Source of the DNA: Acidobacteriota bacterium
Lineage (GTDB): Bacteria; Acidobacteriota; Polarisedimenticolia; J045
Length of the DNA: 49,993 bases
Direction: 5' to 3'
Assembly (NCBI GenBank): GCA_003696075.1
Contig: RFHH01000061.1
Span: 1-49,993 of the forward strand
Shown here: positions 1 to 49,993 of the stretch, piece after piece
Position numbering within the stretch: the stretch's first letter is position 1
Layout of the letters: the number at the start of each line of letters is the position of its first letter
Notes under the pieces: model-generated
What the model was told of the DNA's origin: nothing
What the model saw: the letters and a program-made list of their open reading frames with translations, nothing else
The model's database searches: none
Position numbers and translations under genes: made by a program

Positions 1-4
1 GCCG

Positions 5-2005
5 ATGGCTGTCTCGCGCGGGATGCGGCGGTTTCTGATCGCGGTCGCGGCAGCGGCCGTCCTGCTCGCCGCCGGTGTCCTCCTCGCGGTGCGGCTGGTC
101 GACGTCCAGCGTTACCGGCCGCGTATCGAACGGGCTGTCCTCGAGGCGACCGGGTGGCGGGCGGAACTGGGGGATCTCCGGCTTTCGCTGTGGCGGGGCT
201 TGGCCCTGACGGCGCGCCCCGTGACGCTGCGCGCCCCGGGCGGGGAGACACGGGCGGACGTCGCCCTGCTGGCGGTCGAAGCCGAACTCTGGCCCCTGCT
301 CCGGGGCGACCTGATCGTGCGGCGGATCGAGATCGACCGACCGGCGATCGATCTGGTGCGGCGGGATCCGGACCGCGGCTGGGCATTCCCGGCCGCCGTG
401 CCCGCGTCCGCCGGTTCCGAGCCCGGCATCCGGATCGACGAGATCCAAGTGAAGGGTGGCCGGATCGCGCTCGAGGACCGGACCGCGGACCCGCCGGCTC
501 GAGTGGCGTTCGAGGATGTCGCCGCGGTCATCATGCCCGAGACGGGCCGCTTCTGGGGCACGGCCCACGCTGCCGGTGGACTCGGGCGCGTCAAGTGGAA
601 CGGCACGGCCGCGAGGGGGTTCCGGATCGACATCGAGGCGCTGCGAACCGAAGTCCTCCGGGGCTGGCTGGGACCCCTTCGCGTGCGGGAGGGGGGCATG
701 CTGTCCGGTTCCGTCGAGATCGCGCCGGACTTCCGGATCAGCGGTTCTCTTCGAGGGGACGGCTTGGGCCTGGAGACGGGGGAGGCGCCCCTCGAGCGGG
801 CCAGGTTCGATTTCGATCTCGTCCCCGAGGCGGAAGGCTGGTCGTTGGCGCGCGGGGAACTGGCTGCAGGGGACGCGCGGATTCGAATCGAAGGGCGCCT
901 GGACGCCGAGCCGCGGCTGACGGCCAGGCTCCCCTCGACGCCGCTGGAGGACGCGCTGGCCCTGGTGCGCAGCCTCTTCCCGCTGCCGATCGCGATCGAG
1001 CCGCCGGGGACCGCGTCCCTCGTCGCGGAACTGTCCGGGGGCGACTCCGACTGGGAGGCGAGGGCTTCCGGCACCCTCTCGGCGGAGCGCGTAGTTCTCG
1101 GGAATCCGCTGCCACCGGTGGAGAAGGTGGCGCTTCGTTTCGACCTGGCGGACGACGGCGAGCTGCGGATCCGGATCGACGAGGGCGAGGTCGCCGGCGG
1201 CTCGCTGACCGGCTCAGCCCGGGTCGAGGCGCTCTCCGGTCCCGGCAAGGTCAGGTTCGAAGGGCGGGTCGGCGGGGCCGAGCTCGGACGCCTCCTCGCG
1301 CCGATGCTCCCGGGAGTGGCGGGGAAGGTTTCCGGACCGCTCGACCTGCGGGCCAACGTCCAGCTCGATCTCCAACGTGGTCCGAACGATCTCGCGGCGC
1401 TGTCGGGGACCGCCCGCGCCGCGGCCACAGGGATCTCGGCACCGGGGTGGGATCTCGAGGCCGCGGTGCGAAGGGCCGTGGAAGCCCGCCTCGAGGAGGT
1501 GGCGCGGAAGGCGGGCCTGCTGGAGCGGTTCCTGAAGGGCCGTCCCGAGGCGCCGCCCGCTCCTCCCGAGGCGCGGCGCCTGGTGGACCGCCTCGCCGCT
1601 GCGGTCGATCTCGGAGAGATCCCGTGGCGGTTGGCGCCTTTCGAAATCGAGGTGGGTCGGCTGACGGCATCCGGCCGCGGGCGTTTCGATCCGCGCGACG
1701 GCGGGATCGCACTCGATCTCACCGGCGCACTTTCGGCGGAGGCCAGTGCGGAGATCGTCGCCGGACGGCCGGCGCTGAGGCGGCTTCTCGATCCCCAGGG
1801 ACGCCTGGTCGTTCCCCTGCGGGTTCGCGGCACCGTGACCCGACCGGCGATCGGCGTCGACGCTTCCGGGCTCGTGGACGACAACCTGGCCGACGCGCTC
1901 CGGGAAGAGCTGACGAAAGATGCCACCGGAGAGGAAGCCCGCGGCCTGATCGAGCGCCTGCTGCGACGCCGGCGAGAGCGGCCGCAGAACGGGGGTGGCG
2001 GATGA
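5..2005 (+). CDS. AsmA-family inner-membrane protein
   Basis: This 666-residue protein has one N-terminal membrane anchor (about residues 8-30). It is followed by the AsmA-type opening 'DVQRYRPRIERAVLEATGW', in which a long periplasmic domain starts with a 'tail' repeat. The rest is the beta-rich, Gly-poor, amphipathic pattern of AsmA/YhdP-type proteins, with repeated 'G-x-hydrophobic-x-G' strands up to about residue 640. Members of this family span the periplasm and are implicated in phospholipid transport to the outer membrane, so a role in envelope lipid homeostasis is inferred. The ATG lies 4 bases from the window edge, so an upstream start cannot be ruled out. It ends in an ATGA overlap with the next gene, which suggests translational coupling. 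The last residues are Arg/Gly-rich and unstructured. Confidence 0.75.
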   Translation: MAVSRGMRRFLIAVAAAAVLLAAGVLLAVRLVDVQRYRPRIERAVLEATGWRAELGDLRLSLWRGLALTARPVTLRAPGGETRADVALLAVEAELWPLLRGDLIVRRIEIDRPAIDLVRRDPDRGWAFPAAVPASAGSEPGIRIDEIQVKGGRIALEDRTADPPARVAFEDVAAVIMPETGRFWGTAHAAGGLGRVKWNGTAARGFRIDIEALRTEVLRGWLGPLRVREGGMLSGSVEIAPDFRISGSLRGDGLGLETGEAPLERARFDFDLVPEAEGWSLARGELAAGDARIRIEGRLDAEPRLTARLPSTPLEDALALVRSLFPLPIAIEPPGTASLVAELSGGDSDWEARASGTLSAERVVLGNPLPPVEKVALRFDLADDGELRIRIDEGEVAGGSLTGSARVEALSGPGKVRFEGRVGGAELGRLLAPMLPGVAGKVSGPLDLRANVQLDLQRGPNDLAALSGTARAAATGISAPGWDLEAAVRRAVEARLEEVARKAGLLERFLKGRPEAPPAPPEARRLVDRLAAAVDLGEIPWRLAPFEIEVGRLTASGRGRFDPRDGGIALDLTGALSAEASAEIVAGRPALRRLLDPQGRLVVPLRVRGTVTRPAIGVDASGLVDDNLADALREELTKDATGEEARGLIERLLRRRRERPQNGGGG

Positions 2006-2505
2006 GCGCGGCCGGGTTGCCGGAGAGTCGCGTGGAGCAGGGGCGCTGGCCGGCACCGCTCGCGGAGTGGGGTTGGGGCGGCGTCCGTTTCAGGCTCCTG
2101 CCGGCCGAGCATCCGACTTCCGATCTCGAGCCGGTGATCGCCGTGGTCGGTCTGCTGGCCATCCTGGGGATGTGGACCCTCCCGCTCGACCTGCTCGCCG
2201 GCTTCGCCGGTGTCTGCCGGTTTCACGCCTGGACCGGCTGGCCTTGTCCCACCTGCGGCATCACGCGCGGCCTGCTCGCCGTCGCGCACGGCGATCCGTT
2301 CCGTGCGTTGCGAATGAACCCGCTCCTGATCGGGGGAATCCTGGCAACCGGTGCCTATGCCCCCGTCGCGCTGGCCCTGTGGATCTTCCGCGCACCCCGC
2401 CCGCGCATCGCTCTTCTCACGCCATCCGCTCGCTGGGGCACGCTCTTCCTTGCGGTCGCCGCCGTGCTCGCGAACTGGGCTTTCCTCGTCATCGACGGGC
2501 GCTGA
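2002..2505 (+). CDS. DUF2752 membrane protein
   Basis: This 167-residue protein begins in a 4-base overlap with the AsmA-type gene. It carries the DUF2752 signature CPTCGITR at residues 82-89, in the usual place just after the first long hydrophobic segment (about 45-70). Two more membrane segments follow (about 108-127 and 140-162), as expected for this small family. Its function is not established; the paired cysteines at the membrane surface suggest metal or redox chemistry, but that is inference. Coupling to an AsmA-like protein suggests an envelope role. Length and motif fit the family well. Confidence 0.8.
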   Translation: MSAAGLPESRVEQGRWPAPLAEWGWGGVRFRLLPAEHPTSDLEPVIAVVGLLAILGMWTLPLDLLAGFAGVCRFHAWTGWPCPTCGITRGLLAVAHGDPFRALRMNPLLIGGILATGAYAPVALALWIFRAPRPRIALLTPSARWGTLFLAVAAVLANWAFLVIDGR

Positions 2506-3016
2506 GCGGGCGCTGGCCGGCGCGCGATCGGGACCGTGTCTCCGGGCGCGCGCAGCCCCGTTGCACGGCGCGTTCCACACATGTGATGAGAGATGCACCC
2601 GGAACGGTGCACGCTGCCCGCGAACCCACTCGCGAACAATCCATTCGGGCCGAAAGCCTCGAACGGACCGGTGCCGTCGCGCGATCCTCGTGTCGGCCGG
2701 GCGACTTGGCGAAGCCGGTCGCACGATTCGGGATGCCTTTTCCACGGGACGCCCGTTGCGGCCATGGCGGCGCGACAGGTCGTTCTCGTATGACGCGAGG
2801 TCCATCCGCCAAGGTGCACAACCCAGCCCAACTCGTTGACCGTTCCTGAGTTGCGGTCGCCGCTCCGCCTGAGCGGTCTCATCCCAGACAAGTCCTCTCT
2901 TCCTTGGAGTCGCGCGCCGAGTCGCGTCGTTGAGGATGCCCTCAGGAGTGGGGGTTGACCGACCCACCCCCCGAAGAATTGCTTAAGTGTGCTCATTGAA
3001 GGGGAGGTCCGATGAA
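2506..3016 (+). other. Non-coding gap before the Cys-rich pair
   Basis: About 510 bases without a convincing gene in any frame. The base composition is less GC-biased than the flanking AsmA gene and resembles the Cys-rich genes that follow. It holds one hairpin of the GCACC-N6-GGTGC type (2595-2610, listed separately). Just upstream of the next gene there is a TTGACC hexamer (2954-2959), but no good -10 box at the right spacing. Confidence 0.5.
2595..2610. repeat. Possible degenerate REP-like hairpin
   Basis: GCACC-CGGAAC-GGTGC: a 5-bp stem with a 6-nt loop. This is the same stem as in the arms of the REPIN-like elements at 5.5-12.5 kb (GCACC-ATCGAG-GGTGC), but with a different loop. A GGTGCAC word about 200 bases downstream (near 2813) could be the remnant of a second arm. 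The rest of the element cannot be aligned, so this may be coincidence. Confidence 0.3.
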
Positions 3017-3577
3017 GTGATTCCCGAGAAGTTAGCTAGAGGTGTGGCCGCGGTCATCTCCCTCCTCCTCTTGGTCCCGCGACCCGCATTCGCGCGCGGC
3101 GACGTGCAGGCGGAGTCGATCAGGATCGTGCGGGATCCGTCCGGCAAGTTCCATGTCGAGGTCGGCTACGAGGTCGCATGGGGCGCCGACCAAGGAGAGT
3201 TCGGCTACACCCTCCTCGTCACCCAGAAACGTGCCGGCAAGGTCATCTCAGTGCCGTTGGACGTGACCGAGACGGTGCATCCTGTTGACGCCTGCGACGA
3301 AGTGTGCAGCGGCACACACGGAGCAGGAGCCTGCCACTACATGGTGGGTTCCGGTCCGACGGTCTTCGAGGGATCCTGCCGGTGGGCCCCGAATCTGCGC
3401 CCCGGACCGCGGGGAGACAAGGCACAAGACGGGTGCACCTGTTCGCGATCCGATAGCAAGCCGTCGTCGACCATCCAGCTCGCCAGCGGCGACGTCGTCA
3501 CCTTCAGCATCACGCCTTCTCCAAGCCTGCGGGGTGATGAGACCTCGAACAACTCGCTGTCTGTCACGATTCAATGA
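3017..3577 (+). CDS. Cys-rich secreted protein, paralog 1
   Basis: I do not recognise the family. The 186-residue product starts at a GTG placed 9 nt after GGGGAGG; an upstream in-frame GTG at 2987 has no such site. It has a clean signal peptide: MIPEKLARG, then a hydrophobic core, then a cut after AFA. The mature part opens with a beta-rich segment, then a central patch with six cysteines between about residues 91 and 142 (including DACDEVC and CTC). It ends with a beta-strand pattern closing in NNSLSVTIQ. The next gene encodes the same architecture (mature start, Cys patch, 'GD-x-x-x-x-S' strand, N-N-S-L/D-T-L-T-V ending), so they are tandem paralogs. An extracytoplasmic disulfide-stabilised beta domain is inferred. 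Codon use is less GC-biased than in the neighbours. Confidence 0.65.
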   Translation: MIPEKLARGVAAVISLLLLVPRPAFARGDVQAESIRIVRDPSGKFHVEVGYEVAWGADQGEFGYTLLVTQKRAGKVISVPLDVTETVHPVDACDEVCSGTHGAGACHYMVGSGPTVFEGSCRWAPNLRPGPRGDKAQDGCTCSRSDSKPSSTIQLASGDVVTFSITPSPSLRGDETSNNSLSVTIQ

Positions 3578-3588
3578 GGAGCTCAGCG

Positions 3589-4107
3589 ATGAGAAGAGCA
3601 ATGGTTTTCGCTGCGCTTACGGCCGCATGTGTCGTGCCCCCGGGTTTTGCAGATGTCGATGTCAGCGCCCATTCGATTCAATTCGAAGTCGTCGAGGGCG
3701 AACTTCGAGTCAACGCGACGTACGGGGTCTGGCACGACGAGGCACAAGCTGATTACACGATCCACGTCGAACTGGTCCAACTCCGGGACGGGGTTCCCAT
3801 CGCCACGGTCTGGCAGGACTCCCACTCCGGGCTGATCTCCAGCAGCGTCTCGAGTTGCAAGCGCGGTTGCCACGTCCAGTCGTGCACGGGAACCTGCAGC
3901 GTGGGCGGGAAGAGCGGTTCCTGCAGGACGACGGCGGAAAACTGCGACGGCAAGGACGGCTATCGAGAGTGCATGTCCGTTCTCGAGTCGGGAGCGATCG
4001 CGCTGCAGGGCGTGCACGATGGCGACATCTTCCGGCTCTCCGTCGAAGTCTCCGGTGCTACCGACGTGAACTCTGCCAACGATACCCTCACCGTCGCCTT
4101 CAACTGA
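3589..4107 (+). CDS. Cys-rich secreted protein, paralog 2
   Basis: This 172-residue secreted protein of unknown function follows paralog 1 by 11 bases. The ATG at 3589 has a GAGGA 8 nt upstream; an ATG at 3574 overlaps the previous stop and is the alternative start. The signal peptide is MRRAMVFAALTAACVVPPGFA, with cleavage near GFA-D. The mature protein starts DVDVSAHSIQFEV, matching GDVQAESIRIV of paralog 1. It then has a patch of seven cysteines (from SSCKRGC to about RECMSV) and ends SANDTLTVAFN. The two genes probably form an operon. The Cys spacing differs between them, so the disulfide patterns are not identical. Lower GC suggests acquisition by transfer or a different expression class. 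Confidence 0.65.
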   Translation: MRRAMVFAALTAACVVPPGFADVDVSAHSIQFEVVEGELRVNATYGVWHDEAQADYTIHVELVQLRDGVPIATVWQDSHSGLISSSVSSCKRGCHVQSCTGTCSVGGKSGSCRTTAENCDGKDGYRECMSVLESGAIALQGVHDGDIFRLSVEVSGATDVNSANDTLTVAFN

Positions 4108-4186
4108 CGAGTTCGACCCGGATGGCCGGGGTCCCGCCCCGGCCAACGGCCCGCGCCGGGCGGGAGTCGAATCTGACCGCTTCGCG

Positions 4187-4192
4187 TACAAT
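4187..4192 (+). promoter_or_regulatory. Possible -10 box (TACAAT)
   Basis: TACAAT sits 16 bases before the start codon of the HAD gene, in the context GTACAATC that also occurs in the better promoter at 37430-37459. No good -35 hexamer is seen at 16-18 bases, so this is weak. Confidence 0.3.
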
Positions 4193-4208
4193 CTGCGCCG
4201 GAGGTTCG

Positions 4209-4898
4209 ATGACTGCGACAACCGGGCGCGATGTGCGCGTCGTTTGCTTCGACGTCGACGGGACGCTCGTGCGGCAGCCGGAGGGCCGCACGATCTGGCA
4301 GATCATCAACGCCCACTACCACGGCGGGGACGAGATCAACCGCCGCCGTTTCCGCGCCTTCCGCGAGGGGCTGATCAGCTACCCGGAGTGGGTGACGCTC
4401 GACATCCTCGATTGGAAGGCGCACGGGGCCCGGCGCGGCGAAATCGAGGCTCTGATCCGCCGCGAGCTGACGGTCGTGCCCGGCGCTCGCGAGACGGTCG
4501 CTGAGCTCAAGCGACGTGGTTACGGCACGGCGGTGGTCTCGGGAACGCTCGACCTGGTTTTCGAGCTGCTGCTGAGCGACTTTCCCTTCGACCACGTTTA
4601 CACCAACAGGATCTTCTTCGACGAAGAGGGGCGGATCGCCGGCTTCGAGCCTACGCCCTACGACGTCGAGGGGAAGGCCGACGGCCTGGCGCGCGTGGCG
4701 CGCGATTTTGGCGTGCGGGGCGAGTCCATCGCCTTCGTGGGCGACAGCTGGAACGACCGCGCAGCCTTCCGCGCGGCCGGCTTCGCGGTCGCCTATCATC
4801 CCAAGGATCCGGGGCTCGTCGAGCTTGCGGACGCGGTCGTCCAGGACGGCTCGTTCGAGCGTCTGCTCGACCTGTTCCCGGGATCGGAGGCGGCATGA
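4209..4898 (+). CDS. HAD-superfamily phosphatase (SerB-like, class IB)
   Basis: This 229-residue protein has all HAD motifs. Motif I is DVDGT with nucleophile D15 and acid/base D17. Motif II is the Ser of VVSGT (S111). Motif IV is GDSWND (179-183). A helical cap between motifs I and II resembles SerB/PSPase-type class I caps. Family knowledge predicts a cytosolic phosphomonoesterase acting on a small metabolite; phosphoserine is possible, but the substrate cannot be read from the sequence. The ATG follows a strong GGAGG (4200-4204). The stop overlaps the ATG of the Nudix gene (ATGA), indicating coupled expression of two housecleaning-type hydrolases. Confidence 0.8.
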   Translation: MTATTGRDVRVVCFDVDGTLVRQPEGRTIWQIINAHYHGGDEINRRRFRAFREGLISYPEWVTLDILDWKAHGARRGEIEALIRRELTVVPGARETVAELKRRGYGTAVVSGTLDLVFELLLSDFPFDHVYTNRIFFDEEGRIAGFEPTPYDVEGKADGLARVARDFGVRGESIAFVGDSWNDRAAFRAAGFAVAYHPKDPGLVELADAVVQDGSFERLLDLFPGSEAA

Positions 4899-5473
4899 GT
4901 GACCGCGCCGAACTTCTCGCCAAGCGCCGCGTGTACGAGGGGAAGATCCTTCGGATCGACGTGGACCGGGTGCGTCTGCCCGGCGGCGCCGTCACGGAGC
5001 TGGAGACGATCCGGCACCCCGGTGCGGCGGCGGTGGTGCCGTTCCGCGGGGACGGGGCGATCGTCCTCGTCCGGCAGTACCGCCATGCCGCGGGAGGCTT
5101 TCTGCTCGAGGTCCCGGCGGGCAAGCTGGATCCCGGCGAGGATCCGGCCGCGTGCGCCGCCCGCGAGTGCGGCGAGGAGATCGGCCTGCGCCCCCACCGG
5201 ATCGAGCCGCTCGGCCGCATCTTGACGACCCCCGGTTTCACGGACGAAGTGATCTGGCTCTACGAGGGTCACGAGCTGGAGCCGTGTTCCCAAGCGCTCG
5301 AGCCGAGCGAGGTCCTCGAGATCGTCGAGCTGCCGTTCGCGGAGGCGCTCGCGGCGGTCCGCGACGGGCGCATCTACGACGCGAAGACGGTGGCGGCGTT
5401 GTTGCTGGCGGCCGACCGCCGCGGCTCCGGCTCGGGCTCCCCTGCGCGCCCCGCCGCGCCCGGTTCCTCGTGA
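4895..5473 (+). CDS. nudF: Nudix hydrolase, ADP-ribose pyrophosphatase type
   Basis: This 192-residue protein has a complete Nudix box at residues 76-98, fitting G-x5-E-x7-REUxEExGU (it starts GKLDPGE and ends ECGEEIGL). The preceding 'VRQYRHAAGGFLLEVPAGK' is the typical ADP-ribose pyrophosphatase entry to the box. The segment TTPGFTDEVIWLYEG after it matches the NudF/ADPRase loop. The predicted reaction is Mg-dependent cleavage of ADP-ribose to AMP and ribose 5-phosphate. The last 20 residues are Ser/Gly/Pro-rich and probably disordered. It overlaps the HAD phosphatase gene by four bases. The subfamily call is good; the exact substrate is inferred. Confidence 0.8.
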   Translation: MSDRAELLAKRRVYEGKILRIDVDRVRLPGGAVTELETIRHPGAAAVVPFRGDGAIVLVRQYRHAAGGFLLEVPAGKLDPGEDPAACAARECGEEIGLRPHRIEPLGRILTTPGFTDEVIWLYEGHELEPCSQALEPSEVLEIVELPFAEALAAVRDGRIYDAKTVAALLLAADRRGSGSGSPARPAAPGSS

Positions 5474-5532
5474 AGGCCTCCCGATCGGCGGGAGCGTGAC
5501 GGGGGAGCGGGGTTCCGGTCCGCGCGGGGAGT

Positions 5533-5735
5533 GGGAGGTGCATCCGCGACGGCGCTTCCCGATCGAAGCGATCGCACGTTTCGAGAAGCGCATCCCCGAT
5601 GTTGCATTGTTCCGTCGAGGTCGTTGGAGGGTCGAAGGATCCGGTCTCGAATGGATCGAGGCCCTGACACCGGGCCGAAGTCTTGTCTTCTCATCGAGTT
5701 TCGCGGCGTTTCGCACCATCGAGGGAGCACCCCCC
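5533..5735. repeat. REPIN-like palindromic element 1 (composite)
   Basis: The right arm is conserved: CATCGAGTTTCGCGGCG followed by TTTCGCACCATCGAGGGAGC at about 5692-5730. There are two left-type ends. One at 5533 (GGGAGGTGCATCCGCGACGG) gives a 203-bp unit. An internal one at about 5587 (GCGCATCCCCGATGTTGC) gives the usual 150 bp. It looks like a nested or partly duplicated copy. The arms are inverted relative to each other. Confidence 0.7.
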
Positions 5736-5742
5736 AGGTTTT

Positions 5743-5895
5743 GGGAGGTGCATCCCCGATGGCGCGTCGGCGCTTTCGAGCCACTCAACGTCCTGGGGTC
5801 GAAGCCTGAAACGGCTCGATGTCCGCGAGAAAGCGCCGAGACCTTCATCGGGCATCGAGTTGTGCGGCGTTTCGCACCATCGAGGGAGCACCTCC
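5743..5895. repeat. REPIN-like palindromic element 2
   Basis: A 153-bp unit with inverted arms: GGGAGGTGCATCCCCGATGG at the left, and GCACCATCGAGGGAGCACCTCC (read in two parts, GCACCATCGAGG + GAGCACCTCC) at the right. The sub-terminal TCGAGTTGTGCGGCGTTTCG is shared with the other copies. The middle of about 65 bases is not conserved between copies. It follows element 1 by 7 bases. Confidence 0.75.
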
Positions 5896-5960
5896 GACGT
5901 TTCGAGGTTGCGGTTCGGAGCGGCTCGCTTCGCGCGCAGTTGGGCCCGAGTGTCTCGTCT

Positions 5961-6004
5961 CGAACGGGTCGCGGGGCGTTTCGCACCGTCGCTGGTGCAC
6001 CTCT
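5961..6004. repeat. REPIN-like element 3, right half only
   Basis: GGGGCGTTTCGCACCGTCGC followed by TGGTGCACCTC matches the right arm of the family. No left arm is recognisable in the 65 bases between element 2 and this half, so it is a solo arm or a decayed copy. Confidence 0.55.
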
Positions 6005-6361
6005 GCCGGAATGCCCGGAGCACCGACCGGCGGGCAGGCCGGTCCACCCCGGCGGTGCGCCAACCGGGGTTGCCGCTGCTCGGCTCCCCACGCGGGAAAG
6101 GCGGCGCCGCTTCGCGGGTGGTGGGCGTGCGGGCAGCGGCCGGCCTTCCGGGGGCGCGGCCATCGCTGCGGGCTCCTGAGCCGGTAGCGCGGGAGATCGG
6201 CGCGGCGGGCGCGGCTCCGCAGACGCTCGGATCGCCGTGCGGCTGTTTCGAGATCCAGGAGCGCGGACGGTCCTGGCGAAGCGCGCCGGCGCCGCCGTTG
6301 GGGATCGCTGCGAGGAAGGGGGACACGGACCCGCCGGGCGGCCCTCCGGCTCGGGAACGAT
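6005..6361. other. GC-rich non-coding stretch
   Basis: About 360 bases between the repeat cluster and the end of the minus-strand symporter gene. I see no gene, tRNA or repeat, and no clear terminator. Reading frames here are open only because stop codons are rare in GC-rich DNA. Confidence 0.5.
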
Positions 6362-7648
6362 TCAGGCGGGACGGGGGGGAGAGCCTTCCATGGAGCTGAC
6401 CACCGCGGCGCCCACCGTGTCGGACCACACGTTGGTCGCCGTTCGCAGCATGTCGAGCGGGCGGTCGACGGCCAGGATCAGGAGCGCTCCCTCGAGCGGC
6501 AGATCGAGGGCCTTGAGGATGATCGTCATCATCACCAGCCCTGCGGAGGGGATGCCGGCGGCGCCGATCGAGGCGAGCAGAGCCGTGATGACGACGACGA
6601 GCTGGCGCCCGAGGGTCAGCTCGTATCCGGAGGCGGTGGCGTAGTACTGAGCGAGGAAGATCGTGCCGACGCACTCGTACAGCGCCGTGCCGTCCATGTT
6701 GATCGTCGCCCCCAGCGGAAGCACGAACGACGCGATGCGGTTGGGGACGCCACCTCGCTCTTCGACCGATTCCAGTGTCACGGGGAGCGTCGCGCTCGAC
6801 GAGGAGGTGGAAAAGGCGGTCATCAACGCCGGGGCCACCGTTCGGGCCCAGACGGCCGGGCTCGTTCCCGAGAACAGACGGAGGACGAGCGGCAGGGTGA
6901 CCAGCCCGTGGATCGCGAGGCCGCCGACGACCGTCAGCATGTACAGCACGAGCGGGCGCACCTCCTCGCCCCCGCTGCGCGCGGCGACGCGGGCGACCAG
7001 CGCGAACACCGCGACAGGAAGCACGCCGAGCACCAGCCCGGCCAGCCGCGTCATCAGTTCGAACGCACCGTTCACGAGATCGGCCAGGGGACGGCGGTGA
7101 CGCTCCGGAAGCCGCGTGAGCGCAAAACCGGCCAGCAGGGCGAACGTGATGATCTGCAGCATGTCGGCTTCGGCCAGGGCCTTGAAGACGTTGTCCGGAA
7201 CCAGCCGCTTGAAAATGCCCAGCATCCCCTCCGCGTGGCCCGGCATCTCCGGAGGGATCTCGCCGATGTGCAGCTCCGCTCCGACGCCGGGGCGGATCAG
7301 GTTGACCAGCGCGAGCCCGGTCAGGATCGCCAGCGCGCTGGTCACGATGTAGTAGGCGAACGTGCGCCCGCCGATGCGGCCGAGCTCCCGCGGATCCCCC
7401 ACGGCGCAGACCCCGGCCATGATCGAGAAGAGCACGAGCGGCGCCACCAGCATCTTGAGCAGCCGGAGGAAAAGCTCGGCGACGAAATCGAACAGCCCCA
7501 GCAAGGCGGCTGCGGGGGCCGGCGGATGGGCTCCGAGACGGCCGAGGAGCACGCCGCAAACGATGCCCGATGCCAGGGAAGCGAGCACGGTCCAGTGCGA
7601 GGACCAGCGCGACCGGCGCCCCGGACCTGCCGGCGGTCTCGTGCTCAC
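6362..7648 (-). CDS. Sodium/proton:dicarboxylate (glutamate) symporter, DAACS family
   Basis: This 428-residue membrane protein has all signatures of the DAACS/GltP-DctA family: the serine-rich reentrant loop FSTSSSSATLPVT, the NMDGTALYE motif of TM7, AGIPSAGLVM in the second hairpin, and RTATNVWSD in TM8. The length is typical. It should import glutamate, aspartate or C4-dicarboxylates with Na+ or H+. The TM8 motif RTATNVWSD has Arg and Thr-Asn near the site that discriminates amino-acid from C4-acid substrates, but I do not assign a substrate. The GTG start lies 10 bases after the stop of the Trp-rich secreted protein gene, so the two are probably one transcript. Confidence 0.9.
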   Translation of the reverse strand: MSTRPPAGPGRRSRWSSHWTVLASLASGIVCGVLLGRLGAHPPAPAAALLGLFDFVAELFLRLLKMLVAPLVLFSIMAGVCAVGDPRELGRIGGRTFAYYIVTSALAILTGLALVNLIRPGVGAELHIGEIPPEMPGHAEGMLGIFKRLVPDNVFKALAEADMLQIITFALLAGFALTRLPERHRRPLADLVNGAFELMTRLAGLVLGVLPVAVFALVARVAARSGGEEVRPLVLYMLTVVGGLAIHGLVTLPLVLRLFSGTSPAVWARTVAPALMTAFSTSSSSATLPVTLESVEERGGVPNRIASFVLPLGATINMDGTALYECVGTIFLAQYYATASGYELTLGRQLVVVITALLASIGAAGIPSAGLVMMTIILKALDLPLEGALLILAVDRPLDMLRTATNVWSDTVGAAVVSSMEGSPPRPA

Positions 7649-7658
7649 GCCCCCGCCG

Positions 7659-8243
7659 TCACCGCCCCGCTTCCGGATGCCACCGCCAGGGAACGCCGGT
7701 CTGCGGCCACTCCACGACGTTCCAGGGGTAGGGCCGGTCGGGAGAGGTGTGCACCAGGTCGTCGGTCGGCCGCCACTCGAACCACGACGGAAGCGGGGCC
7801 CAGCGGACGCGATGCCACGGATAGGGCGCCTCGGGGTCGGTGCGCTCGAGCGATTCTTCGGGCGTCCAACGGCTCCAGGGGGGAGCGGCCGGTCCCGGTT
7901 CGGCCAGGGTCCCCTCCAGAACCGCCAGTTGCGAGGCCGGTCCCGGGCCGATGGTGGCCGCCTCCGCGTCGGCGGGGCCGGCGCGGTCGGGGCGCGGCAC
8001 CCTCACCACCACGCGCTCTTCGACCTCGGGAGCCCGCCCGAGGAGGGTGACCCCGTGGGGTAGCGGAGCTGCCCGGGATCCCGGGGGCGGGGGCGAGGGG
8101 GTCGCCGCGCTCCGGCTGGCGTGCGACCGGTCGCCGGGCGCCTCCGGCGGGCCTTCGGCGGCCGCTCCGGTCAGAGGGGCCGCCCCGGTCGCGGCGGCCA
8201 GAAGGAGAAACAGGAGCCGGAGACGCCAGCGCATCACCGCCAT
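7659..8243 (-). CDS. Secreted protein with Trp-rich tandem repeat
   Basis: A 194-residue protein of unknown family. It has a signal peptide (RWRLRLLFLLLAAATG, cut near AAA-EG) followed by a Pro/Ala/Ser-rich, probably disordered stretch to about residue 115. The C-terminal third is a tandem repeat of about 30 residues. Copy one is WTPEESLERTDPEAPYPWHR followed by VRW. Copy two is WRPTDDLVHTSPDRPYPWNV followed by VEW. A final partial copy is WRWHPE. The invariant core is W-x-P-(acidic)2-L-x-x-T-(D/S)-P-x-x-P-Y-P-W-x-x-V-x-W. It is possibly a periplasmic carbohydrate- or peptide-binding surface, but this is speculative. Two starts are possible (8243 or 8234). It lies directly upstream of the symporter gene, with REPIN-like element 4 eight bases before its start. 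Confidence 0.6.
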   Translation of the reverse strand: MAVMRWRLRLLFLLLAAATGAAPLTGAAAEGPPEAPGDRSHASRSAATPSPPPPGSRAAPLPHGVTLLGRAPEVEERVVVRVPRPDRAGPADAEAATIGPGPASQLAVLEGTLAEPGPAAPPWSRWTPEESLERTDPEAPYPWHRVRWAPLPSWFEWRPTDDLVHTSPDRPYPWNVVEWPQTGVPWRWHPEAGR

Positions 8244-8250
8244 TCTAAGC

Positions 8251-8403
8251 GAGGTGCATCCCCGATGGTGCGTTTCTTCGTCGCAACTCGATGAGCCCTC
8301 TGCGGTTGGCGTGCCGAACCGCGCGCTTTGGCTGAAATCGGCGCCAGGGGCCCGTCTTTCATCGACTTGGCCGACGCAGCGCACCATCGAGGGTGCACCT
8401 CCC
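8251..8403. repeat. REPIN-like palindromic element 4 (best copy)
   Basis: A 153-bp unit. The left arm starts GAGGTGCATCCCCGATGGTG and continues to the CAACTCGATGA word. The right arm is TCATCGACTTGG, then GCGCACCATCGAGGGTGCAC, then CTCCC. The two arms of about 44 bases are inverted copies with scattered mismatches and could form one long hairpin around a loop of about 64 bases. Each arm ends in a small hairpin of its own (GCACC-N6-GGTGC on the right). Confidence 0.8.
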
Positions 8404-8413
8404 AATTCCAAGC

Positions 8414-8558
8414 GGATTGCATCCCCCGCGGTGCGTTTTTCCGCCGGAGTCGCCGGAAGGTCGAAGATCGGAGGTCCCGGTTCAAGGGGATCGATGTCCG
8501 AGGATCGGTCCAAACCGTTCATCGAATTGCGCGGAGTGTCGCCCGATCGAAGAGCACG
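8414..8558. repeat. REPIN-like element 5, degenerate
   Basis: Left end GATTGCATCCCCCGCGGTGC plus GTTTTTCCGCC; right end TTCATCGAATTGCGCGGAGTG, then TCGCCCGATCGAAGAGCACG. It has the same order and about 145-bp length as the better copies but more mismatches. It lies 11 bases after element 4. Confidence 0.6.
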
Positions 8559-8574
8559 TCCCGACCCACGCGAG

Positions 8575-8726
8575 GTTCTTGGGCAAAGGTCCCCATTTTC
8601 ATCCAAGTCGATGAATGCGAAGAGGTTGGCGTCGCGGGCCGCTCGCATCGCGCGAAGCCGGGGCCGAAGTGAGACGGTCTTCGATCGAGTCGGGCGGCAT
8701 CGCCCACCATCCGGGGAGCGGGTGCC
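8575..8726. repeat. REPIN-like element 6, strongly decayed
   Basis: The right arm TCGATCGAGTCGGGCGGCAT + CGCCCACCATCCGGGGAGCG + GGTGCC is recognisably the family arm with several changes. A left-arm trace (AAGTCGATGA near 8607) is the only remnant on the other side. Boundaries are estimated from the usual 150-bp length. Confidence 0.4.
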
Positions 8727-9265
8727 GGTCGAGGCGGGACCCCTTTTCTGGCGGTGGACAGGGCGGTGGCCGCCCGCCTCGGCGGGCGGGGGCGCCAGGC
8801 CCCGGTTCGGGGAGGCGAGCGGGCGCAGCGGTCGGGACGCCGCGCCGGGACCGGCCGCCCGGGCCGACTCGGCGGGGCCCCGGCCCTCCCCGCGGGCCGC
8901 GTCGCCGGGTGGCGGGTCGCGCCTCGGGCGAAAGGGTTTCCCGAAAGAGCGATCCGGAATTCCTCGCTCCTCGTAGAAAGCCGATCGGTGAGGACCTCCG
9001 CGGCGGAGCCTGCGTTCCCTGGTTGATCGATGGGCGTTCGCCCGTGCCTGCCGCGGGCGCCGGGCTCCGAGGGCGCGCCGCCGGCCCGAAGGTCCGGCGG
9101 GCAGGCCCGGCACCGGCGGCGCACCGCCTCCTCCCGAGCCCCGGCGCCGGGGCCGCCCCGCGCCGGTCGTCGGCGGAGGCGGCGGCTGCCAGAATAGGGC
9201 CTCCGGGCACGGGTGGGGACGCCCCGGGGCGTTCCGGGTCGGCGTTCGCGGGAGGCGAGGTGGGG
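8727..9265. other. GC-rich non-coding stretch before the sulfatase-like gene
   Basis: About 540 bases of extremely GC-rich sequence with several local GGGCGG/CCGCCC inverted repeats. There is a clean small hairpin around GGGCGAAAGGGTTTCCCGAA (8929-8948). I looked for RNase P, tmRNA and SRP RNA cores and found none. No promoter is evident for the gene that follows. Confidence 0.45.
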
Positions 9266-11116
9266 ATGTCACGGCAGCGAATCGGAATCGCGCTCAGGAG
9301 CGGCGTCGCGCGTCTCGGAGGCGGCGCGCTGGTCGTCGCGGCGTCTTGCGGGGGAACGCGCATCGGTCCCCCGCGGTCGGGGGGACCGCCGACCGTTCTC
9401 CTCGTGACGATCGACACCCTGCGGGCCGATCGGGTCGGCTGCTACGGCCGCGCCGACGCGGGGACCCCGATGCTCGACGAGCTGGCGGCCCGCGGCGTCC
9501 GTTTCGCGGCGGCCCACACGACCGCCCCGCTGACGCTGCCCGCGCACAGCTCGATCATGACGGGCCGCAGCGTGCCGGCCCACGGGGTGCGGAACAACGG
9601 CACCTTCGCGTTGCCGCCCGAGATCCCGACGCTCGCCGAACGATTCGAAGCGGCCGGCTACGCGACCGGCGCCTTCATCTCCTCTCCGGTTCTCAAGCGC
9701 CGGCACGGGCTCGCCCGGGGGTTCCAGCGCTACGACGATGCGATCGCCGAGATCCCGGCCAACGTGGGCCGAATCGTCGTCCACTACGCCGAACGCTCCG
9801 GACGCGAGACGGTCTCCCGCGCCATCGCCTGGCTGCTGGACCAGGAGGGACGCCCGGCCTTCCTCTGGGTGCACCTCTGGGAGCCGCACAGCCCGTACCG
9901 GCCGCCTCCTCCCTTCGCGGAGCGGTTCCGCGACGACCGCTATCAGGGAGAGGTGGCTGCGGCCGACGCCGCGCTGAAGCGGCTCATCGACGGGATCGCC
10001 TCGCTGGGGCGTGCCGACGGGCTCCTTGTCGTCGTGAGCGGCGACCACGGCGAGGCCCTGGGGGACCACGGGGAGCAGACGCACGGCCTGTTCCTCTACG
10101 AGGAGGTGCTCCGGGTTCCCCTCATCGTTTCCGGGCCCTCGTGGGGCGTCCGCCACGCCGTGATCGAGGAGCTGGCCAGCGTCGCCGACATCGCGCCGAC
10201 CCTGGCCGAGCTCGCCCGTCTCCCGGCGCTTCCCGGAACGGACGGGCTGTCCCTTGCCGCGGCACTGGCCGGCGGCCCGATGCCGAAGCGCGGCGGCGTG
10301 TTCGCCGAAAGCTGGCTTCCTCGTTTCGACTTCGGTTGGTCGGGCCTTCAAGCCTATCTTTCGGGCCACCGCAAGCTCATCCGGGCACCTCGTCCCGAGC
10401 TGTACGATCTCGAGGCCGATCCCGAGGAGATGCACGATCTCGCCGGAGAGCGCCCCGGCGAGGTTCGGGAGCTGACCTCGCAGCTCTTGGCCGAGGTCTC
10501 GCGGGCCGCAGCCGCCTCCCGCGGCCGCGCGCAGGTCGGGGCCACCGAGAAGGAGCTTGAGACGCTCCGCACCCTCGGCTACGCGGGGACGGGCCGGGTG
10601 GTCGAGGCGGACGACGCCGTCGATCCCAATCGTGCGGATCCCAAGGACAGGGTGGAGGTGGTCCACAAGCACGACCGCGCTCTTTTCCTGCTGGCGGACG
10701 GGAAACCGCTGGAAGCCCGCACGCTCCTGGAGGAGGCGCTCGAGATCGAGCCGGACGACCCCGCGCTCCTGTTCCAGTACGCGCAGACCTTCATCGTCGC
10801 CAAGGATCTCCCCGGCGCGGAGCGCGTGCTCCGGCGCGCGGTCCGGGTGCACCCGGACTACGGTCTCGCCTGGTATCGGCTCGGCCAGGTTCTCGCCCAG
10901 CTCGGGAAGGATGAAGAGGAGCGCGCGGCCTACGAGAAGGCGATCGAGCACGACCCGTACAACGTGGCTCCGCGCCTCGCCCTCGCCGAGAGCCTGATCG
11001 AAGCGGGGCAGATCGAGAAAGCCCGCCAGGTGGTGGAGGCCGCCCGGAAACTGGCTCCGGAGGACGAACAGATCGAGGCCCTGATGGCCCGAATGGACGC
11101 CGCCCGGAGCCGGTGA
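9266..11116 (+). CDS. Sulfatase-like (alkaline-phosphatase superfamily) lipoprotein with TPRs
   Basis: 616 residues, starting at an ATG preceded by GGAGG 10 nt upstream. The N-terminus ends in VVAASC, a plausible lipobox with C28 as the lipidated residue. Residues about 40-440 form a sulfatase-type domain: metal-binding TIDTLRADRVG (D50), the nucleophile region LTLPAHSSIMTG, and SGDHGEALGDHGEQ (D260, H261). The usual sulfatase motif is C/S-x-P-x-R. Here the position is T90 with H94 in place of Arg, so formylglycine formation is not expected and Thr could be the nucleophile, as in related phosphodiesterases and phosphotransferases. Residues about 455-616 are TPR helices. Hydrolysis or transfer of sulfate or phosphate groups at the cell surface is inferred; the substrate is unknown. 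Confidence 0.75.
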   Translation: MSRQRIGIALRSGVARLGGGALVVAASCGGTRIGPPRSGGPPTVLLVTIDTLRADRVGCYGRADAGTPMLDELAARGVRFAAAHTTAPLTLPAHSSIMTGRSVPAHGVRNNGTFALPPEIPTLAERFEAAGYATGAFISSPVLKRRHGLARGFQRYDDAIAEIPANVGRIVVHYAERSGRETVSRAIAWLLDQEGRPAFLWVHLWEPHSPYRPPPPFAERFRDDRYQGEVAAADAALKRLIDGIASLGRADGLLVVVSGDHGEALGDHGEQTHGLFLYEEVLRVPLIVSGPSWGVRHAVIEELASVADIAPTLAELARLPALPGTDGLSLAAALAGGPMPKRGGVFAESWLPRFDFGWSGLQAYLSGHRKLIRAPRPELYDLEADPEEMHDLAGERPGEVRELTSQLLAEVSRAAAASRGRAQVGATEKELETLRTLGYAGTGRVVEADDAVDPNRADPKDRVEVVHKHDRALFLLADGKPLEARTLLEEALEIEPDDPALLFQYAQTFIVAKDLPGAERVLRRAVRVHPDYGLAWYRLGQVLAQLGKDEEERAAYEKAIEHDPYNVAPRLALAESLIEAGQIEKARQVVEAARKLAPEDEQIEALMARMDAARSR

Positions 11117-11130
11117 CGGAGACCGTACCC

Positions 11131-11160
11131 GTGACGGACTGCCGGGTCACCGGCTAGCAT
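11131..11160 (+). promoter_or_regulatory. Possible sigma70-type promoter for the MBL-fold gene
   Basis: GTGACG (4 of 6 to TTGACA), an 18-base spacer, then TAGCAT (4 of 6 to TATAAT), 20 bases before the TTG start of the next gene. The gap between the two genes is only 64 bases, so read-through is equally possible. Confidence 0.35.
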
Positions 11161-11180
11161 AGGGACCGAGGGGGTGTTCC

Positions 11181-11927
11181 TTGATCGTCGACCGCGTGCA
11201 ACACCCGGGTTGGCTGGTCAACAGCTGGCTGGTCGCAGGCCGCGAGGAAGGGCGCGGGATCCTGATCGACACCGGCGCCGATCCGGCGAAGATCCTCGAG
11301 ATGGTCCGCCGGCACGGGGTCCGCGTGGTCGCGATCATCGCCACCCACCGCCATTACGATCACGTCGCCGGCAACGAATTCCTCGCCCGCAATCTCGGAG
11401 CGCCGGTGCTGGCGCACCGCCTCGAGCGGCCGCACATCCCCACGGCGACGGAGGACGCGGAACCTGGGCGGCGGTTCGAGTTCCGGGGATGGCACGCGGA
11501 GATCGTCGCCATTCCGGGCCACACGGCCGGCCAGATCGGCGTCCACGTGCCGGGGCACGCGATCTTCACCGGCGACACGCTGTTCAAGGGCTCCGTCGGA
11601 GGCACGGTGGCGCCCGGACACACAACGTTCGAAGACCTGCGGCGGAGCGTTCTCGAGACGATCCTCTCCTTGCCCGGGGACACGAAGATCCATCCCGGTC
11701 ACGGCGAGAGCAGCACCGTGGCCCACGAGCTCGAGCGCAATCCGTTCGTCCGCGTCTGGCGGGGTCTCGACGAGCCCGGCACGCGGCCGGGGCGCGTGGA
11801 CGGCAAGCGCGTGACCGTCGAGGTCTGGGCGAAGGACTACGACGGAGGCCACAAGGCACAAGTCCGGTTCGCCGACGGCTCCGTGGCCATCGTACCCGGC
11901 AGCCGCGTCCAGAAGGTGACGCTGTGA
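11181..11927 (+). CDS. Metallo-beta-lactamase-fold hydrolase (glyoxalase II-like)
   Basis: 248 residues. The N-terminal 170 residues have the MBL metal ligands: THRHYDHVAGN (H56, H58, D60, H61), PGHTAGQ, FTGDTLFKGSVGG and HPGHG. These correspond to the binuclear metal site of hydroxyacylglutathione-hydrolase-like thiolesterases. The C-terminal 60 residues ('RVTVEVWAKDYDGGHKAQVR...VPGSRVQKV') look like a short extra beta domain, not the glutathione-binding C-terminus of true GloB. A small cytosolic ester or thioester hydrolase is therefore a safer call than glyoxalase II. The start is a TTG; no in-frame ATG exists near it, and the family begins at just this point. Confidence 0.75.
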   Translation: MIVDRVQHPGWLVNSWLVAGREEGRGILIDTGADPAKILEMVRRHGVRVVAIIATHRHYDHVAGNEFLARNLGAPVLAHRLERPHIPTATEDAEPGRRFEFRGWHAEIVAIPGHTAGQIGVHVPGHAIFTGDTLFKGSVGGTVAPGHTTFEDLRRSVLETILSLPGDTKIHPGHGESSTVAHELERNPFVRVWRGLDEPGTRPGRVDGKRVTVEVWAKDYDGGHKAQVRFADGSVAIVPGSRVQKVTL

Positions 11928-12327
11928 GCGCCTTGCACCCCTGATCGCTCGCGGTTTGCCCTACGCGCGGGGCCGGTGTCCCGCCCGGGACCCGCCGCGG
12001 CCCACCGTGGCACCAGCGGTGTTTCCACCCCGCGGCGGGAGACCCGCCCCTCGAGACCCGCGAGGCGAGACGCCCCCGTGCGTCGTCCCGCCCGCTCCCC
12101 GGGGGCGAGCGGCTTGCAGCGCGCCCCCGTGCCGGTGTCGGGAGGTCTCACTCCGGCGCGAGCGCCAGGGTCGACGCATGAACGCCGTGGCCACCGCGCG
12201 GAGCCACTGGATCGGCCGCGAGGCGCGGGTTTCGCGGGGCTCGCTCGCCGTGTTCCCCCGGCCGCCGCGGGACAGCGGAGTCCGAGAGGAGCGGGTTCTC
12301 CGGCGGCGGATCGTGGAAACGCTCCCT
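11928..12327. other. GC-rich non-coding stretch
   Basis: About 400 bases between the MBL-fold gene and REPIN-like element 7. Short inverted repeats of CCGCGGCGGG type occur, but I see no gene, tRNA or promoter. Confidence 0.45.
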
Positions 12328-12478
12328 TTCACAGGTGCACCCTCAATGGTGCGAAACGCTGCGCAACTCGACGAAAGAAGGGTGCTTCGGCCTCACTCCG
12401 CGGGAGGCGAGTGGTTCGCGCCCTCCGAACTTCCTACGGCTTCGACGGGCAAGCGCACCAACGGAGGTGCACCTCCCT
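12328..12478. repeat. REPIN-like palindromic element 7
   Basis: A 151-bp unit in the opposite sense to element 4. It starts CAGGTGCACCCTCAATGGTG, continues CGAAACGCTGCGCAACTCGA, and ends CTTCGACGGGCAAGCGCACC + AACGGAGGTGCACCTCCC. Its left arm is nearly identical to the minus-strand reading of the right arms of elements 1 and 2. It sits between convergent genes. Confidence 0.75.
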
Positions 12479-12616
12479 TTCCCTTCGGGAGCGCCGGGGA
12501 CGCGGACCCCGCGAGCGCTTCTTTCGGGCTGGGCCAGGGCCCGCGAGCACCGAAGGGGAAGGATCGGCTCGGCGATCCGCGCGCGTCCTTTTCCAGGCGC
12601 GCCTGCCGGCCGTCCC

Positions 12617-13378
12617 TCAAGAAGCTTCCGCGGCGCGGATCAGGCGCTCGTTGACCGGAGTCGGAACGCCGTGGCGGCGACCCATTTCGACGATCGCGCC
12701 GTTTCGCCACGGGATCGCCTTGACGCCGCCGCGGACCCACTGAATCGGCCCCGTGGTGCGCGCGAGACAGGCGCGGGCGTCGCCGGCGCCGACGGTGACC
12801 CCATACTCCGCGGACGCGGCGGCGGCCGATTCCTCGAGCAGCGCCGCGAGTTCGTCCTCGTACCGCTGGAGATACTCGCCGAGCGTGACGCCGTGGACGG
12901 CGAGCGGCAAACCGACGACGGCGTTCCAGATCCCCTTGAGGATCATCTCCCGCCGGAACGCCTCTCGGCCGGCCACGCACTCGACGGCGAGCCCGCCGGC
13001 GGCGAGCGGCCCGACGAGCTCCTCCGCGAGCGGTCCGTGGAACAGCGAGGGGCGCAGCGAAGCGAAGAACTCTCCCTTCGACGTGAACCAGATCAGACCG
13101 CGTGTCACCGGGCCGAGATCCCCGTGGACGACCTCGAGAAAACCGTTTTGGACGAGAATCAACCGCTCGCGCGGAACACGGCCGAGCCGGTCGAGCACGG
13201 TGCCGAGGTCCTCTTCCCGGACCGCCACCAGACGCGGCGCGGAATCGGCGGGGTCGGAGGCGGATTCCCATCCTGTCGAGCGCGTCACCTCGGCCACCGC
13301 GACCCCGCTCGCGCGCAGAGCCCCGGCGAGGCGGCGCCCGACCTCCCCGGGGCCGATCAGATGGATCTTCCGGATCAC
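12617..13378 (-). CDS. Ketopantoate reductase-like (PanE/ApbA) oxidoreductase
   Basis: 253 residues, short for PanE (about 290-310). It starts with a Rossmann nucleotide site IHLIGPGEVGRRLAG (G9-x-G11-x-x-G14). The C-terminal helical domain carries the KGIWNAVVGLPLA segment, which aligns with the Lys-containing helix of ketopantoate reductases, and ends VPTPVNERLIRA, as in that family (typically P-T-P-x-x-x-x-L). NAD(P)H-dependent reduction of a 2-oxo acid is expected. The Arg/Lys that selects NADPH after the second strand is not obvious (RSTGW), and the middle is compressed, so the substrate may not be ketopantoate. It overlaps the start side of the small BON-like gene by four bases (ATGA). 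Confidence 0.65.
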   Translation of the reverse strand: MIRKIHLIGPGEVGRRLAGALRASGVAVAEVTRSTGWESASDPADSAPRLVAVREEDLGTVLDRLGRVPRERLILVQNGFLEVVHGDLGPVTRGLIWFTSKGEFFASLRPSLFHGPLAEELVGPLAAGGLAVECVAGREAFRREMILKGIWNAVVGLPLAVHGVTLGEYLQRYEDELAALLEESAAAASAEYGVTVGAGDARACLARTTGPIQWVRGGVKAIPWRNGAIVEMGRRHGVPTPVNERLIRAAEAS

Positions 13379-13638
13379 CTCAGGACCTCCGGAGATCGGG
13401 ACCGCTCACCCTCGCCGCTGCGCACGCTCACCGATCGCACTCCCCTCACGTTCCTCACCGACCGCTCGACGTCCTCCGCGAGCCCCGCGCCGCCGCGGCG
13501 GAGCCAGATCCGGACGTCCCCGCGAGCGCCGTCGAGATCGATCGAGCCGACCGCCTGGTCCACCGAGCACCCGTGCCGCTGGACGGCGGCCGCGACCGCC
13601 TCGAAAATGGGGGTCAGCTCGACAGGCTCCTCGCTCAT
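13375..13638 (-). CDS. Small acidic protein, BON-like or hypothetical
   Basis: 87 residues with no signal peptide. The core 'SIDLDGARGDVRIWLRRGG' followed by LAEDVERSVRNVRGVRSVSV resembles a single BON-type alpha/beta unit (strand, helix, 'V-x-G-V-x-x-V' strand), but the match is weak and the protein may belong elsewhere. It begins 39 bases from the divergent PBP1B gene and couples to the PanE-like gene by ATGA overlap. Function unknown. Confidence 0.5.
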   Translation of the reverse strand: MSEEPVELTPIFEAVAAAVQRHGCSVDQAVGSIDLDGARGDVRIWLRRGGAGLAEDVERSVRNVRGVRSVSVRSGEGERSRSPEVLR

Positions 13639-13677
13639 GGAAGCCGATCATACCCGACGCGCTTCCCGAGAGGTGAC

Positions 13678-16071
13678 GTGAGCGCCCGCCGCTCGACGAA
13701 GTCCGCTCGACGCCGAAGATCGGGGCGCACCGCGGGAGCGCGGGCGCGGCGCCGCCGCGGCGTCGCCATCGGGACGCTCGCCCTGGCGTCGGCCGCGGCT
13801 CTGTGGCTCGGTCTCGCGCTGTGGTCCGCCGGAGAGCGGGCGGTCGCGAGCCTCGAACGCGATCCGCCGAACGCCCCGGTCGAGATCCTCGCGGCACCCC
13901 GGGTGCTGCGTGTCGGCCGGCGGGTCGACCTGTCTGCCGTGGCCGAGGAGCTCGCAGCGCAGCGCTACCGGGCCGTGCCGCGGGTTCCCGCGCGTCCCGG
14001 GGAGTACCGGATCTCGGGGAACCGTCTCGAGGTCTACCGCCGCCCGTTCACCGGACCGCACGGCTACGCGGGCGCGGCCTTCGCCAGGGTGACGGTCGAT
14101 GGAGGGCGGGCGGTGCGCCTCGAGGACGCATCCGGCCGCCCGCTCGGGGCGTTCACCCTGGAGCCGGTCCGGCTCGGCGCCTACCACGGCCCGGAGCTCG
14201 TCGACCGGAGGCCGCTCCCGCTCGACCGGTATCCGCCGCGCCTCGTGCAGGCGGTGGTGGCCGCCGAAGACGCGCGGTTCATGCGACACCGGGGCATCGA
14301 TCTGCGCGCCGTCCTCCGGGCGGCGTGGGCCGACATCAGGGGAGGGGGCCTCGTCCAGGGCGGGAGCACGATCACCCAGCAGGTCGTCAAGAACCGGCTC
14401 CTCGGGCACCAGCGCACCTGGATGCGCAAGCTGCGCGAAGCGATCCTCGCCCTGTACGTCGAGCGCCGCGTTTCGAAAAGACGAATCCTGGAGATCTATC
14501 TCAACGAGGTCTATCTCGGGCAGGAGGGCGCGGTCTCGATCGTCGGCATGCCCGCGGCGGCCCTCCATTACTTCGGCAAGGACATATCCGACCTCACGCT
14601 CGACGAGCAGGCGATGCTGGCGGGGCTCATCGCCTCTCCCGGGCGCTTCGATCCCCGGCGGAGGCCCGAGGCGGCGCGCGCCCGCCGCAACTGGGTGCTG
14701 GAGCGGATGGAGCAGATCGGGGCGATCGATCCAGCCGAGCGGGAGCGTGCGGCGGCCCGCCCGCTGGGCGTGGTCGCGTCCCGGCGGCGGCTCGATCCGG
14801 CGGGCGATCTCCTGGACGCCGTCCAGCGCGAGTTGGTGAGCCGCGGGTGGGAACCGCGCCCGGGTGAGGAGCGCGCGCGCGTGTTCACCACGATCGATCC
14901 GGCCGTTCAACGCGCGGCTCGAGAGGCGTTGCGGAGCGTCCTCGACCGGCTGGAACGGGAGGACCCGCGCCGCGCCCCCCTGGAGGGGGCTGTGGTGGTC
15001 CTCAGGCCGGCGAGCGGGGAGATCCTGGCGATCGTCGGGGGGCGGAAAGGCAGCCGGGGCGCCTTCAACCGGGCGCTCGACGCCCATCGCCAGCCCGGAT
15101 CGGCCTTCAAGCCGTTCGTGGCCCTCACCGCTTTCATCGAAGGCCATTGGCAGCCATCGAGTCTGCTGGCGGACGAGCCGATCGAGATTCGCACCGCCAA
15201 CGGGCTCTGGCGGCCGCGCAACGTGGACGGGCGTTACCGCGGGACGGTGACCCTCCGGCAGGCCATCGAGGAGAGCCTGAACGTCCCGATGGCATGGCTC
15301 GGGCGGACCCTCGGCGCCGAGGCGATCCGGAGCTGGGCCCGGCTCGCCGGTATCCGCTCGCCGCTGCCGAGCGCCGTGTCGCTCGCGCTGGGAACGGGCG
15401 AGGTCACGCCGCTGGAGCTGGCGGTCGCGTACGGAACCATCGGGAACCTGGGGAAGTACCAGGCACCCCGCCTGGTGCGCGGCGTCCGGACCGCGGACGG
15501 CGCGGCGGTGCCTCTCGAGCCGATGGCGCCCCCGGAGAACCGGCTCCCGCCCGAGCCTTGCTATCTCGTCCTCGACATGATGGCCGGCGCGGCCGAGCAC
15601 GGGACGGCCCGCGGCCTCGCCAGCGCCGCTCCGGGGGTGCGCGTCGCCGCCAAGACCGGAACGACCCAGGACGGGCGGGACGCCTGGGGGGTGCTGGTGA
15701 CCGGGGACACGGCGGCGGTCTGTTGGGTGGGGCGGGACGACGGCAAACCCGCCCGTCTGTACGGCGCCGGCGCCGCCATCCCGGTGCTCGCCGAGCTGTT
15801 GCGCCGGGCCGGGTGGCTGCTCCTCGCCCCCCTCCCGGATCCCCCTCCCGGCGTGGTCGAGGTCACGATCGATCCGGACACCGGCGGGCTGGCCACCTGG
15901 CGTTGCCCCCGAAAGGCCCGCGAGGTGTTCACGAGGGACCGCCTCCCGGTGACGTGTCCCCGGCACCGCGGGTTCTTCCAGCGGTTCTTCGGCCGGCGGC
16001 TCGAGCCGGATGGCCGCGGCGGGGGTGCGGGACGCGATGGACGCCCGGCACCCGGGCTGCGTAGACATTGA
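13678..16071 (+). CDS. mrcB: Bifunctional penicillin-binding protein 1B
   Basis: 797 residues from a GTG with GAGAGG just upstream. The order is a basic cytoplasmic tail, one TM (about 24-44), and a UB2H-like segment (about 60-120, ending ISGNRLEVYRRPF as in E. coli PBP1B). The GT51 glycosyltransferase follows with E197 in AAEDARF, GGSTITQQVVKN and RRILEIYLNEVYLG. The transpeptidase has S475-x-x-K478 (GSAFK), SLN at 533-535 and KTG at 659-661. It polymerises lipid II and cross-links peptidoglycan in the periplasm. UB2H normally binds an outer-membrane lipoprotein activator, which supports a diderm host. The stop is 15 bases before the pseudopilin start. All catalytic residues are present. Confidence 0.93.
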   Translation: MSARRSTKSARRRRSGRTAGARARRRRGVAIGTLALASAAALWLGLALWSAGERAVASLERDPPNAPVEILAAPRVLRVGRRVDLSAVAEELAAQRYRAVPRVPARPGEYRISGNRLEVYRRPFTGPHGYAGAAFARVTVDGGRAVRLEDASGRPLGAFTLEPVRLGAYHGPELVDRRPLPLDRYPPRLVQAVVAAEDARFMRHRGIDLRAVLRAAWADIRGGGLVQGGSTITQQVVKNRLLGHQRTWMRKLREAILALYVERRVSKRRILEIYLNEVYLGQEGAVSIVGMPAAALHYFGKDISDLTLDEQAMLAGLIASPGRFDPRRRPEAARARRNWVLERMEQIGAIDPAERERAAARPLGVVASRRRLDPAGDLLDAVQRELVSRGWEPRPGEERARVFTTIDPAVQRAAREALRSVLDRLEREDPRRAPLEGAVVVLRPASGEILAIVGGRKGSRGAFNRALDAHRQPGSAFKPFVALTAFIEGHWQPSSLLADEPIEIRTANGLWRPRNVDGRYRGTVTLRQAIEESLNVPMAWLGRTLGAEAIRSWARLAGIRSPLPSAVSLALGTGEVTPLELAVAYGTIGNLGKYQAPRLVRGVRTADGAAVPLEPMAPPENRLPPEPCYLVLDMMAGAAEHGTARGLASAAPGVRVAAKTGTTQDGRDAWGVLVTGDTAAVCWVGRDDGKPARLYGAGAAIPVLAELLRRAGWLLLAPLPDPPPGVVEVTIDPDTGGLATWRCPRKAREVFTRDRLPVTCPRHRGFFQRFFGRRLEPDGRGGGAGRDGRPAPGLRRH

Positions 16072-16085
16072 CGGAGAGCGGCCGG

Positions 16086-16595
16086 ATGTGCCGGCCGGCG
16101 AGGGTGCCGATGCATCGAGCTGGCGGTGGCTGGGCCCAGAAGGGGCTGACCTTCATCGAGACGCTGGTGGTGGTGGCCTTGATGGGCATTCTGGCTCTGG
16201 GTGCCCTGCCGCTCGTTCACAACCACCAGCGGCACCTCAAGGAGATCGAGCTGAAGCGGAAGCTGAAGATGATGCGGGCGGCGATCGACCGGTACCACGA
16301 GTACGCCGTCCAGGGGATGATCGAGCCCTGGGATCTGGACTGGCACATGTACCCCAAGGACCTCGAGATGCTCGTCGAGGGTGTCGAGGTCAAGCCGGCC
16401 ATCGATCAGGAACCGATCGTGATCAAGTTCCTGCGCCGGATCCCCGTCGATCCGATCACCGGCGAAGCCGAGTGGAGCTGCCGCGGCTACGAGGACGATC
16501 CGGACGAACGCAGGCACGATTGCGAGGACCTGTACGACGTCTTCTCCACGTCGGACGATTTCGCTCTGGACGGAACCGTCTACAGCGACTGGTGA
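16086..16595 (+). CDS. Type II secretion-like pseudopilin (GspG type)
   Basis: 169 residues. It has a type III signal sequence: AQKG, cleavage after G20, then LTFIETLVVVALMGILALGA with Glu at +5, the classic prepilin peptidase site. The C-terminal domain carries LRRIPVDPITGEAEW, which aligns with the 'P-x-D-P-W-G' region of major pseudopilins, followed by an acidic, Ca-loop-like tail (EDDPDERRHDCEDLY). Starts are possible at 16068 (TTG), 16086 (ATG with GGAGAG 8 nt upstream, chosen) and 16110 (ATG). No other T2SS gene is nearby. It directly follows the PBP1B gene, which suggests an envelope-spanning role or a solitary minor pseudopilin. Confidence 0.75.
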   Translation: MCRPARVPMHRAGGGWAQKGLTFIETLVVVALMGILALGALPLVHNHQRHLKEIELKRKLKMMRAAIDRYHEYAVQGMIEPWDLDWHMYPKDLEMLVEGVEVKPAIDQEPIVIKFLRRIPVDPITGEAEWSCRGYEDDPDERRHDCEDLYDVFSTSDDFALDGTVYSDW

Positions 16596-16603
16596 CCGCT
16601 CGC

Positions 16604-18754
16604 TCAGCCGCGGCGATCCGCGCGGGCCAGCGGCGCGTACGCCCGCTCCGAGTACTCGCGGACCATGCGCCGCGCCGAGAAACGGGGCAGCAGGTTTTCC
16701 AGGGCCGCGCGCATCCGCGCGATCCAGGCCCGCGGAAGCCCCTCGCCATCGCGCTCGTAGAAGAGCGGTGCGATTTCGTTCTCGAGCAGCGAGTACAGAG
16801 AAGCGGCGTCCTGCTCGTCCCGGGCGGCCTCGTCGAGATTCGCGTCGGGAGGCGGTCCGATCGTCCAGCCCGCATTCTCCGCCGCCGCTTCGAGCCACCA
16901 ACCGTCGCCGACGGAGGCGTTGAGCACCCCGTTGGCGGCCGCCTTCTGGCCCGACGTTCCGCACGCCTCGAGGGGTGGGCGGGGCGTGTTGAGCCAGACG
17001 TCCACCCCCTGAACGAGGGCCCGCGCGATCCGGAGGTCGTAGTTCTCCAGAAACACGATCCGGCCCCGGAACTCGTCCGATTGCGCATGGCGGTAGAGCT
17101 GCGCGATGAGATCCTGTCCCTCCCGGTCCGCGGGGTGCGCCTTCCCGGCGAAGAGGATCTGCACCGGCCGTTCGGGGTGGCCGACGATCGCCCGCAACCG
17201 CCCCACGTCGCGGAAGAGCAGTCCCGCCCGCTTGTACAGGGCGAAGCGCCGGGCGAAGCCCAACGTCAGGACGGCGGGATCGAGCTGCCGGTCGATGCGC
17301 GCCAGATCCGGCGGCGCAGCCCCGTGCCGGGCGTGCATCCGGCGGAGGTTTTCGCGGGCGATCCGGATGAGCCGCCCCTTCTGAGCCTCGTGGGCGCGCC
17401 ACAGGGCCGCATCGTCGATCGAGGCGAGCGCCTCCCGCCAGGCGGCGCCCCCGCGATCCGCGATCGAGCTCCAGCGGGCCCCGAGCCGCTCTTCGAACAG
17501 TGACCGCAGGTCGGAGCCGAGGAAGCTCTCCGTGTGGATGCCGTTGGTCACCGAGACAATGGCATCGGGGGCATCTCCGAGGAGGGGACGCCACATCGAC
17601 GAGCTGACCTCCTGGTGCTTCCGGCTCACCGCGTTGCGGAACGAGGCCCCCCGCAGGGCGAGCGCCGTCATGTTGAACGGCGCCTCTTCCTCGCTGCCGG
17701 CGCGGCCCAGAGCGAGCAGCTCCTCCGCCGGAACGCCGAGACGGTCCGCCCAGGGAGCGACGTACCGGCGGGCCAGCGCGTCGGCGAACGTTTCGTTGCC
17801 GGCGGGGACGGGCGTGTGCGTCGTGAAGACCGTGTTGGCGGCGACGCGCCGCCACGCGGAGGCCAACGGCTCGCCGGCTCGAAGCTCCCGCGCCAGACGT
17901 TCGAAGAGAACGAAAGCCGAATGCCCTTCGTTGAGGTGCCAGACGGCCGGCTCGATCCCGAGCGCCGCCAGCGCCCGCACCGCGCCGAAGCCGAGCACCC
18001 ATTCCTGGCACAGGCGCATCTCACGGCCCCTCACGTAGAGGAGATGGGTGATCGGCCGGTCCTCCGGGGCGTTCTCGGGGAGGTCCGAGTCGAGCAGCAG
18101 GAGGGGCACGCGCCCCACCTGCAGCTTGTGGACCGCCAGCCGCACCTCCCGGTCGAGAAGGGGCACGCTCACCGCCAGCGGACGGCCGTCCCGGCCGAGC
18201 ACGCGCTGGATCGGGAGGATCGAGGGGTCGATGTCGGGGTGGAAGTGCTGCTGGCGCCCGTCGGCGTCGAGCGTTTGCCGGAAGTAGCCGCGGCGGTAGA
18301 GAAGACCGATCCCGATGAGCGGCAGGCCGATGTCGGAAGCCGCCTTCAGATGGTCCCCCGAGAGGATCCCGAGGCCGCCCGAGTACAGTGGGAGGCTCTC
18401 GTGAAGACCGAACTCGGTCGAGACGTACGCCACGACCCCTCCGGGTTCGGCGCCGGTGGAAGCTTCCCGGGGAGCACCCAGATCCCGATCGAAGGCGCCC
18501 AGGACCGTATCGAACGCGGCGCGAAACGCCTCGTTCGTCTCGAGCGCCCGCCAGGTCCGCGGCTCCAGCTCCAGCAGCACGCCGACGGGGTTGCGGTGCC
18601 GGGCCCACAGCTCCGGATCCAGGCCGGAGAAGAGCTGGCGGGCCGCCGGCTGCCACGTCCACCACAGGTTGTACGCGAGTTCCGCCAGCCGCTCGAAACC
18701 GGGCGGGAGCGTGAGGTCCACGAGGGTCAGGCTGGGGATCGCCAGGGGGTCCAT
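16604..18754 (-). CDS. glgP: Alpha-glucan (glycogen/maltodextrin) phosphorylase
   Basis: 716 residues of the short, AgpA-like branch of GT35 phosphorylases. The N-terminus has ERLAELAYNLWWTWQPAA, the DUF3417-type cap seen in this branch, then STEFGLHESLPLYSGGLG and VWHLNEGHSAFVLFERLAR. The PLP-binding signature EACGTSGQKAAANGVLN has the Schiff-base lysine at K604, followed by DGWW. It should release glucose 1-phosphate from storage glucan or maltodextrin in the cytosol. The chosen ATG has GAGGCGAG upstream; an in-frame upstream codon would add 25 Arg-rich residues and is less likely. It faces the pseudopilin gene with 8 bases between stops, and no other glycogen gene is close. Confidence 0.9.
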   Translation of the reverse strand: MDPLAIPSLTLVDLTLPPGFERLAELAYNLWWTWQPAARQLFSGLDPELWARHRNPVGVLLELEPRTWRALETNEAFRAAFDTVLGAFDRDLGAPREASTGAEPGGVVAYVSTEFGLHESLPLYSGGLGILSGDHLKAASDIGLPLIGIGLLYRRGYFRQTLDADGRQQHFHPDIDPSILPIQRVLGRDGRPLAVSVPLLDREVRLAVHKLQVGRVPLLLLDSDLPENAPEDRPITHLLYVRGREMRLCQEWVLGFGAVRALAALGIEPAVWHLNEGHSAFVLFERLARELRAGEPLASAWRRVAANTVFTTHTPVPAGNETFADALARRYVAPWADRLGVPAEELLALGRAGSEEEAPFNMTALALRGASFRNAVSRKHQEVSSSMWRPLLGDAPDAIVSVTNGIHTESFLGSDLRSLFEERLGARWSSIADRGGAAWREALASIDDAALWRAHEAQKGRLIRIARENLRRMHARHGAAPPDLARIDRQLDPAVLTLGFARRFALYKRAGLLFRDVGRLRAIVGHPERPVQILFAGKAHPADREGQDLIAQLYRHAQSDEFRGRIVFLENYDLRIARALVQGVDVWLNTPRPPLEACGTSGQKAAANGVLNASVGDGWWLEAAAENAGWTIGPPPDANLDEAARDEQDAASLYSLLENEIAPLFYERDGEGLPRAWIARMRAALENLLPRFSARRMVREYSERAYAPLARADRRG

Positions 18755-19120
18755 CGTCTCGCCTCGTCCGCCGCGCCGCGGCCGGCGCAGTGTACCCGCC
18801 TCGGGGCGGTCCGCGGCCGTTCGCCACAACCAGGGTTGCGGGGGGGGCGCGGACGCCGTATCAGCCTTCCGTCAGCCCCGTCCGGGGGTGGGGGCCTGCC
18901 CCTGGACCGTTTTGCTCAGGGGATGAAGCTGCGCCGCGGACGCCGGCCGGCGGAATCGCGACCGACCCCCCGGAAGCGGGCCGGCTCCGTGGACCCGGCT
19001 CGGGGCCGCCCCCGGCCCCGGCTCGGGAGGGGCGGCCGGACGGCATCCGCCACGGCCGGCCGCTCCGGCAGTCATCGCCGTCCCGCTCGCTACGTGGGGG
19101 GATCCGGGTCCGGGATCGGT
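18755..19120. other. Non-coding stretch between glgP and tRNA-Leu
   Basis: About 365 bases, very GC-rich, with no supported gene. The glgP promoter should lie at its left end on the minus strand, but I see no convincing hexamers. Several imperfect inverted repeats near the tRNA end could serve as a transcript end for the secG-tRNA unit; none has a T-run. Confidence 0.4.
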
Positions 19121-19207
19121 TGGTGCCGAAGGCGAGACTCGAACTCGCACGGGGTTGCCCCCACATGGCCCTCAACCATGCGCGTCTGCCAATTCCGCCA
19201 CTTCGGC
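19121..19207 (-). tRNA. leuU: tRNA-Leu (anticodon GAG)
   Basis: 87 nt including an encoded CCA. The acceptor stem GCCGAAG pairs with CTTCGGC. The D arm has GGCGGAATTGGCAGAC, and the anticodon stem CATGG/CCATG encloses loop TTGAGGG with anticodon GAG. A class II variable arm (GTGGGGGCAACCCCGT) and the T-loop GTTCGAGTC are present. It reads CUC. It lies 33 bases downstream of secG on the same strand, the same order as secG-leuU in E. coli, so it is probably processed from the secG transcript. Confidence 0.95.
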
Positions 19208-19240
19208 ACCTGCGTGGCTGGACGCCTCTAGTCTAGCAAA

Positions 19241-19663
19241 TCACTCGCCCGGCGCAGGGGCCTGCTCCGGCTGCCCCGCGGGCGCGGTCTCGCCCTCCGC
19301 CGGGCTCTCGGCGGCGGGCGTTCCTCCCTGGTCCGACGGGGCCTCCCCGGCGGGCGCCTGCTCCGGCACCTCCGGTGCGGCCGGCGTTTCGACCGGGACG
19401 GGCTCGGGGGCGCTCTCCATCACGGAGGAGCCGCCCGGCTGGCTGAGGAAGAACAGCCCCAGGGACGTGAGCATGAAGACCACCGCCGACCAGGTCGTCG
19501 CCTTGCTCAGAACGTTGCTCGCTCCCCGAGGCCCGAAGACCGCCTGGGAGCCGGAGCCGCCGAAAGCGCTGGCGATATCGCCGCCCTTTCCCGTCTGCAG
19601 CAGCACGACGAGGATCAGGAAAATCGACACGAGGATGTGCAGAGCGAGAACCACGGCGTACAC
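19241..19663 (-). CDS. secG: Protein translocase subunit SecG
   Basis: 140 residues. The first 75 match SecG: a hydrophobic hairpin LHILVSIFLILVVLLQTGKG, the SecG signature GGDIASAFGGSGSQAVFG, then a second membrane segment (TTWSAVVFMLTSLGLFFLS). It is an accessory subunit of the SecYEG channel in the inner membrane. The C-terminal half is a Pro/Ala/Glu-rich tail with no structure, longer than in most SecG. The GTG chosen has GGGAGG 6 nt upstream; a TTG at 19705 would add 14 basic residues. It is the last protein gene of the gap-pgk-tpiA-secG run. Confidence 0.88.
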   Translation of the reverse strand: MYAVVLALHILVSIFLILVVLLQTGKGGDIASAFGGSGSQAVFGPRGASNVLSKATTWSAVVFMLTSLGLFFLSQPGGSSVMESAPEPVPVETPAAPEVPEQAPAGEAPSDQGGTPAAESPAEGETAPAGQPEQAPAPGE

Positions 19664-19708
19664 GGCACGCCTCCCGCGCCCCTGCCGGGGCGCCGAAACC
19701 GCCAAAAC

Positions 19709-20488
19709 CTAGCACGAGCCGGAGCCGCAGGCGAGGACGATCCGGTGGAACGGCTCCGCCTCGAGGCTCGCTCCGCCCACCAGGAAGCCGTCGACGTGGG
19801 GTTGGGCGAACAATCCGGCCGCCGATTCCGGCTTCACCGAGCCCCCGTAGAGGATGCGGGTCGCCTCGGCCACGGCGGGCCCGGCGACGGCCGCGAGGAT
19901 GTCCCGCACGAACGCCTGCGTGGCGCCCGCCAGCTCCGGGGTCGCCACCCTCCCGGTGCCGATGGCCCAGACCGGCTCGTAGGCGACCACCAGCTCGTCT
20001 CCGGAGCCGAGCCGAACCTCCGAGAGACCCTGGCGCAGCTGCGCTTCCAGGACCGGCTCGGTCCGCTGGGATTCGCGCTGGTTCTCGCTCTCTCCGATGC
20101 ACAGGATCGGCACCAGTCCGGCGCGGCGCGCCGCAGCGACCTTCCTCGCGATGAAGCGATCGGTCTCGCCGAACTGCTGCCGCCGCTCCGAGTGGCCGAC
20201 GATCACGTACCGGCAACCGGCTTCCTCGAGCATCGGGGCCGACACTTCGCCGGTGACCGGACCCGAAGGCTCGGAGTGGCAGTTCTGTGCCGCGAGAGCG
20301 AGACCGAGCCGCTCCGCGCTCTCGGCCACCGCGGCGAGCGCCGTGAACGGTGGCGCGACGGCGACCTCCACGCCGGACGGCCACGGCTCGGCCTCGAGGC
20401 GTTCGCCCAGTGCCGCGCACCAGTGCCGGGCCGCCCGGCGCGTGTGATTCATCTTCCAGTTGGCGACGACCAGGGGGCGGCGGCTCAT
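19709..20488 (-). CDS. tpiA: Triosephosphate isomerase
   Basis: 259 residues with every catalytic element: N10 and K12 in VVANWKMN, the electrophilic H99 in VGHSERR, the base E171 in VAYEPVWAIGTG, and the phosphate loop ILYGGSVKPE and GFLVGGASL. It interconverts dihydroxyacetone phosphate and glyceraldehyde 3-phosphate in glycolysis and gluconeogenesis. It starts 8 bases after the pgk stop (a GTG at 20500 is possible but would overlap it). A separation of 45 bases leads to secG. Confidence 0.96.
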   Translation of the reverse strand: MSRRPLVVANWKMNHTRRAARHWCAALGERLEAEPWPSGVEVAVAPPFTALAAVAESAERLGLALAAQNCHSEPSGPVTGEVSAPMLEEAGCRYVIVGHSERRQQFGETDRFIARKVAAARRAGLVPILCIGESENQRESQRTEPVLEAQLRQGLSEVRLGSGDELVVAYEPVWAIGTGRVATPELAGATQAFVRDILAAVAGPAVAEATRILYGGSVKPESAAGLFAQPHVDGFLVGGASLEAEPFHRIVLACGSGSC

Positions 20489-20496
20489 CGCGCGCC

Positions 20497-21690
20497 TCAC
20501 GCCCGGCTCAGCGCGGCGACGCCGGGGAGCTCGACCCCGGAGAGCAGCTCCAGCGCCGCGCCCCCGCCGGTGGAGACGTGGTCATAGCGCTCGTCGAGTC
20601 CGAAGCGCCGGGCCGCGGCGGCGGTGTCGCCCCCGCCGAGGACGCGGAACGCGGGGAGCTCGGCCAGGTGAGCGGCGATCGCGCGCGTTCCCTGATCGCA
20701 CCCCGGCGCCTCGAACAGCCCCAGCGGGCCGTTCCACAGAACGGTGCGGACGCTGTCGTCGAGCCGCGAGGAGAACAGCTCGATCGTCTTCGGCCCGATA
20801 TCGACCCCGATCCGTCCCTCGGGAATGGCGGCGTCTGCGGTCGTTTCCAGACCCTCCGCCGCGCGCCCTTCGATCCGCGAGGCGGTGAGGTGGTCCTCCG
20901 GCAACACGACCTCCACGCCACGCTCTCGGGCACGCTCGAGCAACTGCCGGGCGAGATCGACTCGGTCGGTCTCGACCCGTGACGCGCCCACCGGGACGCC
21001 GCGGGCACGCAGGAAGGTGTAGGCCATCGCTCCGCCGATCAGCAGAACGTCCACGCGGGAGAGCAGCTGCTCGATCAACGGGATCTTGTCGGAGACCTTC
21101 GCGCCCCCGAGGATCGCGGCATAGGGATGCTCCGGCGCCTCCACGAGCCGGCCGAGGGCGCGGAGCTCCCGGTCCATGAGGAATCCGGCCGCGCCCCCTC
21201 CGAGGACCTCCGGCACACCGACGACCGAGGCATGAGGCCGGTGTGCGGCGCCGAACGCGTCGTTGACGTACAGCGAAGCGGGCCGCGCGAGCTCGCGGGC
21301 GAACTCGGGGTCTCCCTTCGTCTCCCCCTCGTGGAAGCGGAGATTCTCGAGAAGCAGCAGGTCCCCGTCACGCAACCGCTCCGCCATGGCGGCCACCTCG
21401 GGGCCGACGCAGTCGGGCGCCAGGGGAACCTCCCGCCCCAGGAGTTCCGACAGGCGGCGCGCCACCGGAGCCAGGCTCATCTCCGGGATCCGCTTGCCCT
21501 TCGGGCGCCCCAGATGGCTCGCGCACAGCACCCGCGCGCCGCGCTCGGAGAGGTGGCGGAGGGTCGGCAGGGCCGCCCGGATCCGGCGGTCGTCGGTGAT
21601 CGTGCCGCCCTCGAGGGGGACGTTGAAATCGACGCGGCAGAAGACGGTCCTTCCGGTGACATCGAGATCGGTGACCAGCTTGCACCTCAC
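20497..21690 (-). CDS. pgk: Phosphoglycerate kinase
   Basis: 397 residues, normal length. Signatures are FCRVDFNVPLEGG (substrate-binding Asp/Asn loop), the ASHLGRPKGKR segment, LLLENLRFHEGE, VNDAFGAAHRPHAS, ILGGAKVSDKI (ATP-site Lys), and the C-terminal hinge LGGGDTAAAARRFG with VSTGGGAALELL. It transfers the acyl phosphate of 1,3-bisphosphoglycerate to ADP. The GTG start overlaps the gap stop in a GTGA junction, so translation is coupled to gap. Confidence 0.96.
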   Translation of the reverse strand: MRCKLVTDLDVTGRTVFCRVDFNVPLEGGTITDDRRIRAALPTLRHLSERGARVLCASHLGRPKGKRIPEMSLAPVARRLSELLGREVPLAPDCVGPEVAAMAERLRDGDLLLLENLRFHEGETKGDPEFARELARPASLYVNDAFGAAHRPHASVVGVPEVLGGGAAGFLMDRELRALGRLVEAPEHPYAAILGGAKVSDKIPLIEQLLSRVDVLLIGGAMAYTFLRARGVPVGASRVETDRVDLARQLLERARERGVEVVLPEDHLTASRIEGRAAEGLETTADAAIPEGRIGVDIGPKTIELFSSRLDDSVRTVLWNGPLGLFEAPGCDQGTRAIAAHLAELPAFRVLGGGDTAAAARRFGLDERYDHVSTGGGAALELLSGVELPGVAALSRA

Positions 21691-22760
21691 GTTCCACCTC
21701 CCCGTCCCGCTCCGGGGAACGACCCGGCCAGGACGCGCAGCAGATCGGCGACCCGATTCGCGTAACCCCACTCGTTGTCGTACCAGGCGACGACGCGCAG
21801 CAGGCGATCGCCCGGCCGCTCCACCAGCAGGAGATCCACCACCGCCGAATGCGGGTCCCCGCGGAAGTCGATCGAGACCAGCGGCTCGCCGGTCGTGCCC
21901 AGCAGGCCCGCGAGGGCGCCCGCGGCGGGCTGCTCGAACGCCTCGGCGATCCGCGACCGGTCCGGCAGGGGACCCCTCGTGTGAGCGACGATCTCCACGA
22001 GGCTCACCGTCGCGGTCGGAACCCGCACGGCGAGGCAGCTGAGCCGGCCGGCCAGGGCCGGGAGCACCTCCACCAGCCCGCGGGCCGCGGAGGTCGTGGT
22101 CGGGATCATCGAAAGCAGGGCCGAGCGGCTCCGGCGGGGATCGGGGTGCGGTCCGTCGATCGTCGGCTGCGAACCGGTCGTGCAATGGACGGTGGTCATT
22201 TCGGCCGCCTCGATCCCGAACCGCTCGTCGATCACCGCCAGCGGGAGAGCCGCGGCGTGCGTGGTGCAGGACGCCAGCGACACGACCCGCGCTCCGCGCA
22301 CTCGGGAGGCGAGGGAGCGCCACCCCTCCCGCGCGTCGATCCAGGGACGGCCCCCCTCGACACCGGGAACGACGGTGAGATCGGCGTCGCCCGAAACGGC
22401 GGTGACGATCACCAGGCCGTCCCCGCCGGCGAGATGCTCTCTCGCCCGTCCGCCCTGCGTGAACCGCCCCGTCGCCTCGATCACGACCGACACCTCGTGG
22501 CGCCGCCAGAACGAGGCGCAGGGTTCCGCCGCCGAACCGAAGGCCAGTTCGCGCTCGCCGACCACCAGCCGGTCGCCGTCCAGGGCTTCGACCCGCCCGG
22601 GAAAGGGGCCGTGGATGCTGTCGTGCCGGAGAAGGTGCGCCACCGCGGCCGCCCCGGCGCGGTCGTTCACCGCCACCACCGTCACTTCCGGGTCGTCCCG
22701 CAGCAAGCGAAGGAGGGCGCGGCCGATCCGGCCCGCCCCGTTCAATCCCACTCGCAGCAT
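21687..22760 (-). CDS. gap: Glyceraldehyde-3-phosphate dehydrogenase, divergent
   Basis: 357 residues. Features of phosphorylating GAPDH are present: GLNGAGRIGRALLR (usual GFGRIGR), the VND end of the second strand, IEATGRF, the active-site cysteine C165 in SLASCTTH, H192 in TTVHCTTG, IPTTTSAARG, and DNEWGYANRV near the end. It oxidises glyceraldehyde 3-phosphate with NAD(P) and phosphate. It is unusual in several places: the near-invariant SCTTNC is SCTTHAAA, and the substrate loop has SMIPTTTSAARGLVEVLPAL instead of the usual G-A-A-K-A. About 20 residues of extra length are spread over the first domain. It may be a paralog with altered cofactor use or rate, but its place before pgk-tpiA argues that it is the glycolytic enzyme. 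Confidence 0.88.
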   Translation of the reverse strand: MLRVGLNGAGRIGRALLRLLRDDPEVTVVAVNDRAGAAAVAHLLRHDSIHGPFPGRVEALDGDRLVVGERELAFGSAAEPCASFWRRHEVSVVIEATGRFTQGGRAREHLAGGDGLVIVTAVSGDADLTVVPGVEGGRPWIDAREGWRSLASRVRGARVVSLASCTTHAAALPLAVIDERFGIEAAEMTTVHCTTGSQPTIDGPHPDPRRSRSALLSMIPTTTSAARGLVEVLPALAGRLSCLAVRVPTATVSLVEIVAHTRGPLPDRSRIAEAFEQPAAGALAGLLGTTGEPLVSIDFRGDPHSAVVDLLLVERPGDRLLRVVAWYDNEWGYANRVADLLRVLAGSFPGAGRGGGT

Positions 22761-22818
22761 CGGCGCCCCCTTCGGCGTTCCGCCGCCGGCGCGAGGCTCC
22801 CATCCTGACACGGAAGCT

Positions 22819-24189
22819 TCAGCCGAGCAGCGTTCCCCGGCTCTCCGCCCCGGGCAGTCGCGGGAGCGGCCGCTTCCGCGTCCGCCGCGGCAGCCCGAGG
22901 ATCTCGATGGCCGCGCGCCTTTCGGCCGGAGGCAACGCCGACAGCCGCCGGTCGGTGCGGCGCAGGCGCTCCCGCCGGGCGAGTTCGAGCACCGCCTCCC
23001 GCAACGCCAGACGCGACAGGCCGCGCGAGCGCTTGTAGGCGCGGAGAAGGGAGGGGAGCTCGCGAGGCGTTCCAATCGCCCCCGCCGCCTCGGCGAGTTC
23101 GGTCCGCACGGCGAACCGCGGGTCTTCGAGGATGCGCACGAGATCCGCGACCGCAAGACGCGAACCGGCGCGGGCCAGAGCGAGGTGGGCCCGCTGCCGC
23201 ACCTCGTCCAGTTCGCCGGGACCGTCGCGCTCGGGGCCCTGGGCCAGCCGCTCGATCAGCCGCGCCAGCCGGCTCAGGAGGGAACGGCTGCCGGCGGCCT
23301 CCGCCACTTCCACCAGGGCCAGCAGGGGGATCGGCTCCTCCACGCTCTCGAGGAACCCCGCCACCGGGCTGAGCTGCCGGGGTGACATCTCCTGCAGGAC
23401 GAGGGTCACGCGGCGGGCGTACTCGCGATCCTGCGGCCGGGCCAGCATCGCTCTCACGGCCGGCTCCACGATCGCGCCGCCACCCCGGGCGAGGAGCGTG
23501 ACAGCCCGATGCCACGTCGCGAGACGGCGGGAGGCGAGATCCTCCAAGAGCCGGTCCAGCGCCCACGGCTCGAGCCGCGCCGGCCATGGCGCGTCGAGCA
23601 TCCGGCGCGCCTTCCGGGCCACCGCCGGCTCGGGGCTCCGGGCGAGCCGGGTCAGGAGGGCACGGACCGCATCCGCCGTCTCCTCCTCCACCAGCCACGG
23701 GAAGACGTCCATCGCCGCCATGCGCGGTCGGGGATGCTCTTCCGGATCGGCGAGGCGGTCGAGGAGGGGGCGCAGCGCCGTGTCGTGTCCCGTCAGCACC
23801 AGACGGACGAGCGATCGCACGGCGATCGTCCGGACGCCGACGTGCGACTCGCGCCCCAGGAGCCGGGCGAGCGCCGGTACGGACAGAGCGGAGGGGAAGC
23901 GGGCCAGAGCCCCGGCCGCGCGCTGGCGCACGCGCCAGGAGGGATCGTGCAGAAGGCTGGCCAGGGGAGCCGCCGCCCGCCGGTGCCCCGACAGGGCCAG
24001 CAGCGAGATCGCGCGAAGCCGGACGCTCTCGTCGTCCGCCTCCAGGCTTGCCAGAAGGTGAGGCAGGGCGGCGTCCCCCGCCTTGATCAACGCCTCCTTG
24101 GCCCGTTCCACCGCGGCCGCGTCGGTCGAACCGAGCTCGCGAACCCACTTCGCGAGCGCGGCGGATCGCTGCCGGGGACGGACCACCAT
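22819..24189 (-). CDS. HEAT-repeat protein
   Basis: 456 residues of helix pairs with the HEAT/PBS-lyase pattern: 'A-x-x-x-L-x-x-L-x-x-D-x-x-x-x-V-R-x-x-A', for example ADDESVRLRAISLLAL and DPSWRVRQRAAGALARF. It repeats from about residue 25 to 420, followed by a short basic tail. There is no signal peptide and no catalytic domain. Such proteins are scaffolds for protein-protein contacts. It is the first gene after a promoter-like site and lies 58 bases before gap, so it probably belongs to the gap-pgk-tpiA-secG transcript. An ATG with GGAGGCGAGG upstream supports the start. Function unknown. Confidence 0.75.
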   Translation of the reverse strand: MVVRPRQRSAALAKWVRELGSTDAAAVERAKEALIKAGDAALPHLLASLEADDESVRLRAISLLALSGHRRAAAPLASLLHDPSWRVRQRAAGALARFPSALSVPALARLLGRESHVGVRTIAVRSLVRLVLTGHDTALRPLLDRLADPEEHPRPRMAAMDVFPWLVEEETADAVRALLTRLARSPEPAVARKARRMLDAPWPARLEPWALDRLLEDLASRRLATWHRAVTLLARGGGAIVEPAVRAMLARPQDREYARRVTLVLQEMSPRQLSPVAGFLESVEEPIPLLALVEVAEAAGSRSLLSRLARLIERLAQGPERDGPGELDEVRQRAHLALARAGSRLAVADLVRILEDPRFAVRTELAEAAGAIGTPRELPSLLRAYKRSRGLSRLALREAVLELARRERLRRTDRRLSALPPAERRAAIEILGLPRRTRKRPLPRLPGAESRGTLLG

Positions 24190-24327
24190 GCGCGCCTCGC
24201 CTCCGTGCGGGACAGCGGCGCCCGTCCCGCGACACGGCTTCCCCGTCCGCGCGCACCCGCGCGTTCCCGTGACGCCGAGATTCTCGAATGGGGGCGGCCC
24301 AGCGTCCCCGCGGCTCGTGCGGCGGGG

Positions 24328-24357
24328 ATTGTGGCAAAGATCGCCGCCGCCGGTCAA
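24328..24357 (-). promoter_or_regulatory. Sigma70-type promoter of the HEAT-gap-pgk-tpiA-secG unit
   Basis: On the minus strand: TTGACC (5 of 6), an 18-base spacer, and CACAAT (4 of 6). Transcription would begin near 24321, about 130 bases before the HEAT-protein start. It is the only reasonable promoter I see for the glycolytic run, whose genes otherwise have no room for one. Confidence 0.55.
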
Positions 24358-24480
24358 GCCTTCTTCGGCCGGGACCGTTCGCCTGCGGCCGCCCGATTCC
24401 CGAAGCGTTTGCGAACCGGAGGGTTGCCCGCCGGACACCTCTTGCCGCCGCCACCGGGCGCGCCGAGATTCCCCCCGGGA

Positions 24481-25044
24481 ATGCGCGCGATCCGTCTCGC
24501 CGAACGGAACTTGTGCTGGAGGTCGGCCGCCTTGGCCGGCGTCCTCCTGGCCGTGTGCGCCGGCTGCGCCGAGGAACGCGCCCGGAGGGCGCTGGAGGAA
24601 GCGCTCGCGGAGAGCGCCGCAGCCAAGCAAGCGGAGGACGCGGAGTTGCGGGCGCGGCTGCAGGCGATCGTTCGCCGTTGGCCCGGCACCCGCGCCGCGT
24701 CCCGGGCCCGGCGAGAGCTAGAATGGCTCGACGATCTGGCCAACGCGAGCGCTCGAGGGCCGGAACTCCGCGCGTGGGACGCCGTGCGCCGCGTGGCGCG
24801 TGCCGCGGAGCGGTTCCGCGAGGATCATGGACGCTACCCGCGACGATTCGAGGAGTTGGTGCCGCGCTACCTGCACGGGCCGGTGGTCGATCCGTGGGGC
24901 CATCGGATCCGGTACGAGCGGCACGGCGGCGGCTACCGCGTGGTCTGCTACGGGGCCGACGGCTTGCCGGGCGGCGTTGGCGTCTCGAGCGATCTCGTCG
25001 CCGCCAACGGGGAGTCGGTCGCGGTGGGCGGGAAGGCGCCGTGA
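24481..25044 (+). CDS. Lipoprotein with GspG-like C-terminal domain
   Basis: 187 residues. It has a lipoprotein signal: hydrophobic run LAGVLLAVCAGC with C29 as the lipidated Cys. A charged coiled-coil/TPR-like helical stretch (about 30-85) follows. A C-terminal domain with GRYPRRFEELVPRYLHGPV, VDPWGHRIRYERHG and YGADGLPGG matches the pattern of major pseudopilin C-domains (Y-P-x-x-L, D-P-W-G, S/Y-x-G-x-D-G). It lacks the prepilin N-terminus, so the domain is borrowed: a membrane-anchored, pilin-fold lipoprotein. Its job is unknown. It is the first gene of a three-gene plus-strand group diverging from the HEAT gene. Confidence 0.7.
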   Translation: MRAIRLAERNLCWRSAALAGVLLAVCAGCAEERARRALEEALAESAAAKQAEDAELRARLQAIVRRWPGTRAASRARRELEWLDDLANASARGPELRAWDAVRRVARAAERFREDHGRYPRRFEELVPRYLHGPVVDPWGHRIRYERHGGGYRVVCYGADGLPGGVGVSSDLVAANGESVAVGGKAP

Positions 25045-25522
25045 CCGTCTTCTCCTTCTCCTCGCGGCTCTCGCGGCGAGCTGCGCGGCCGCGGGAGGAG
25101 GCGGGGCCGGTCGGTTCGCCGCGGACCGGCTGAGTGACGACGACCTCGTCGCCGCCTTCACCCCCAGCGGCGGCACGCTCCACCTCGAGGTCGCGCGGAG
25201 CGCAGCGAAGCGGGCACGGGGATTGATGTTCCGCGAGGAGATTCCCGACGGCGCCGGCATGCTCTTCGTTTTCGACGAGAGCGACCGGCACCCCTTCTGG
25301 ATGTACCGCTGCCGCACCGCCCTCGACATCGTCTGGCTCGACGAGGAGTGGCGCGTCCTCCACGTGGCGGAAGAGGTTCCCCCCTGCGCCGAGCGGCCGT
25401 GCCCGTCGTACGAACCGCCGGCACCGGCGCGTTACGTCATCGAGGTCGGCCCGGGGAGGGCGCGTCCCCTGGGACTCGTTCCCGGCGCTCGGGTGGTCGT
25501 CGAGCGCGAGGAAGGGCGGTGA
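24977..25522 (+). CDS. DUF192 exported protein
   Basis: The C-terminal 120 residues are a clear DUF192 domain: ARSAAKRARGLMFREEIPDG, GMLFVFDESDRHPFWMYRCR and the LDIVWLDEEW strand. The N-terminus has LLLLLAALAASC, a lipoprotein-like signal with lipobox LAASC. The start codon is unclear: the only reasonable one is a TTG (24977) inside the previous gene, and no ATG or GTG precedes the signal in frame. The true start could also be different if a sequencing indel exists near 25041. DUF192 proteins are small beta-barrels of unknown function. The family usually has W-M-x-N-T; here it is W-M-Y-R-C-R-T, with a Cys. Confidence 0.65.
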   Translation: MASRAISSPPTGSRSRWAGRRRDRLLLLLAALAASCAAAGGGGAGRFAADRLSDDDLVAAFTPSGGTLHLEVARSAAKRARGLMFREEIPDGAGMLFVFDESDRHPFWMYRCRTALDIVWLDEEWRVLHVAEEVPPCAERPCPSYEPPAPARYVIEVGPGRARPLGLVPGARVVVEREEGR

Positions 25523-26634
25523 CGGCGATCGGGCTGGTGGCGGCGCTCGCGCTGCCGGCGGCCCCGCAGCAGCCGCCGCCGGCGCCGCCGCCGGTGGTGC
25601 GCCGGAAACCGCCCGAACGGTTCGTCGCCCTCGAGCTCCTCTCGGCGATTCCGTCGCGCCTCGGAGAGGAGCTCGGCGAGCCGGACGTGGTCGTCCGCGT
25701 TCCCGCCTCCGACTCGGACGCAGCGCTCGAGCGGCAGGCCGCCGGTTGGCTCGAGGAGCTGTTCGCCCCGTTGAACTCGCCGTCTTGCCGGCCGGTCGCT
25801 CGCGCCGCCGGGCTTCCCGATCCCGGCGGGATGGCCCGCAAGCTGGCGCGCCTGTGGCCCGCCGGGAGGCCGATCGCCGCGGCGCCGGGCGGTGAGCCGG
25901 TGTTGATCCGGCGGACCTATCCTCCGCCATCGGCGACCGACCTGGAGATGCTGCGAACGACCGGGATCCTCCCCGTGGAACTGGCGCTGGCGGGGGAGTG
26001 GGCGAGGGCCGTCGGGGCCAGGCACGCCGGGCCGCCACCCGCGGATCCCCTCCTTCGTCACGCCCGCGCGGCGCGTCTCGAGGGCGTGGCGAGGGTGGCC
26101 GGGATTCTGGTGGCGCTCGCAAGCGCGGGGCTCGACGCCTCGGCGGTCGGACAGGCGCTCCTCGACGCCGACCGCGACCGGGCGGGGTGGGTGAAAGACC
26201 GGCTGTACGCGGGGACGGACCAACCGGTCTACCGGGCCATGCTTCGGGTGCTCCTCGAGGACGGCCCGCGGTGGGCCGCCTACCACGCCGTCCGCGCCGG
26301 CACGGCGGGGCTGGTCGCGGCGCTGGAGCGCCCCGGAATCGGACCGCACGTGCTCCTTCGCCCGGGGCTTCCGCCGCCGCGGAGCGAAGCGCCCGACGGG
26401 GCCTGCCGGCTCGGCCCGCGCCCGACCGTGGCCCTGGTCGGCCTCCCGGACGATTCGCCGTGGGTCGGCGCCCTGCGGGACGAGTGGATCGAGGTCTCCG
26501 GAACCGGGAGCCTCGAAGCGGTTCTCGCTTTCGACGGCGAGGCATCGGCGACACGCGCGGCCGCCGATCTGTCGGCTCGCGGCTGCCGCGCAACGGCGGC
26601 GGGCCGGCGCGTCACCGCTTCCTGCCGCCCCTGA
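25519..26634 (+). CDS. Secreted protein of unknown function
   Basis: 371 residues from a GTG overlapping the DUF192 stop (GTGA). There is a signal peptide (GLVAALALPAAPQQ), then a Pro-rich linker and a mainly helical body. I recognise no family. Visible features are a conserved-looking LEMLRTTGILPVELALAG helix, a long helical central part, and a C-terminal alpha/beta segment starting PTVALVGLPDD (about 300) that ends with two cysteines (SARGCRA, TASCRP). Four cysteines in the mature part could form two disulfides. The C-terminal PTVALVG resembles the PRPTVALVGEAARF segment of the PEGA/PDZ protein at 35.4-37.4 kb, perhaps the same small domain. Confidence 0.55.
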   Translation: MTAIGLVAALALPAAPQQPPPAPPPVVRRKPPERFVALELLSAIPSRLGEELGEPDVVVRVPASDSDAALERQAAGWLEELFAPLNSPSCRPVARAAGLPDPGGMARKLARLWPAGRPIAAAPGGEPVLIRRTYPPPSATDLEMLRTTGILPVELALAGEWARAVGARHAGPPPADPLLRHARAARLEGVARVAGILVALASAGLDASAVGQALLDADRDRAGWVKDRLYAGTDQPVYRAMLRVLLEDGPRWAAYHAVRAGTAGLVAALERPGIGPHVLLRPGLPPPRSEAPDGACRLGPRPTVALVGLPDDSPWVGALRDEWIEVSGTGSLEAVLAFDGEASATRAAADLSARGCRATAAGRRVTASCRP

Positions 26635-26890
26635 TCCCTCGCCCTCGCGCCTGCCGCGGAGTTCGCCCCGGACCGGGCGCGCCGTTCACCCTTCGATCGA
26701 CCCGCGCGCGGCGCCCGTCCCGCCCGGCCGACCGCCGGGGACGTCCGTTCGGACGCGGTCCGATCCTCCGGGCCGGACACGGCGGGGGGCCGTCCGGTGG
26801 CCGCAGAGGCCCTCGCCCCTCCTCCCCGATGCGTCGCGGCTAACGCGCCGCACGGTCCCGGTTCACGCCGCCGCGGCGGTCGATTCGGGG
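26635..26890. other. Intergenic stretch before nuoM
   Basis: About 255 bases of GC-rich DNA between the unknown secreted protein and the nuoM promoter. Inverted repeats such as GGACGTCCGTTCGGACGCGG-type words are present, one of which could end transcription, but there is no T-tract. No gene is seen. Confidence 0.4.
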
Positions 26891-26919
26891 TTGGCGCGGA
26901 GCCGGCGTGCGCATAACAT
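26891..26919 (+). promoter_or_regulatory. Sigma70-type promoter for nuoM and the Fo genes
   Basis: TTGGCG (4 of 6), a 17-base spacer, and TAACAT (4 of 6). The predicted start point near 26926 leaves a 20-base leader to the ATG at 26946. This also argues against the earlier GTG at 26907 as the start codon. Confidence 0.5.
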
Positions 26920-26945
26920 GGCGCGTCCTTTCAGGGGGCGCCCTC

Positions 26946-28568
26946 ATGCCGATCCTGTCCTGCATCACCTTCCTGCCCCTCGCGCTCGCCCTGCTCCTCC
27001 TCGCGATCCCTGCCCGGAGGGAGAAGGCCGTCGCGCAGGTGGCGACATGGGGTTCGCTGATCCCGCTGGCTCTGTCTCTGGTGGCGCTTTTCCGCTACGA
27101 CATCGGGGACGGAGGCTTTCAGCTCGTCGAAGCCCGTTCGTGGATCCCGTCGCTCGGTGTTCAGTACAAGCTCGGCGTGGACGGCGTTTCGTTGCTGCTG
27201 ATCGTCCTCACGAACCTGTTGACGTTCATCGCGCTGATCTCCTCCTGGAGCGCGGTGACGGTGCGGGTGAAGGAGTACTACGTCTCGTTCCTGCTGCTAC
27301 AGGTCGGGATGCTGGGCACGTTCGCCGCTCTGGACATGTTCCTCTTTTACATATTCTGGGAGCTGATGCTGGTGCCGATGTATTTCATCATCGGCATCTG
27401 GGGCGGCGAACGAAAGCTCTATGCGGCGCTGAAGTTTTTCCTCTACACCTTGCTGGGCTCCGTGCTGATGCTGCTGGGGATCATCGCCCTCTACCGGTAT
27501 TCGGGCGAGGTGTTCGGCGAGGCGACGTTCGATATCGAGAAGCTCCAGCAGCTCGGGGCACACACCGCGGTGTGGCCCCTGGCGCCCTGGGTCTTCCTCG
27601 CCCTCTTCCTGGGCTTCGCGGTGAAGGTGCCGCTGTTTCCGTTCCACACCTGGCTCCCTGACGCCCACGTAGAGGCCCCGACGGCCGGGTCGGTGATCCT
27701 CGCCGGCGTGCTCCTGAAGATGGGAACCTACGGCTTCTACCGCTTCAGCCTCCCCATCTTCCCCGTCCAGACGGCCGAGAATCTGTGGTGGATGCTGGCG
27801 CTCTGCGTCATCGGCGTCGTGTACGGGGCGATGGTGGCCTACGTCCAGAAGGACTGGAAGAAGCTGGTGGCCTACTCATCGGTCAGCCACCTCGGCCTCA
27901 CCATGCTCGGCTTGTTCGCTCTCAACGTCACCGGCGTCAAGGGAAGCGTGGTGCAGATGATCAACCACGGCATCTCGACCGGAGCGCTGTTCCTCCTGGT
28001 CGGGGTGGTGTACGAGCGCCGGCACACCCGGCTGATTTCCGAATACGGTGGGCTGGCCAAGGTCATGCCCATTTTCGCCGTCTTCTTCTTCATCATGCTT
28101 CTCTCGTCGGCGGGTCTGCCGGGGCTCAACGGCTTCGTGGGCGAGATCACGATCCTCGCCGGTCTGGCGCAGGTTGGCGGGGAGGCCTTCTCCTTCTTCG
28201 GCCATGCCCCGTTCTGGTGGGTGGTCCTTTCCGCCACCACGCTGGTGCTCGGGGCGATCTACCTGTTCTGGCTGTGGCAAAAGACGATGTTCGGCGAGTT
28301 GACGAACGAGAAGAACCGGGGGCTCGCCGACCTCAGCTGGCGGGAGAAGTGGACGCTCCTTCCGCTCGCCGCGCTGGCGCTGGGAATCGGCCTCTACCCG
28401 AAGCCCGTCTTCGACATCATCGAGGCGCCGGTGAACCGGCTCGTCCACGAGCAGGTGGTGCCGGCGCTGAGGCAGGCGGGCAGTGCGGTCGAGCTTCCGG
28501 CCGAGACCCTGGCTTCCAGCCGGGAGGGGGGTGCCGGTGGCGCCCGGAAGGCCCGGCAATCGCCCTGA
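26946..28568 (+). CDS. nuoM: NADH-quinone oxidoreductase subunit M (proton-pumping antiporter-like)
   Basis: 540 residues, about 14 membrane helices. Key residues of the antiporter-like subunit are present: E139 in FYIFWELMLVPMYF, the pump lysine K227 in FAVKVPLFPFHTWLPDAH, the EAPTAGSVILAGVLLKMGTY helix, the VQKDWKKLVAYSSVSHLG segment, and GLPGLNGFVGE. It pumps protons or sodium in complex I. It is odd that no other nuo gene is on either side: upstream is an unrelated secreted protein, downstream are ATP synthase Fo genes. It could be an accessory NuoM, part of a split nuo locus, or a subunit of an Mrp- or hydrogenase-related complex. Residues 515-540 are a variable tail. Confidence 0.9.
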   Translation: MPILSCITFLPLALALLLLAIPARREKAVAQVATWGSLIPLALSLVALFRYDIGDGGFQLVEARSWIPSLGVQYKLGVDGVSLLLIVLTNLLTFIALISSWSAVTVRVKEYYVSFLLLQVGMLGTFAALDMFLFYIFWELMLVPMYFIIGIWGGERKLYAALKFFLYTLLGSVLMLLGIIALYRYSGEVFGEATFDIEKLQQLGAHTAVWPLAPWVFLALFLGFAVKVPLFPFHTWLPDAHVEAPTAGSVILAGVLLKMGTYGFYRFSLPIFPVQTAENLWWMLALCVIGVVYGAMVAYVQKDWKKLVAYSSVSHLGLTMLGLFALNVTGVKGSVVQMINHGISTGALFLLVGVVYERRHTRLISEYGGLAKVMPIFAVFFFIMLLSSAGLPGLNGFVGEITILAGLAQVGGEAFSFFGHAPFWWVVLSATTLVLGAIYLFWLWQKTMFGELTNEKNRGLADLSWREKWTLLPLAALALGIGLYPKPVFDIIEAPVNRLVHEQVVPALRQAGSAVELPAETLASSREGGAGGARKARQSP

Positions 28569-28863
28569 ACGACCGGTTGCGCCGAAGGGTGGATCTGGTA
28601 GGATTCCCCGCCCCGCGGACGATGTCCCGCCGACGCCGGGCGGCACCCTCGCGCGCGTCATCCGACAAGCGGCGCCCTTCCTCGGGGCGGCGTGGACTCT
28701 GACCGCGGCGCTCCTGCTGGGAGTGATGGGCGGGCGGTGGCTGGACGGCCGGTGGAACACCGAGCCGTGGCTCACCGCGACCGGGGCGCTGGTGGGACTC
28801 GCGGTCGGGTTGTACGAGGTGGCCCGGGTCGCGCTGCGCCTCGGGCAGAAGCGAGGACGGTGA
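28537..28863 (+). CDS. AtpZ/AtpI-type ATP synthase-associated membrane protein
   Basis: 108 residues. The second half is the two-helix ATPase_gene1 (AtpZ) pattern: AAPFLGAAWTLTAALLLGVM, GGRWLDGRWNTEPWLTATGA and GLAVGLYEVARVAL. Such proteins precede Fo genes and assist c-ring assembly or Mg/Ca uptake. The start is a GTG with GGAGG 9 nt upstream, which makes it overlap the end of nuoM by 32 bases; the first 45 residues are Pro/Arg-rich and unconserved. It sits as expected directly before the Fo genes. Confidence 0.7.
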   Translation: MAPGRPGNRPERPVAPKGGSGRIPRPADDVPPTPGGTLARVIRQAAPFLGAAWTLTAALLLGVMGGRWLDGRWNTEPWLTATGALVGLAVGLYEVARVALRLGQKRGR

Positions 28864-29171
28864 CGAGGTTCGGCTGGGCGCTCGACACGCTGGCTGCGTT
28901 CGTTTTCGTGTTCGCCGCCTGCGCCGCCGTCGCCTGGCTCGTGCCGGTTCCGGAGGGACCATTCTCGAAACATCTCGGCCGCAGGGGGGTGCGGATGGCC
29001 GCTCGCGCGGCGATCGTTCTCGGCACGCTCGCGGCCGGCATCGGTTGCTTCGGCGGCTCGCCGCCGGCCGTGCTAGCGGGCGCGCTGGCCGGCTGGCTCC
29101 TGCCGTCGGCGTGGGAGGCGAAGCGGATCCATGATCGGATCGCTGGCACCGATCGCCGTGAGCGGGGCTGA
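28860..29171 (+). CDS. Small membrane protein in the AtpI position
   Basis: 103 residues, GTGA overlap with the AtpZ-like gene and about 40 bases of overlap with atpB. Two or three hydrophobic segments are visible (about 8-27, 44-62 and 66-82), with a basic PFSKHLGRRGVRMAARA loop between them. It has no motif I recognise. Its place between atpZ and atpB is that of AtpI/AtpR-type accessory proteins, so an ATP synthase assembly role is inferred from position alone. Confidence 0.55.
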   Translation: MTRFGWALDTLAAFVFVFAACAAVAWLVPVPEGPFSKHLGRRGVRMAARAAIVLGTLAAGIGCFGGSPPAVLAGALAGWLLPSAWEAKRIHDRIAGTDRRERG

Positions 29172-30000
29172 GGCCTTCGATCCGGGCGAGGTGATCATCC
29201 ACCATGTCGCCAACAGCGACACGTGGGCGTTCGGTACCTCCAAAGCCGTGCTGATGATGGGTCTGGCGGCGGTGCTGGTCGCGGTCGGCATGCTCCGCGC
29301 CGCGAGGGGATACGACGGCGATGGGGTCCCCGTGACGCGGTGGGCGCAGATGATCGACCCCTTCGTCCAGCACTTCTACCGGGACATCGCCTGGCAGTAC
29401 GTCGGCCCCAAATGGGCCCGAAGGGTCACACCCCTGCTGCTGAACTTCTTCTTCTTCATCCTCTGCTGCAACCTTCTGGGGCTCGTACCCCTGTCGGAGA
29501 TCGCGGCTCTCGTGGGCCACGCCCTCACCGGCCACGAGCCCTTTTTCGCCCACGGAGCGGCCACCGCCACCGGGAATTTCAACGTCACGATGTCGCTGGC
29601 GGCGATCACCTTTTTCGCCATCCACCTGTTCGGTATCCGGCAGCAGGGCGTGGTCAAGCACTTCGGGCACCTGCTCGGGCCGCCTGGCGTGCCCGCCTTC
29701 GTGAGGCCGCTGCTCTTCGTGATCGAGGTCCTGTCGATGTTCGTCAAGCCATTCGCGCTGACGATGCGACTCGCGGCCAACATGACGGCCGGGCACATGG
29801 CGCTCCTCGCCCTGATGTCGATCCCGTTCATCCTGAAGAAGATCTCGGCGGGCGTCGCGCTGGCTTCCGGGTTCGGTGCGGTGGTTCCGCTCGCCGTGGG
29901 AATCAGCCTGCTGGAGATCATCGTCTGTTTCGTGCAGGCTTATGTTTTCGCGCTCCTGAGCGGAGTGTTCATCGGTTTGGCGGTTCACGAGCAACATTGA
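29131..30000 (+). CDS. atpB: ATP synthase Fo subunit a
   Basis: 289 residues with the usual five to six helices. The essential arginine is R213 in KPFALTMRLAANMTAGH, and the last helix has VCFVQAYVFALLSGVFIGLA, as in bacterial subunit a. It forms the proton half-channels against the c-ring in the inner membrane. The ATG is inside the preceding gene (40-base overlap), which is long but tolerable in this tightly packed operon; a start inside the first helix would be too short. Confidence 0.92.
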   Translation: MIGSLAPIAVSGAEAFDPGEVIIHHVANSDTWAFGTSKAVLMMGLAAVLVAVGMLRAARGYDGDGVPVTRWAQMIDPFVQHFYRDIAWQYVGPKWARRVTPLLLNFFFFILCCNLLGLVPLSEIAALVGHALTGHEPFFAHGAATATGNFNVTMSLAAITFFAIHLFGIRQQGVVKHFGHLLGPPGVPAFVRPLLFVIEVLSMFVKPFALTMRLAANMTAGHMALLALMSIPFILKKISAGVALASGFGAVVPLAVGISLLEIIVCFVQAYVFALLSGVFIGLAVHEQH

Positions 30001-30056
30001 CCGTAACTGTGCAGCGCGCCGGACGCTGGGGCGGTTCCGGCCGGAGGACGAGCGCA

Positions 30057-30365
30057 ATGACCACCACGGTTCTCAAGTACCTCGCGGTCACGGCCGTGTT
30101 GATGATCCTGTTCGCACCGGGTGTGCTCGCCCAGGAGGGCGGGGGCCTCGAGCTCGGAAAGATGAGTGCCGGATTCGGAGCGGGCCTGTGCGCCATCGGC
30201 GCCGGACTCGGTATCGGAAAGCTGGCGGCGGCGGCGGGGGAGGCGATCGCCCGGCAGCCGTCGGCGGCCTCCAGCATCACCGGAGCGGTCAACCTGCCGT
30301 TGTTCCTGCTCGAGGGCGTGGCGATCATCGGCCTCGTCGTCTGCCTGCTGATCGTCTTCTCCTGA
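30057..30365 (+). CDS. atpE: ATP synthase Fo subunit c with N-terminal signal-like extension
   Basis: 102 residues, start supported by GGAGG 9 nt upstream. The c hairpin runs from about residue 34: GAGLGIGKLAAAAGEAIARQ P, with the conserved RQP loop, then the ion-binding glutamate E86 in LPLFLLEGVAIIGLV. The residues that bind sodium in Na+-type rings (Gln in helix 1, Ser/Thr after the Glu) are Lys and Gly here, so H+ coupling is inferred. The first 26 residues (LKYLAVTAVLMILFAPGVLA-Q) look like a cleavable signal peptide, which most c subunits lack but some lineages have. Confidence 0.93.
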   Translation: MTTTVLKYLAVTAVLMILFAPGVLAQEGGGLELGKMSAGFGAGLCAIGAGLGIGKLAAAAGEAIARQPSAASSITGAVNLPLFLLEGVAIIGLVVCLLIVFS

Positions 30366-30375
30366 GGCTCGGGCG

Positions 30376-30921
30376 ATGACGTCGGGACCGCTCGCCGTGT
30401 CGATGGCTCTCGCCGCCGCAGAGGCCGGCGGCGAGGGCAATCCGCTCCTCCGCGTCACACCCGGGCTGTGGCTGTGGACGGTCCTGATCTTCCTCCTGCT
30501 GCTGGCGGTGCTCTACCGCTTCGGGTGGGGGATGCTGATCGAGAAGCTCGACCAGCGCGACCGGTCCATCCGGGGGGCGATCGAGGAGGCGCGGCGGGAG
30601 CGCGAGGAGGCGGCGAAACTCCTCGCCGAGCACGAGCGGCTGCTCGCGGAGACGCGGCGGAAGACCGCCGAGATGGTCGCCGAGGCCCAGCGGGAGGCGA
30701 AGTCGGAGCGGCAGCGCATCCTCGCCGAGGCGCGGGCGGAGTACGACAAGACGATCGAGCGCGGCCGTCAGCAGATCGAGCAGGAGACCCGCGCGGCCGT
30801 GGCGGAGATCCGGAGGCAAGCCGCCGAGCTGGCGATCGAAGTCACCCGCCGGATGCTTCCGGAACTCCTCGACGCCGAACGTCACCGCGCCCTGGCGGAG
30901 AAGTTCGTCTCGGAGCTGTGA
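30376..30921 (+). CDS. atpF: ATP synthase Fo subunit b
   Basis: 181 residues: one N-terminal membrane helix (LWLWTVLIFLLLLAVLYRFGW) and a long charged amphipathic coiled coil rich in Glu, Arg and Ala to the end, including KTIERGRQQIEQETRAAVAE. It is the peripheral stalk that holds F1 against Fo. It starts 10 bases after atpE. It is the last gene of the operon: delta, alpha, gamma, beta and epsilon do not follow, and the next gene is on the other strand. Confidence 0.9.
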   Translation: MTSGPLAVSMALAAAEAGGEGNPLLRVTPGLWLWTVLIFLLLLAVLYRFGWGMLIEKLDQRDRSIRGAIEEARREREEAAKLLAEHERLLAETRRKTAEMVAEAQREAKSERQRILAEARAEYDKTIERGRQQIEQETRAAVAEIRRQAAELAIEVTRRMLPELLDAERHRALAEKFVSEL

Positions 30922-30952
30922 GGAGCGGAAGACGTGGCGCGGCGCTGCCCCG

Positions 30953-31633
30953 TCACGGTCCCGGTTCGGCCGGGATGACGGCCGAAACGGCGGTGGCGGC
31001 GAGGTAGGCTGCCGCCCGCTCGCGGAGCCACGCCGCCCACCGGTCCAGGAGCGACGGGCTGGTCGCCGCAGGCGCCAGCATCACGCAGAGCACGTCGCGC
31101 GTCCGGGGCCCCACCGCGGTTCGCGCGGAATCGGACGTCGGGTTGCCGAAAGGCCCCTCGGCGTCGGCCAGCACCAGCCTCCCCCCGAGGCGGACTTCCG
31201 CCTTCCGGATGCCGGGGTAGCTCTCCCCCGGACGGCCGAGCCGCACCTCGATCGTCTCGCCGCGAAGTCGCGCGGTGTCGTAGAGCCCGACCGGAAGGCC
31301 GGAGCTGACCGCCCAGAGGTTGCCGAGGTCGACGATGGGGTGGATCCGGGGCAGAGGCTCGCCCCGGAGAACCCGCCGCACGAGGGCTTCCGGGCTGGGG
31401 CGGTGACGCGTCGGATCGATTCCGATCGCCCGGTACAGCCTGCGGGCCGGCTGCAGGAGCTCGATCTCCCGGGGGGGCCGGCCCGCGTGAGCTGCGCGGA
31501 GACGTTCCTCCGCGGCGACCATCTCCCGCTCCAGTTCGGCGGCCGCCTCGGTCTCGCAACCCGTCAGTTCCACGAGCGCCAGCCCGAGGCAGCCGGCCAG
31601 CTTCGGGTGCCGCCGAACCCGCTCGATCCACAT
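30953..31633 (-). CDS. B3/B4 (tRNA-editing-like) domain protein
   Basis: 226 residues. The central part, LYRAIGIDPTRHRPSPEALV and RRVLRGEPLPRIHPIVDLGN, then SGLPVGLYDTARL, is the B3/B4 domain found in PheT and as a stand-alone protein. In PheT this domain edits mischarged Tyr-tRNA-Phe. Stand-alone members are proposed to act on misacylated tRNAs or free amino-acid esters, but their role is not settled. The start is an ATG with GGGAGGGTGAAG upstream, giving a 226-residue cytosolic protein. It is transcribed toward atpF with 31 bases between stops, and it diverges from the kinase gene. Confidence 0.75.
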   Translation of the reverse strand: MWIERVRRHPKLAGCLGLALVELTGCETEAAAELEREMVAAEERLRAAHAGRPPREIELLQPARRLYRAIGIDPTRHRPSPEALVRRVLRGEPLPRIHPIVDLGNLWAVSSGLPVGLYDTARLRGETIEVRLGRPGESYPGIRKAEVRLGGRLVLADAEGPFGNPTSDSARTAVGPRTRDVLCVMLAPAATSPSLLDRWAAWLRERAAAYLAATAVSAVIPAEPGP

Positions 31634-31688
31634 CTTCACCCTCCCCCGCGTCCGTCCCGCTGGCGGGCGCGCCCTCCTCGCGCGCAAA

Positions 31689-31717
31689 TTGACACTCGTG
31701 CGGGACCGGCCTAGGCT
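31689..31717 (+). promoter_or_regulatory. Sigma70-type promoter of the PEGA kinase operon
   Basis: A perfect TTGACA, 17-base spacer, then TAGGCT (3 of 6). The predicted start near 31724 leaves about 46 bases of leader before the kinase ATG. It lies in the 136-base divergent gap with the B3/B4 gene. Confidence 0.5.
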
Positions 31718-31769
31718 TGCCCTCCGCTCGACGGTCGCTTCCGCAGCCAGAGCCCCCGCGACAAGGCGC

Positions 31770-33806
31770 ATGTCCTCCAAGACGACGAAGACCTACGGTC
31801 GCTACGAGGTCGTCCGGCTGCTCGGCAAGGGGGCCGTGGGTGAAGTCTACCTCGCGAAAGACCCCGCGCTCGACCGGCTCGTCGCCATCAAGACGCTGCC
31901 GTCGCTCGCCGCGCTGCCGCCGGGCGAGCGGCGGGAGGTCGCCGCACGGTTCACCCGCGAGGCGCGGGCGGCCGCAGGACTGACCCACCCCAACATCGTC
32001 ACCATCTACGACGTCGGCGAACAGGACGGCGTGCCCTACATGGCGATGGAGTACCTGGAGGGCACGACGCTGGACCGGCACACGCGTCGCGGCCACCTGC
32101 TTCCGCCGCAGAAGGTGCTCGAGATCGGGATCCAGGCCGCGGTGGCACTGGCGCGGGCCCACGCCGCCGGGATCGTCCACCGGGACGTCAAGCCGGCGAA
32201 CCTGGTGCTCCTGCCGGACGGCACGGTGAAGATCACCGACTTCGGTCTCGCGAAGGACCCGGGTACCGGACTCACTGCCCAGGACGACATCCTCGGAACG
32301 CCGAATTACATGGCGCCGGAGCAGATCGCCGGCAGGACGATCGACGGGCGGGCGGATCTGTTCTCGCTGGCGGTGACCCTCTTCGAGCTGCTCACGGGAG
32401 AGCTTCCCTTTCCCGGGGATTCCGTCTCGTCGGTTCTCTACCGGATCGTGAACGAGCCGCCTCGCAAACTCCGAGACGTTGCCCCCGACTTGCCGGAGGA
32501 TCTCGAGCGCCTGCTCGAGCGGATGATGGCCAAGGACCCGGCGAAACGCCTGCCCACCGGCGACGAGTTCGCCGCCGCCCTCCAGCGGATCCTCGAGCGG
32601 ATGGGTGGCGTCCCGTCCGACCTCGTCCTGCCGGCGCCGGCGGCGCCGCGGCGGGACGGCGCCGCGCGGTCGAAGGCACCGGACGGCTCCGAGTCGCCGC
32701 GTCGGCGCCGGACCGGACTCTGGATCGCCGGCGCGCTCGCCGCCGGTCTCGCGGGGGTCGCGGCCTTGTGGACGGCGCCGCGATGGGCGGGCAGCGATCC
32801 GCTGGCGTCGGTGCGGCCGGGGATCGAGGCGAGACTCAGCGCGTGGCTCGGGCCGCTGGCGGAAAGACTCCGCCTCGCCCCGCCCCCGCTCCGGATTCCG
32901 GTCGAGAGCGATCCGCCGGGGCTTCCTCTCGTGCTGGCCTCACCGGCGGAGCGGGAGGGACCGGGTGAGGTCCGCCTCGAAAGCGGAGCCCACGGGGTCG
33001 CCCTGCTGATTCCCGCCTGGCGGCGCGAGCCGGTGGAGATCCGCGTGGACGACCCGTGCCGGGAAGGTCGCGCGATCATCGATCCGGCGGCACCTCCCGA
33101 GGCGGTGGTGGTGCGTGCAGCTCCGCGGCGCGCGACGTTGCCGGTGGACAGCGATCCCCCCGGCGCCTCGATCCAGGTCGACGGGACCGCTCTCGGCAAG
33201 ACCCCGGCGCGGATCACCCTCGAGCTTTGCCGGGAGCACACCGTCGTGCTCGCGGCGCCGGGGCGCGTCCCGGCCAGGCTGCGGCTGCCGCCCGCGCAAG
33301 ACCCGGGCGCGTGGGCCGCTCAGCTCGCCGGCGTCGCGCTCGCGAGCATCCCGGACGGGAGGCTGGTGATCCCGCGCGCGCCCTATCCGGTCGACGTCGT
33401 CGATCGAGCCACCGGGAGGCGGATCGGCCGGGCGGGGGACACACTCGCGCTCCGTCCCGGCCGCTACCGGCTGCGCCTCCGCAATCCCGATCTCCTGTAC
33501 GAGGCGCTGGCGACCGCGACCGTGCGGGCCGGCGAGACGGAGACGCTGGAGGTCGAGTATCCGGGACTCGCCTACCTCACGGTCCGCTCGGTGCCGTTCG
33601 ACGCCCCGGTGGCGGTGCGGCCGGTCGGCCGGGCCGGCCGGTGGGTGGAGCTGGGCCGGACCACCCTCGAGCGCCGTCCCCTCGCCGCCGGAGCCTACGA
33701 AGTCCGCGTGGAGCACCCCGCCACCGGGCGCGCCGTTCTTCGCGAGGTGAACCTGGAAGACGGCGCGGCGGTGCGGCTCGACATCAAGCCCGCGGACTGG
33801 CAGTGA
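31770..33806 (+). CDS. Membrane Ser/Thr protein kinase with PEGA domain
   Basis: 678 residues. Kinase domain about 10-275: G-loop LGKGAVGEVYLAK, ATP lysine K41 in VAIKT, catalytic HRDVKPAN (D139), DFGLAK (D157) and GTPNYMAPEQIAG, so it should be active. A Pro/Arg-rich juxtamembrane stretch leads to one TM (about 316-335). The extracytoplasmic part has a weakly PEGA-like beta segment (about 375-440), then a clear PEGA unit (LPVDSDPPGASIQVDGT at about 456, followed by LGKTPARITL), and more beta repeats to the end. PEGA domains are thought to bind envelope proteins or glycans. It is the first gene of a three-gene operon with other envelope TPR/PEGA proteins, which are likely partners or substrates. 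Confidence 0.88.
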   Translation: MSSKTTKTYGRYEVVRLLGKGAVGEVYLAKDPALDRLVAIKTLPSLAALPPGERREVAARFTREARAAAGLTHPNIVTIYDVGEQDGVPYMAMEYLEGTTLDRHTRRGHLLPPQKVLEIGIQAAVALARAHAAGIVHRDVKPANLVLLPDGTVKITDFGLAKDPGTGLTAQDDILGTPNYMAPEQIAGRTIDGRADLFSLAVTLFELLTGELPFPGDSVSSVLYRIVNEPPRKLRDVAPDLPEDLERLLERMMAKDPAKRLPTGDEFAAALQRILERMGGVPSDLVLPAPAAPRRDGAARSKAPDGSESPRRRRTGLWIAGALAAGLAGVAALWTAPRWAGSDPLASVRPGIEARLSAWLGPLAERLRLAPPPLRIPVESDPPGLPLVLASPAEREGPGEVRLESGAHGVALLIPAWRREPVEIRVDDPCREGRAIIDPAAPPEAVVVRAAPRRATLPVDSDPPGASIQVDGTALGKTPARITLELCREHTVVLAAPGRVPARLRLPPAQDPGAWAAQLAGVALASIPDGRLVIPRAPYPVDVVDRATGRRIGRAGDTLALRPGRYRLRLRNPDLLYEALATATVRAGETETLEVEYPGLAYLTVRSVPFDAPVAVRPVGRAGRWVELGRTTLERRPLAAGAYEVRVEHPATGRAVLREVNLEDGAAVRLDIKPADWQ

Positions 33807-33840
33807 TCCCTCCGGCTGCCCGCCGCCCCCGCACCGGATT

Positions 33841-35373
33841 ATGATCGGGAGCGTGCGAGACCCGGGTACCGGCATCGGGGGGAGAATCGTCCGGCGGCTG
33901 TGGTTCGCCGCGGCGGCTCTGGCGGCGGGCATCCCGGCGGCCTTCGGCGCGCCGGCCGACTTCGCCGCACGCCGGTTCCGCGCGGCCGTCGAGCTGGAGA
34001 AAGCGGGTCAACTGGAAGAGGCCCGCCGCGCGTACCGGCAGATCGTCGACATGGAAGGGGCCGAGGCGTGGGCCGACGATGCGCTGCTCGCCCTCGCGCG
34101 GCTCGCCTGGCCCGTGGACGACCCGGAACAGCTCGCCGATCCCCCGGCCGGCGTCGGGGCGGCGACGGAGGCGCGTGGCTACCTCGAAGCCCTCCGGCAG
34201 CGATATCCGGACAGCGACGCCGCGCCGGAAGGGCTCTGGCGCCTGGCTCTGCTTCACCTGCTCCCCGCCCCGGAGCACTACGACCGAGAGAAGGCGACGG
34301 CTCTGCTGATGACGCTTCCGGTGGTCTACCCGGATTCGCCGCGGGTCCCCGACGCGCTCGAACTGGCGGCGCGCCTCCAGCTCGCCGCGGGCCGAACGGC
34401 GCTGGCCGGGAAGCTCGCCTTCCGCCTCCGCGCCGACTGGCCGGACGACCCCCGTGCCGCGGGCGCGGCCCTGACGCTCGCGCGCGTCGCCTTGGCGGAG
34501 GGCCGCGCGGAGGAAGCCCTGGTGGAGCTGGGGCGCGCCCGGCGTCTCGACCGCGGAACGCGGGTCGCGGCCGCCGCGCTGGACTTGGCCACACTGGTCG
34601 ACCGGATCCGGTTCGGCACGCAGCGGAGCGAACCCCTCTACCGGCCGGCCGGATGGCTGACCCTCCCCGAGCGGGCGGCCGACCTCGCGGCCGACGACGA
34701 CGGCCGCCTGTATGCCGCCCTGCCCCGGAGCGGCCAGGTGCTCGCGATCGAGCCGGATGGCGGCCAGCGCTCCGTCGAGGCGCCGGGGATCGCAGCGGTC
34801 GCGGTCGATGCCTGGGGCCGGCTGTGGACGGCGGGCGACGCCGGGGTGCGGGCTCCGGGAGGGGTGTCGTTCCCGCTGCCCGATCGCAGCGACCCCGTGG
34901 CCCTGGCACCGGTCGCGCCCGGCGCGGTTTGGGTCGTCGATCGCCGGCAACATGCCGTGTTGCGGGTCGAGGCCGGGGCCGGTGTCGTCGCCCGGGCCGC
35001 CCTGCCGTCGCGGTCCGACCCCGTCCGCGTGATCGGCTCGCCCGACGGCGGGGCGGTGATCCTTCTCGAAGCCAAGACTCCCATGATCGTCGCCGTGGCC
35101 GCCGACGGGAAGTCGGCGCTTCGGATCAGCCTGGGCAACCTCGCACGGGATCCGGTCGACATCGACCGGGACGAGCTCGGCGACATCTACGTTCTCGACG
35201 CGCGGGCGCCCCAGGTCCTGCTGCTCTCGCCCCGTGGAGAGGTGATCGCCCGCCTGCCCCTGCCCGCGGAAGGGGAACACAGCCTCGCGCGCGCCGCCTG
35301 CCTCGCCGTGGATCGGAGCGGGAGGATCGCCGTCCACGAGACGCGGAGGAGAGGTCTTCAGTGGTTCCAGTGA
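33841..35373 (+). CDS. Secreted TPR plus beta-propeller-like protein
   Basis: 510 residues. A signal peptide (RRLWFAAAALAAGIPAAFGA) precedes about 225 residues of TPR-like helices (KAGQLEEARRAYRQIVDMEG, YPDSDAAPEGLWRLALLHLL). The C-terminal 270 residues are short beta repeats such as ADDDGRLYAALPRSGQVLAI, VDAWGRLWTAGDAG and DELGDIYVLDARAPQVLLLS, the NHL/SMP-30 style of a six-bladed propeller. It is probably a periplasmic or surface scaffold. It lies 34 bases after the kinase and overlaps the next gene by 13 bases, so all three are co-expressed. No catalytic residues are recognised. Confidence 0.7.
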   Translation: MIGSVRDPGTGIGGRIVRRLWFAAAALAAGIPAAFGAPADFAARRFRAAVELEKAGQLEEARRAYRQIVDMEGAEAWADDALLALARLAWPVDDPEQLADPPAGVGAATEARGYLEALRQRYPDSDAAPEGLWRLALLHLLPAPEHYDREKATALLMTLPVVYPDSPRVPDALELAARLQLAAGRTALAGKLAFRLRADWPDDPRAAGAALTLARVALAEGRAEEALVELGRARRLDRGTRVAAAALDLATLVDRIRFGTQRSEPLYRPAGWLTLPERAADLAADDDGRLYAALPRSGQVLAIEPDGGQRSVEAPGIAAVAVDAWGRLWTAGDAGVRAPGGVSFPLPDRSDPVALAPVAPGAVWVVDRRQHAVLRVEAGAGVVARAALPSRSDPVRVIGSPDGGAVILLEAKTPMIVAVAADGKSALRISLGNLARDPVDIDRDELGDIYVLDARAPQVLLLSPRGEVIARLPLPAEGEHSLARAACLAVDRSGRIAVHETRRRGLQWFQ

Positions 35374-37433
35374 AGGCGGTCTTCGGGTGGGCCCTGCTCC
35401 TGGCGGCCTTCGCGCCGGGAGCGGTTCCGGCTGCCGCTCCCACGGACGAGGCCCGCGAACTCGTCGAGAAGGCGCGGGCCGCCTTTCTCGACGTGAAGTT
35501 CGACGAGGCCAAGGCGAACGCCGAAGCCGCCCTCTCGCTGCTGGAAGGCGAGGACGCCACCGCGCCGGAGGTGCGCCGGCTTCTGGTCGAAGCCTGGGAT
35601 GTCCTGGTCCATGCGCGCTACGGCCTCGGCGACGAGGAGGGAGCGCGCGAGGCGATCGACCGGGCGCTCGCGCTCGATCCCGCCTTCGCGGTCGATCCGG
35701 CGACCGCCGGCCCGAAGCTCGCCGAGCTCGTCGCGTCGCGTCGCCGTGACCTGATCGGAACGATCGAAGTGGAATGCCACCCGGCCCCCTGCACCGAGGT
35801 GCTCGTGGACGGGATCGCCGCGACGCCGGCCGATCCCGACCGACCCGGCCGCTTCCTCGTTCCCGCGGGGCGGCACACCCTCACGTTGCGGCGGCGCAAC
35901 TTCCTCGACGAGAAAGTGGAGGATGTCAACGTCGCGGCCGGCCAGGTGCAGAGCGTGCTGGGCCACCTCCGCCAGGTGGCGCGGGACGTCACGTTCGCCA
36001 CCGTTCCCGCCGGCGCGCGCGTGCTCTTCGACGGCCGCGAAGTCGGCCGGACGGAGGGCGCCGCCGATGCCGGGTCGAGACCGTTCGTCATCACCGGAGT
36101 GGAGCCCGGTCGCCATGTGCTCGTCCTGGAGGCCGACTGCCACGAGCGGTACGAGCAGCGGGTCGACGTCGCCGAGCTGATCCCCGATCCGCTCGATCTG
36201 GGGACGATTCGCCTCACCCGCGCCCGCGCCGTCCTCGAGCTGGACTGGGAACGGCCCGAAGGCGTGCTGGCGGTGGACGGGCGGCCCGTCCAGCGGGGTC
36301 CCGTCGACGTCTGTCCGGGAAGCCACGAAGTCTCCCTCACGCTCGGGGGCCGTCGCGTGTACGTGGAGCGCGTGGAGGTTCGCAACGGGCAGACGGTGAA
36401 GCTCTCGCCGGGTCCCCGACCGACGGTGGCGCTGGTGGGAGAGGCGGCCCGCTTCCGGGAGGCCATCCACGATCGGGGGTGGAACGTGCTGGAGCCCGGC
36501 GCCTCGGAGGAATTGAGGCGGGCGCTGGGCGAGAGGATGCACCGCGGAGACGTCCCCGACTTCCCGCGGAAGCTGATCGATCGGGATCCGGCGCTCGCAC
36601 GTCTCGCGAGAAAGGCGGCGCCCGAGGCCGACCTCGTCGCCGCCTGGATCGACGGCCGCGACATGGTGCGGCCCACCGTCTGGCTGGCCCTGGTGGTTCC
36701 GGACCCGGGGATCATCGAGGCGACCGGCTGGCGGCCCGACGATCCGGCAGCCGAAACCGCGACCCTCGGGGTGTTCGCGGTGAGCCTCCCGGCGCAGCGA
36801 ACCTACCTGGGTTTCGACCTGGTGGAGCGCCGCTTCGGTCCCCCGGTGGTGGCCGCGGTGCAGCCGGGTGGTCCCGCCGAAGCCGCCGGCGTCGCGCCCG
36901 GAATGGTGCTGACCGCGATCGACGGCCGGCCGGTCGGCTCTGCCGAAGATCTCGCCCGGCTCCGGGCCGTCTTGGCGCCCGGACAACGGGTCGCACTGTC
37001 GTTCGGCCTCGGGCGGGAGCCCAAGGTGGTCGAGCTGAAGGCGGAACGGACGCTGGCGGCCCCGAACCCCGCGCGCCTCCACGGCCTTCTCGCGCCGGCT
37101 CTCGCGCGGGCACGAAGCCAGCGCCTCGCCGGCGACCCTTGGCAACGGGTCGCGGGCGGCCTGTGGGCGGGCATGATCCTCGCCCGCCTCGGCGAATCGG
37201 AGGCCGCCGCGAGGGTGCTCGACCGCACCACGATCGAGCCCGCGCTGGACCCGCCCGGCGATGCGCGCGGCACGGTGCTCTTCGTGCTCGAGCGCCTGTT
37301 CCGCTCGCTCGCGAACCAGGAGTACGCGGAGGAGCTGCGGGCGCGGAGGTCGCTGCTCGAAGGTGCCCGCTACGGCGGCCGGGACGGCCCGCCCCTCCGG
37401 TACGCCGACGCCGAGTCACCGCCGTCTCGTTGA
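35361..37433 (+). CDS. Secreted PEGA-PDZ protein
   Basis: 690 residues from a GTG with GGAGAGG 6 nt upstream (a second GTG at 35370 overlaps the previous stop). A signal peptide (WALLLAAFAPGAVPAAA) is followed by a TPR-like helical region (about 25-125) and three PEGA-type beta units (about 132-200, 209-275 and 290-345; for example ATVPAGARVLFDGREVGRTE). Then comes an alpha/beta region starting PTVALVGEAARF, a PDZ domain (about 491-555: VVAAVQPGGPAEAAGVAPGM, LTAIDGRPVGSAEDLARL), and a helical C-terminus. The PDZ domain should bind peptide C-termini in the periplasm. No protease domain is visible, so it is an adaptor rather than an HtrA-like enzyme. It is a partner of the PEGA kinase by operon. 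Confidence 0.75.
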   Translation: MVPVKAVFGWALLLAAFAPGAVPAAAPTDEARELVEKARAAFLDVKFDEAKANAEAALSLLEGEDATAPEVRRLLVEAWDVLVHARYGLGDEEGAREAIDRALALDPAFAVDPATAGPKLAELVASRRRDLIGTIEVECHPAPCTEVLVDGIAATPADPDRPGRFLVPAGRHTLTLRRRNFLDEKVEDVNVAAGQVQSVLGHLRQVARDVTFATVPAGARVLFDGREVGRTEGAADAGSRPFVITGVEPGRHVLVLEADCHERYEQRVDVAELIPDPLDLGTIRLTRARAVLELDWERPEGVLAVDGRPVQRGPVDVCPGSHEVSLTLGGRRVYVERVEVRNGQTVKLSPGPRPTVALVGEAARFREAIHDRGWNVLEPGASEELRRALGERMHRGDVPDFPRKLIDRDPALARLARKAAPEADLVAAWIDGRDMVRPTVWLALVVPDPGIIEATGWRPDDPAAETATLGVFAVSLPAQRTYLGFDLVERRFGPPVVAAVQPGGPAEAAGVAPGMVLTAIDGRPVGSAEDLARLRAVLAPGQRVALSFGLGREPKVVELKAERTLAAPNPARLHGLLAPALARARSQRLAGDPWQRVAGGLWAGMILARLGESEAAARVLDRTTIEPALDPPGDARGTVLFVLERLFRSLANQEYAEELRARRSLLEGARYGGRDGPPLRYADAESPPSR

Positions 37434-37459
37434 CGCGTTCCCCGCGCTTTCCGTACAAT
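37430..37459 (+). promoter_or_regulatory. Sigma70-type promoter of the phosphorelay genes
   Basis: TTGACG (5 of 6), an 18-base spacer, and TACAAT (5 of 6), the best housekeeping promoter in the window. The -35 overlaps the stop of the PEGA-PDZ gene. Transcription from near 37467 would leave about 30 bases before the ATG. Confidence 0.6.
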
Positions 37460-37495
37460 CCGCCCCACGCCCGCAGGGGGGCATGGGGTGCGTTC

Positions 37496-38050
37496 ATGAC
37501 GGAAGGCGAGAGGGGAGACGGGGGGCGGTCGGCCCACCTGGTGGCTCTGTTGGATCTGATCGAACGGCCCGCCGCCGCGGTGACCGAGGAGGGAAAGCTC
37601 CTGGGAGGGAACGCTCTCTTCGGCGCACTCGCCGCCCGGTGCGGACACGATGCGCCGGAGCGACTCGCCGAGGTTCTCCCTGAAGAAGACGCCCGCGCGG
37701 TCGGGAACGCGGTGGCGGGCGGCGACCCGCCCGCTACGGTACGTCTTCGCGACGGCCGCGAGGCGCCGGTTCGGGTCCAGGCGATCGACGCGGGGGAGGG
37801 ACCCCGGTACGGTCTCGTCGTGATCGAGACGGAGGAGACTTCGTCCCGCAGGGCGGCGGCGCGCGCCTGTGCCGCTCTGCGCCACGAGCTCGCGGGGCCG
37901 CTGACGGCGATACTCGGCACCGCGGAGATGCTGCTCGTCCAGCGGCCCGACCTCCCGCGCGAGGTGCGCGATCGGCTGGGCGAGATTCTCGACAACTGCG
38001 GGCGGATCTCCGAGATCATCACGCGCGCACGCCGGGCGCATGACGACTGA
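37496..38050 (+). CDS. PAS-HisKA protein lacking an ATPase domain
   Basis: 184 residues. Residues 15-110 look like a PAS/sensor fold (LLDLIERPAAAVTEEGKLLG, then RYGLVVIETEE). Residues about 118-178 are a HisKA dimerisation helix pair with the H-box ALRHELAGPLTAILGTAEML, phospho-accepting His H130. The protein stops there: the N, G1, F and G2 boxes of a HATPase domain are absent, and the next gene's ATG overlaps its end by 11 bases, so it is not a broken kinase by an obvious frameshift. It could receive phosphate from another kinase or act as a phosphatase for the neighbouring regulator. It is coupled to the NtrC-class gene. Confidence 0.7.
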   Translation: MTEGERGDGGRSAHLVALLDLIERPAAAVTEEGKLLGGNALFGALAARCGHDAPERLAEVLPEEDARAVGNAVAGGDPPATVRLRDGREAPVRVQAIDAGEGPRYGLVVIETEETSSRRAAARACAALRHELAGPLTAILGTAEMLLVQRPDLPREVRDRLGEILDNCGRISEIITRARRAHDD

Positions 38051-39476
38051 CGGAACGCCGGAGGCTCCGGGACGCGCCGACCCGGGCAGGGTCCTGATCG
38101 TCGACGACGAGCGCGGCGTGCGCGAGGTCACCGCGCACCGGCTCAAGGCTCTCGGGCACGAAGTCGACGACGTGGGCAGCCTCGCGCAGGCGGCGGCGAG
38201 GGTTCACGCGCGGCCCTACGACGTCGTCCTCACCGACCTGATGCTGGCGGACGGGACGGGGATCGATCTGCTCGAGCAGGTGAAGGCGGACGGACTCGAT
38301 GTCGAGGTGATCATCATGACGGGCCGCGGCGGCGTCGAGGATGCCGTTCGCGCCATCCGCCGGGGCGCCTACGACTTCATCACCAAGCCACTCGACCGGA
38401 CCCGATTGGAGCTGGTGATCAGCAAGGCTCTCGAGAAGCGGAGGCTGGAACGGGACCTGGCGAGACTTTCGCGGGGCGAACGCGACGGATTCGGCGATCT
38501 GGTCGGCTCCTCGGCGCCGATGCAGGCGCTTTACCGGGTGCTCGAGAAGGCGGCGGAGAGCGACAGCACCGTGCTCCTTCTCGGCGAATCGGGCACCGGG
38601 AAGGAAGTGGCGGCGCGGGCGATCCACGAGCGTTCGAAGCGTCGCGGCGGCCCGTTCGTGCCGGTGCACTGCGGGGCCCTGCCGCGCGATCTGCTCGAAA
38701 GCGAGCTGTTCGGCCATCGTCGGGGCGCCTTCACCGGGGCCGATCGCGACAAGCGCGGCCTGATCGCGGCGGCGGACGGCGGGACGCTCTTCCTGGACGA
38801 GCTGGGAACCGCGCCTCCGGCGTTGCAGGTCAAGCTCCTCCGGGTCCTCCAGGAGCACTGCGTGCGTCCTCTCGGCGGCGTCGAGGACGTCAAGGTCGAC
38901 GTGCGCGTCATCGCCGCGACGAACGCCGACCTGGACGCCGAGATCGAGGCGGGACGTTTCCGGTCCGATCTTTATTTCCGCCTGGCGACCGTCGTCGTGA
39001 GGCTGCCGCCCCTTCGCGAGCACCGCGAGGACATCCCCCTGATGGTGGGTGTGCTGTGCGACCGTATCGCGCGGCGGACCGGACGGGCCGTCCGGTTGAG
39101 CCCCCGGGCGGTCGAGCGCCTGATGGCGTACGACTGGCCCGGCAACGTCCGGGAACTCGAGCACGTGATCGAACGTGCCGCGCTGCTGTGCGACGGCCCC
39201 TTGATCCGCGCCCGCGACCTGCCGCTCGATCCGCCCGCCGTCGAGAACCGGATCCCGACGCTGGAGGAGTTGGAGCGGGAGCACATCGAGCGCGTGCTCA
39301 AGCTGTGCGGCGGCAACAAGCTGAAGGCGGCGCGCCTGCTCGGGATCCCCCGGGGAAACCTGTACCGGCGCCTGCAGCGGTACGGGATCGGCCGGGACGG
39401 CTCGGCCGGCGGAGCGGAGGCGCGAACGCCGGGAAAGGGCGTCCCGGGGACGAAGCCTCCCGCCGGGGGGCCTTGA
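38040..39476 (+). CDS. NtrC-family sigma54-dependent response regulator
   Basis: 478 residues. The receiver domain (15-130) has acidic DDE, phospho-acceptor D66 in LTDLML, and K in FITKPLD. The AAA+ domain (about 155-390) has Walker A GESGTGKE (182-189), the sigma54-contact loop GAFTGA (229-234), Walker B LFLDELG, and an Arg finger region FRSDLYFRLATVVVRLPPLR. A Fis-type helix-turn-helix (about 425-450) has GGNKLKAARLLGIPRGNLYR. When phosphorylated it should form a ring that opens sigma54 promoters. The nearest such promoter is at 40329-40344 and is a plausible target. The tail after residue 455 is Gly/Pro-rich. Confidence 0.92.
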   Translation: MTTDGTPEAPGRADPGRVLIVDDERGVREVTAHRLKALGHEVDDVGSLAQAAARVHARPYDVVLTDLMLADGTGIDLLEQVKADGLDVEVIIMTGRGGVEDAVRAIRRGAYDFITKPLDRTRLELVISKALEKRRLERDLARLSRGERDGFGDLVGSSAPMQALYRVLEKAAESDSTVLLLGESGTGKEVAARAIHERSKRRGGPFVPVHCGALPRDLLESELFGHRRGAFTGADRDKRGLIAAADGGTLFLDELGTAPPALQVKLLRVLQEHCVRPLGGVEDVKVDVRVIAATNADLDAEIEAGRFRSDLYFRLATVVVRLPPLREHREDIPLMVGVLCDRIARRTGRAVRLSPRAVERLMAYDWPGNVRELEHVIERAALLCDGPLIRARDLPLDPPAVENRIPTLEELEREHIERVLKLCGGNKLKAARLLGIPRGNLYRRLQRYGIGRDGSAGGAEARTPGKGVPGTKPPAGGP

Positions 39477-39823
39477 GCAGAAGCGGTCAGCGACCGCCGG
39501 AGGCGGGGCGAGCGGCGTCCGCGGCGGCGCGCGCCGGCATCCGGCCCGGCGGCGGATCGCTCGCCATCGCGCGGGACGGCCGGGGCCAGAGCCGCGGGAC
39601 GGGCACCCGCTAGGGCGGCGACCGGCAGCCTCTCGGTGTACCGAGATGCCGCCGGCCGCGCCTCCCGGGGCCAACGCTGGGGCGGCCCACCTCTGACGCG
39701 CAGTCGGCCCGCGGGACCGCCGGCGCCGGGACGACCGGCCAGCGGGCCGGCCGTGCCGCTGCCCGCCGGCAGCGCGAAGGCCGGCTCCCGGATCGCGACG
39801 AGAGTGTGGCCGGGCGCGGGCAC

Positions 39824-39839
39824 TGTCCGCCCGCGGACA
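39824..39839. repeat. Perfect inverted repeat, candidate enhancer site
   Basis: TGTCCGC-CC-GCGGACA: 7-bp arms with a 2-base centre, the right size for a dimeric Fis-type helix-turn-helix. It lies about 530 bases upstream of the sigma54 start point. A half-site (GCGGACA) recurs at 40212-40218. Confidence 0.35.
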
Positions 39840-40275
39840 AAAGGCGGCGCCTCAGCGCGCTCCGGCTGACGTGGAGTGTCACCTCCCGCGCCGGGCTCCG
39901 GGCCGCCGGAGCGCCGTCCGGACGGGAGAGGGAACTCCCCGACAACGGGAACGTCAGGCACCCGGCGAACCGCCGATCGTCGAGGGCTCCCGGTGCGCCC
40001 ACCGGCGTCCGCTGGCCGGGCCGGCTCCGCCGGTCGCCGGAAAACCGCTGTGCGGAGCGGACTTCCGCCGATGGCACGGTCGGCCCCGGCGGTCTCCCCG
40101 GCGGGATGACGGACCGGGAGCGCTCGACGCCGAGGGTCGCACACCGCCGGCACCAGCCCCCGGCGGGAGCCGCGCCGGAACGCGAGGACCTCCGGGCCCC
40201 AGCGTCCCCCAGCGGACACTTTCGGAGCGCGCCGCGACGGTGCCGGGCGAGGCCTCGGGGCCCCCGACGCCGCTA

Positions 40276-40312
40276 AGGATCGGTCCTGCGCGGCCGAAGA
40301 GAGGATCGGTCC
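40276..40312. repeat. Direct repeat just upstream of the sigma54 promoter
   Basis: AGGATCGGTCC occurs twice with 26 bases between starts. Each copy is an imperfect dyad (GGA-TCGG-TCC). They lie about 45-80 bases before the predicted start point, so they could be activator or repressor sites. Confidence 0.4.
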
Positions 40313-40328
40313 CGGCGGACGCTCCCTC

Positions 40329-40344
40329 TGGCACGCCCGTTGCT
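40329..40344 (+). promoter_or_regulatory. Sigma54 (RpoN) -24/-12 promoter
   Basis: TGGCACGCCCGTTGCT matches the consensus TGGCACG-N4-TTGCW at every defined position, preceded by the usual pyrimidine. The start point would be near 40355, 31 bases before the first of three closely spaced genes. An NtrC-class activator with the GAFTGA loop is encoded just upstream. Confidence 0.85.
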
Positions 40345-40385
40345 CGGAAGGGAGCGCCCGAACGGAAACGAAATCGGGGGAGACG

Positions 40386-40718
40386 ATGGAACGAGCCCAC
40401 ACCGGACCCCAGATCACCGCACGGCGCGAGGGGAGCCCCCATGCCCTCCGTCCGGTCGACGCCTTCGTCGTCGGCGGCGACGTCGCCTGGGAAACCGGCG
40501 AGAACCTGTGGCTGCTCCTCTCCCGCCCTGGCGAGAAGTTGATCGATTTCTTCATCGAGGACGAGGACGACGCTCCCAGCGTCGCCGCCGACCCGGCGCC
40601 GTTCGCGTGCGCGGGCGTGCGTCCCGACGGGACCGTTCTCGTGGGTGCGATCGACTGGGAGACGGATCGTTTCCTCTCCGAGCTGTTGGACGAGCAAGAA
40701 GAGGCCGCTCGACGCTGA
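40386..40718 (+). CDS. Small acidic protein of unknown function
   Basis: 110 residues, ATG preceded by GGGGGAGA. No signal peptide or membrane segment. It has an alternating hydrophobic/charged pattern with a central LWLLLSRPGEKLIDFFIEDE and a very acidic stretch, ending in FLSELLDEQEEAARR. I recognise no family. It is the first gene under the sigma54 promoter, and the next ATG follows after 15 bases. A regulatory or adaptor role is inferred from context only. Confidence 0.55.
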   Translation: MERAHTGPQITARREGSPHALRPVDAFVVGGDVAWETGENLWLLLSRPGEKLIDFFIEDEDDAPSVAADPAPFACAGVRPDGTVLVGAIDWETDRFLSELLDEQEEAARR

Positions 40719-40733
40719 GCGGCAGGGGGAATC

Positions 40734-41003
40734 ATGGGCACCACCGTGCTGGAATCGACCACCGACCGCCGGGACACCGACTCGCGAACCACGTTCCACG
40801 ACCTCGAGCCGCGCCTCGAGGCGGTGGACCGGGAGCGACTGCAGGCCTTCGCCTCCACGCTGGCGGCGCAACTCGTCGCCGAGGCGATGGACGAGCGGGC
40901 GGAACGGGTCGCCCTCGTCTGCGGCGGGAGGCGGATCGAGGCGGTCCCGCTGGACCCGCGCCGGATCGTGCGGGCGATGGCCCGTCACGCCTGCTTCAAC
41001 TGA
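40734..41003 (+). CDS. Small protein of unknown function
   Basis: 89 residues, mostly one long helix (DLEPRLEAVDRERLQAFAST) followed by a short beta pair (ERVALVCGGRRIEAVPLDP) and a final helix. No family is recognised and no export signal is seen. It is the second gene of the sigma54 unit. AGGGGGAATC precedes the ATG. The downstream start is 11 bases after its stop, so translation is likely coupled. Confidence 0.5.
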   Translation: MGTTVLESTTDRRDTDSRTTFHDLEPRLEAVDRERLQAFASTLAAQLVAEAMDERAERVALVCGGRRIEAVPLDPRRIVRAMARHACFN

Positions 41004-41014
41004 TCTCCGCGCCG

Positions 41015-41662
41015 ATGACCGTCGCCCTGCCGACAAAGGCCGCCCAAAGAAGCGGTTCCGCCTTCGGACGCCTGCTGGCGCGGATCGCTCACGACATGAA
41101 CAACTGCCTCGCCCGCATCAACGGCAAGGCGGAACTGGCCTTGATGCTCGATCGGCCGGAGCGGTTCCGCTCCGCCCTCGAAGAGGTGCTCGCGGCGGGG
41201 CAGCGGGCGAGCGTCCTGGTGGCCGACTTCCAGCGGGTGCTCGCGTGGCGAGGGCTGCGTCCGGGGTGCGAGGAAGGCGCCATTCCCCTGATCGATGCGC
41301 TCTCCGTGGCCGCCCGTCTCTGGTCGGGCCCGCGGGAGGAGTCGGGAGGTCTCGTCGCCGGCGGGACCGGCCCGCGGGTGGATCCGCCCGTGGCCGCCGC
41401 TCTCGTCATCGCTCTCGGCGCGATCGTGGCCGAGGCGGCGCGCGCGGCACCACCCGGTGCCGTTTGCCGTCTGGAAGCGCTCGACGGTCCCCGAGGCTGG
41501 CGCGCCGCCGTCGTCGTTCCCGGGCTCAGCCTGCCGCGCGAACGGATGCGGGAGCTGGAGGGTGCGGAGGAGGAAGGAGACCTCGCTGCGGCGGTCGCCA
41601 CGCTTCGAGAGGCCGGCGCGACGATTCACGTCGACGGCGACCGCATCGTGATCGACGGCTGA
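41015..41662 (+). CDS. DHp phosphotransfer protein with degenerate ATPase half (Spo0B/ChpT-like)
   Basis: 215 residues. Residues 15-75 form a kinase-type dimerisation helix pair, with H26 in LARIAHDMNNCLARINGKAE, the H-D-x-N-N variant of the H-box. The remaining 130 residues follow the layout of a HATPase domain without its ligands. The N-box position reads ALGAIVAEAARAAPPGAVC (no Asn), the G1/D-box reads VVVPGLSLP (no Asp-x-Gly), and the G2 region reads EEGDLAAAVATLREAGATIH. ATP binding is therefore unlikely. This is the build of histidine phosphotransferases such as Spo0B and ChpT. It should pass phosphate between receivers, perhaps to the NtrC-class regulator. It ends 17 bases before the convergent protease gene. 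Confidence 0.65.
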   Translation: MTVALPTKAAQRSGSAFGRLLARIAHDMNNCLARINGKAELALMLDRPERFRSALEEVLAAGQRASVLVADFQRVLAWRGLRPGCEEGAIPLIDALSVAARLWSGPREESGGLVAGGTGPRVDPPVAAALVIALGAIVAEAARAAPPGAVCRLEALDGPRGWRAAVVVPGLSLPRERMRELEGAEEEGDLAAAVATLREAGATIHVDGDRIVIDG

Positions 41663-41679
41663 CACCCGGCGGGACCGCT

Positions 41680-42765
41680 TCAAGCGAACCCGCGTCGCCG
41701 GTGCGACGCCACCACGCCGCCGAACACGAACGTCACGAGAAGCAGCACGAAGGGCACCGGCGGGAGCAGCGGCCCTCCCGCCTGGTCGGCGGGAGCCGGC
41801 AGGATTCCAGCGACTGCCCAGTTCACGACGGTGTGCACGAGCATCACCAGGTAGAGATTGCGCGAAGTCTCGAGCAAGACCCCGAGCAGCGCCCCGAACA
41901 CCAGCACGAAGAGCAACGACGGCACGGCGCCACGGAGATCCGCCGACGGGTCGATGTGCTCGACGGCGAAGCCCACCGAGACGGCGCCGATCGCGATCGT
42001 CCTCGCCGGGCGCCCCTCTCCGAGACCCGATTCGGCGAGAAGGCGCGCCAGCGCCGTCTGGATCAACCCCCGGTAGTAGAGCTCTTCCGCGATGCCACGA
42101 ACGAGCTGGGAAGAGGCGACCAGCCATAGGAGCGCACCGGCGGCCGCCGGCCGCGTCCAGTGGAGACCTCCCTCGAGCGCTCCCACGGCCGCGGGCAGCG
42201 CGATCAGAGCGGCGAGCGACCCGCCGAGAAGCGCCAGCGCACTTCCGAGGCGAATCGGTTCGAGGAGCCGTGCGAGACGCGGCCGGATCGGCCGCAGGAG
42301 GAGCGCGCCGGCAAGGCCGACGCCCGCGAGCGCGAGACCGGTCCAAAGGCGATAGGCGGCGTCCGCAGCGCGCGGGTCGTGGAAGCGGCGCCCGATCCAG
42401 CCGTACGCCCCGTCGAGCAGCTCTTCGGTGATCCACTTCTCCAGGAAGAGCAGCAGGAGGAACGGCAGCAGCTTCCCGAGGGTCAGGCGTGCACCTCGCC
42501 GCTCGGGCGGCTCGAGCCGATCCGCGCCGGTGACCCATGCCGCCGCGGCGCCCGCGGCCATCGCGAAGACCGTCCAGCCGAGGAGGCTCCCCGCGGGTCC
42601 CGGGAGGAGGCGAGGAGTTCCATCGTGGAAGGAGCGGAGCAGGCTGGCCCCTCCGATCCCGGCGAGGAGCACCGTGATCGCCAGGGGCGGCGGCCAGGGG
42701 CGCCGCAGCAAGGCGGACAGGCCGGTCACGTCGTCCAAGGTGCGGCGCGCCCGGCGAAGCCGCAA
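41680..42765 (-). CDS. CPBP-family (CAAX/Abi) intramembrane metalloprotease
   Basis: 361 residues with about eight membrane helices. The CPBP motifs are present: motif 1 GIAEELYYRGLIQ (E227-E228 and R), motif 2 FAVEHI with the metal-ligand-type His, and motif 3 LVMLVHTVVNW. Family members are zinc-dependent (Rce1-like) proteases or bacteriocin-immunity-type proteins; the substrate is unknown. The start is uncertain: TTG at 42765 gives the longest form, while a GTG at 42729 removes 12 basic residues; neither has a strong ribosome site. Nothing nearby suggests a bacteriocin cluster. Confidence 0.78.
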   Translation of the reverse strand: MRLRRARRTLDDVTGLSALLRRPWPPPLAITVLLAGIGGASLLRSFHDGTPRLLPGPAGSLLGWTVFAMAAGAAAAWVTGADRLEPPERRGARLTLGKLLPFLLLLFLEKWITEELLDGAYGWIGRRFHDPRAADAAYRLWTGLALAGVGLAGALLLRPIRPRLARLLEPIRLGSALALLGGSLAALIALPAAVGALEGGLHWTRPAAAGALLWLVASSQLVRGIAEELYYRGLIQTALARLLAESGLGEGRPARTIAIGAVSVGFAVEHIDPSADLRGAVPSLLFVLVFGALLGVLLETSRNLYLVMLVHTVVNWAVAGILPAPADQAGGPLLPPVPFVLLLVTFVFGGVVASHRRRGFA

Positions 42766-42875
42766 CCGCCGTCCGTGCGACGGCGCCGACCGCCCGGCGC
42801 TCCTCCCCTTTCGGGCCCGGACCCTTCTCGACTAGGATGGCGGGGGTGGAAGACAGGGCCGCGGGGAGTCCTTCG

Positions 42876-43415
42876 ATGTCGGTTCCGGTGGTGGACAGGA
42901 CGACGCCGGTTTTGCTGGGCGGGCTGATCGGGGCCGCTCTCGGGTTCCTCCCGCCATGCTGTGTTCCCTGCTGTTGCGTTCAGGCCCTTTTCGCCGGCCT
43001 GATCGCCGGAGCGCTGTACGCTCGGGCCGCCGCCGGGGCCGGGCACTTCCCCGACGCCACGGAAGGCCTCCTCCCCGGCCTGCTCGCCGGTCTTCTCGCC
43101 GGCGCGATCGACGCCATCCTGCTGGGCGCGCTCCAGCTTCTCGCGGTGTCGTTCCAATGGATGCCGGCCGAGCCGATCGCGCCGGTCCCCGGTATGCATC
43201 CCGGGCTGGCGTCGCTGTTCGAGACCTTCGGCCGGCTCCAGAAGACCGGCGCGGGACTGGCACTCCTGTTCCTCGTTCGGTTCGTCACCAGTGCCGTGAT
43301 CTCCTCGCTCGTCGGAGCTCTGTTCGGCATGGCCGGTGTGGCCCTGTTCCGGAAGCCGGCGGAGGGGATCGGCGCCGGTGAGACGAGGGGCGGTCCCGGG
43401 TCCCTGCCGGGCTGA
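42876..43415 (+). CDS. Cys-rich multi-pass membrane protein, unknown
   Basis: 179 residues. The ATG chosen has GGGGAG 7 nt upstream; an ATG at 42837 would add 13 residues without a ribosome site. The first hydrophobic segment contains the unusual cluster LPPCCVPCCCVQALFAG, five cysteines within eight residues. It is followed by Gly/Ala/Leu-rich helices (GLLPGLLAGLLAGAIDAILL) and two later helices. The Gly-rich hydrophobic composition is that of DUF4199- or Tim17-like small membrane proteins, but I do not recognise a family. The cysteine cluster could bind metal or be acylated. It is adjacent to tRNA-Sec but on the opposite strand. Confidence 0.6.
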   Translation: MSVPVVDRTTPVLLGGLIGAALGFLPPCCVPCCCVQALFAGLIAGALYARAAAGAGHFPDATEGLLPGLLAGLLAGAIDAILLGALQLLAVSFQWMPAEPIAPVPGMHPGLASLFETFGRLQKTGAGLALLFLVRFVTSAVISSLVGALFGMAGVALFRKPAEGIGAGETRGGPGSLPG

Positions 43416-43433
43416 GGGCGGCGGTGAGCGAAG

Positions 43434-43533
43434 TGGCGGAAGCGCGTGGGAATCGAACCCACCCCCCGGCGGGGCGACCGCCGGGGCGACCGGTTTTGAA
43501 GACCGGGAGGGCCACCAGGCCCCGTTCGCTTCC
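43434..43533 (-). tRNA. selC: Selenocysteine tRNA (anticodon UCA)
   Basis: 100 nt with an encoded CCA. The acceptor stem GGAAGCG pairs with CGCTTCC. The D-arm is the extended tRNA-Sec type (GGGGCCTGGTGGCCCT). The anticodon stem CCGGT/ACCGG encloses CTTCAAA with anticodon TCA. The very long variable arm CCCCGGCGG/CCGCCGGGG and the T arm GTGGG-TTCGATT-CCCAC are present. The length, UCA anticodon and long variable arm are diagnostic. The host therefore inserts selenocysteine at UGA; selA, selB and selD are not in the window. Confidence 0.95.
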
Positions 43534-43550
43534 CCGTGACGCGGCTGCCG

Positions 43551-43556
43551 ATTCTA
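43551..43556 (-). promoter_or_regulatory. Possible -10 box of selC (TAGAAT)
   Basis: TAGAAT on the minus strand ends 17 bases before the mature tRNA 5' end, a normal distance. No good -35 hexamer is seen in the GC-rich DNA beyond it. Confidence 0.4.
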
Positions 43557-43639
43557 CACGGGGCGGGGAAAGCCGCGCCGCGCCGCTCGGCGGGATGGCG
43601 GCGCGCTCCGGGAAGGGCGGTGCGGGCTGGGCCGTGTAG
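43554..43639. promoter_or_regulatory. Inverted repeat enclosing the leader of the metal-transporter-like gene
   Basis: CTACACGG (43554-43561) and CCGTGTAG (43632-43639) are a perfect 8-bp inverted pair around 70 bases that hold further GC stems (GCGCCGCGCC / GGCGGCGCGC). It ends 15 bases before the GTG. It could be a structured leader or, because it overlaps the selC -10 region, chance complementarity. Confidence 0.35.
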
Positions 43640-43654
43640 GGGGAGGACGAAGGA

Positions 43655-44371
43655 GTGACCGGATCCCCGCTCGCGATGTTGACCGTCACCGCCGCGGCCG
43701 TGGGGGTGATCCACACCCTGATGGGACCGGATCACTACGTCCCGTTCGTGGTGATGGCGCGCGTCCGGGGCTGGAGCCTGCGGCGCACGCTCGCGGTGAC
43801 CCTGGCGTGCGGGGTCGGGCATGTGGGCAGCTCGGTGCTGCTCGGCGCCGTCGGCGTGGCTCTCGGGCTGGCCGTCGCGGGCTTGACCGCACTCGAGAGC
43901 CTGCGCGGAACGGTCGCGTCGTGGACCATGATCGGTTTCGGGCTCGCTTACGCGGCGTGGGGCTGGCGCCGGGCGGTGCGCGGGAGGCCCCACGCTCACT
44001 GGCACACCCACGCCGACGGGACCTGTCACCGGCACGTGCACCGCCACGAGGGGGAGCACGCGCACGTGCACGCCGAGGGCGATCGCGAAGGGGCCTCGCT
44101 GACGCCGTGGATCCTCTTCACGGTGTTCGTGTTCGGTCCCTGCGAACCGCTGATCCCGCTTCTGATGTACCCCGCGGCGGAGCACAGCGCGCGGGGCGTG
44201 GTGCTGGTCACCCTCGTGTTCGGTGCGGCCACGCTGGGGACGATGGCGGCCACCGTGGGGGCGGGCTTCGCGGGAATCCGCCGCCTGCCCCTGGGACCCC
44301 TCGAGCGGTACGCCCACGTCATGGCGGGTGCCACCCTGGCGGCGTGCGGGGTGGCCATGCGGTACCTCTGA
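43655..44371 (+). CDS. Nickel/cobalt transporter-like membrane protein with His-rich loop
   Basis: 238 residues, about six helices. The first helix has HTLMGPDHYVPFV (H20 and D26-H27), the H-x5-D-H form of the Ni/Co transporter signature (NiCoT/UreH/RcnA superfamily), and the second has ACGVGHVGSS. A cytoplasmic loop (about 112-146) carries about a dozen histidines (HAHWHTHADGTCHRHVHRHE), a typical metal-sensing or buffering loop. Uptake or export of Ni2+ or Co2+ is inferred; the direction cannot be decided. The GTG has GGGGAGG 8 nt upstream. No metalloenzyme gene lies nearby, although Ni and Se are often used together in NiFeSe hydrogenases. Confidence 0.75.
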   Translation: MTGSPLAMLTVTAAAVGVIHTLMGPDHYVPFVVMARVRGWSLRRTLAVTLACGVGHVGSSVLLGAVGVALGLAVAGLTALESLRGTVASWTMIGFGLAYAAWGWRRAVRGRPHAHWHTHADGTCHRHVHRHEGEHAHVHAEGDREGASLTPWILFTVFVFGPCEPLIPLLMYPAAEHSARGVVLVTLVFGAATLGTMAATVGAGFAGIRRLPLGPLERYAHVMAGATLAACGVAMRYL

Positions 44372-44990
44372 CGCGCTCCTTTTCCGCAAGCGCCGGTGTC
44401 CAGGCGGCGGAGCCGGCGTCCCCTCCGCACCGGCCGCCCCAGCGAGGCCACGCCCGCGAACGCTTCCGCCCCGGCCGGGTCGGCATGCCGATCGCCGCGG
44501 CTCGTGCCGGCTGGCGGGGGAATGTAAGCGACGCGCCCGGCTCGAACCGGTCCGCCCCGTCCGGGGGAAGCCGGTCGGGAAACTCCCCCTGGATCGGCAG
44601 GCACCGGCGGGTGGGATCGGTACGGCAGGTGGCGGAGGGCGCCCGTGAGGACGCCGAGGGTGCAGGCGGCCCGGCGCTCGCTCCCGCCCCCGCTGGGGGG
44701 ATCGAACAGGGCGAAGGCGGATCCGGGAATGCGGCAGCGGCCGTCAGGGCCGAAGGCGGAGGAGCCGCAGCTGCGGCGGCACCAGGAGCCGGTGAAACGC
44801 CGAACGGACGTCAGGCGGGTACGGGACGTCCGCCTCGGCGACGCGGTTTCCAGACGCCGCACCGGGGAGGCAGGGCCTCTCGGGAACCGCGGGGGCGCGA
44901 ATTCCGCACGACCGCTCCGAAGGAACGGGAGCACCGCGCAGGGATCGCTGCCAGGCCGGACGCGGCCGGAAGGCGCGGCGCACTCCGGGG
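44372..44990. other. Non-coding stretch after the metal transporter
   Basis: About 620 bases of GC-rich DNA with no supported gene on either strand. I checked for a cobalamin riboswitch because of GGTGC/GCCGG-type words on both strands, but a B12 box with its partner stems was not found. There are some G/C-rich inverted repeats and no tRNA. Confidence 0.4.
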
Positions 44991-44996
44991 TAAAAT
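44991..44996 (+). promoter_or_regulatory. Possible -10 box (TAAAAT)
   Basis: TAAAAT (5 of 6 to consensus) stands out in GC-rich DNA, 57 bases before the FAD monooxygenase ATG. No clear -35 box is at 16-18 bases. Confidence 0.35.
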
Positions 44997-45053
44997 GCCG
45001 AACGGAATTCGCCGTCCATCACCCGCCGCTCCGCCCTGGAAACGGGGGTTCGG

Positions 45054-46331
45054 ATGTTCGACAAGGGCAGGGCGGAAGTTCTCGTGGTCGGTGCCGGTCC
45101 GGTGGGGCTGTTCGCAGCGGCCTCCCTCGTCGAGCGCGGCATCGACGTGGCGATCGTCGACGCGGAGTGGCGCGGGACCGGGATGAGCTACGCGCTGGGG
45201 TTGCACCCCGACGCGATGGCTCTTCTGGAGACCATCGGTCTCGCCGAGCCGCTCAGGAGCGCCGGCTACGAGGTGCGGCGGTTGGCCTTCTACGATCGTC
45301 AGGAACGCGTCGCCGAGGTCGACTACGCGGCCGTGGACGGTCCGTTCCCCTTCCTGACGATCCTGCCGCAGAGCGCACTGGAAAGCGCGCTCGAGGCTTG
45401 GCTCAAGAAGAGGGGGGTGGAGGTTCGCTGGCGGCACCGTCTGGCCGACCTGTCGGAAGTGACGAGGCCGGTGGCCGCCGAGCTCCATCGGTGGGACGAG
45501 GAGACGGTGGGCTATCCCATCGCTCACCATGAGCGGATCGTCGAGAAGGTCATCCCGTTCCAGGCGGATTTCATCGTCGGCGCCGACGGCCACGCCTCGT
45601 TCGTTCGGCGCCGGCTGAAGATCGACTTCCCGAAACTGCGCCCGCCGTCGCTGTTCGCGGTGTTCGAGTTCGAGGCGGACGGGGATCTCGACCACGAGGC
45701 CCGGGTCGTCCTCGACGAACGCGGGATCAGCGTCCTGTGGCCGCTGCCGGGCGGGCGAGCGCGGTGGAGCTTCCAGATCGAGGACAGCCCGGAGATTCGC
45801 GCCGATCGGATCAAGAGCCGACTCAGCCAGCTGGGGCGGTGGGTCTTCCCGGCCCTCGATCAGGACCGGCTGGACAGGCTGATCGACGAGCGAGCCCCCT
45901 GGTACACCGGGCGCGTGCGGGAGGTCGTCTGGTCGGTGGCGATCCGGTTCGAGGAGCGTCTCGCCGCAGGCTTCGGGCGCGAGGCGGCCTGGCTCGCGGG
46001 CGACGCGGCGCACCTGGCGGGCCCCGTCGGGCTGCGCAGCATGAACGTCGGGCTGCGGGAAGCGGGAGATCTCGCCGCGCGGCTGGCGAAGATCCTCCGG
46101 GGTTCCGGCGGACCGGAGCTCCTGAGCGAGTACGACGCGGAGCGCAAGCGCGAATGGCGGCGGCTGTTCGGTCTCGAGGGCGGCTGGCGCAGCGGAGACG
46201 GAGCACCGGCATTCGTCCGGCGTGACCCGCTGCTGGCGCTGTCGCTCCTCCCGGCCTCCGGGAGATCACTGGATGCGCTGGCCGCTCAGCTCGACCTGCA
46301 TCCGGAAGCCCCGGCTCCGCGGGCGGGCTGA
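45054..46331 (+). CDS. FAD-dependent monooxygenase (PHBH-type, group A)
   Basis: 425 residues. The FAD dinucleotide fold is VLVVGAGPVGLFAA (G13, G15, G18). The DG motif, shared by FAD and NADPH binding, is IVGADGHASFVRR (D178). The second FAD motif, AWLAGDAAHLAGPVGLRSMN (D317), is followed by VGLREAGDLAARLAK, as in p-hydroxybenzoate-hydroxylase-type enzymes (UbiH-like, aromatic or tetracycline hydroxylases). It should hydroxylate an aromatic or polycyclic substrate with NAD(P)H and O2, so some aerobic metabolism is implied. The usual Gly-Gly-Gln-Gly before Met-Asn is GLRS here. The gene stands alone and faces the DHODH-like gene with only two bases between stops. Confidence 0.82.
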   Translation: MFDKGRAEVLVVGAGPVGLFAAASLVERGIDVAIVDAEWRGTGMSYALGLHPDAMALLETIGLAEPLRSAGYEVRRLAFYDRQERVAEVDYAAVDGPFPFLTILPQSALESALEAWLKKRGVEVRWRHRLADLSEVTRPVAAELHRWDEETVGYPIAHHERIVEKVIPFQADFIVGADGHASFVRRRLKIDFPKLRPPSLFAVFEFEADGDLDHEARVVLDERGISVLWPLPGGRARWSFQIEDSPEIRADRIKSRLSQLGRWVFPALDQDRLDRLIDERAPWYTGRVREVVWSVAIRFEERLAAGFGREAAWLAGDAAHLAGPVGLRSMNVGLREAGDLAARLAKILRGSGGPELLSEYDAERKREWRRLFGLEGGWRSGDGAPAFVRRDPLLALSLLPASGRSLDALAAQLDLHPEAPAPRAG

Positions 46332-46333
46332 GT

Positions 46334-47342
46334 TCAGGCCGGCCCGCCGCCGGAGCGCAGGGCGAACGAGCGAAGGACCTTCATGTAGTTCGCGCGCTCG
46401 AAGGCCGCCGGCTCCGCCACCGCGCGCTGGCTCATGCTCCCCTGCATCTGAGCGATCGACTCGTACTCCTTTTCTTCCATGAAGGCGCGGACCTCGTCGA
46501 GCATGGTCGCGATGTGGCGGACGCCGTGAATCAGCAGCGCCGAAGCGGTCATCGCGACCTTGGCGCCGGCCATCATGCACTTGATCACGTCGGCACCGGA
46601 ATGGACGCCGCCGGTCACGGCGAGATCGGCGTCGACGCGACCGTGCATGATCGCCACCCAACGCAGGCGCAGTCTGAGCGTTTCCGGGCGGCTCAGATCG
46701 AGATCGGGCTTCACCTCGAGCGCCTCGATGTCCAGGTCGGGCTGGTAGAACCGGTTGAAGAGAACGAGGCCGCGGGCACCGGCCGCCACCGCTTCCCGGG
46801 CGAAGTGAACCGGCGCGCTGAAAAAGGGGCTGATCTTCACCGCTACCGGGATCTCCAGCCCGGCGGTGAGGTCGCGGACCAGGTTGATGTACATCGCCTC
46901 GACGTCCGTCGACGTCATCTGGCTGTCCGTGGGCAGGAAGTAGACGTTCAACTCGAGGGCGTCGGCGCCCGCCTCGGCGATCTTCTTCGCGTAGCGGATC
47001 CAGCCGCCCGTCGACACGCCGTTGAGGCTTCCGATGACCGGGATGCCGAGAGCCTCCTTCGCCCGGCGGACGTGCTCCAGGTAGCCCTCCGGGCCGGTGT
47101 TGTAGGCACCCATGTCGGGGAAGTAGGACACCGCTTCGGCGTAGCTTTCCGTCCCGTGCGAGAGGTAGGTGTCGAGGTCGTGCGATTCGATGTTGATCTG
47201 TTCTTCGAACAGCGAATGGAGCACGACGGCGCCGGCGCCGGCGTCCTCCATCCGGCGCAGGTTGTCGAGCGACTCGCACAGGGGGGAGGGCGAGGGGACC
47301 ACCGGCGTCCTGAGCCGGAGCCCCAGATACTCGGTGGACAGG

Positions 47343-47350
<8 letters not shown>
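46334..47350 (-). CDS. Dihydroorotate dehydrogenase-like flavoprotein linked to nifJ
   Basis: 338 residues. An FMN TIM-barrel of the DHODH/PreA superfamily: it starts [20 protein letters not shown], has [64 protein letters not shown], and the phosphate-binding [20 protein letters not shown]. There is no Fe-S motif and the catalytic Cys/Ser loop is not typical, so it is probably not the pyrimidine enzyme. This subfamily is often found next to nifJ, here with an 8-base overlap with its end (ATGATTGA). It may use ferredoxin reduced by NifJ or act on a related substrate. Confidence 0.8.

Positions 47351-49993
<2,643 letters not shown>

Follow-up and report, generated by a model that had tools for sequence, protein, structure and literature searches.

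Among the solved folds nearest to those predicted for P1 and P2, the two small proteins described here, is CARDB (PF07705), although no match reaches significance; it is represented by PF1109 of Pyrococcus furiosus (PDB 3idu and 2kl6) and is, like the two models, an Ig-like β-sandwich. CARDB has a similar opening strand, a closing strand resembling NN-x-L-x-V, and an extracellular setting. However, CARDB mostly occurs as one module within a larger protein, unlike P1 and P2, and is not known to have an eight-Cys loop. The Ig-like repeat domains of bacterial adhesins (5u6f and 8f9l) are also exported β-sandwiches with covalent cross-links, but there many domains are strung together in long stalks whose cross-links are isopeptide or ester bonds, whereas P1 and P2 are small, consist of one domain each and have their cysteines in a cluster. 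Kunitz/BPTI domains share with them a compact Cys-rich segment and a weak profile similarity; the Cys spacing and the surrounding sandwich, however, do not fit.

The genes of P1 and P2 are located in a stretch of 49,993 nucleotides from an Acidobacteriota bacterium, hereafter the window (Table 1). A tRNA-SeC gene is found elsewhere in the window (43434-43533), which means that the organism probably makes selenoproteins. P1 and P2 lie in tandem on the same strand, with a gap of only 11 bp, and therefore probably form one operon. The hairpin after P2 has no T run and is a possible transcription end. Neither an Rfam RNA nor a sigma-70-like promoter was found near the pair.

Table 1. Features of the P1-P2 locus (positions in the window)
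Feature	Position	Strand	Remarks
DUF2752 membrane protein, left flank	2002-2505	+	Pfam PF10825
Stretch between the DUF2752 and HAD genes	2506-4208	+	Carries the pair; absent here in six relatives
Likely ribosome-binding site of P1, GGGGAGGT	3000-3008	+	Read from the sequence
P1	3017-3577	+	GTG start, 186 aa; predicted exported protein, Ig-like sandwich with 6-Cys loop
P2	3589-4107	+	ATG start, 172 aa; predicted exported paralogue, Ig-like sandwich with 7-Cys loop
GC-rich hairpin just 3' of P2, GGCCGGGGTCCCGCCCCGGCC	4119-4146	.	Read from the sequence; not listed by a separate scan
HAD-family hydrolase, right flank	4209-4898	+	Pfam PF12710

As the initial annotation described, both ORFs encode signal-peptide proteins in which a β-type opening, a cysteine cluster and a closing strand follow in the same order. 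By our reading, the signal peptides end with PRPAFA before RGDV in P1 and with PPGFA before DVDV in P2. The first strand of the mature protein contains DVQAESI in P1 and DVSAHSI in P2, and the last strand contains NNSLSV and NDTLTV, respectively. The shared ending was thus seen correctly, but its motif had been given as N-x-S/D-x-L-x-V, one residue too many: the actual motif is N-x-S/T-L-x-V.

Relatives were searched in a sample of the order comprising 12 genomes, all of one family. As had been proposed for checking, the pair was sought there, and P1 and P2 in the same order were found in G002 and G008, members of two other genera of the family. In G002, P2 and P1 show 41% and 36% identity to the window proteins, and the gap is again 11 bp. 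In G008, an intact P1 (45% identity) is followed after about 26 bp by a P2 (L006 1477-1779) that has lost its N-terminal half and its reading frame. G008 also holds one further complete member, adjoining a ResA-like thiol-disulfide protein, and one truncated member. G010 has a single P2-like gene, and P1 was not found in this genome. Directly 3' of the G002 pair there is a third small ORF (L015 7626-8027, 133 aa), which looks exported, has no Pfam match and has no counterpart in the window.

No other credible member was found when 396 genomes of the phylum were searched with a profile, or in a pattern-based scan with P2 of some 85,000 species. Phage records (P1 only), plasmid records (P2 only) and viral contigs (P2 profile) gave no match. 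Since several of the scans detect only close relatives, more distant members may have escaped them. The sole weak match of the phylum search (G364) and those in G000:C227, G004:C76, G004:C129 and G002:C272 were unrelated proteins or non-coding frames, and a match in Oxalobacteraceae (L009) was a transporter with a chance peptide match.

The pairwise BLAST comparison of P1 and P2 is marginal (27% identity, E 0.011). Nevertheless, when a profile of three P1 orthologues was aligned by hhalign with three P2-type proteins, the probability was 98.5%. With the signal peptides removed, the profile-profile score was 88.1, far above those of 150 column shuffles in which the Cys columns were kept in place (mean 15.1, sd 3.6, maximum 28.8). 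P1 as the sole query also retrieves P2 of G002 (E 1.1e-4). The similarity is therefore statistically clear homology and not chance, and the paralogy claimed earlier at low identity holds. In the tree, the P1s and the P2s form separate branches (support 98/96 and 89/90, respectively), which means that the duplication is old.

The central cluster, described as having six or seven cysteines, consists of Cys93, 97, 106, 121, 140, and 142 in P1 and Cys90, 94, 99, 103, 112, 119, and 128 in P2. Members with the full set have a common eight-Cys pattern, C-x2/3-C-x3-6-C-x3/4-C-x8-15-C-x5/6-C-x7-12-C-x-C, which is whole in P1 and P2 of G002, in P1 of G008 and in the loop of the G010 member. The ancestral loop would have had eight cysteines, of which window P1 keeps six and P2 seven. 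P1 lacks the third and the sixth, both together; this joint loss suggests that these two pair with each other. P2 lacks the eighth, and the resulting odd number leaves one cysteine with no obvious partner. The signal peptides and the Cys pattern together point to export of both proteins and to the formation of disulfides.

AlphaFold2 models were built on seven homologues only and are nonetheless confident, with pLDDT 79.9 and pTM 0.72 for P1 and pLDDT 84.7 and pTM 0.77 for P2. In both models, four long strands are followed by a Cys-rich part with shorter strands and then by three strands. The folds of P1 and P2 were to be compared, and the predicted ones appear alike, as judged from the succession of their elements, from the alignment and from the test of homology. 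The Foldseek matches in the PDB, none of which was below E 0.001, were for the most part Ig-like domains of a generic kind (integrin, factor XIII, adhesin, CARDB). The CARDB entries 3idu and 2kl6 had the best target-normalised TM values among the top PDB rows (0.45 and 0.44); over both models, these entries gave a target TM of 0.42-0.45, a probability of 0.80-0.84 and an E of 0.08-0.17. The fold is thus modelled as an Ig-like β-sandwich with a disulfide-rich insertion, nearest to CARDB, and no family membership is assigned. A search of viral structures gave generic Ig-like folds only; its single E below 0.001 had a TM of 0.2 and was ignored.

No family had been recognised for either protein, and P1 and P2 indeed had no family match in Pfam, NCBIfam or PADLOC. 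The CARDB profile gave no match up to E 10 for window P1 and P2 and none up to E 1 for the relatives (set A1). DUF3109 (PF11307) matched one member only, with 16.1 bits, below the Pfam cut-off of 33.5. Matches to the Kunitz/BPTI profile were at chance level (E 0.07-1.5), and the Cys spacing differs from the six-Cys Kunitz spacing. A literature search on these proteins found nothing relevant. The family appears to be new to the libraries searched.

The genes flanking the pair, DUF2752 and HAD, are present in all 12 genomes. They adjoin directly, within about 6-106 bp, in six (G001, G002, G003, G005, G006, and G009), and are on separate contigs in two (G007 and G011). In G004, G008, and G010, a gene on the opposite strand lies between them (L060, L064, and L065); it encodes a ParA/MinD-like ATPase, so named from its sequence rather than by a family scan. 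P1-P2 occupies this position in the window only, that is, in one of the 12 genomes. In G002, a PD40 propeller gene and an NYN gene are separated by 2,176 bp, which the pair and the third small gene fill; in the congener G003, only 43 bp lie between these flanks, whose DNA is 79-82% identical. Two different sites are thus each filled in a single genome and vacant in relatives. The pair has another chromosomal site and other neighbours in each of the three genomes that carry it: it is an accessory cassette whose place in the chromosome varies among a few related species.

The DNA of the pair had been noted as less GC-rich than its surroundings. Its GC content is 62.8% against 71.8% for the window, within the lowest 1.1% of stretches of the same size (1.09 kb), and its codon usage is atypical as well: z is -5.6 for P1 and -5.1 for P2, compared with -2.6 to +2.1 for 21 other genes of the window, which served as the reference. 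A second low-GC stretch of the window lies at 26.9-30.0 kb. Third-position GC is also below that of the neighbours in the G002 and G010 members, with a small difference in G008, so that low GC3 may characterise the family as such and need not point to recent acquisition.

From the empty-site comparisons together with the atypical codon usage, transfer or transposition of the pair is likely, in a direction that we infer; the site comparisons strengthen what had been suggested from low GC. The genes might instead be native to the family and cleanly deleted in most relatives, with unusual codons resulting from weak expression and fast evolution. No recombinase or mobility gene, terminal repeats, inverted ends or target duplication were recognised at the cassette borders, which leaves room for such deletion, and both the recurrence of reduced GC3 and the existence of remnants agree with it. 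However, the different sites and neighbours in every genome holding the pair, and the filling of the window site in a single genome, speak against this, and we regard descent with no transfer as somewhat unlikely. At 5532-6003, 8251-8405, and 12333-12378, the window contains short elements that resemble MITEs or REP elements and have inverted ends (GGTGCATCCCCGATGG ... CCATCGAGGGAGCACC). When up to 3 mismatches are allowed, the 3.3-Mb genome contains their right end 59 times, against 0 for the reversed control; the elements are not linked to the P1-P2 cassette.

As the neighbours differ in every genome, they are of little help concerning function. P1 and P2 might be partners or inhibitors of secreted proteases, binding subtilases encoded nearby: in G010, the single member is followed on its own strand, after about 20 bp, by an S8 subtilase, two subtilase-like genes come after the pair in G008, and there is the faint resemblance to Kunitz inhibitor domains. 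However, neither the window nor G002 has a protease gene adjoining the pair, secreted proteases look common in these genomes, and the Kunitz scores and spacing described above do not favour inhibition, so that this role seems quite unlikely. Even less probable is that a mobile cassette carries here a toxin/immunity-like pair with which bacteria compete. Although two small adjacent genes with patchy presence, different sites and atypical composition would suit this proposal of the initial annotation, P1 and P2 are homologous, probably both exported and built alike, and no toxin, immunity or defence model in Pfam, NCBIfam or PADLOC matched. Moreover, each occurs with no intact partner: G008 keeps P1 beside the broken P2, and the P2-like gene of G010 was found with no P1. 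The other early proposal, that the proteins may be structural units of the surface or modules of adhesins, would agree with the predicted Ig-like fold.

The explanation we prefer is that an old tandem duplication gave rise to two exported proteins, each of which would be an Ig-like β-sandwich with a disulfide-rich loop, ancestrally of eight cysteines, inserted within the sandwich. Within a single family, the pair may have moved as one accessory cassette into different sites of the chromosome in a few genera, and decayed in places. P1 and P2 most likely work outside the cytoplasm as paired binding or structural proteins, with the stiff Cys loop as a putative contact surface; this role is our best guess and is consistent with the fold, the pairing and the patchy accessory presence. 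Taken as a whole, this account seems to us to have an even chance of being right. That the cassette encodes a lineage-specific secreted complex for recognition or competition, built of two Ig-like Cys-loop paralogues and of a kind undescribed before, would be a rather improbable extension of it. Secreted proteins of small size and Ig-like fold, encoded by an accessory cassette, are as a kind ordinary enough.

P1 and P2 represent a small protein family that none of the searched libraries contains. The presence and absence of the pair at its sites suggest two genes moving as a unit between chromosomal places although no mobility gene was recognised. Should the two paralogues assemble into a complex, they would be a simple case of duplicated exported domains becoming an accessory surface function.

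Follow-up and report, generated by a model that had tools for sequence, protein, structure and literature searches.

A Conserved Sigma54 Promoter With Predicted Activator Sites and a Sigma28-Type Element Upstream of a Small Signalling Operon in an Uncultured Acidobacteriota Bacterium

Genomic Context

The locus described here lies in a window of 49,993 nucleotides, the whole stretch of DNA that was analysed, from a high-G+C genome of 3.29 Mb. It comprises a gene for a small HisKA protein, a gene for an NtrC-type response regulator (hereafter ntrC), an intergenic region with several candidate control elements and three genes which are read as an operon (Table 1). The family set used for comparison contains 12 genomes including that of the host, hence 11 relatives; one further genome, G012, belongs to another family, and two others, G037 and G033, are more distant. 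This set consists mostly of draft metagenome-assembled genomes, the relatives being uncultured, metagenome-assembled Acidobacteria.

Table 1. Genes and DNA elements of the locus (window positions).
Feature	Position	Strand	Remarks
Small HisKA (DHp) protein	37496..38050	+	No ATPase domain; overlaps the ntrC start; start codon assigned by reading
NtrC-type response regulator	38040..39476	+	PF00072 receiver, PF00158 sigma54-activation AAA+, PF02954 Fis-type HTH
Far activator-type site (predicted)	39824..39839	.	Palindrome TGTCCG-CCCG-CGGACA; single genome copy, recurs at the locus in relatives
Near activator-type site (predicted)	40203..40218	.	CGTCC-CCCAGC-GGACA; consensus TGTCY-N6-GGACA, 1 mismatch; 126 bp upstream of the -24 element
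Sigma28 (FliA)-type promoter (predicted)	40274..40300	+	TAAGG-N14-GCCGAAGA; flagellin-promoter matrix
11-bp direct repeat AGGATCGGTCC	40276-40286 and 40302-40312	+	Exact in the window; judged incidental
Sigma54 promoter	40329..40344	+	-24 TGGCACG, N4, -12 TTGCT; inferred start ~40355
Operon gene 1, 110 aa	40386..40718	+	No Pfam or NCBIfam match
Operon gene 2, 89 aa	40734..41003	+	No Pfam or NCBIfam match
Operon gene 3, 215 aa, most likely ChpT-like histidine phosphotransferase	41015..41662	+	HisKA PF00512, no HATPase match

As proposed in the initial annotation, a gene of the NtrC class is located beside the promoter: its product carries a receiver domain, an AAA+ domain with an intact GAFTGA loop and a helix-turn-helix domain, as found in NtrC-type enhancer-binding proteins. 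The scores of this protein are below the cut-offs of NtrC proper (NCBIfam TIGR01818, 381.9 bits for a cut-off of 558.6) and of FlgR and FlbD (NF049963 and NF050807, 306 and 273 bits for a cut-off of 750), and it is therefore best described as an NtrC-type regulator without a named subfamily. An orthologue is located directly upstream of the promoter in eight of nine same-family relatives and in G012. The HisKA-only protein encoded directly before it, which is likewise conserved in the family, gives the locus the appearance of a two-component pair without a complete kinase alongside.

The proteins expected to read such promoters are present. The host genome encodes RpoN (PF04552, E 1.4e-64), FliA (TIGR02479) scores above its cut-off in all 12 family genomes, with the gene of the host located within a flagellar operon, and flagellin is found in 11 of the 12.

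The Sigma54 Promoter

The element TGGCACGCCCGTTGCT, i.e., TGGCACG-CCCG-TTGCT, is the sole sigma54 site without mismatch within the window. It agrees with the TGGCAC(G)-N-TTGC(T/A) pattern and has the GG-N10-GC spacing, and the exact match reported in the initial annotation is thus present. The element precedes the orthologue of the first operon gene in all nine same-family genomes which carry this gene and also in G012, which has TGGCACGTACCTTGCC at the corresponding position with a protein identity of 41%. Counting the window, it is exact in nine of ten family genomes, the exception being G010 with TGGCACA. In a gapless alignment centered on the site, 11 of the 12 motif columns are invariant across ten genomes, with a mean column majority of 0.675 in the N4 spacer and 0.50 in the other flanks. 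Weaker -24/-12-like sites are found ahead of the homologues of the 110-aa gene in G037 and G033. The initial annotation had considered that such a site, ahead of a gene cluster and beside an NtrC-class gene, was unlikely to arise by chance; this view is upheld by its conservation and by an expectation, based on composition, of only 9e-6 matches to TGGCACGN4TTGCW per 100 bp upstream of a given gene on one strand. Judged from these sequence comparisons, the element is a genuine sigma54 promoter and not a chance match, from which transcription would depend on an activator. Elsewhere in the family genomes, exact sigma54 sites are mostly found ahead of unrelated genes, without TGTCY-N6-GGACA operators.

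Candidate Activator Sites

A palindrome upstream of the promoter had been put forward as a candidate operator. The sequence TGTCCGC-CC-GCGGACA is present as described, being strictly a 7+2+7 inverted repeat of 16 bp; its reported distance of about 530 bp holds when measured from the inferred start, and is 505 bp from the -24 element. A genome scan for TGTCCGN4CGGACA, of the kind proposed in the initial annotation, retrieved a single copy, at this locus (0 for the control). The palindrome is exact in G002, G003, G004, G005, G010 and G011, near-exact in G006 and G009, and located at -226 to -261 in relatives versus -505 in the window. Its conservation, its single copy and its absence where ntrC is missing from the locus make a role as operator likely, and it is probably an activator site, as predicted from the sequence.

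A second site, which was not part of the initial annotation, is closer to the promoter than the palindrome. This near site, placed between -121 and -126 relative to the -24 element, has 0-2 mismatches in eight other family genomes and 1 mismatch each in the window and in G012. In G008, both operators are absent (best matches with 3 mismatches) and the sigma54 and sigma28-type elements are retained; the HisKA gene is followed by the promoter within ~430 bp, with ntrC missing between them. This joint absence of ntrC and of both operators ties the operators to the regulator, as far as a single event in an assembled metagenome can do so.

A role of these sites in a genome-wide flagellar regulon was considered and rejected. 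The scanned flagellar loci (L102, L103, L106 and the flagellin loci) contain no TGTCY-N6-RGACA pattern, which occurs only twice in the whole genome, so that the regulator appears to act locally. A composite pattern search in 41 genomes of the class gave five matches, four of them at this locus.

The initial annotation had also pointed to an 11-bp direct repeat as a candidate operator. Both copies of AGGATCGGTCC exist exactly as described, the first one overlapping the -35 region of the sigma28-type promoter. As an operator, the repeat was rejected since it has no counterpart in relatives: it is private to the host genome, and in the relatives the repeats at this place do not exceed 5-8 bp and the 11-mer is matched with 2-5 mismatches. 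Among model intergenic regions of equal length, 27% contain an 11-bp repeat with both copies within 100 bp, versus 1.4% of segments of 100 bp.

Other features of the intergenic region vary within the family. The promoter is separated from ntrC by 852 bp in the window (39476-40329) versus 239-320 bp in same-family relatives, and the additional ~500 bp contain no clear gene. At about -158 from the -24 element, G004, G011, G006, G002 and G005 share a conserved inverted repeat resembling GTGTCA-N5-TGnCAC, whose half-site is similar to that of the operators with a different spacing, and which is not evident in the window. In addition, TGTCCGCATGCGGACA recurs in G004 (C15:79, C58:79 and C122:7315) and G005 (C18, C47, C230 and C497); two of its copies lie exactly 79 bp away from the end of a contig, and it is probably a repeat element.

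The Sigma28-Type Element

Between the near site and the sigma54 promoter, the sequence TAAGGATCGGTCCTGCGCGGCCGAAGA, which the initial annotation did not report, resembles a promoter read by FliA. Flagellin promoters of the family (L114-L132) have the form TAAAG-N14-NCCGANAA, which can serve the group as a FliA consensus, and 14 of these promoter sequences were used to build a matrix. The window has the same N14 spacing between its -35 and NCCGA elements, with a -35 (TAAGG) that differs by one base from the family consensus TAAAG. No other site in the 50 kb, on either strand, matches the matrix as well, and the score of 14.9 in the window was reached by 0 of 300 model sequences. In all ten family genomes, the best match to the matrix is located at -53 to -56; it is far above the model sequences in nine of them, and in G005 its score is reached by ~5% of these sequences. 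Given these matches and the presence of FliA, a FliA-dependent start is the best reading of the element. In G012 (75% completeness), no match to the matrix was obtained at the locus and no flagellin was detected.

The link to motility is thus suggested by the sigma28-type element. Distant homologues of the 110-aa gene occur in genomes without detected flagellin (notably G015, with a completeness of 99%), and the gene is missing from some flagellated genomes, which indicates that a flagellar tie would be family-specific at best.

Products of the Operon

The 110-aa gene has orthologues with 58-71% identity in nine of the 11 relatives of the family, and the structure model of its product is poor (pLDDT 49). 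A homologue of the 89-aa gene is found in nine of nine same-family relatives. The gene of the 215-aa protein was detected in neither G004 nor G010. This protein was modeled with a pLDDT of 87 as HisKA helices with a degenerate ATPase-like domain lacking ATP-binding boxes, the arrangement expected of ChpT, and contains an invariant acceptor residue, H26, in an HD-x-NN motif. With a conserved acceptor histidine and no ATP-binding domain detected, this protein is most likely a ChpT-like phosphotransferase, which would transfer phosphate between a kinase and a response regulator. The best Foldseek matches are ChpT-type phosphotransferase structures (4qpj, 4qpk, 4fmt and 4fpp).

Alternative Explanations

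In G+C-rich DNA, the sigma54 match might be a chance string: about 0.6 copies of TGGCACGN4TTGCW are expected per genome from composition, only two were observed and the reversed-pattern control also gave two. These counts alone are insufficient, and it is conservation which decides for a real site, as the same position is kept across genera while the spacer and flanks drift; a chance origin is refuted by these comparative data and is hardly credible. A real promoter might also be driven by another sigma54 activator, with the neighboring regulator acting elsewhere. Such activators are able to act at distant genes, and G008 retains the promoter without ntrC at the locus; the conserved adjacency, an operator pattern almost unique to the locus and the joint loss of ntrC and both operators in G008 make this explanation improbable.

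Being downstream of ntrC, the far palindrome could instead form an RNA hairpin terminating ntrC transcription rather than a protein site, a function which would fit its loss together with ntrC in G008 and the GCGTTTTT sequence which follows the repeat in G010. Across genera, however, its arms, unlike its loop, are near-identical, a T run is missing in most copies, and TGTCY-N6-GGACA recurs at a fixed distance of -121 to -126 from the promoter, so that a terminator is quite unlikely and an activator site is preferred. Finally, the sigma28-type element could be the site of another protein, considering that the -35 of the window departs from the consensus and that relatives have GAAAG instead of TAAAG. 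This is rather unlikely, since spacing and -10 region are the same as in the 14 flagellin promoter sequences, FliA is present, and the element is absent from G012, the genome in which flagellin was not detected.

Proposed Mechanism and Related Systems

Collectively, these comparisons make it very probable that a dual sigma54/sigma28 promoter, activated through its sigma54 element by the adjacent NtrC-type protein, drives the signalling operon 40386-41662. The sigma54-RNA polymerase would bind the -24/-12 element, and the regulator, once phosphorylated, would bind the two TGTCY-N6-GGACA sites and open the complex by hydrolyzing ATP, with its GAFTGA loop mediating this step. From an additional start near 40306, FliA would also switch the operon on with the late flagellar genes. 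The ChpT-like product would probably feed back into phospho-signalling, perhaps to the regulator itself. A further idea, that the HisKA-only protein, the ChpT-like phosphotransferase encoded in the regulator's own sigma54/sigma28 operon and the two small proteins form a phosphorelay checkpoint tying sigma54 activation to flagellar assembly, is tentative and we consider it unlikely.

All three kinds of DNA elements are conserved, and rpoN, FliA, flagellin and the regulator are present. The sigma54 promoter, two operator sites, a second promoter of flagellar type and the likely activator can be read from genome comparison, which provides a defined predicted binding sequence and target operon, the relative lacking ntrC serving as a natural control. 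The general organization is that of NtrC-family-activated sigma54 promoters, with a -24/-12 element of GG-N10-GC spacing, upstream inverted repeats, an adjacent AAA+ activator with a GAFTGA loop and rpoN, but in an uncultured Acidobacteriota. We know of no described regulator matching the TGTCY-N6-GGACA operator. As in the FlrBC hierarchy of Vibrio and the FlgSR hierarchy of Campylobacter and Helicobacter, an NtrC-type activator, sigma54 and FliA are combined in a motile bacterium. In contrast to these systems, the regulator is far below the FlgR and FlbD cut-offs, the cluster lacks a complete kinase, and the target is a short operon of signalling genes, none of the neighbors examined encoding a flagellar structural component. 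A ChpT-like phosphotransferase is also suggested by the locus, and such proteins are mainly known from Alphaproteobacteria. The 215-aa protein shares with ChpT from Caulobacter and Brucella its two-domain fold (DHp and degenerate ATPase-like) and has these proteins at the top of its Foldseek list, but the identity is low (16-22%) and ordinary kinase cores tie with ChpT-type structures by Z in VIA alignments.

Control by sigma54 and FliA appears to be little studied in Acidobacteriota: no such study, nor any report on this system, was found in the open-access literature searched, and a large survey of sigma54 regulons from 2025 does not mention Acidobacteriota by that name (PMC12316311).

Outside the family, signalling functions are again found beside the distant homologues. 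The homologous cluster of G012 includes a GAF-SpoIIE phosphatase, a CheY-like protein and a GTPase-GAF-kinase fusion. The distant homologues (L030 in G012, L031 in G037 and L033 in G033) cluster with a CheY-like protein and with a long protein which starts with an MglA-like small GTPase; in G012, this long protein is a GTPase-GAF-HisKA-HATPase fusion adjoining the phosphatase.
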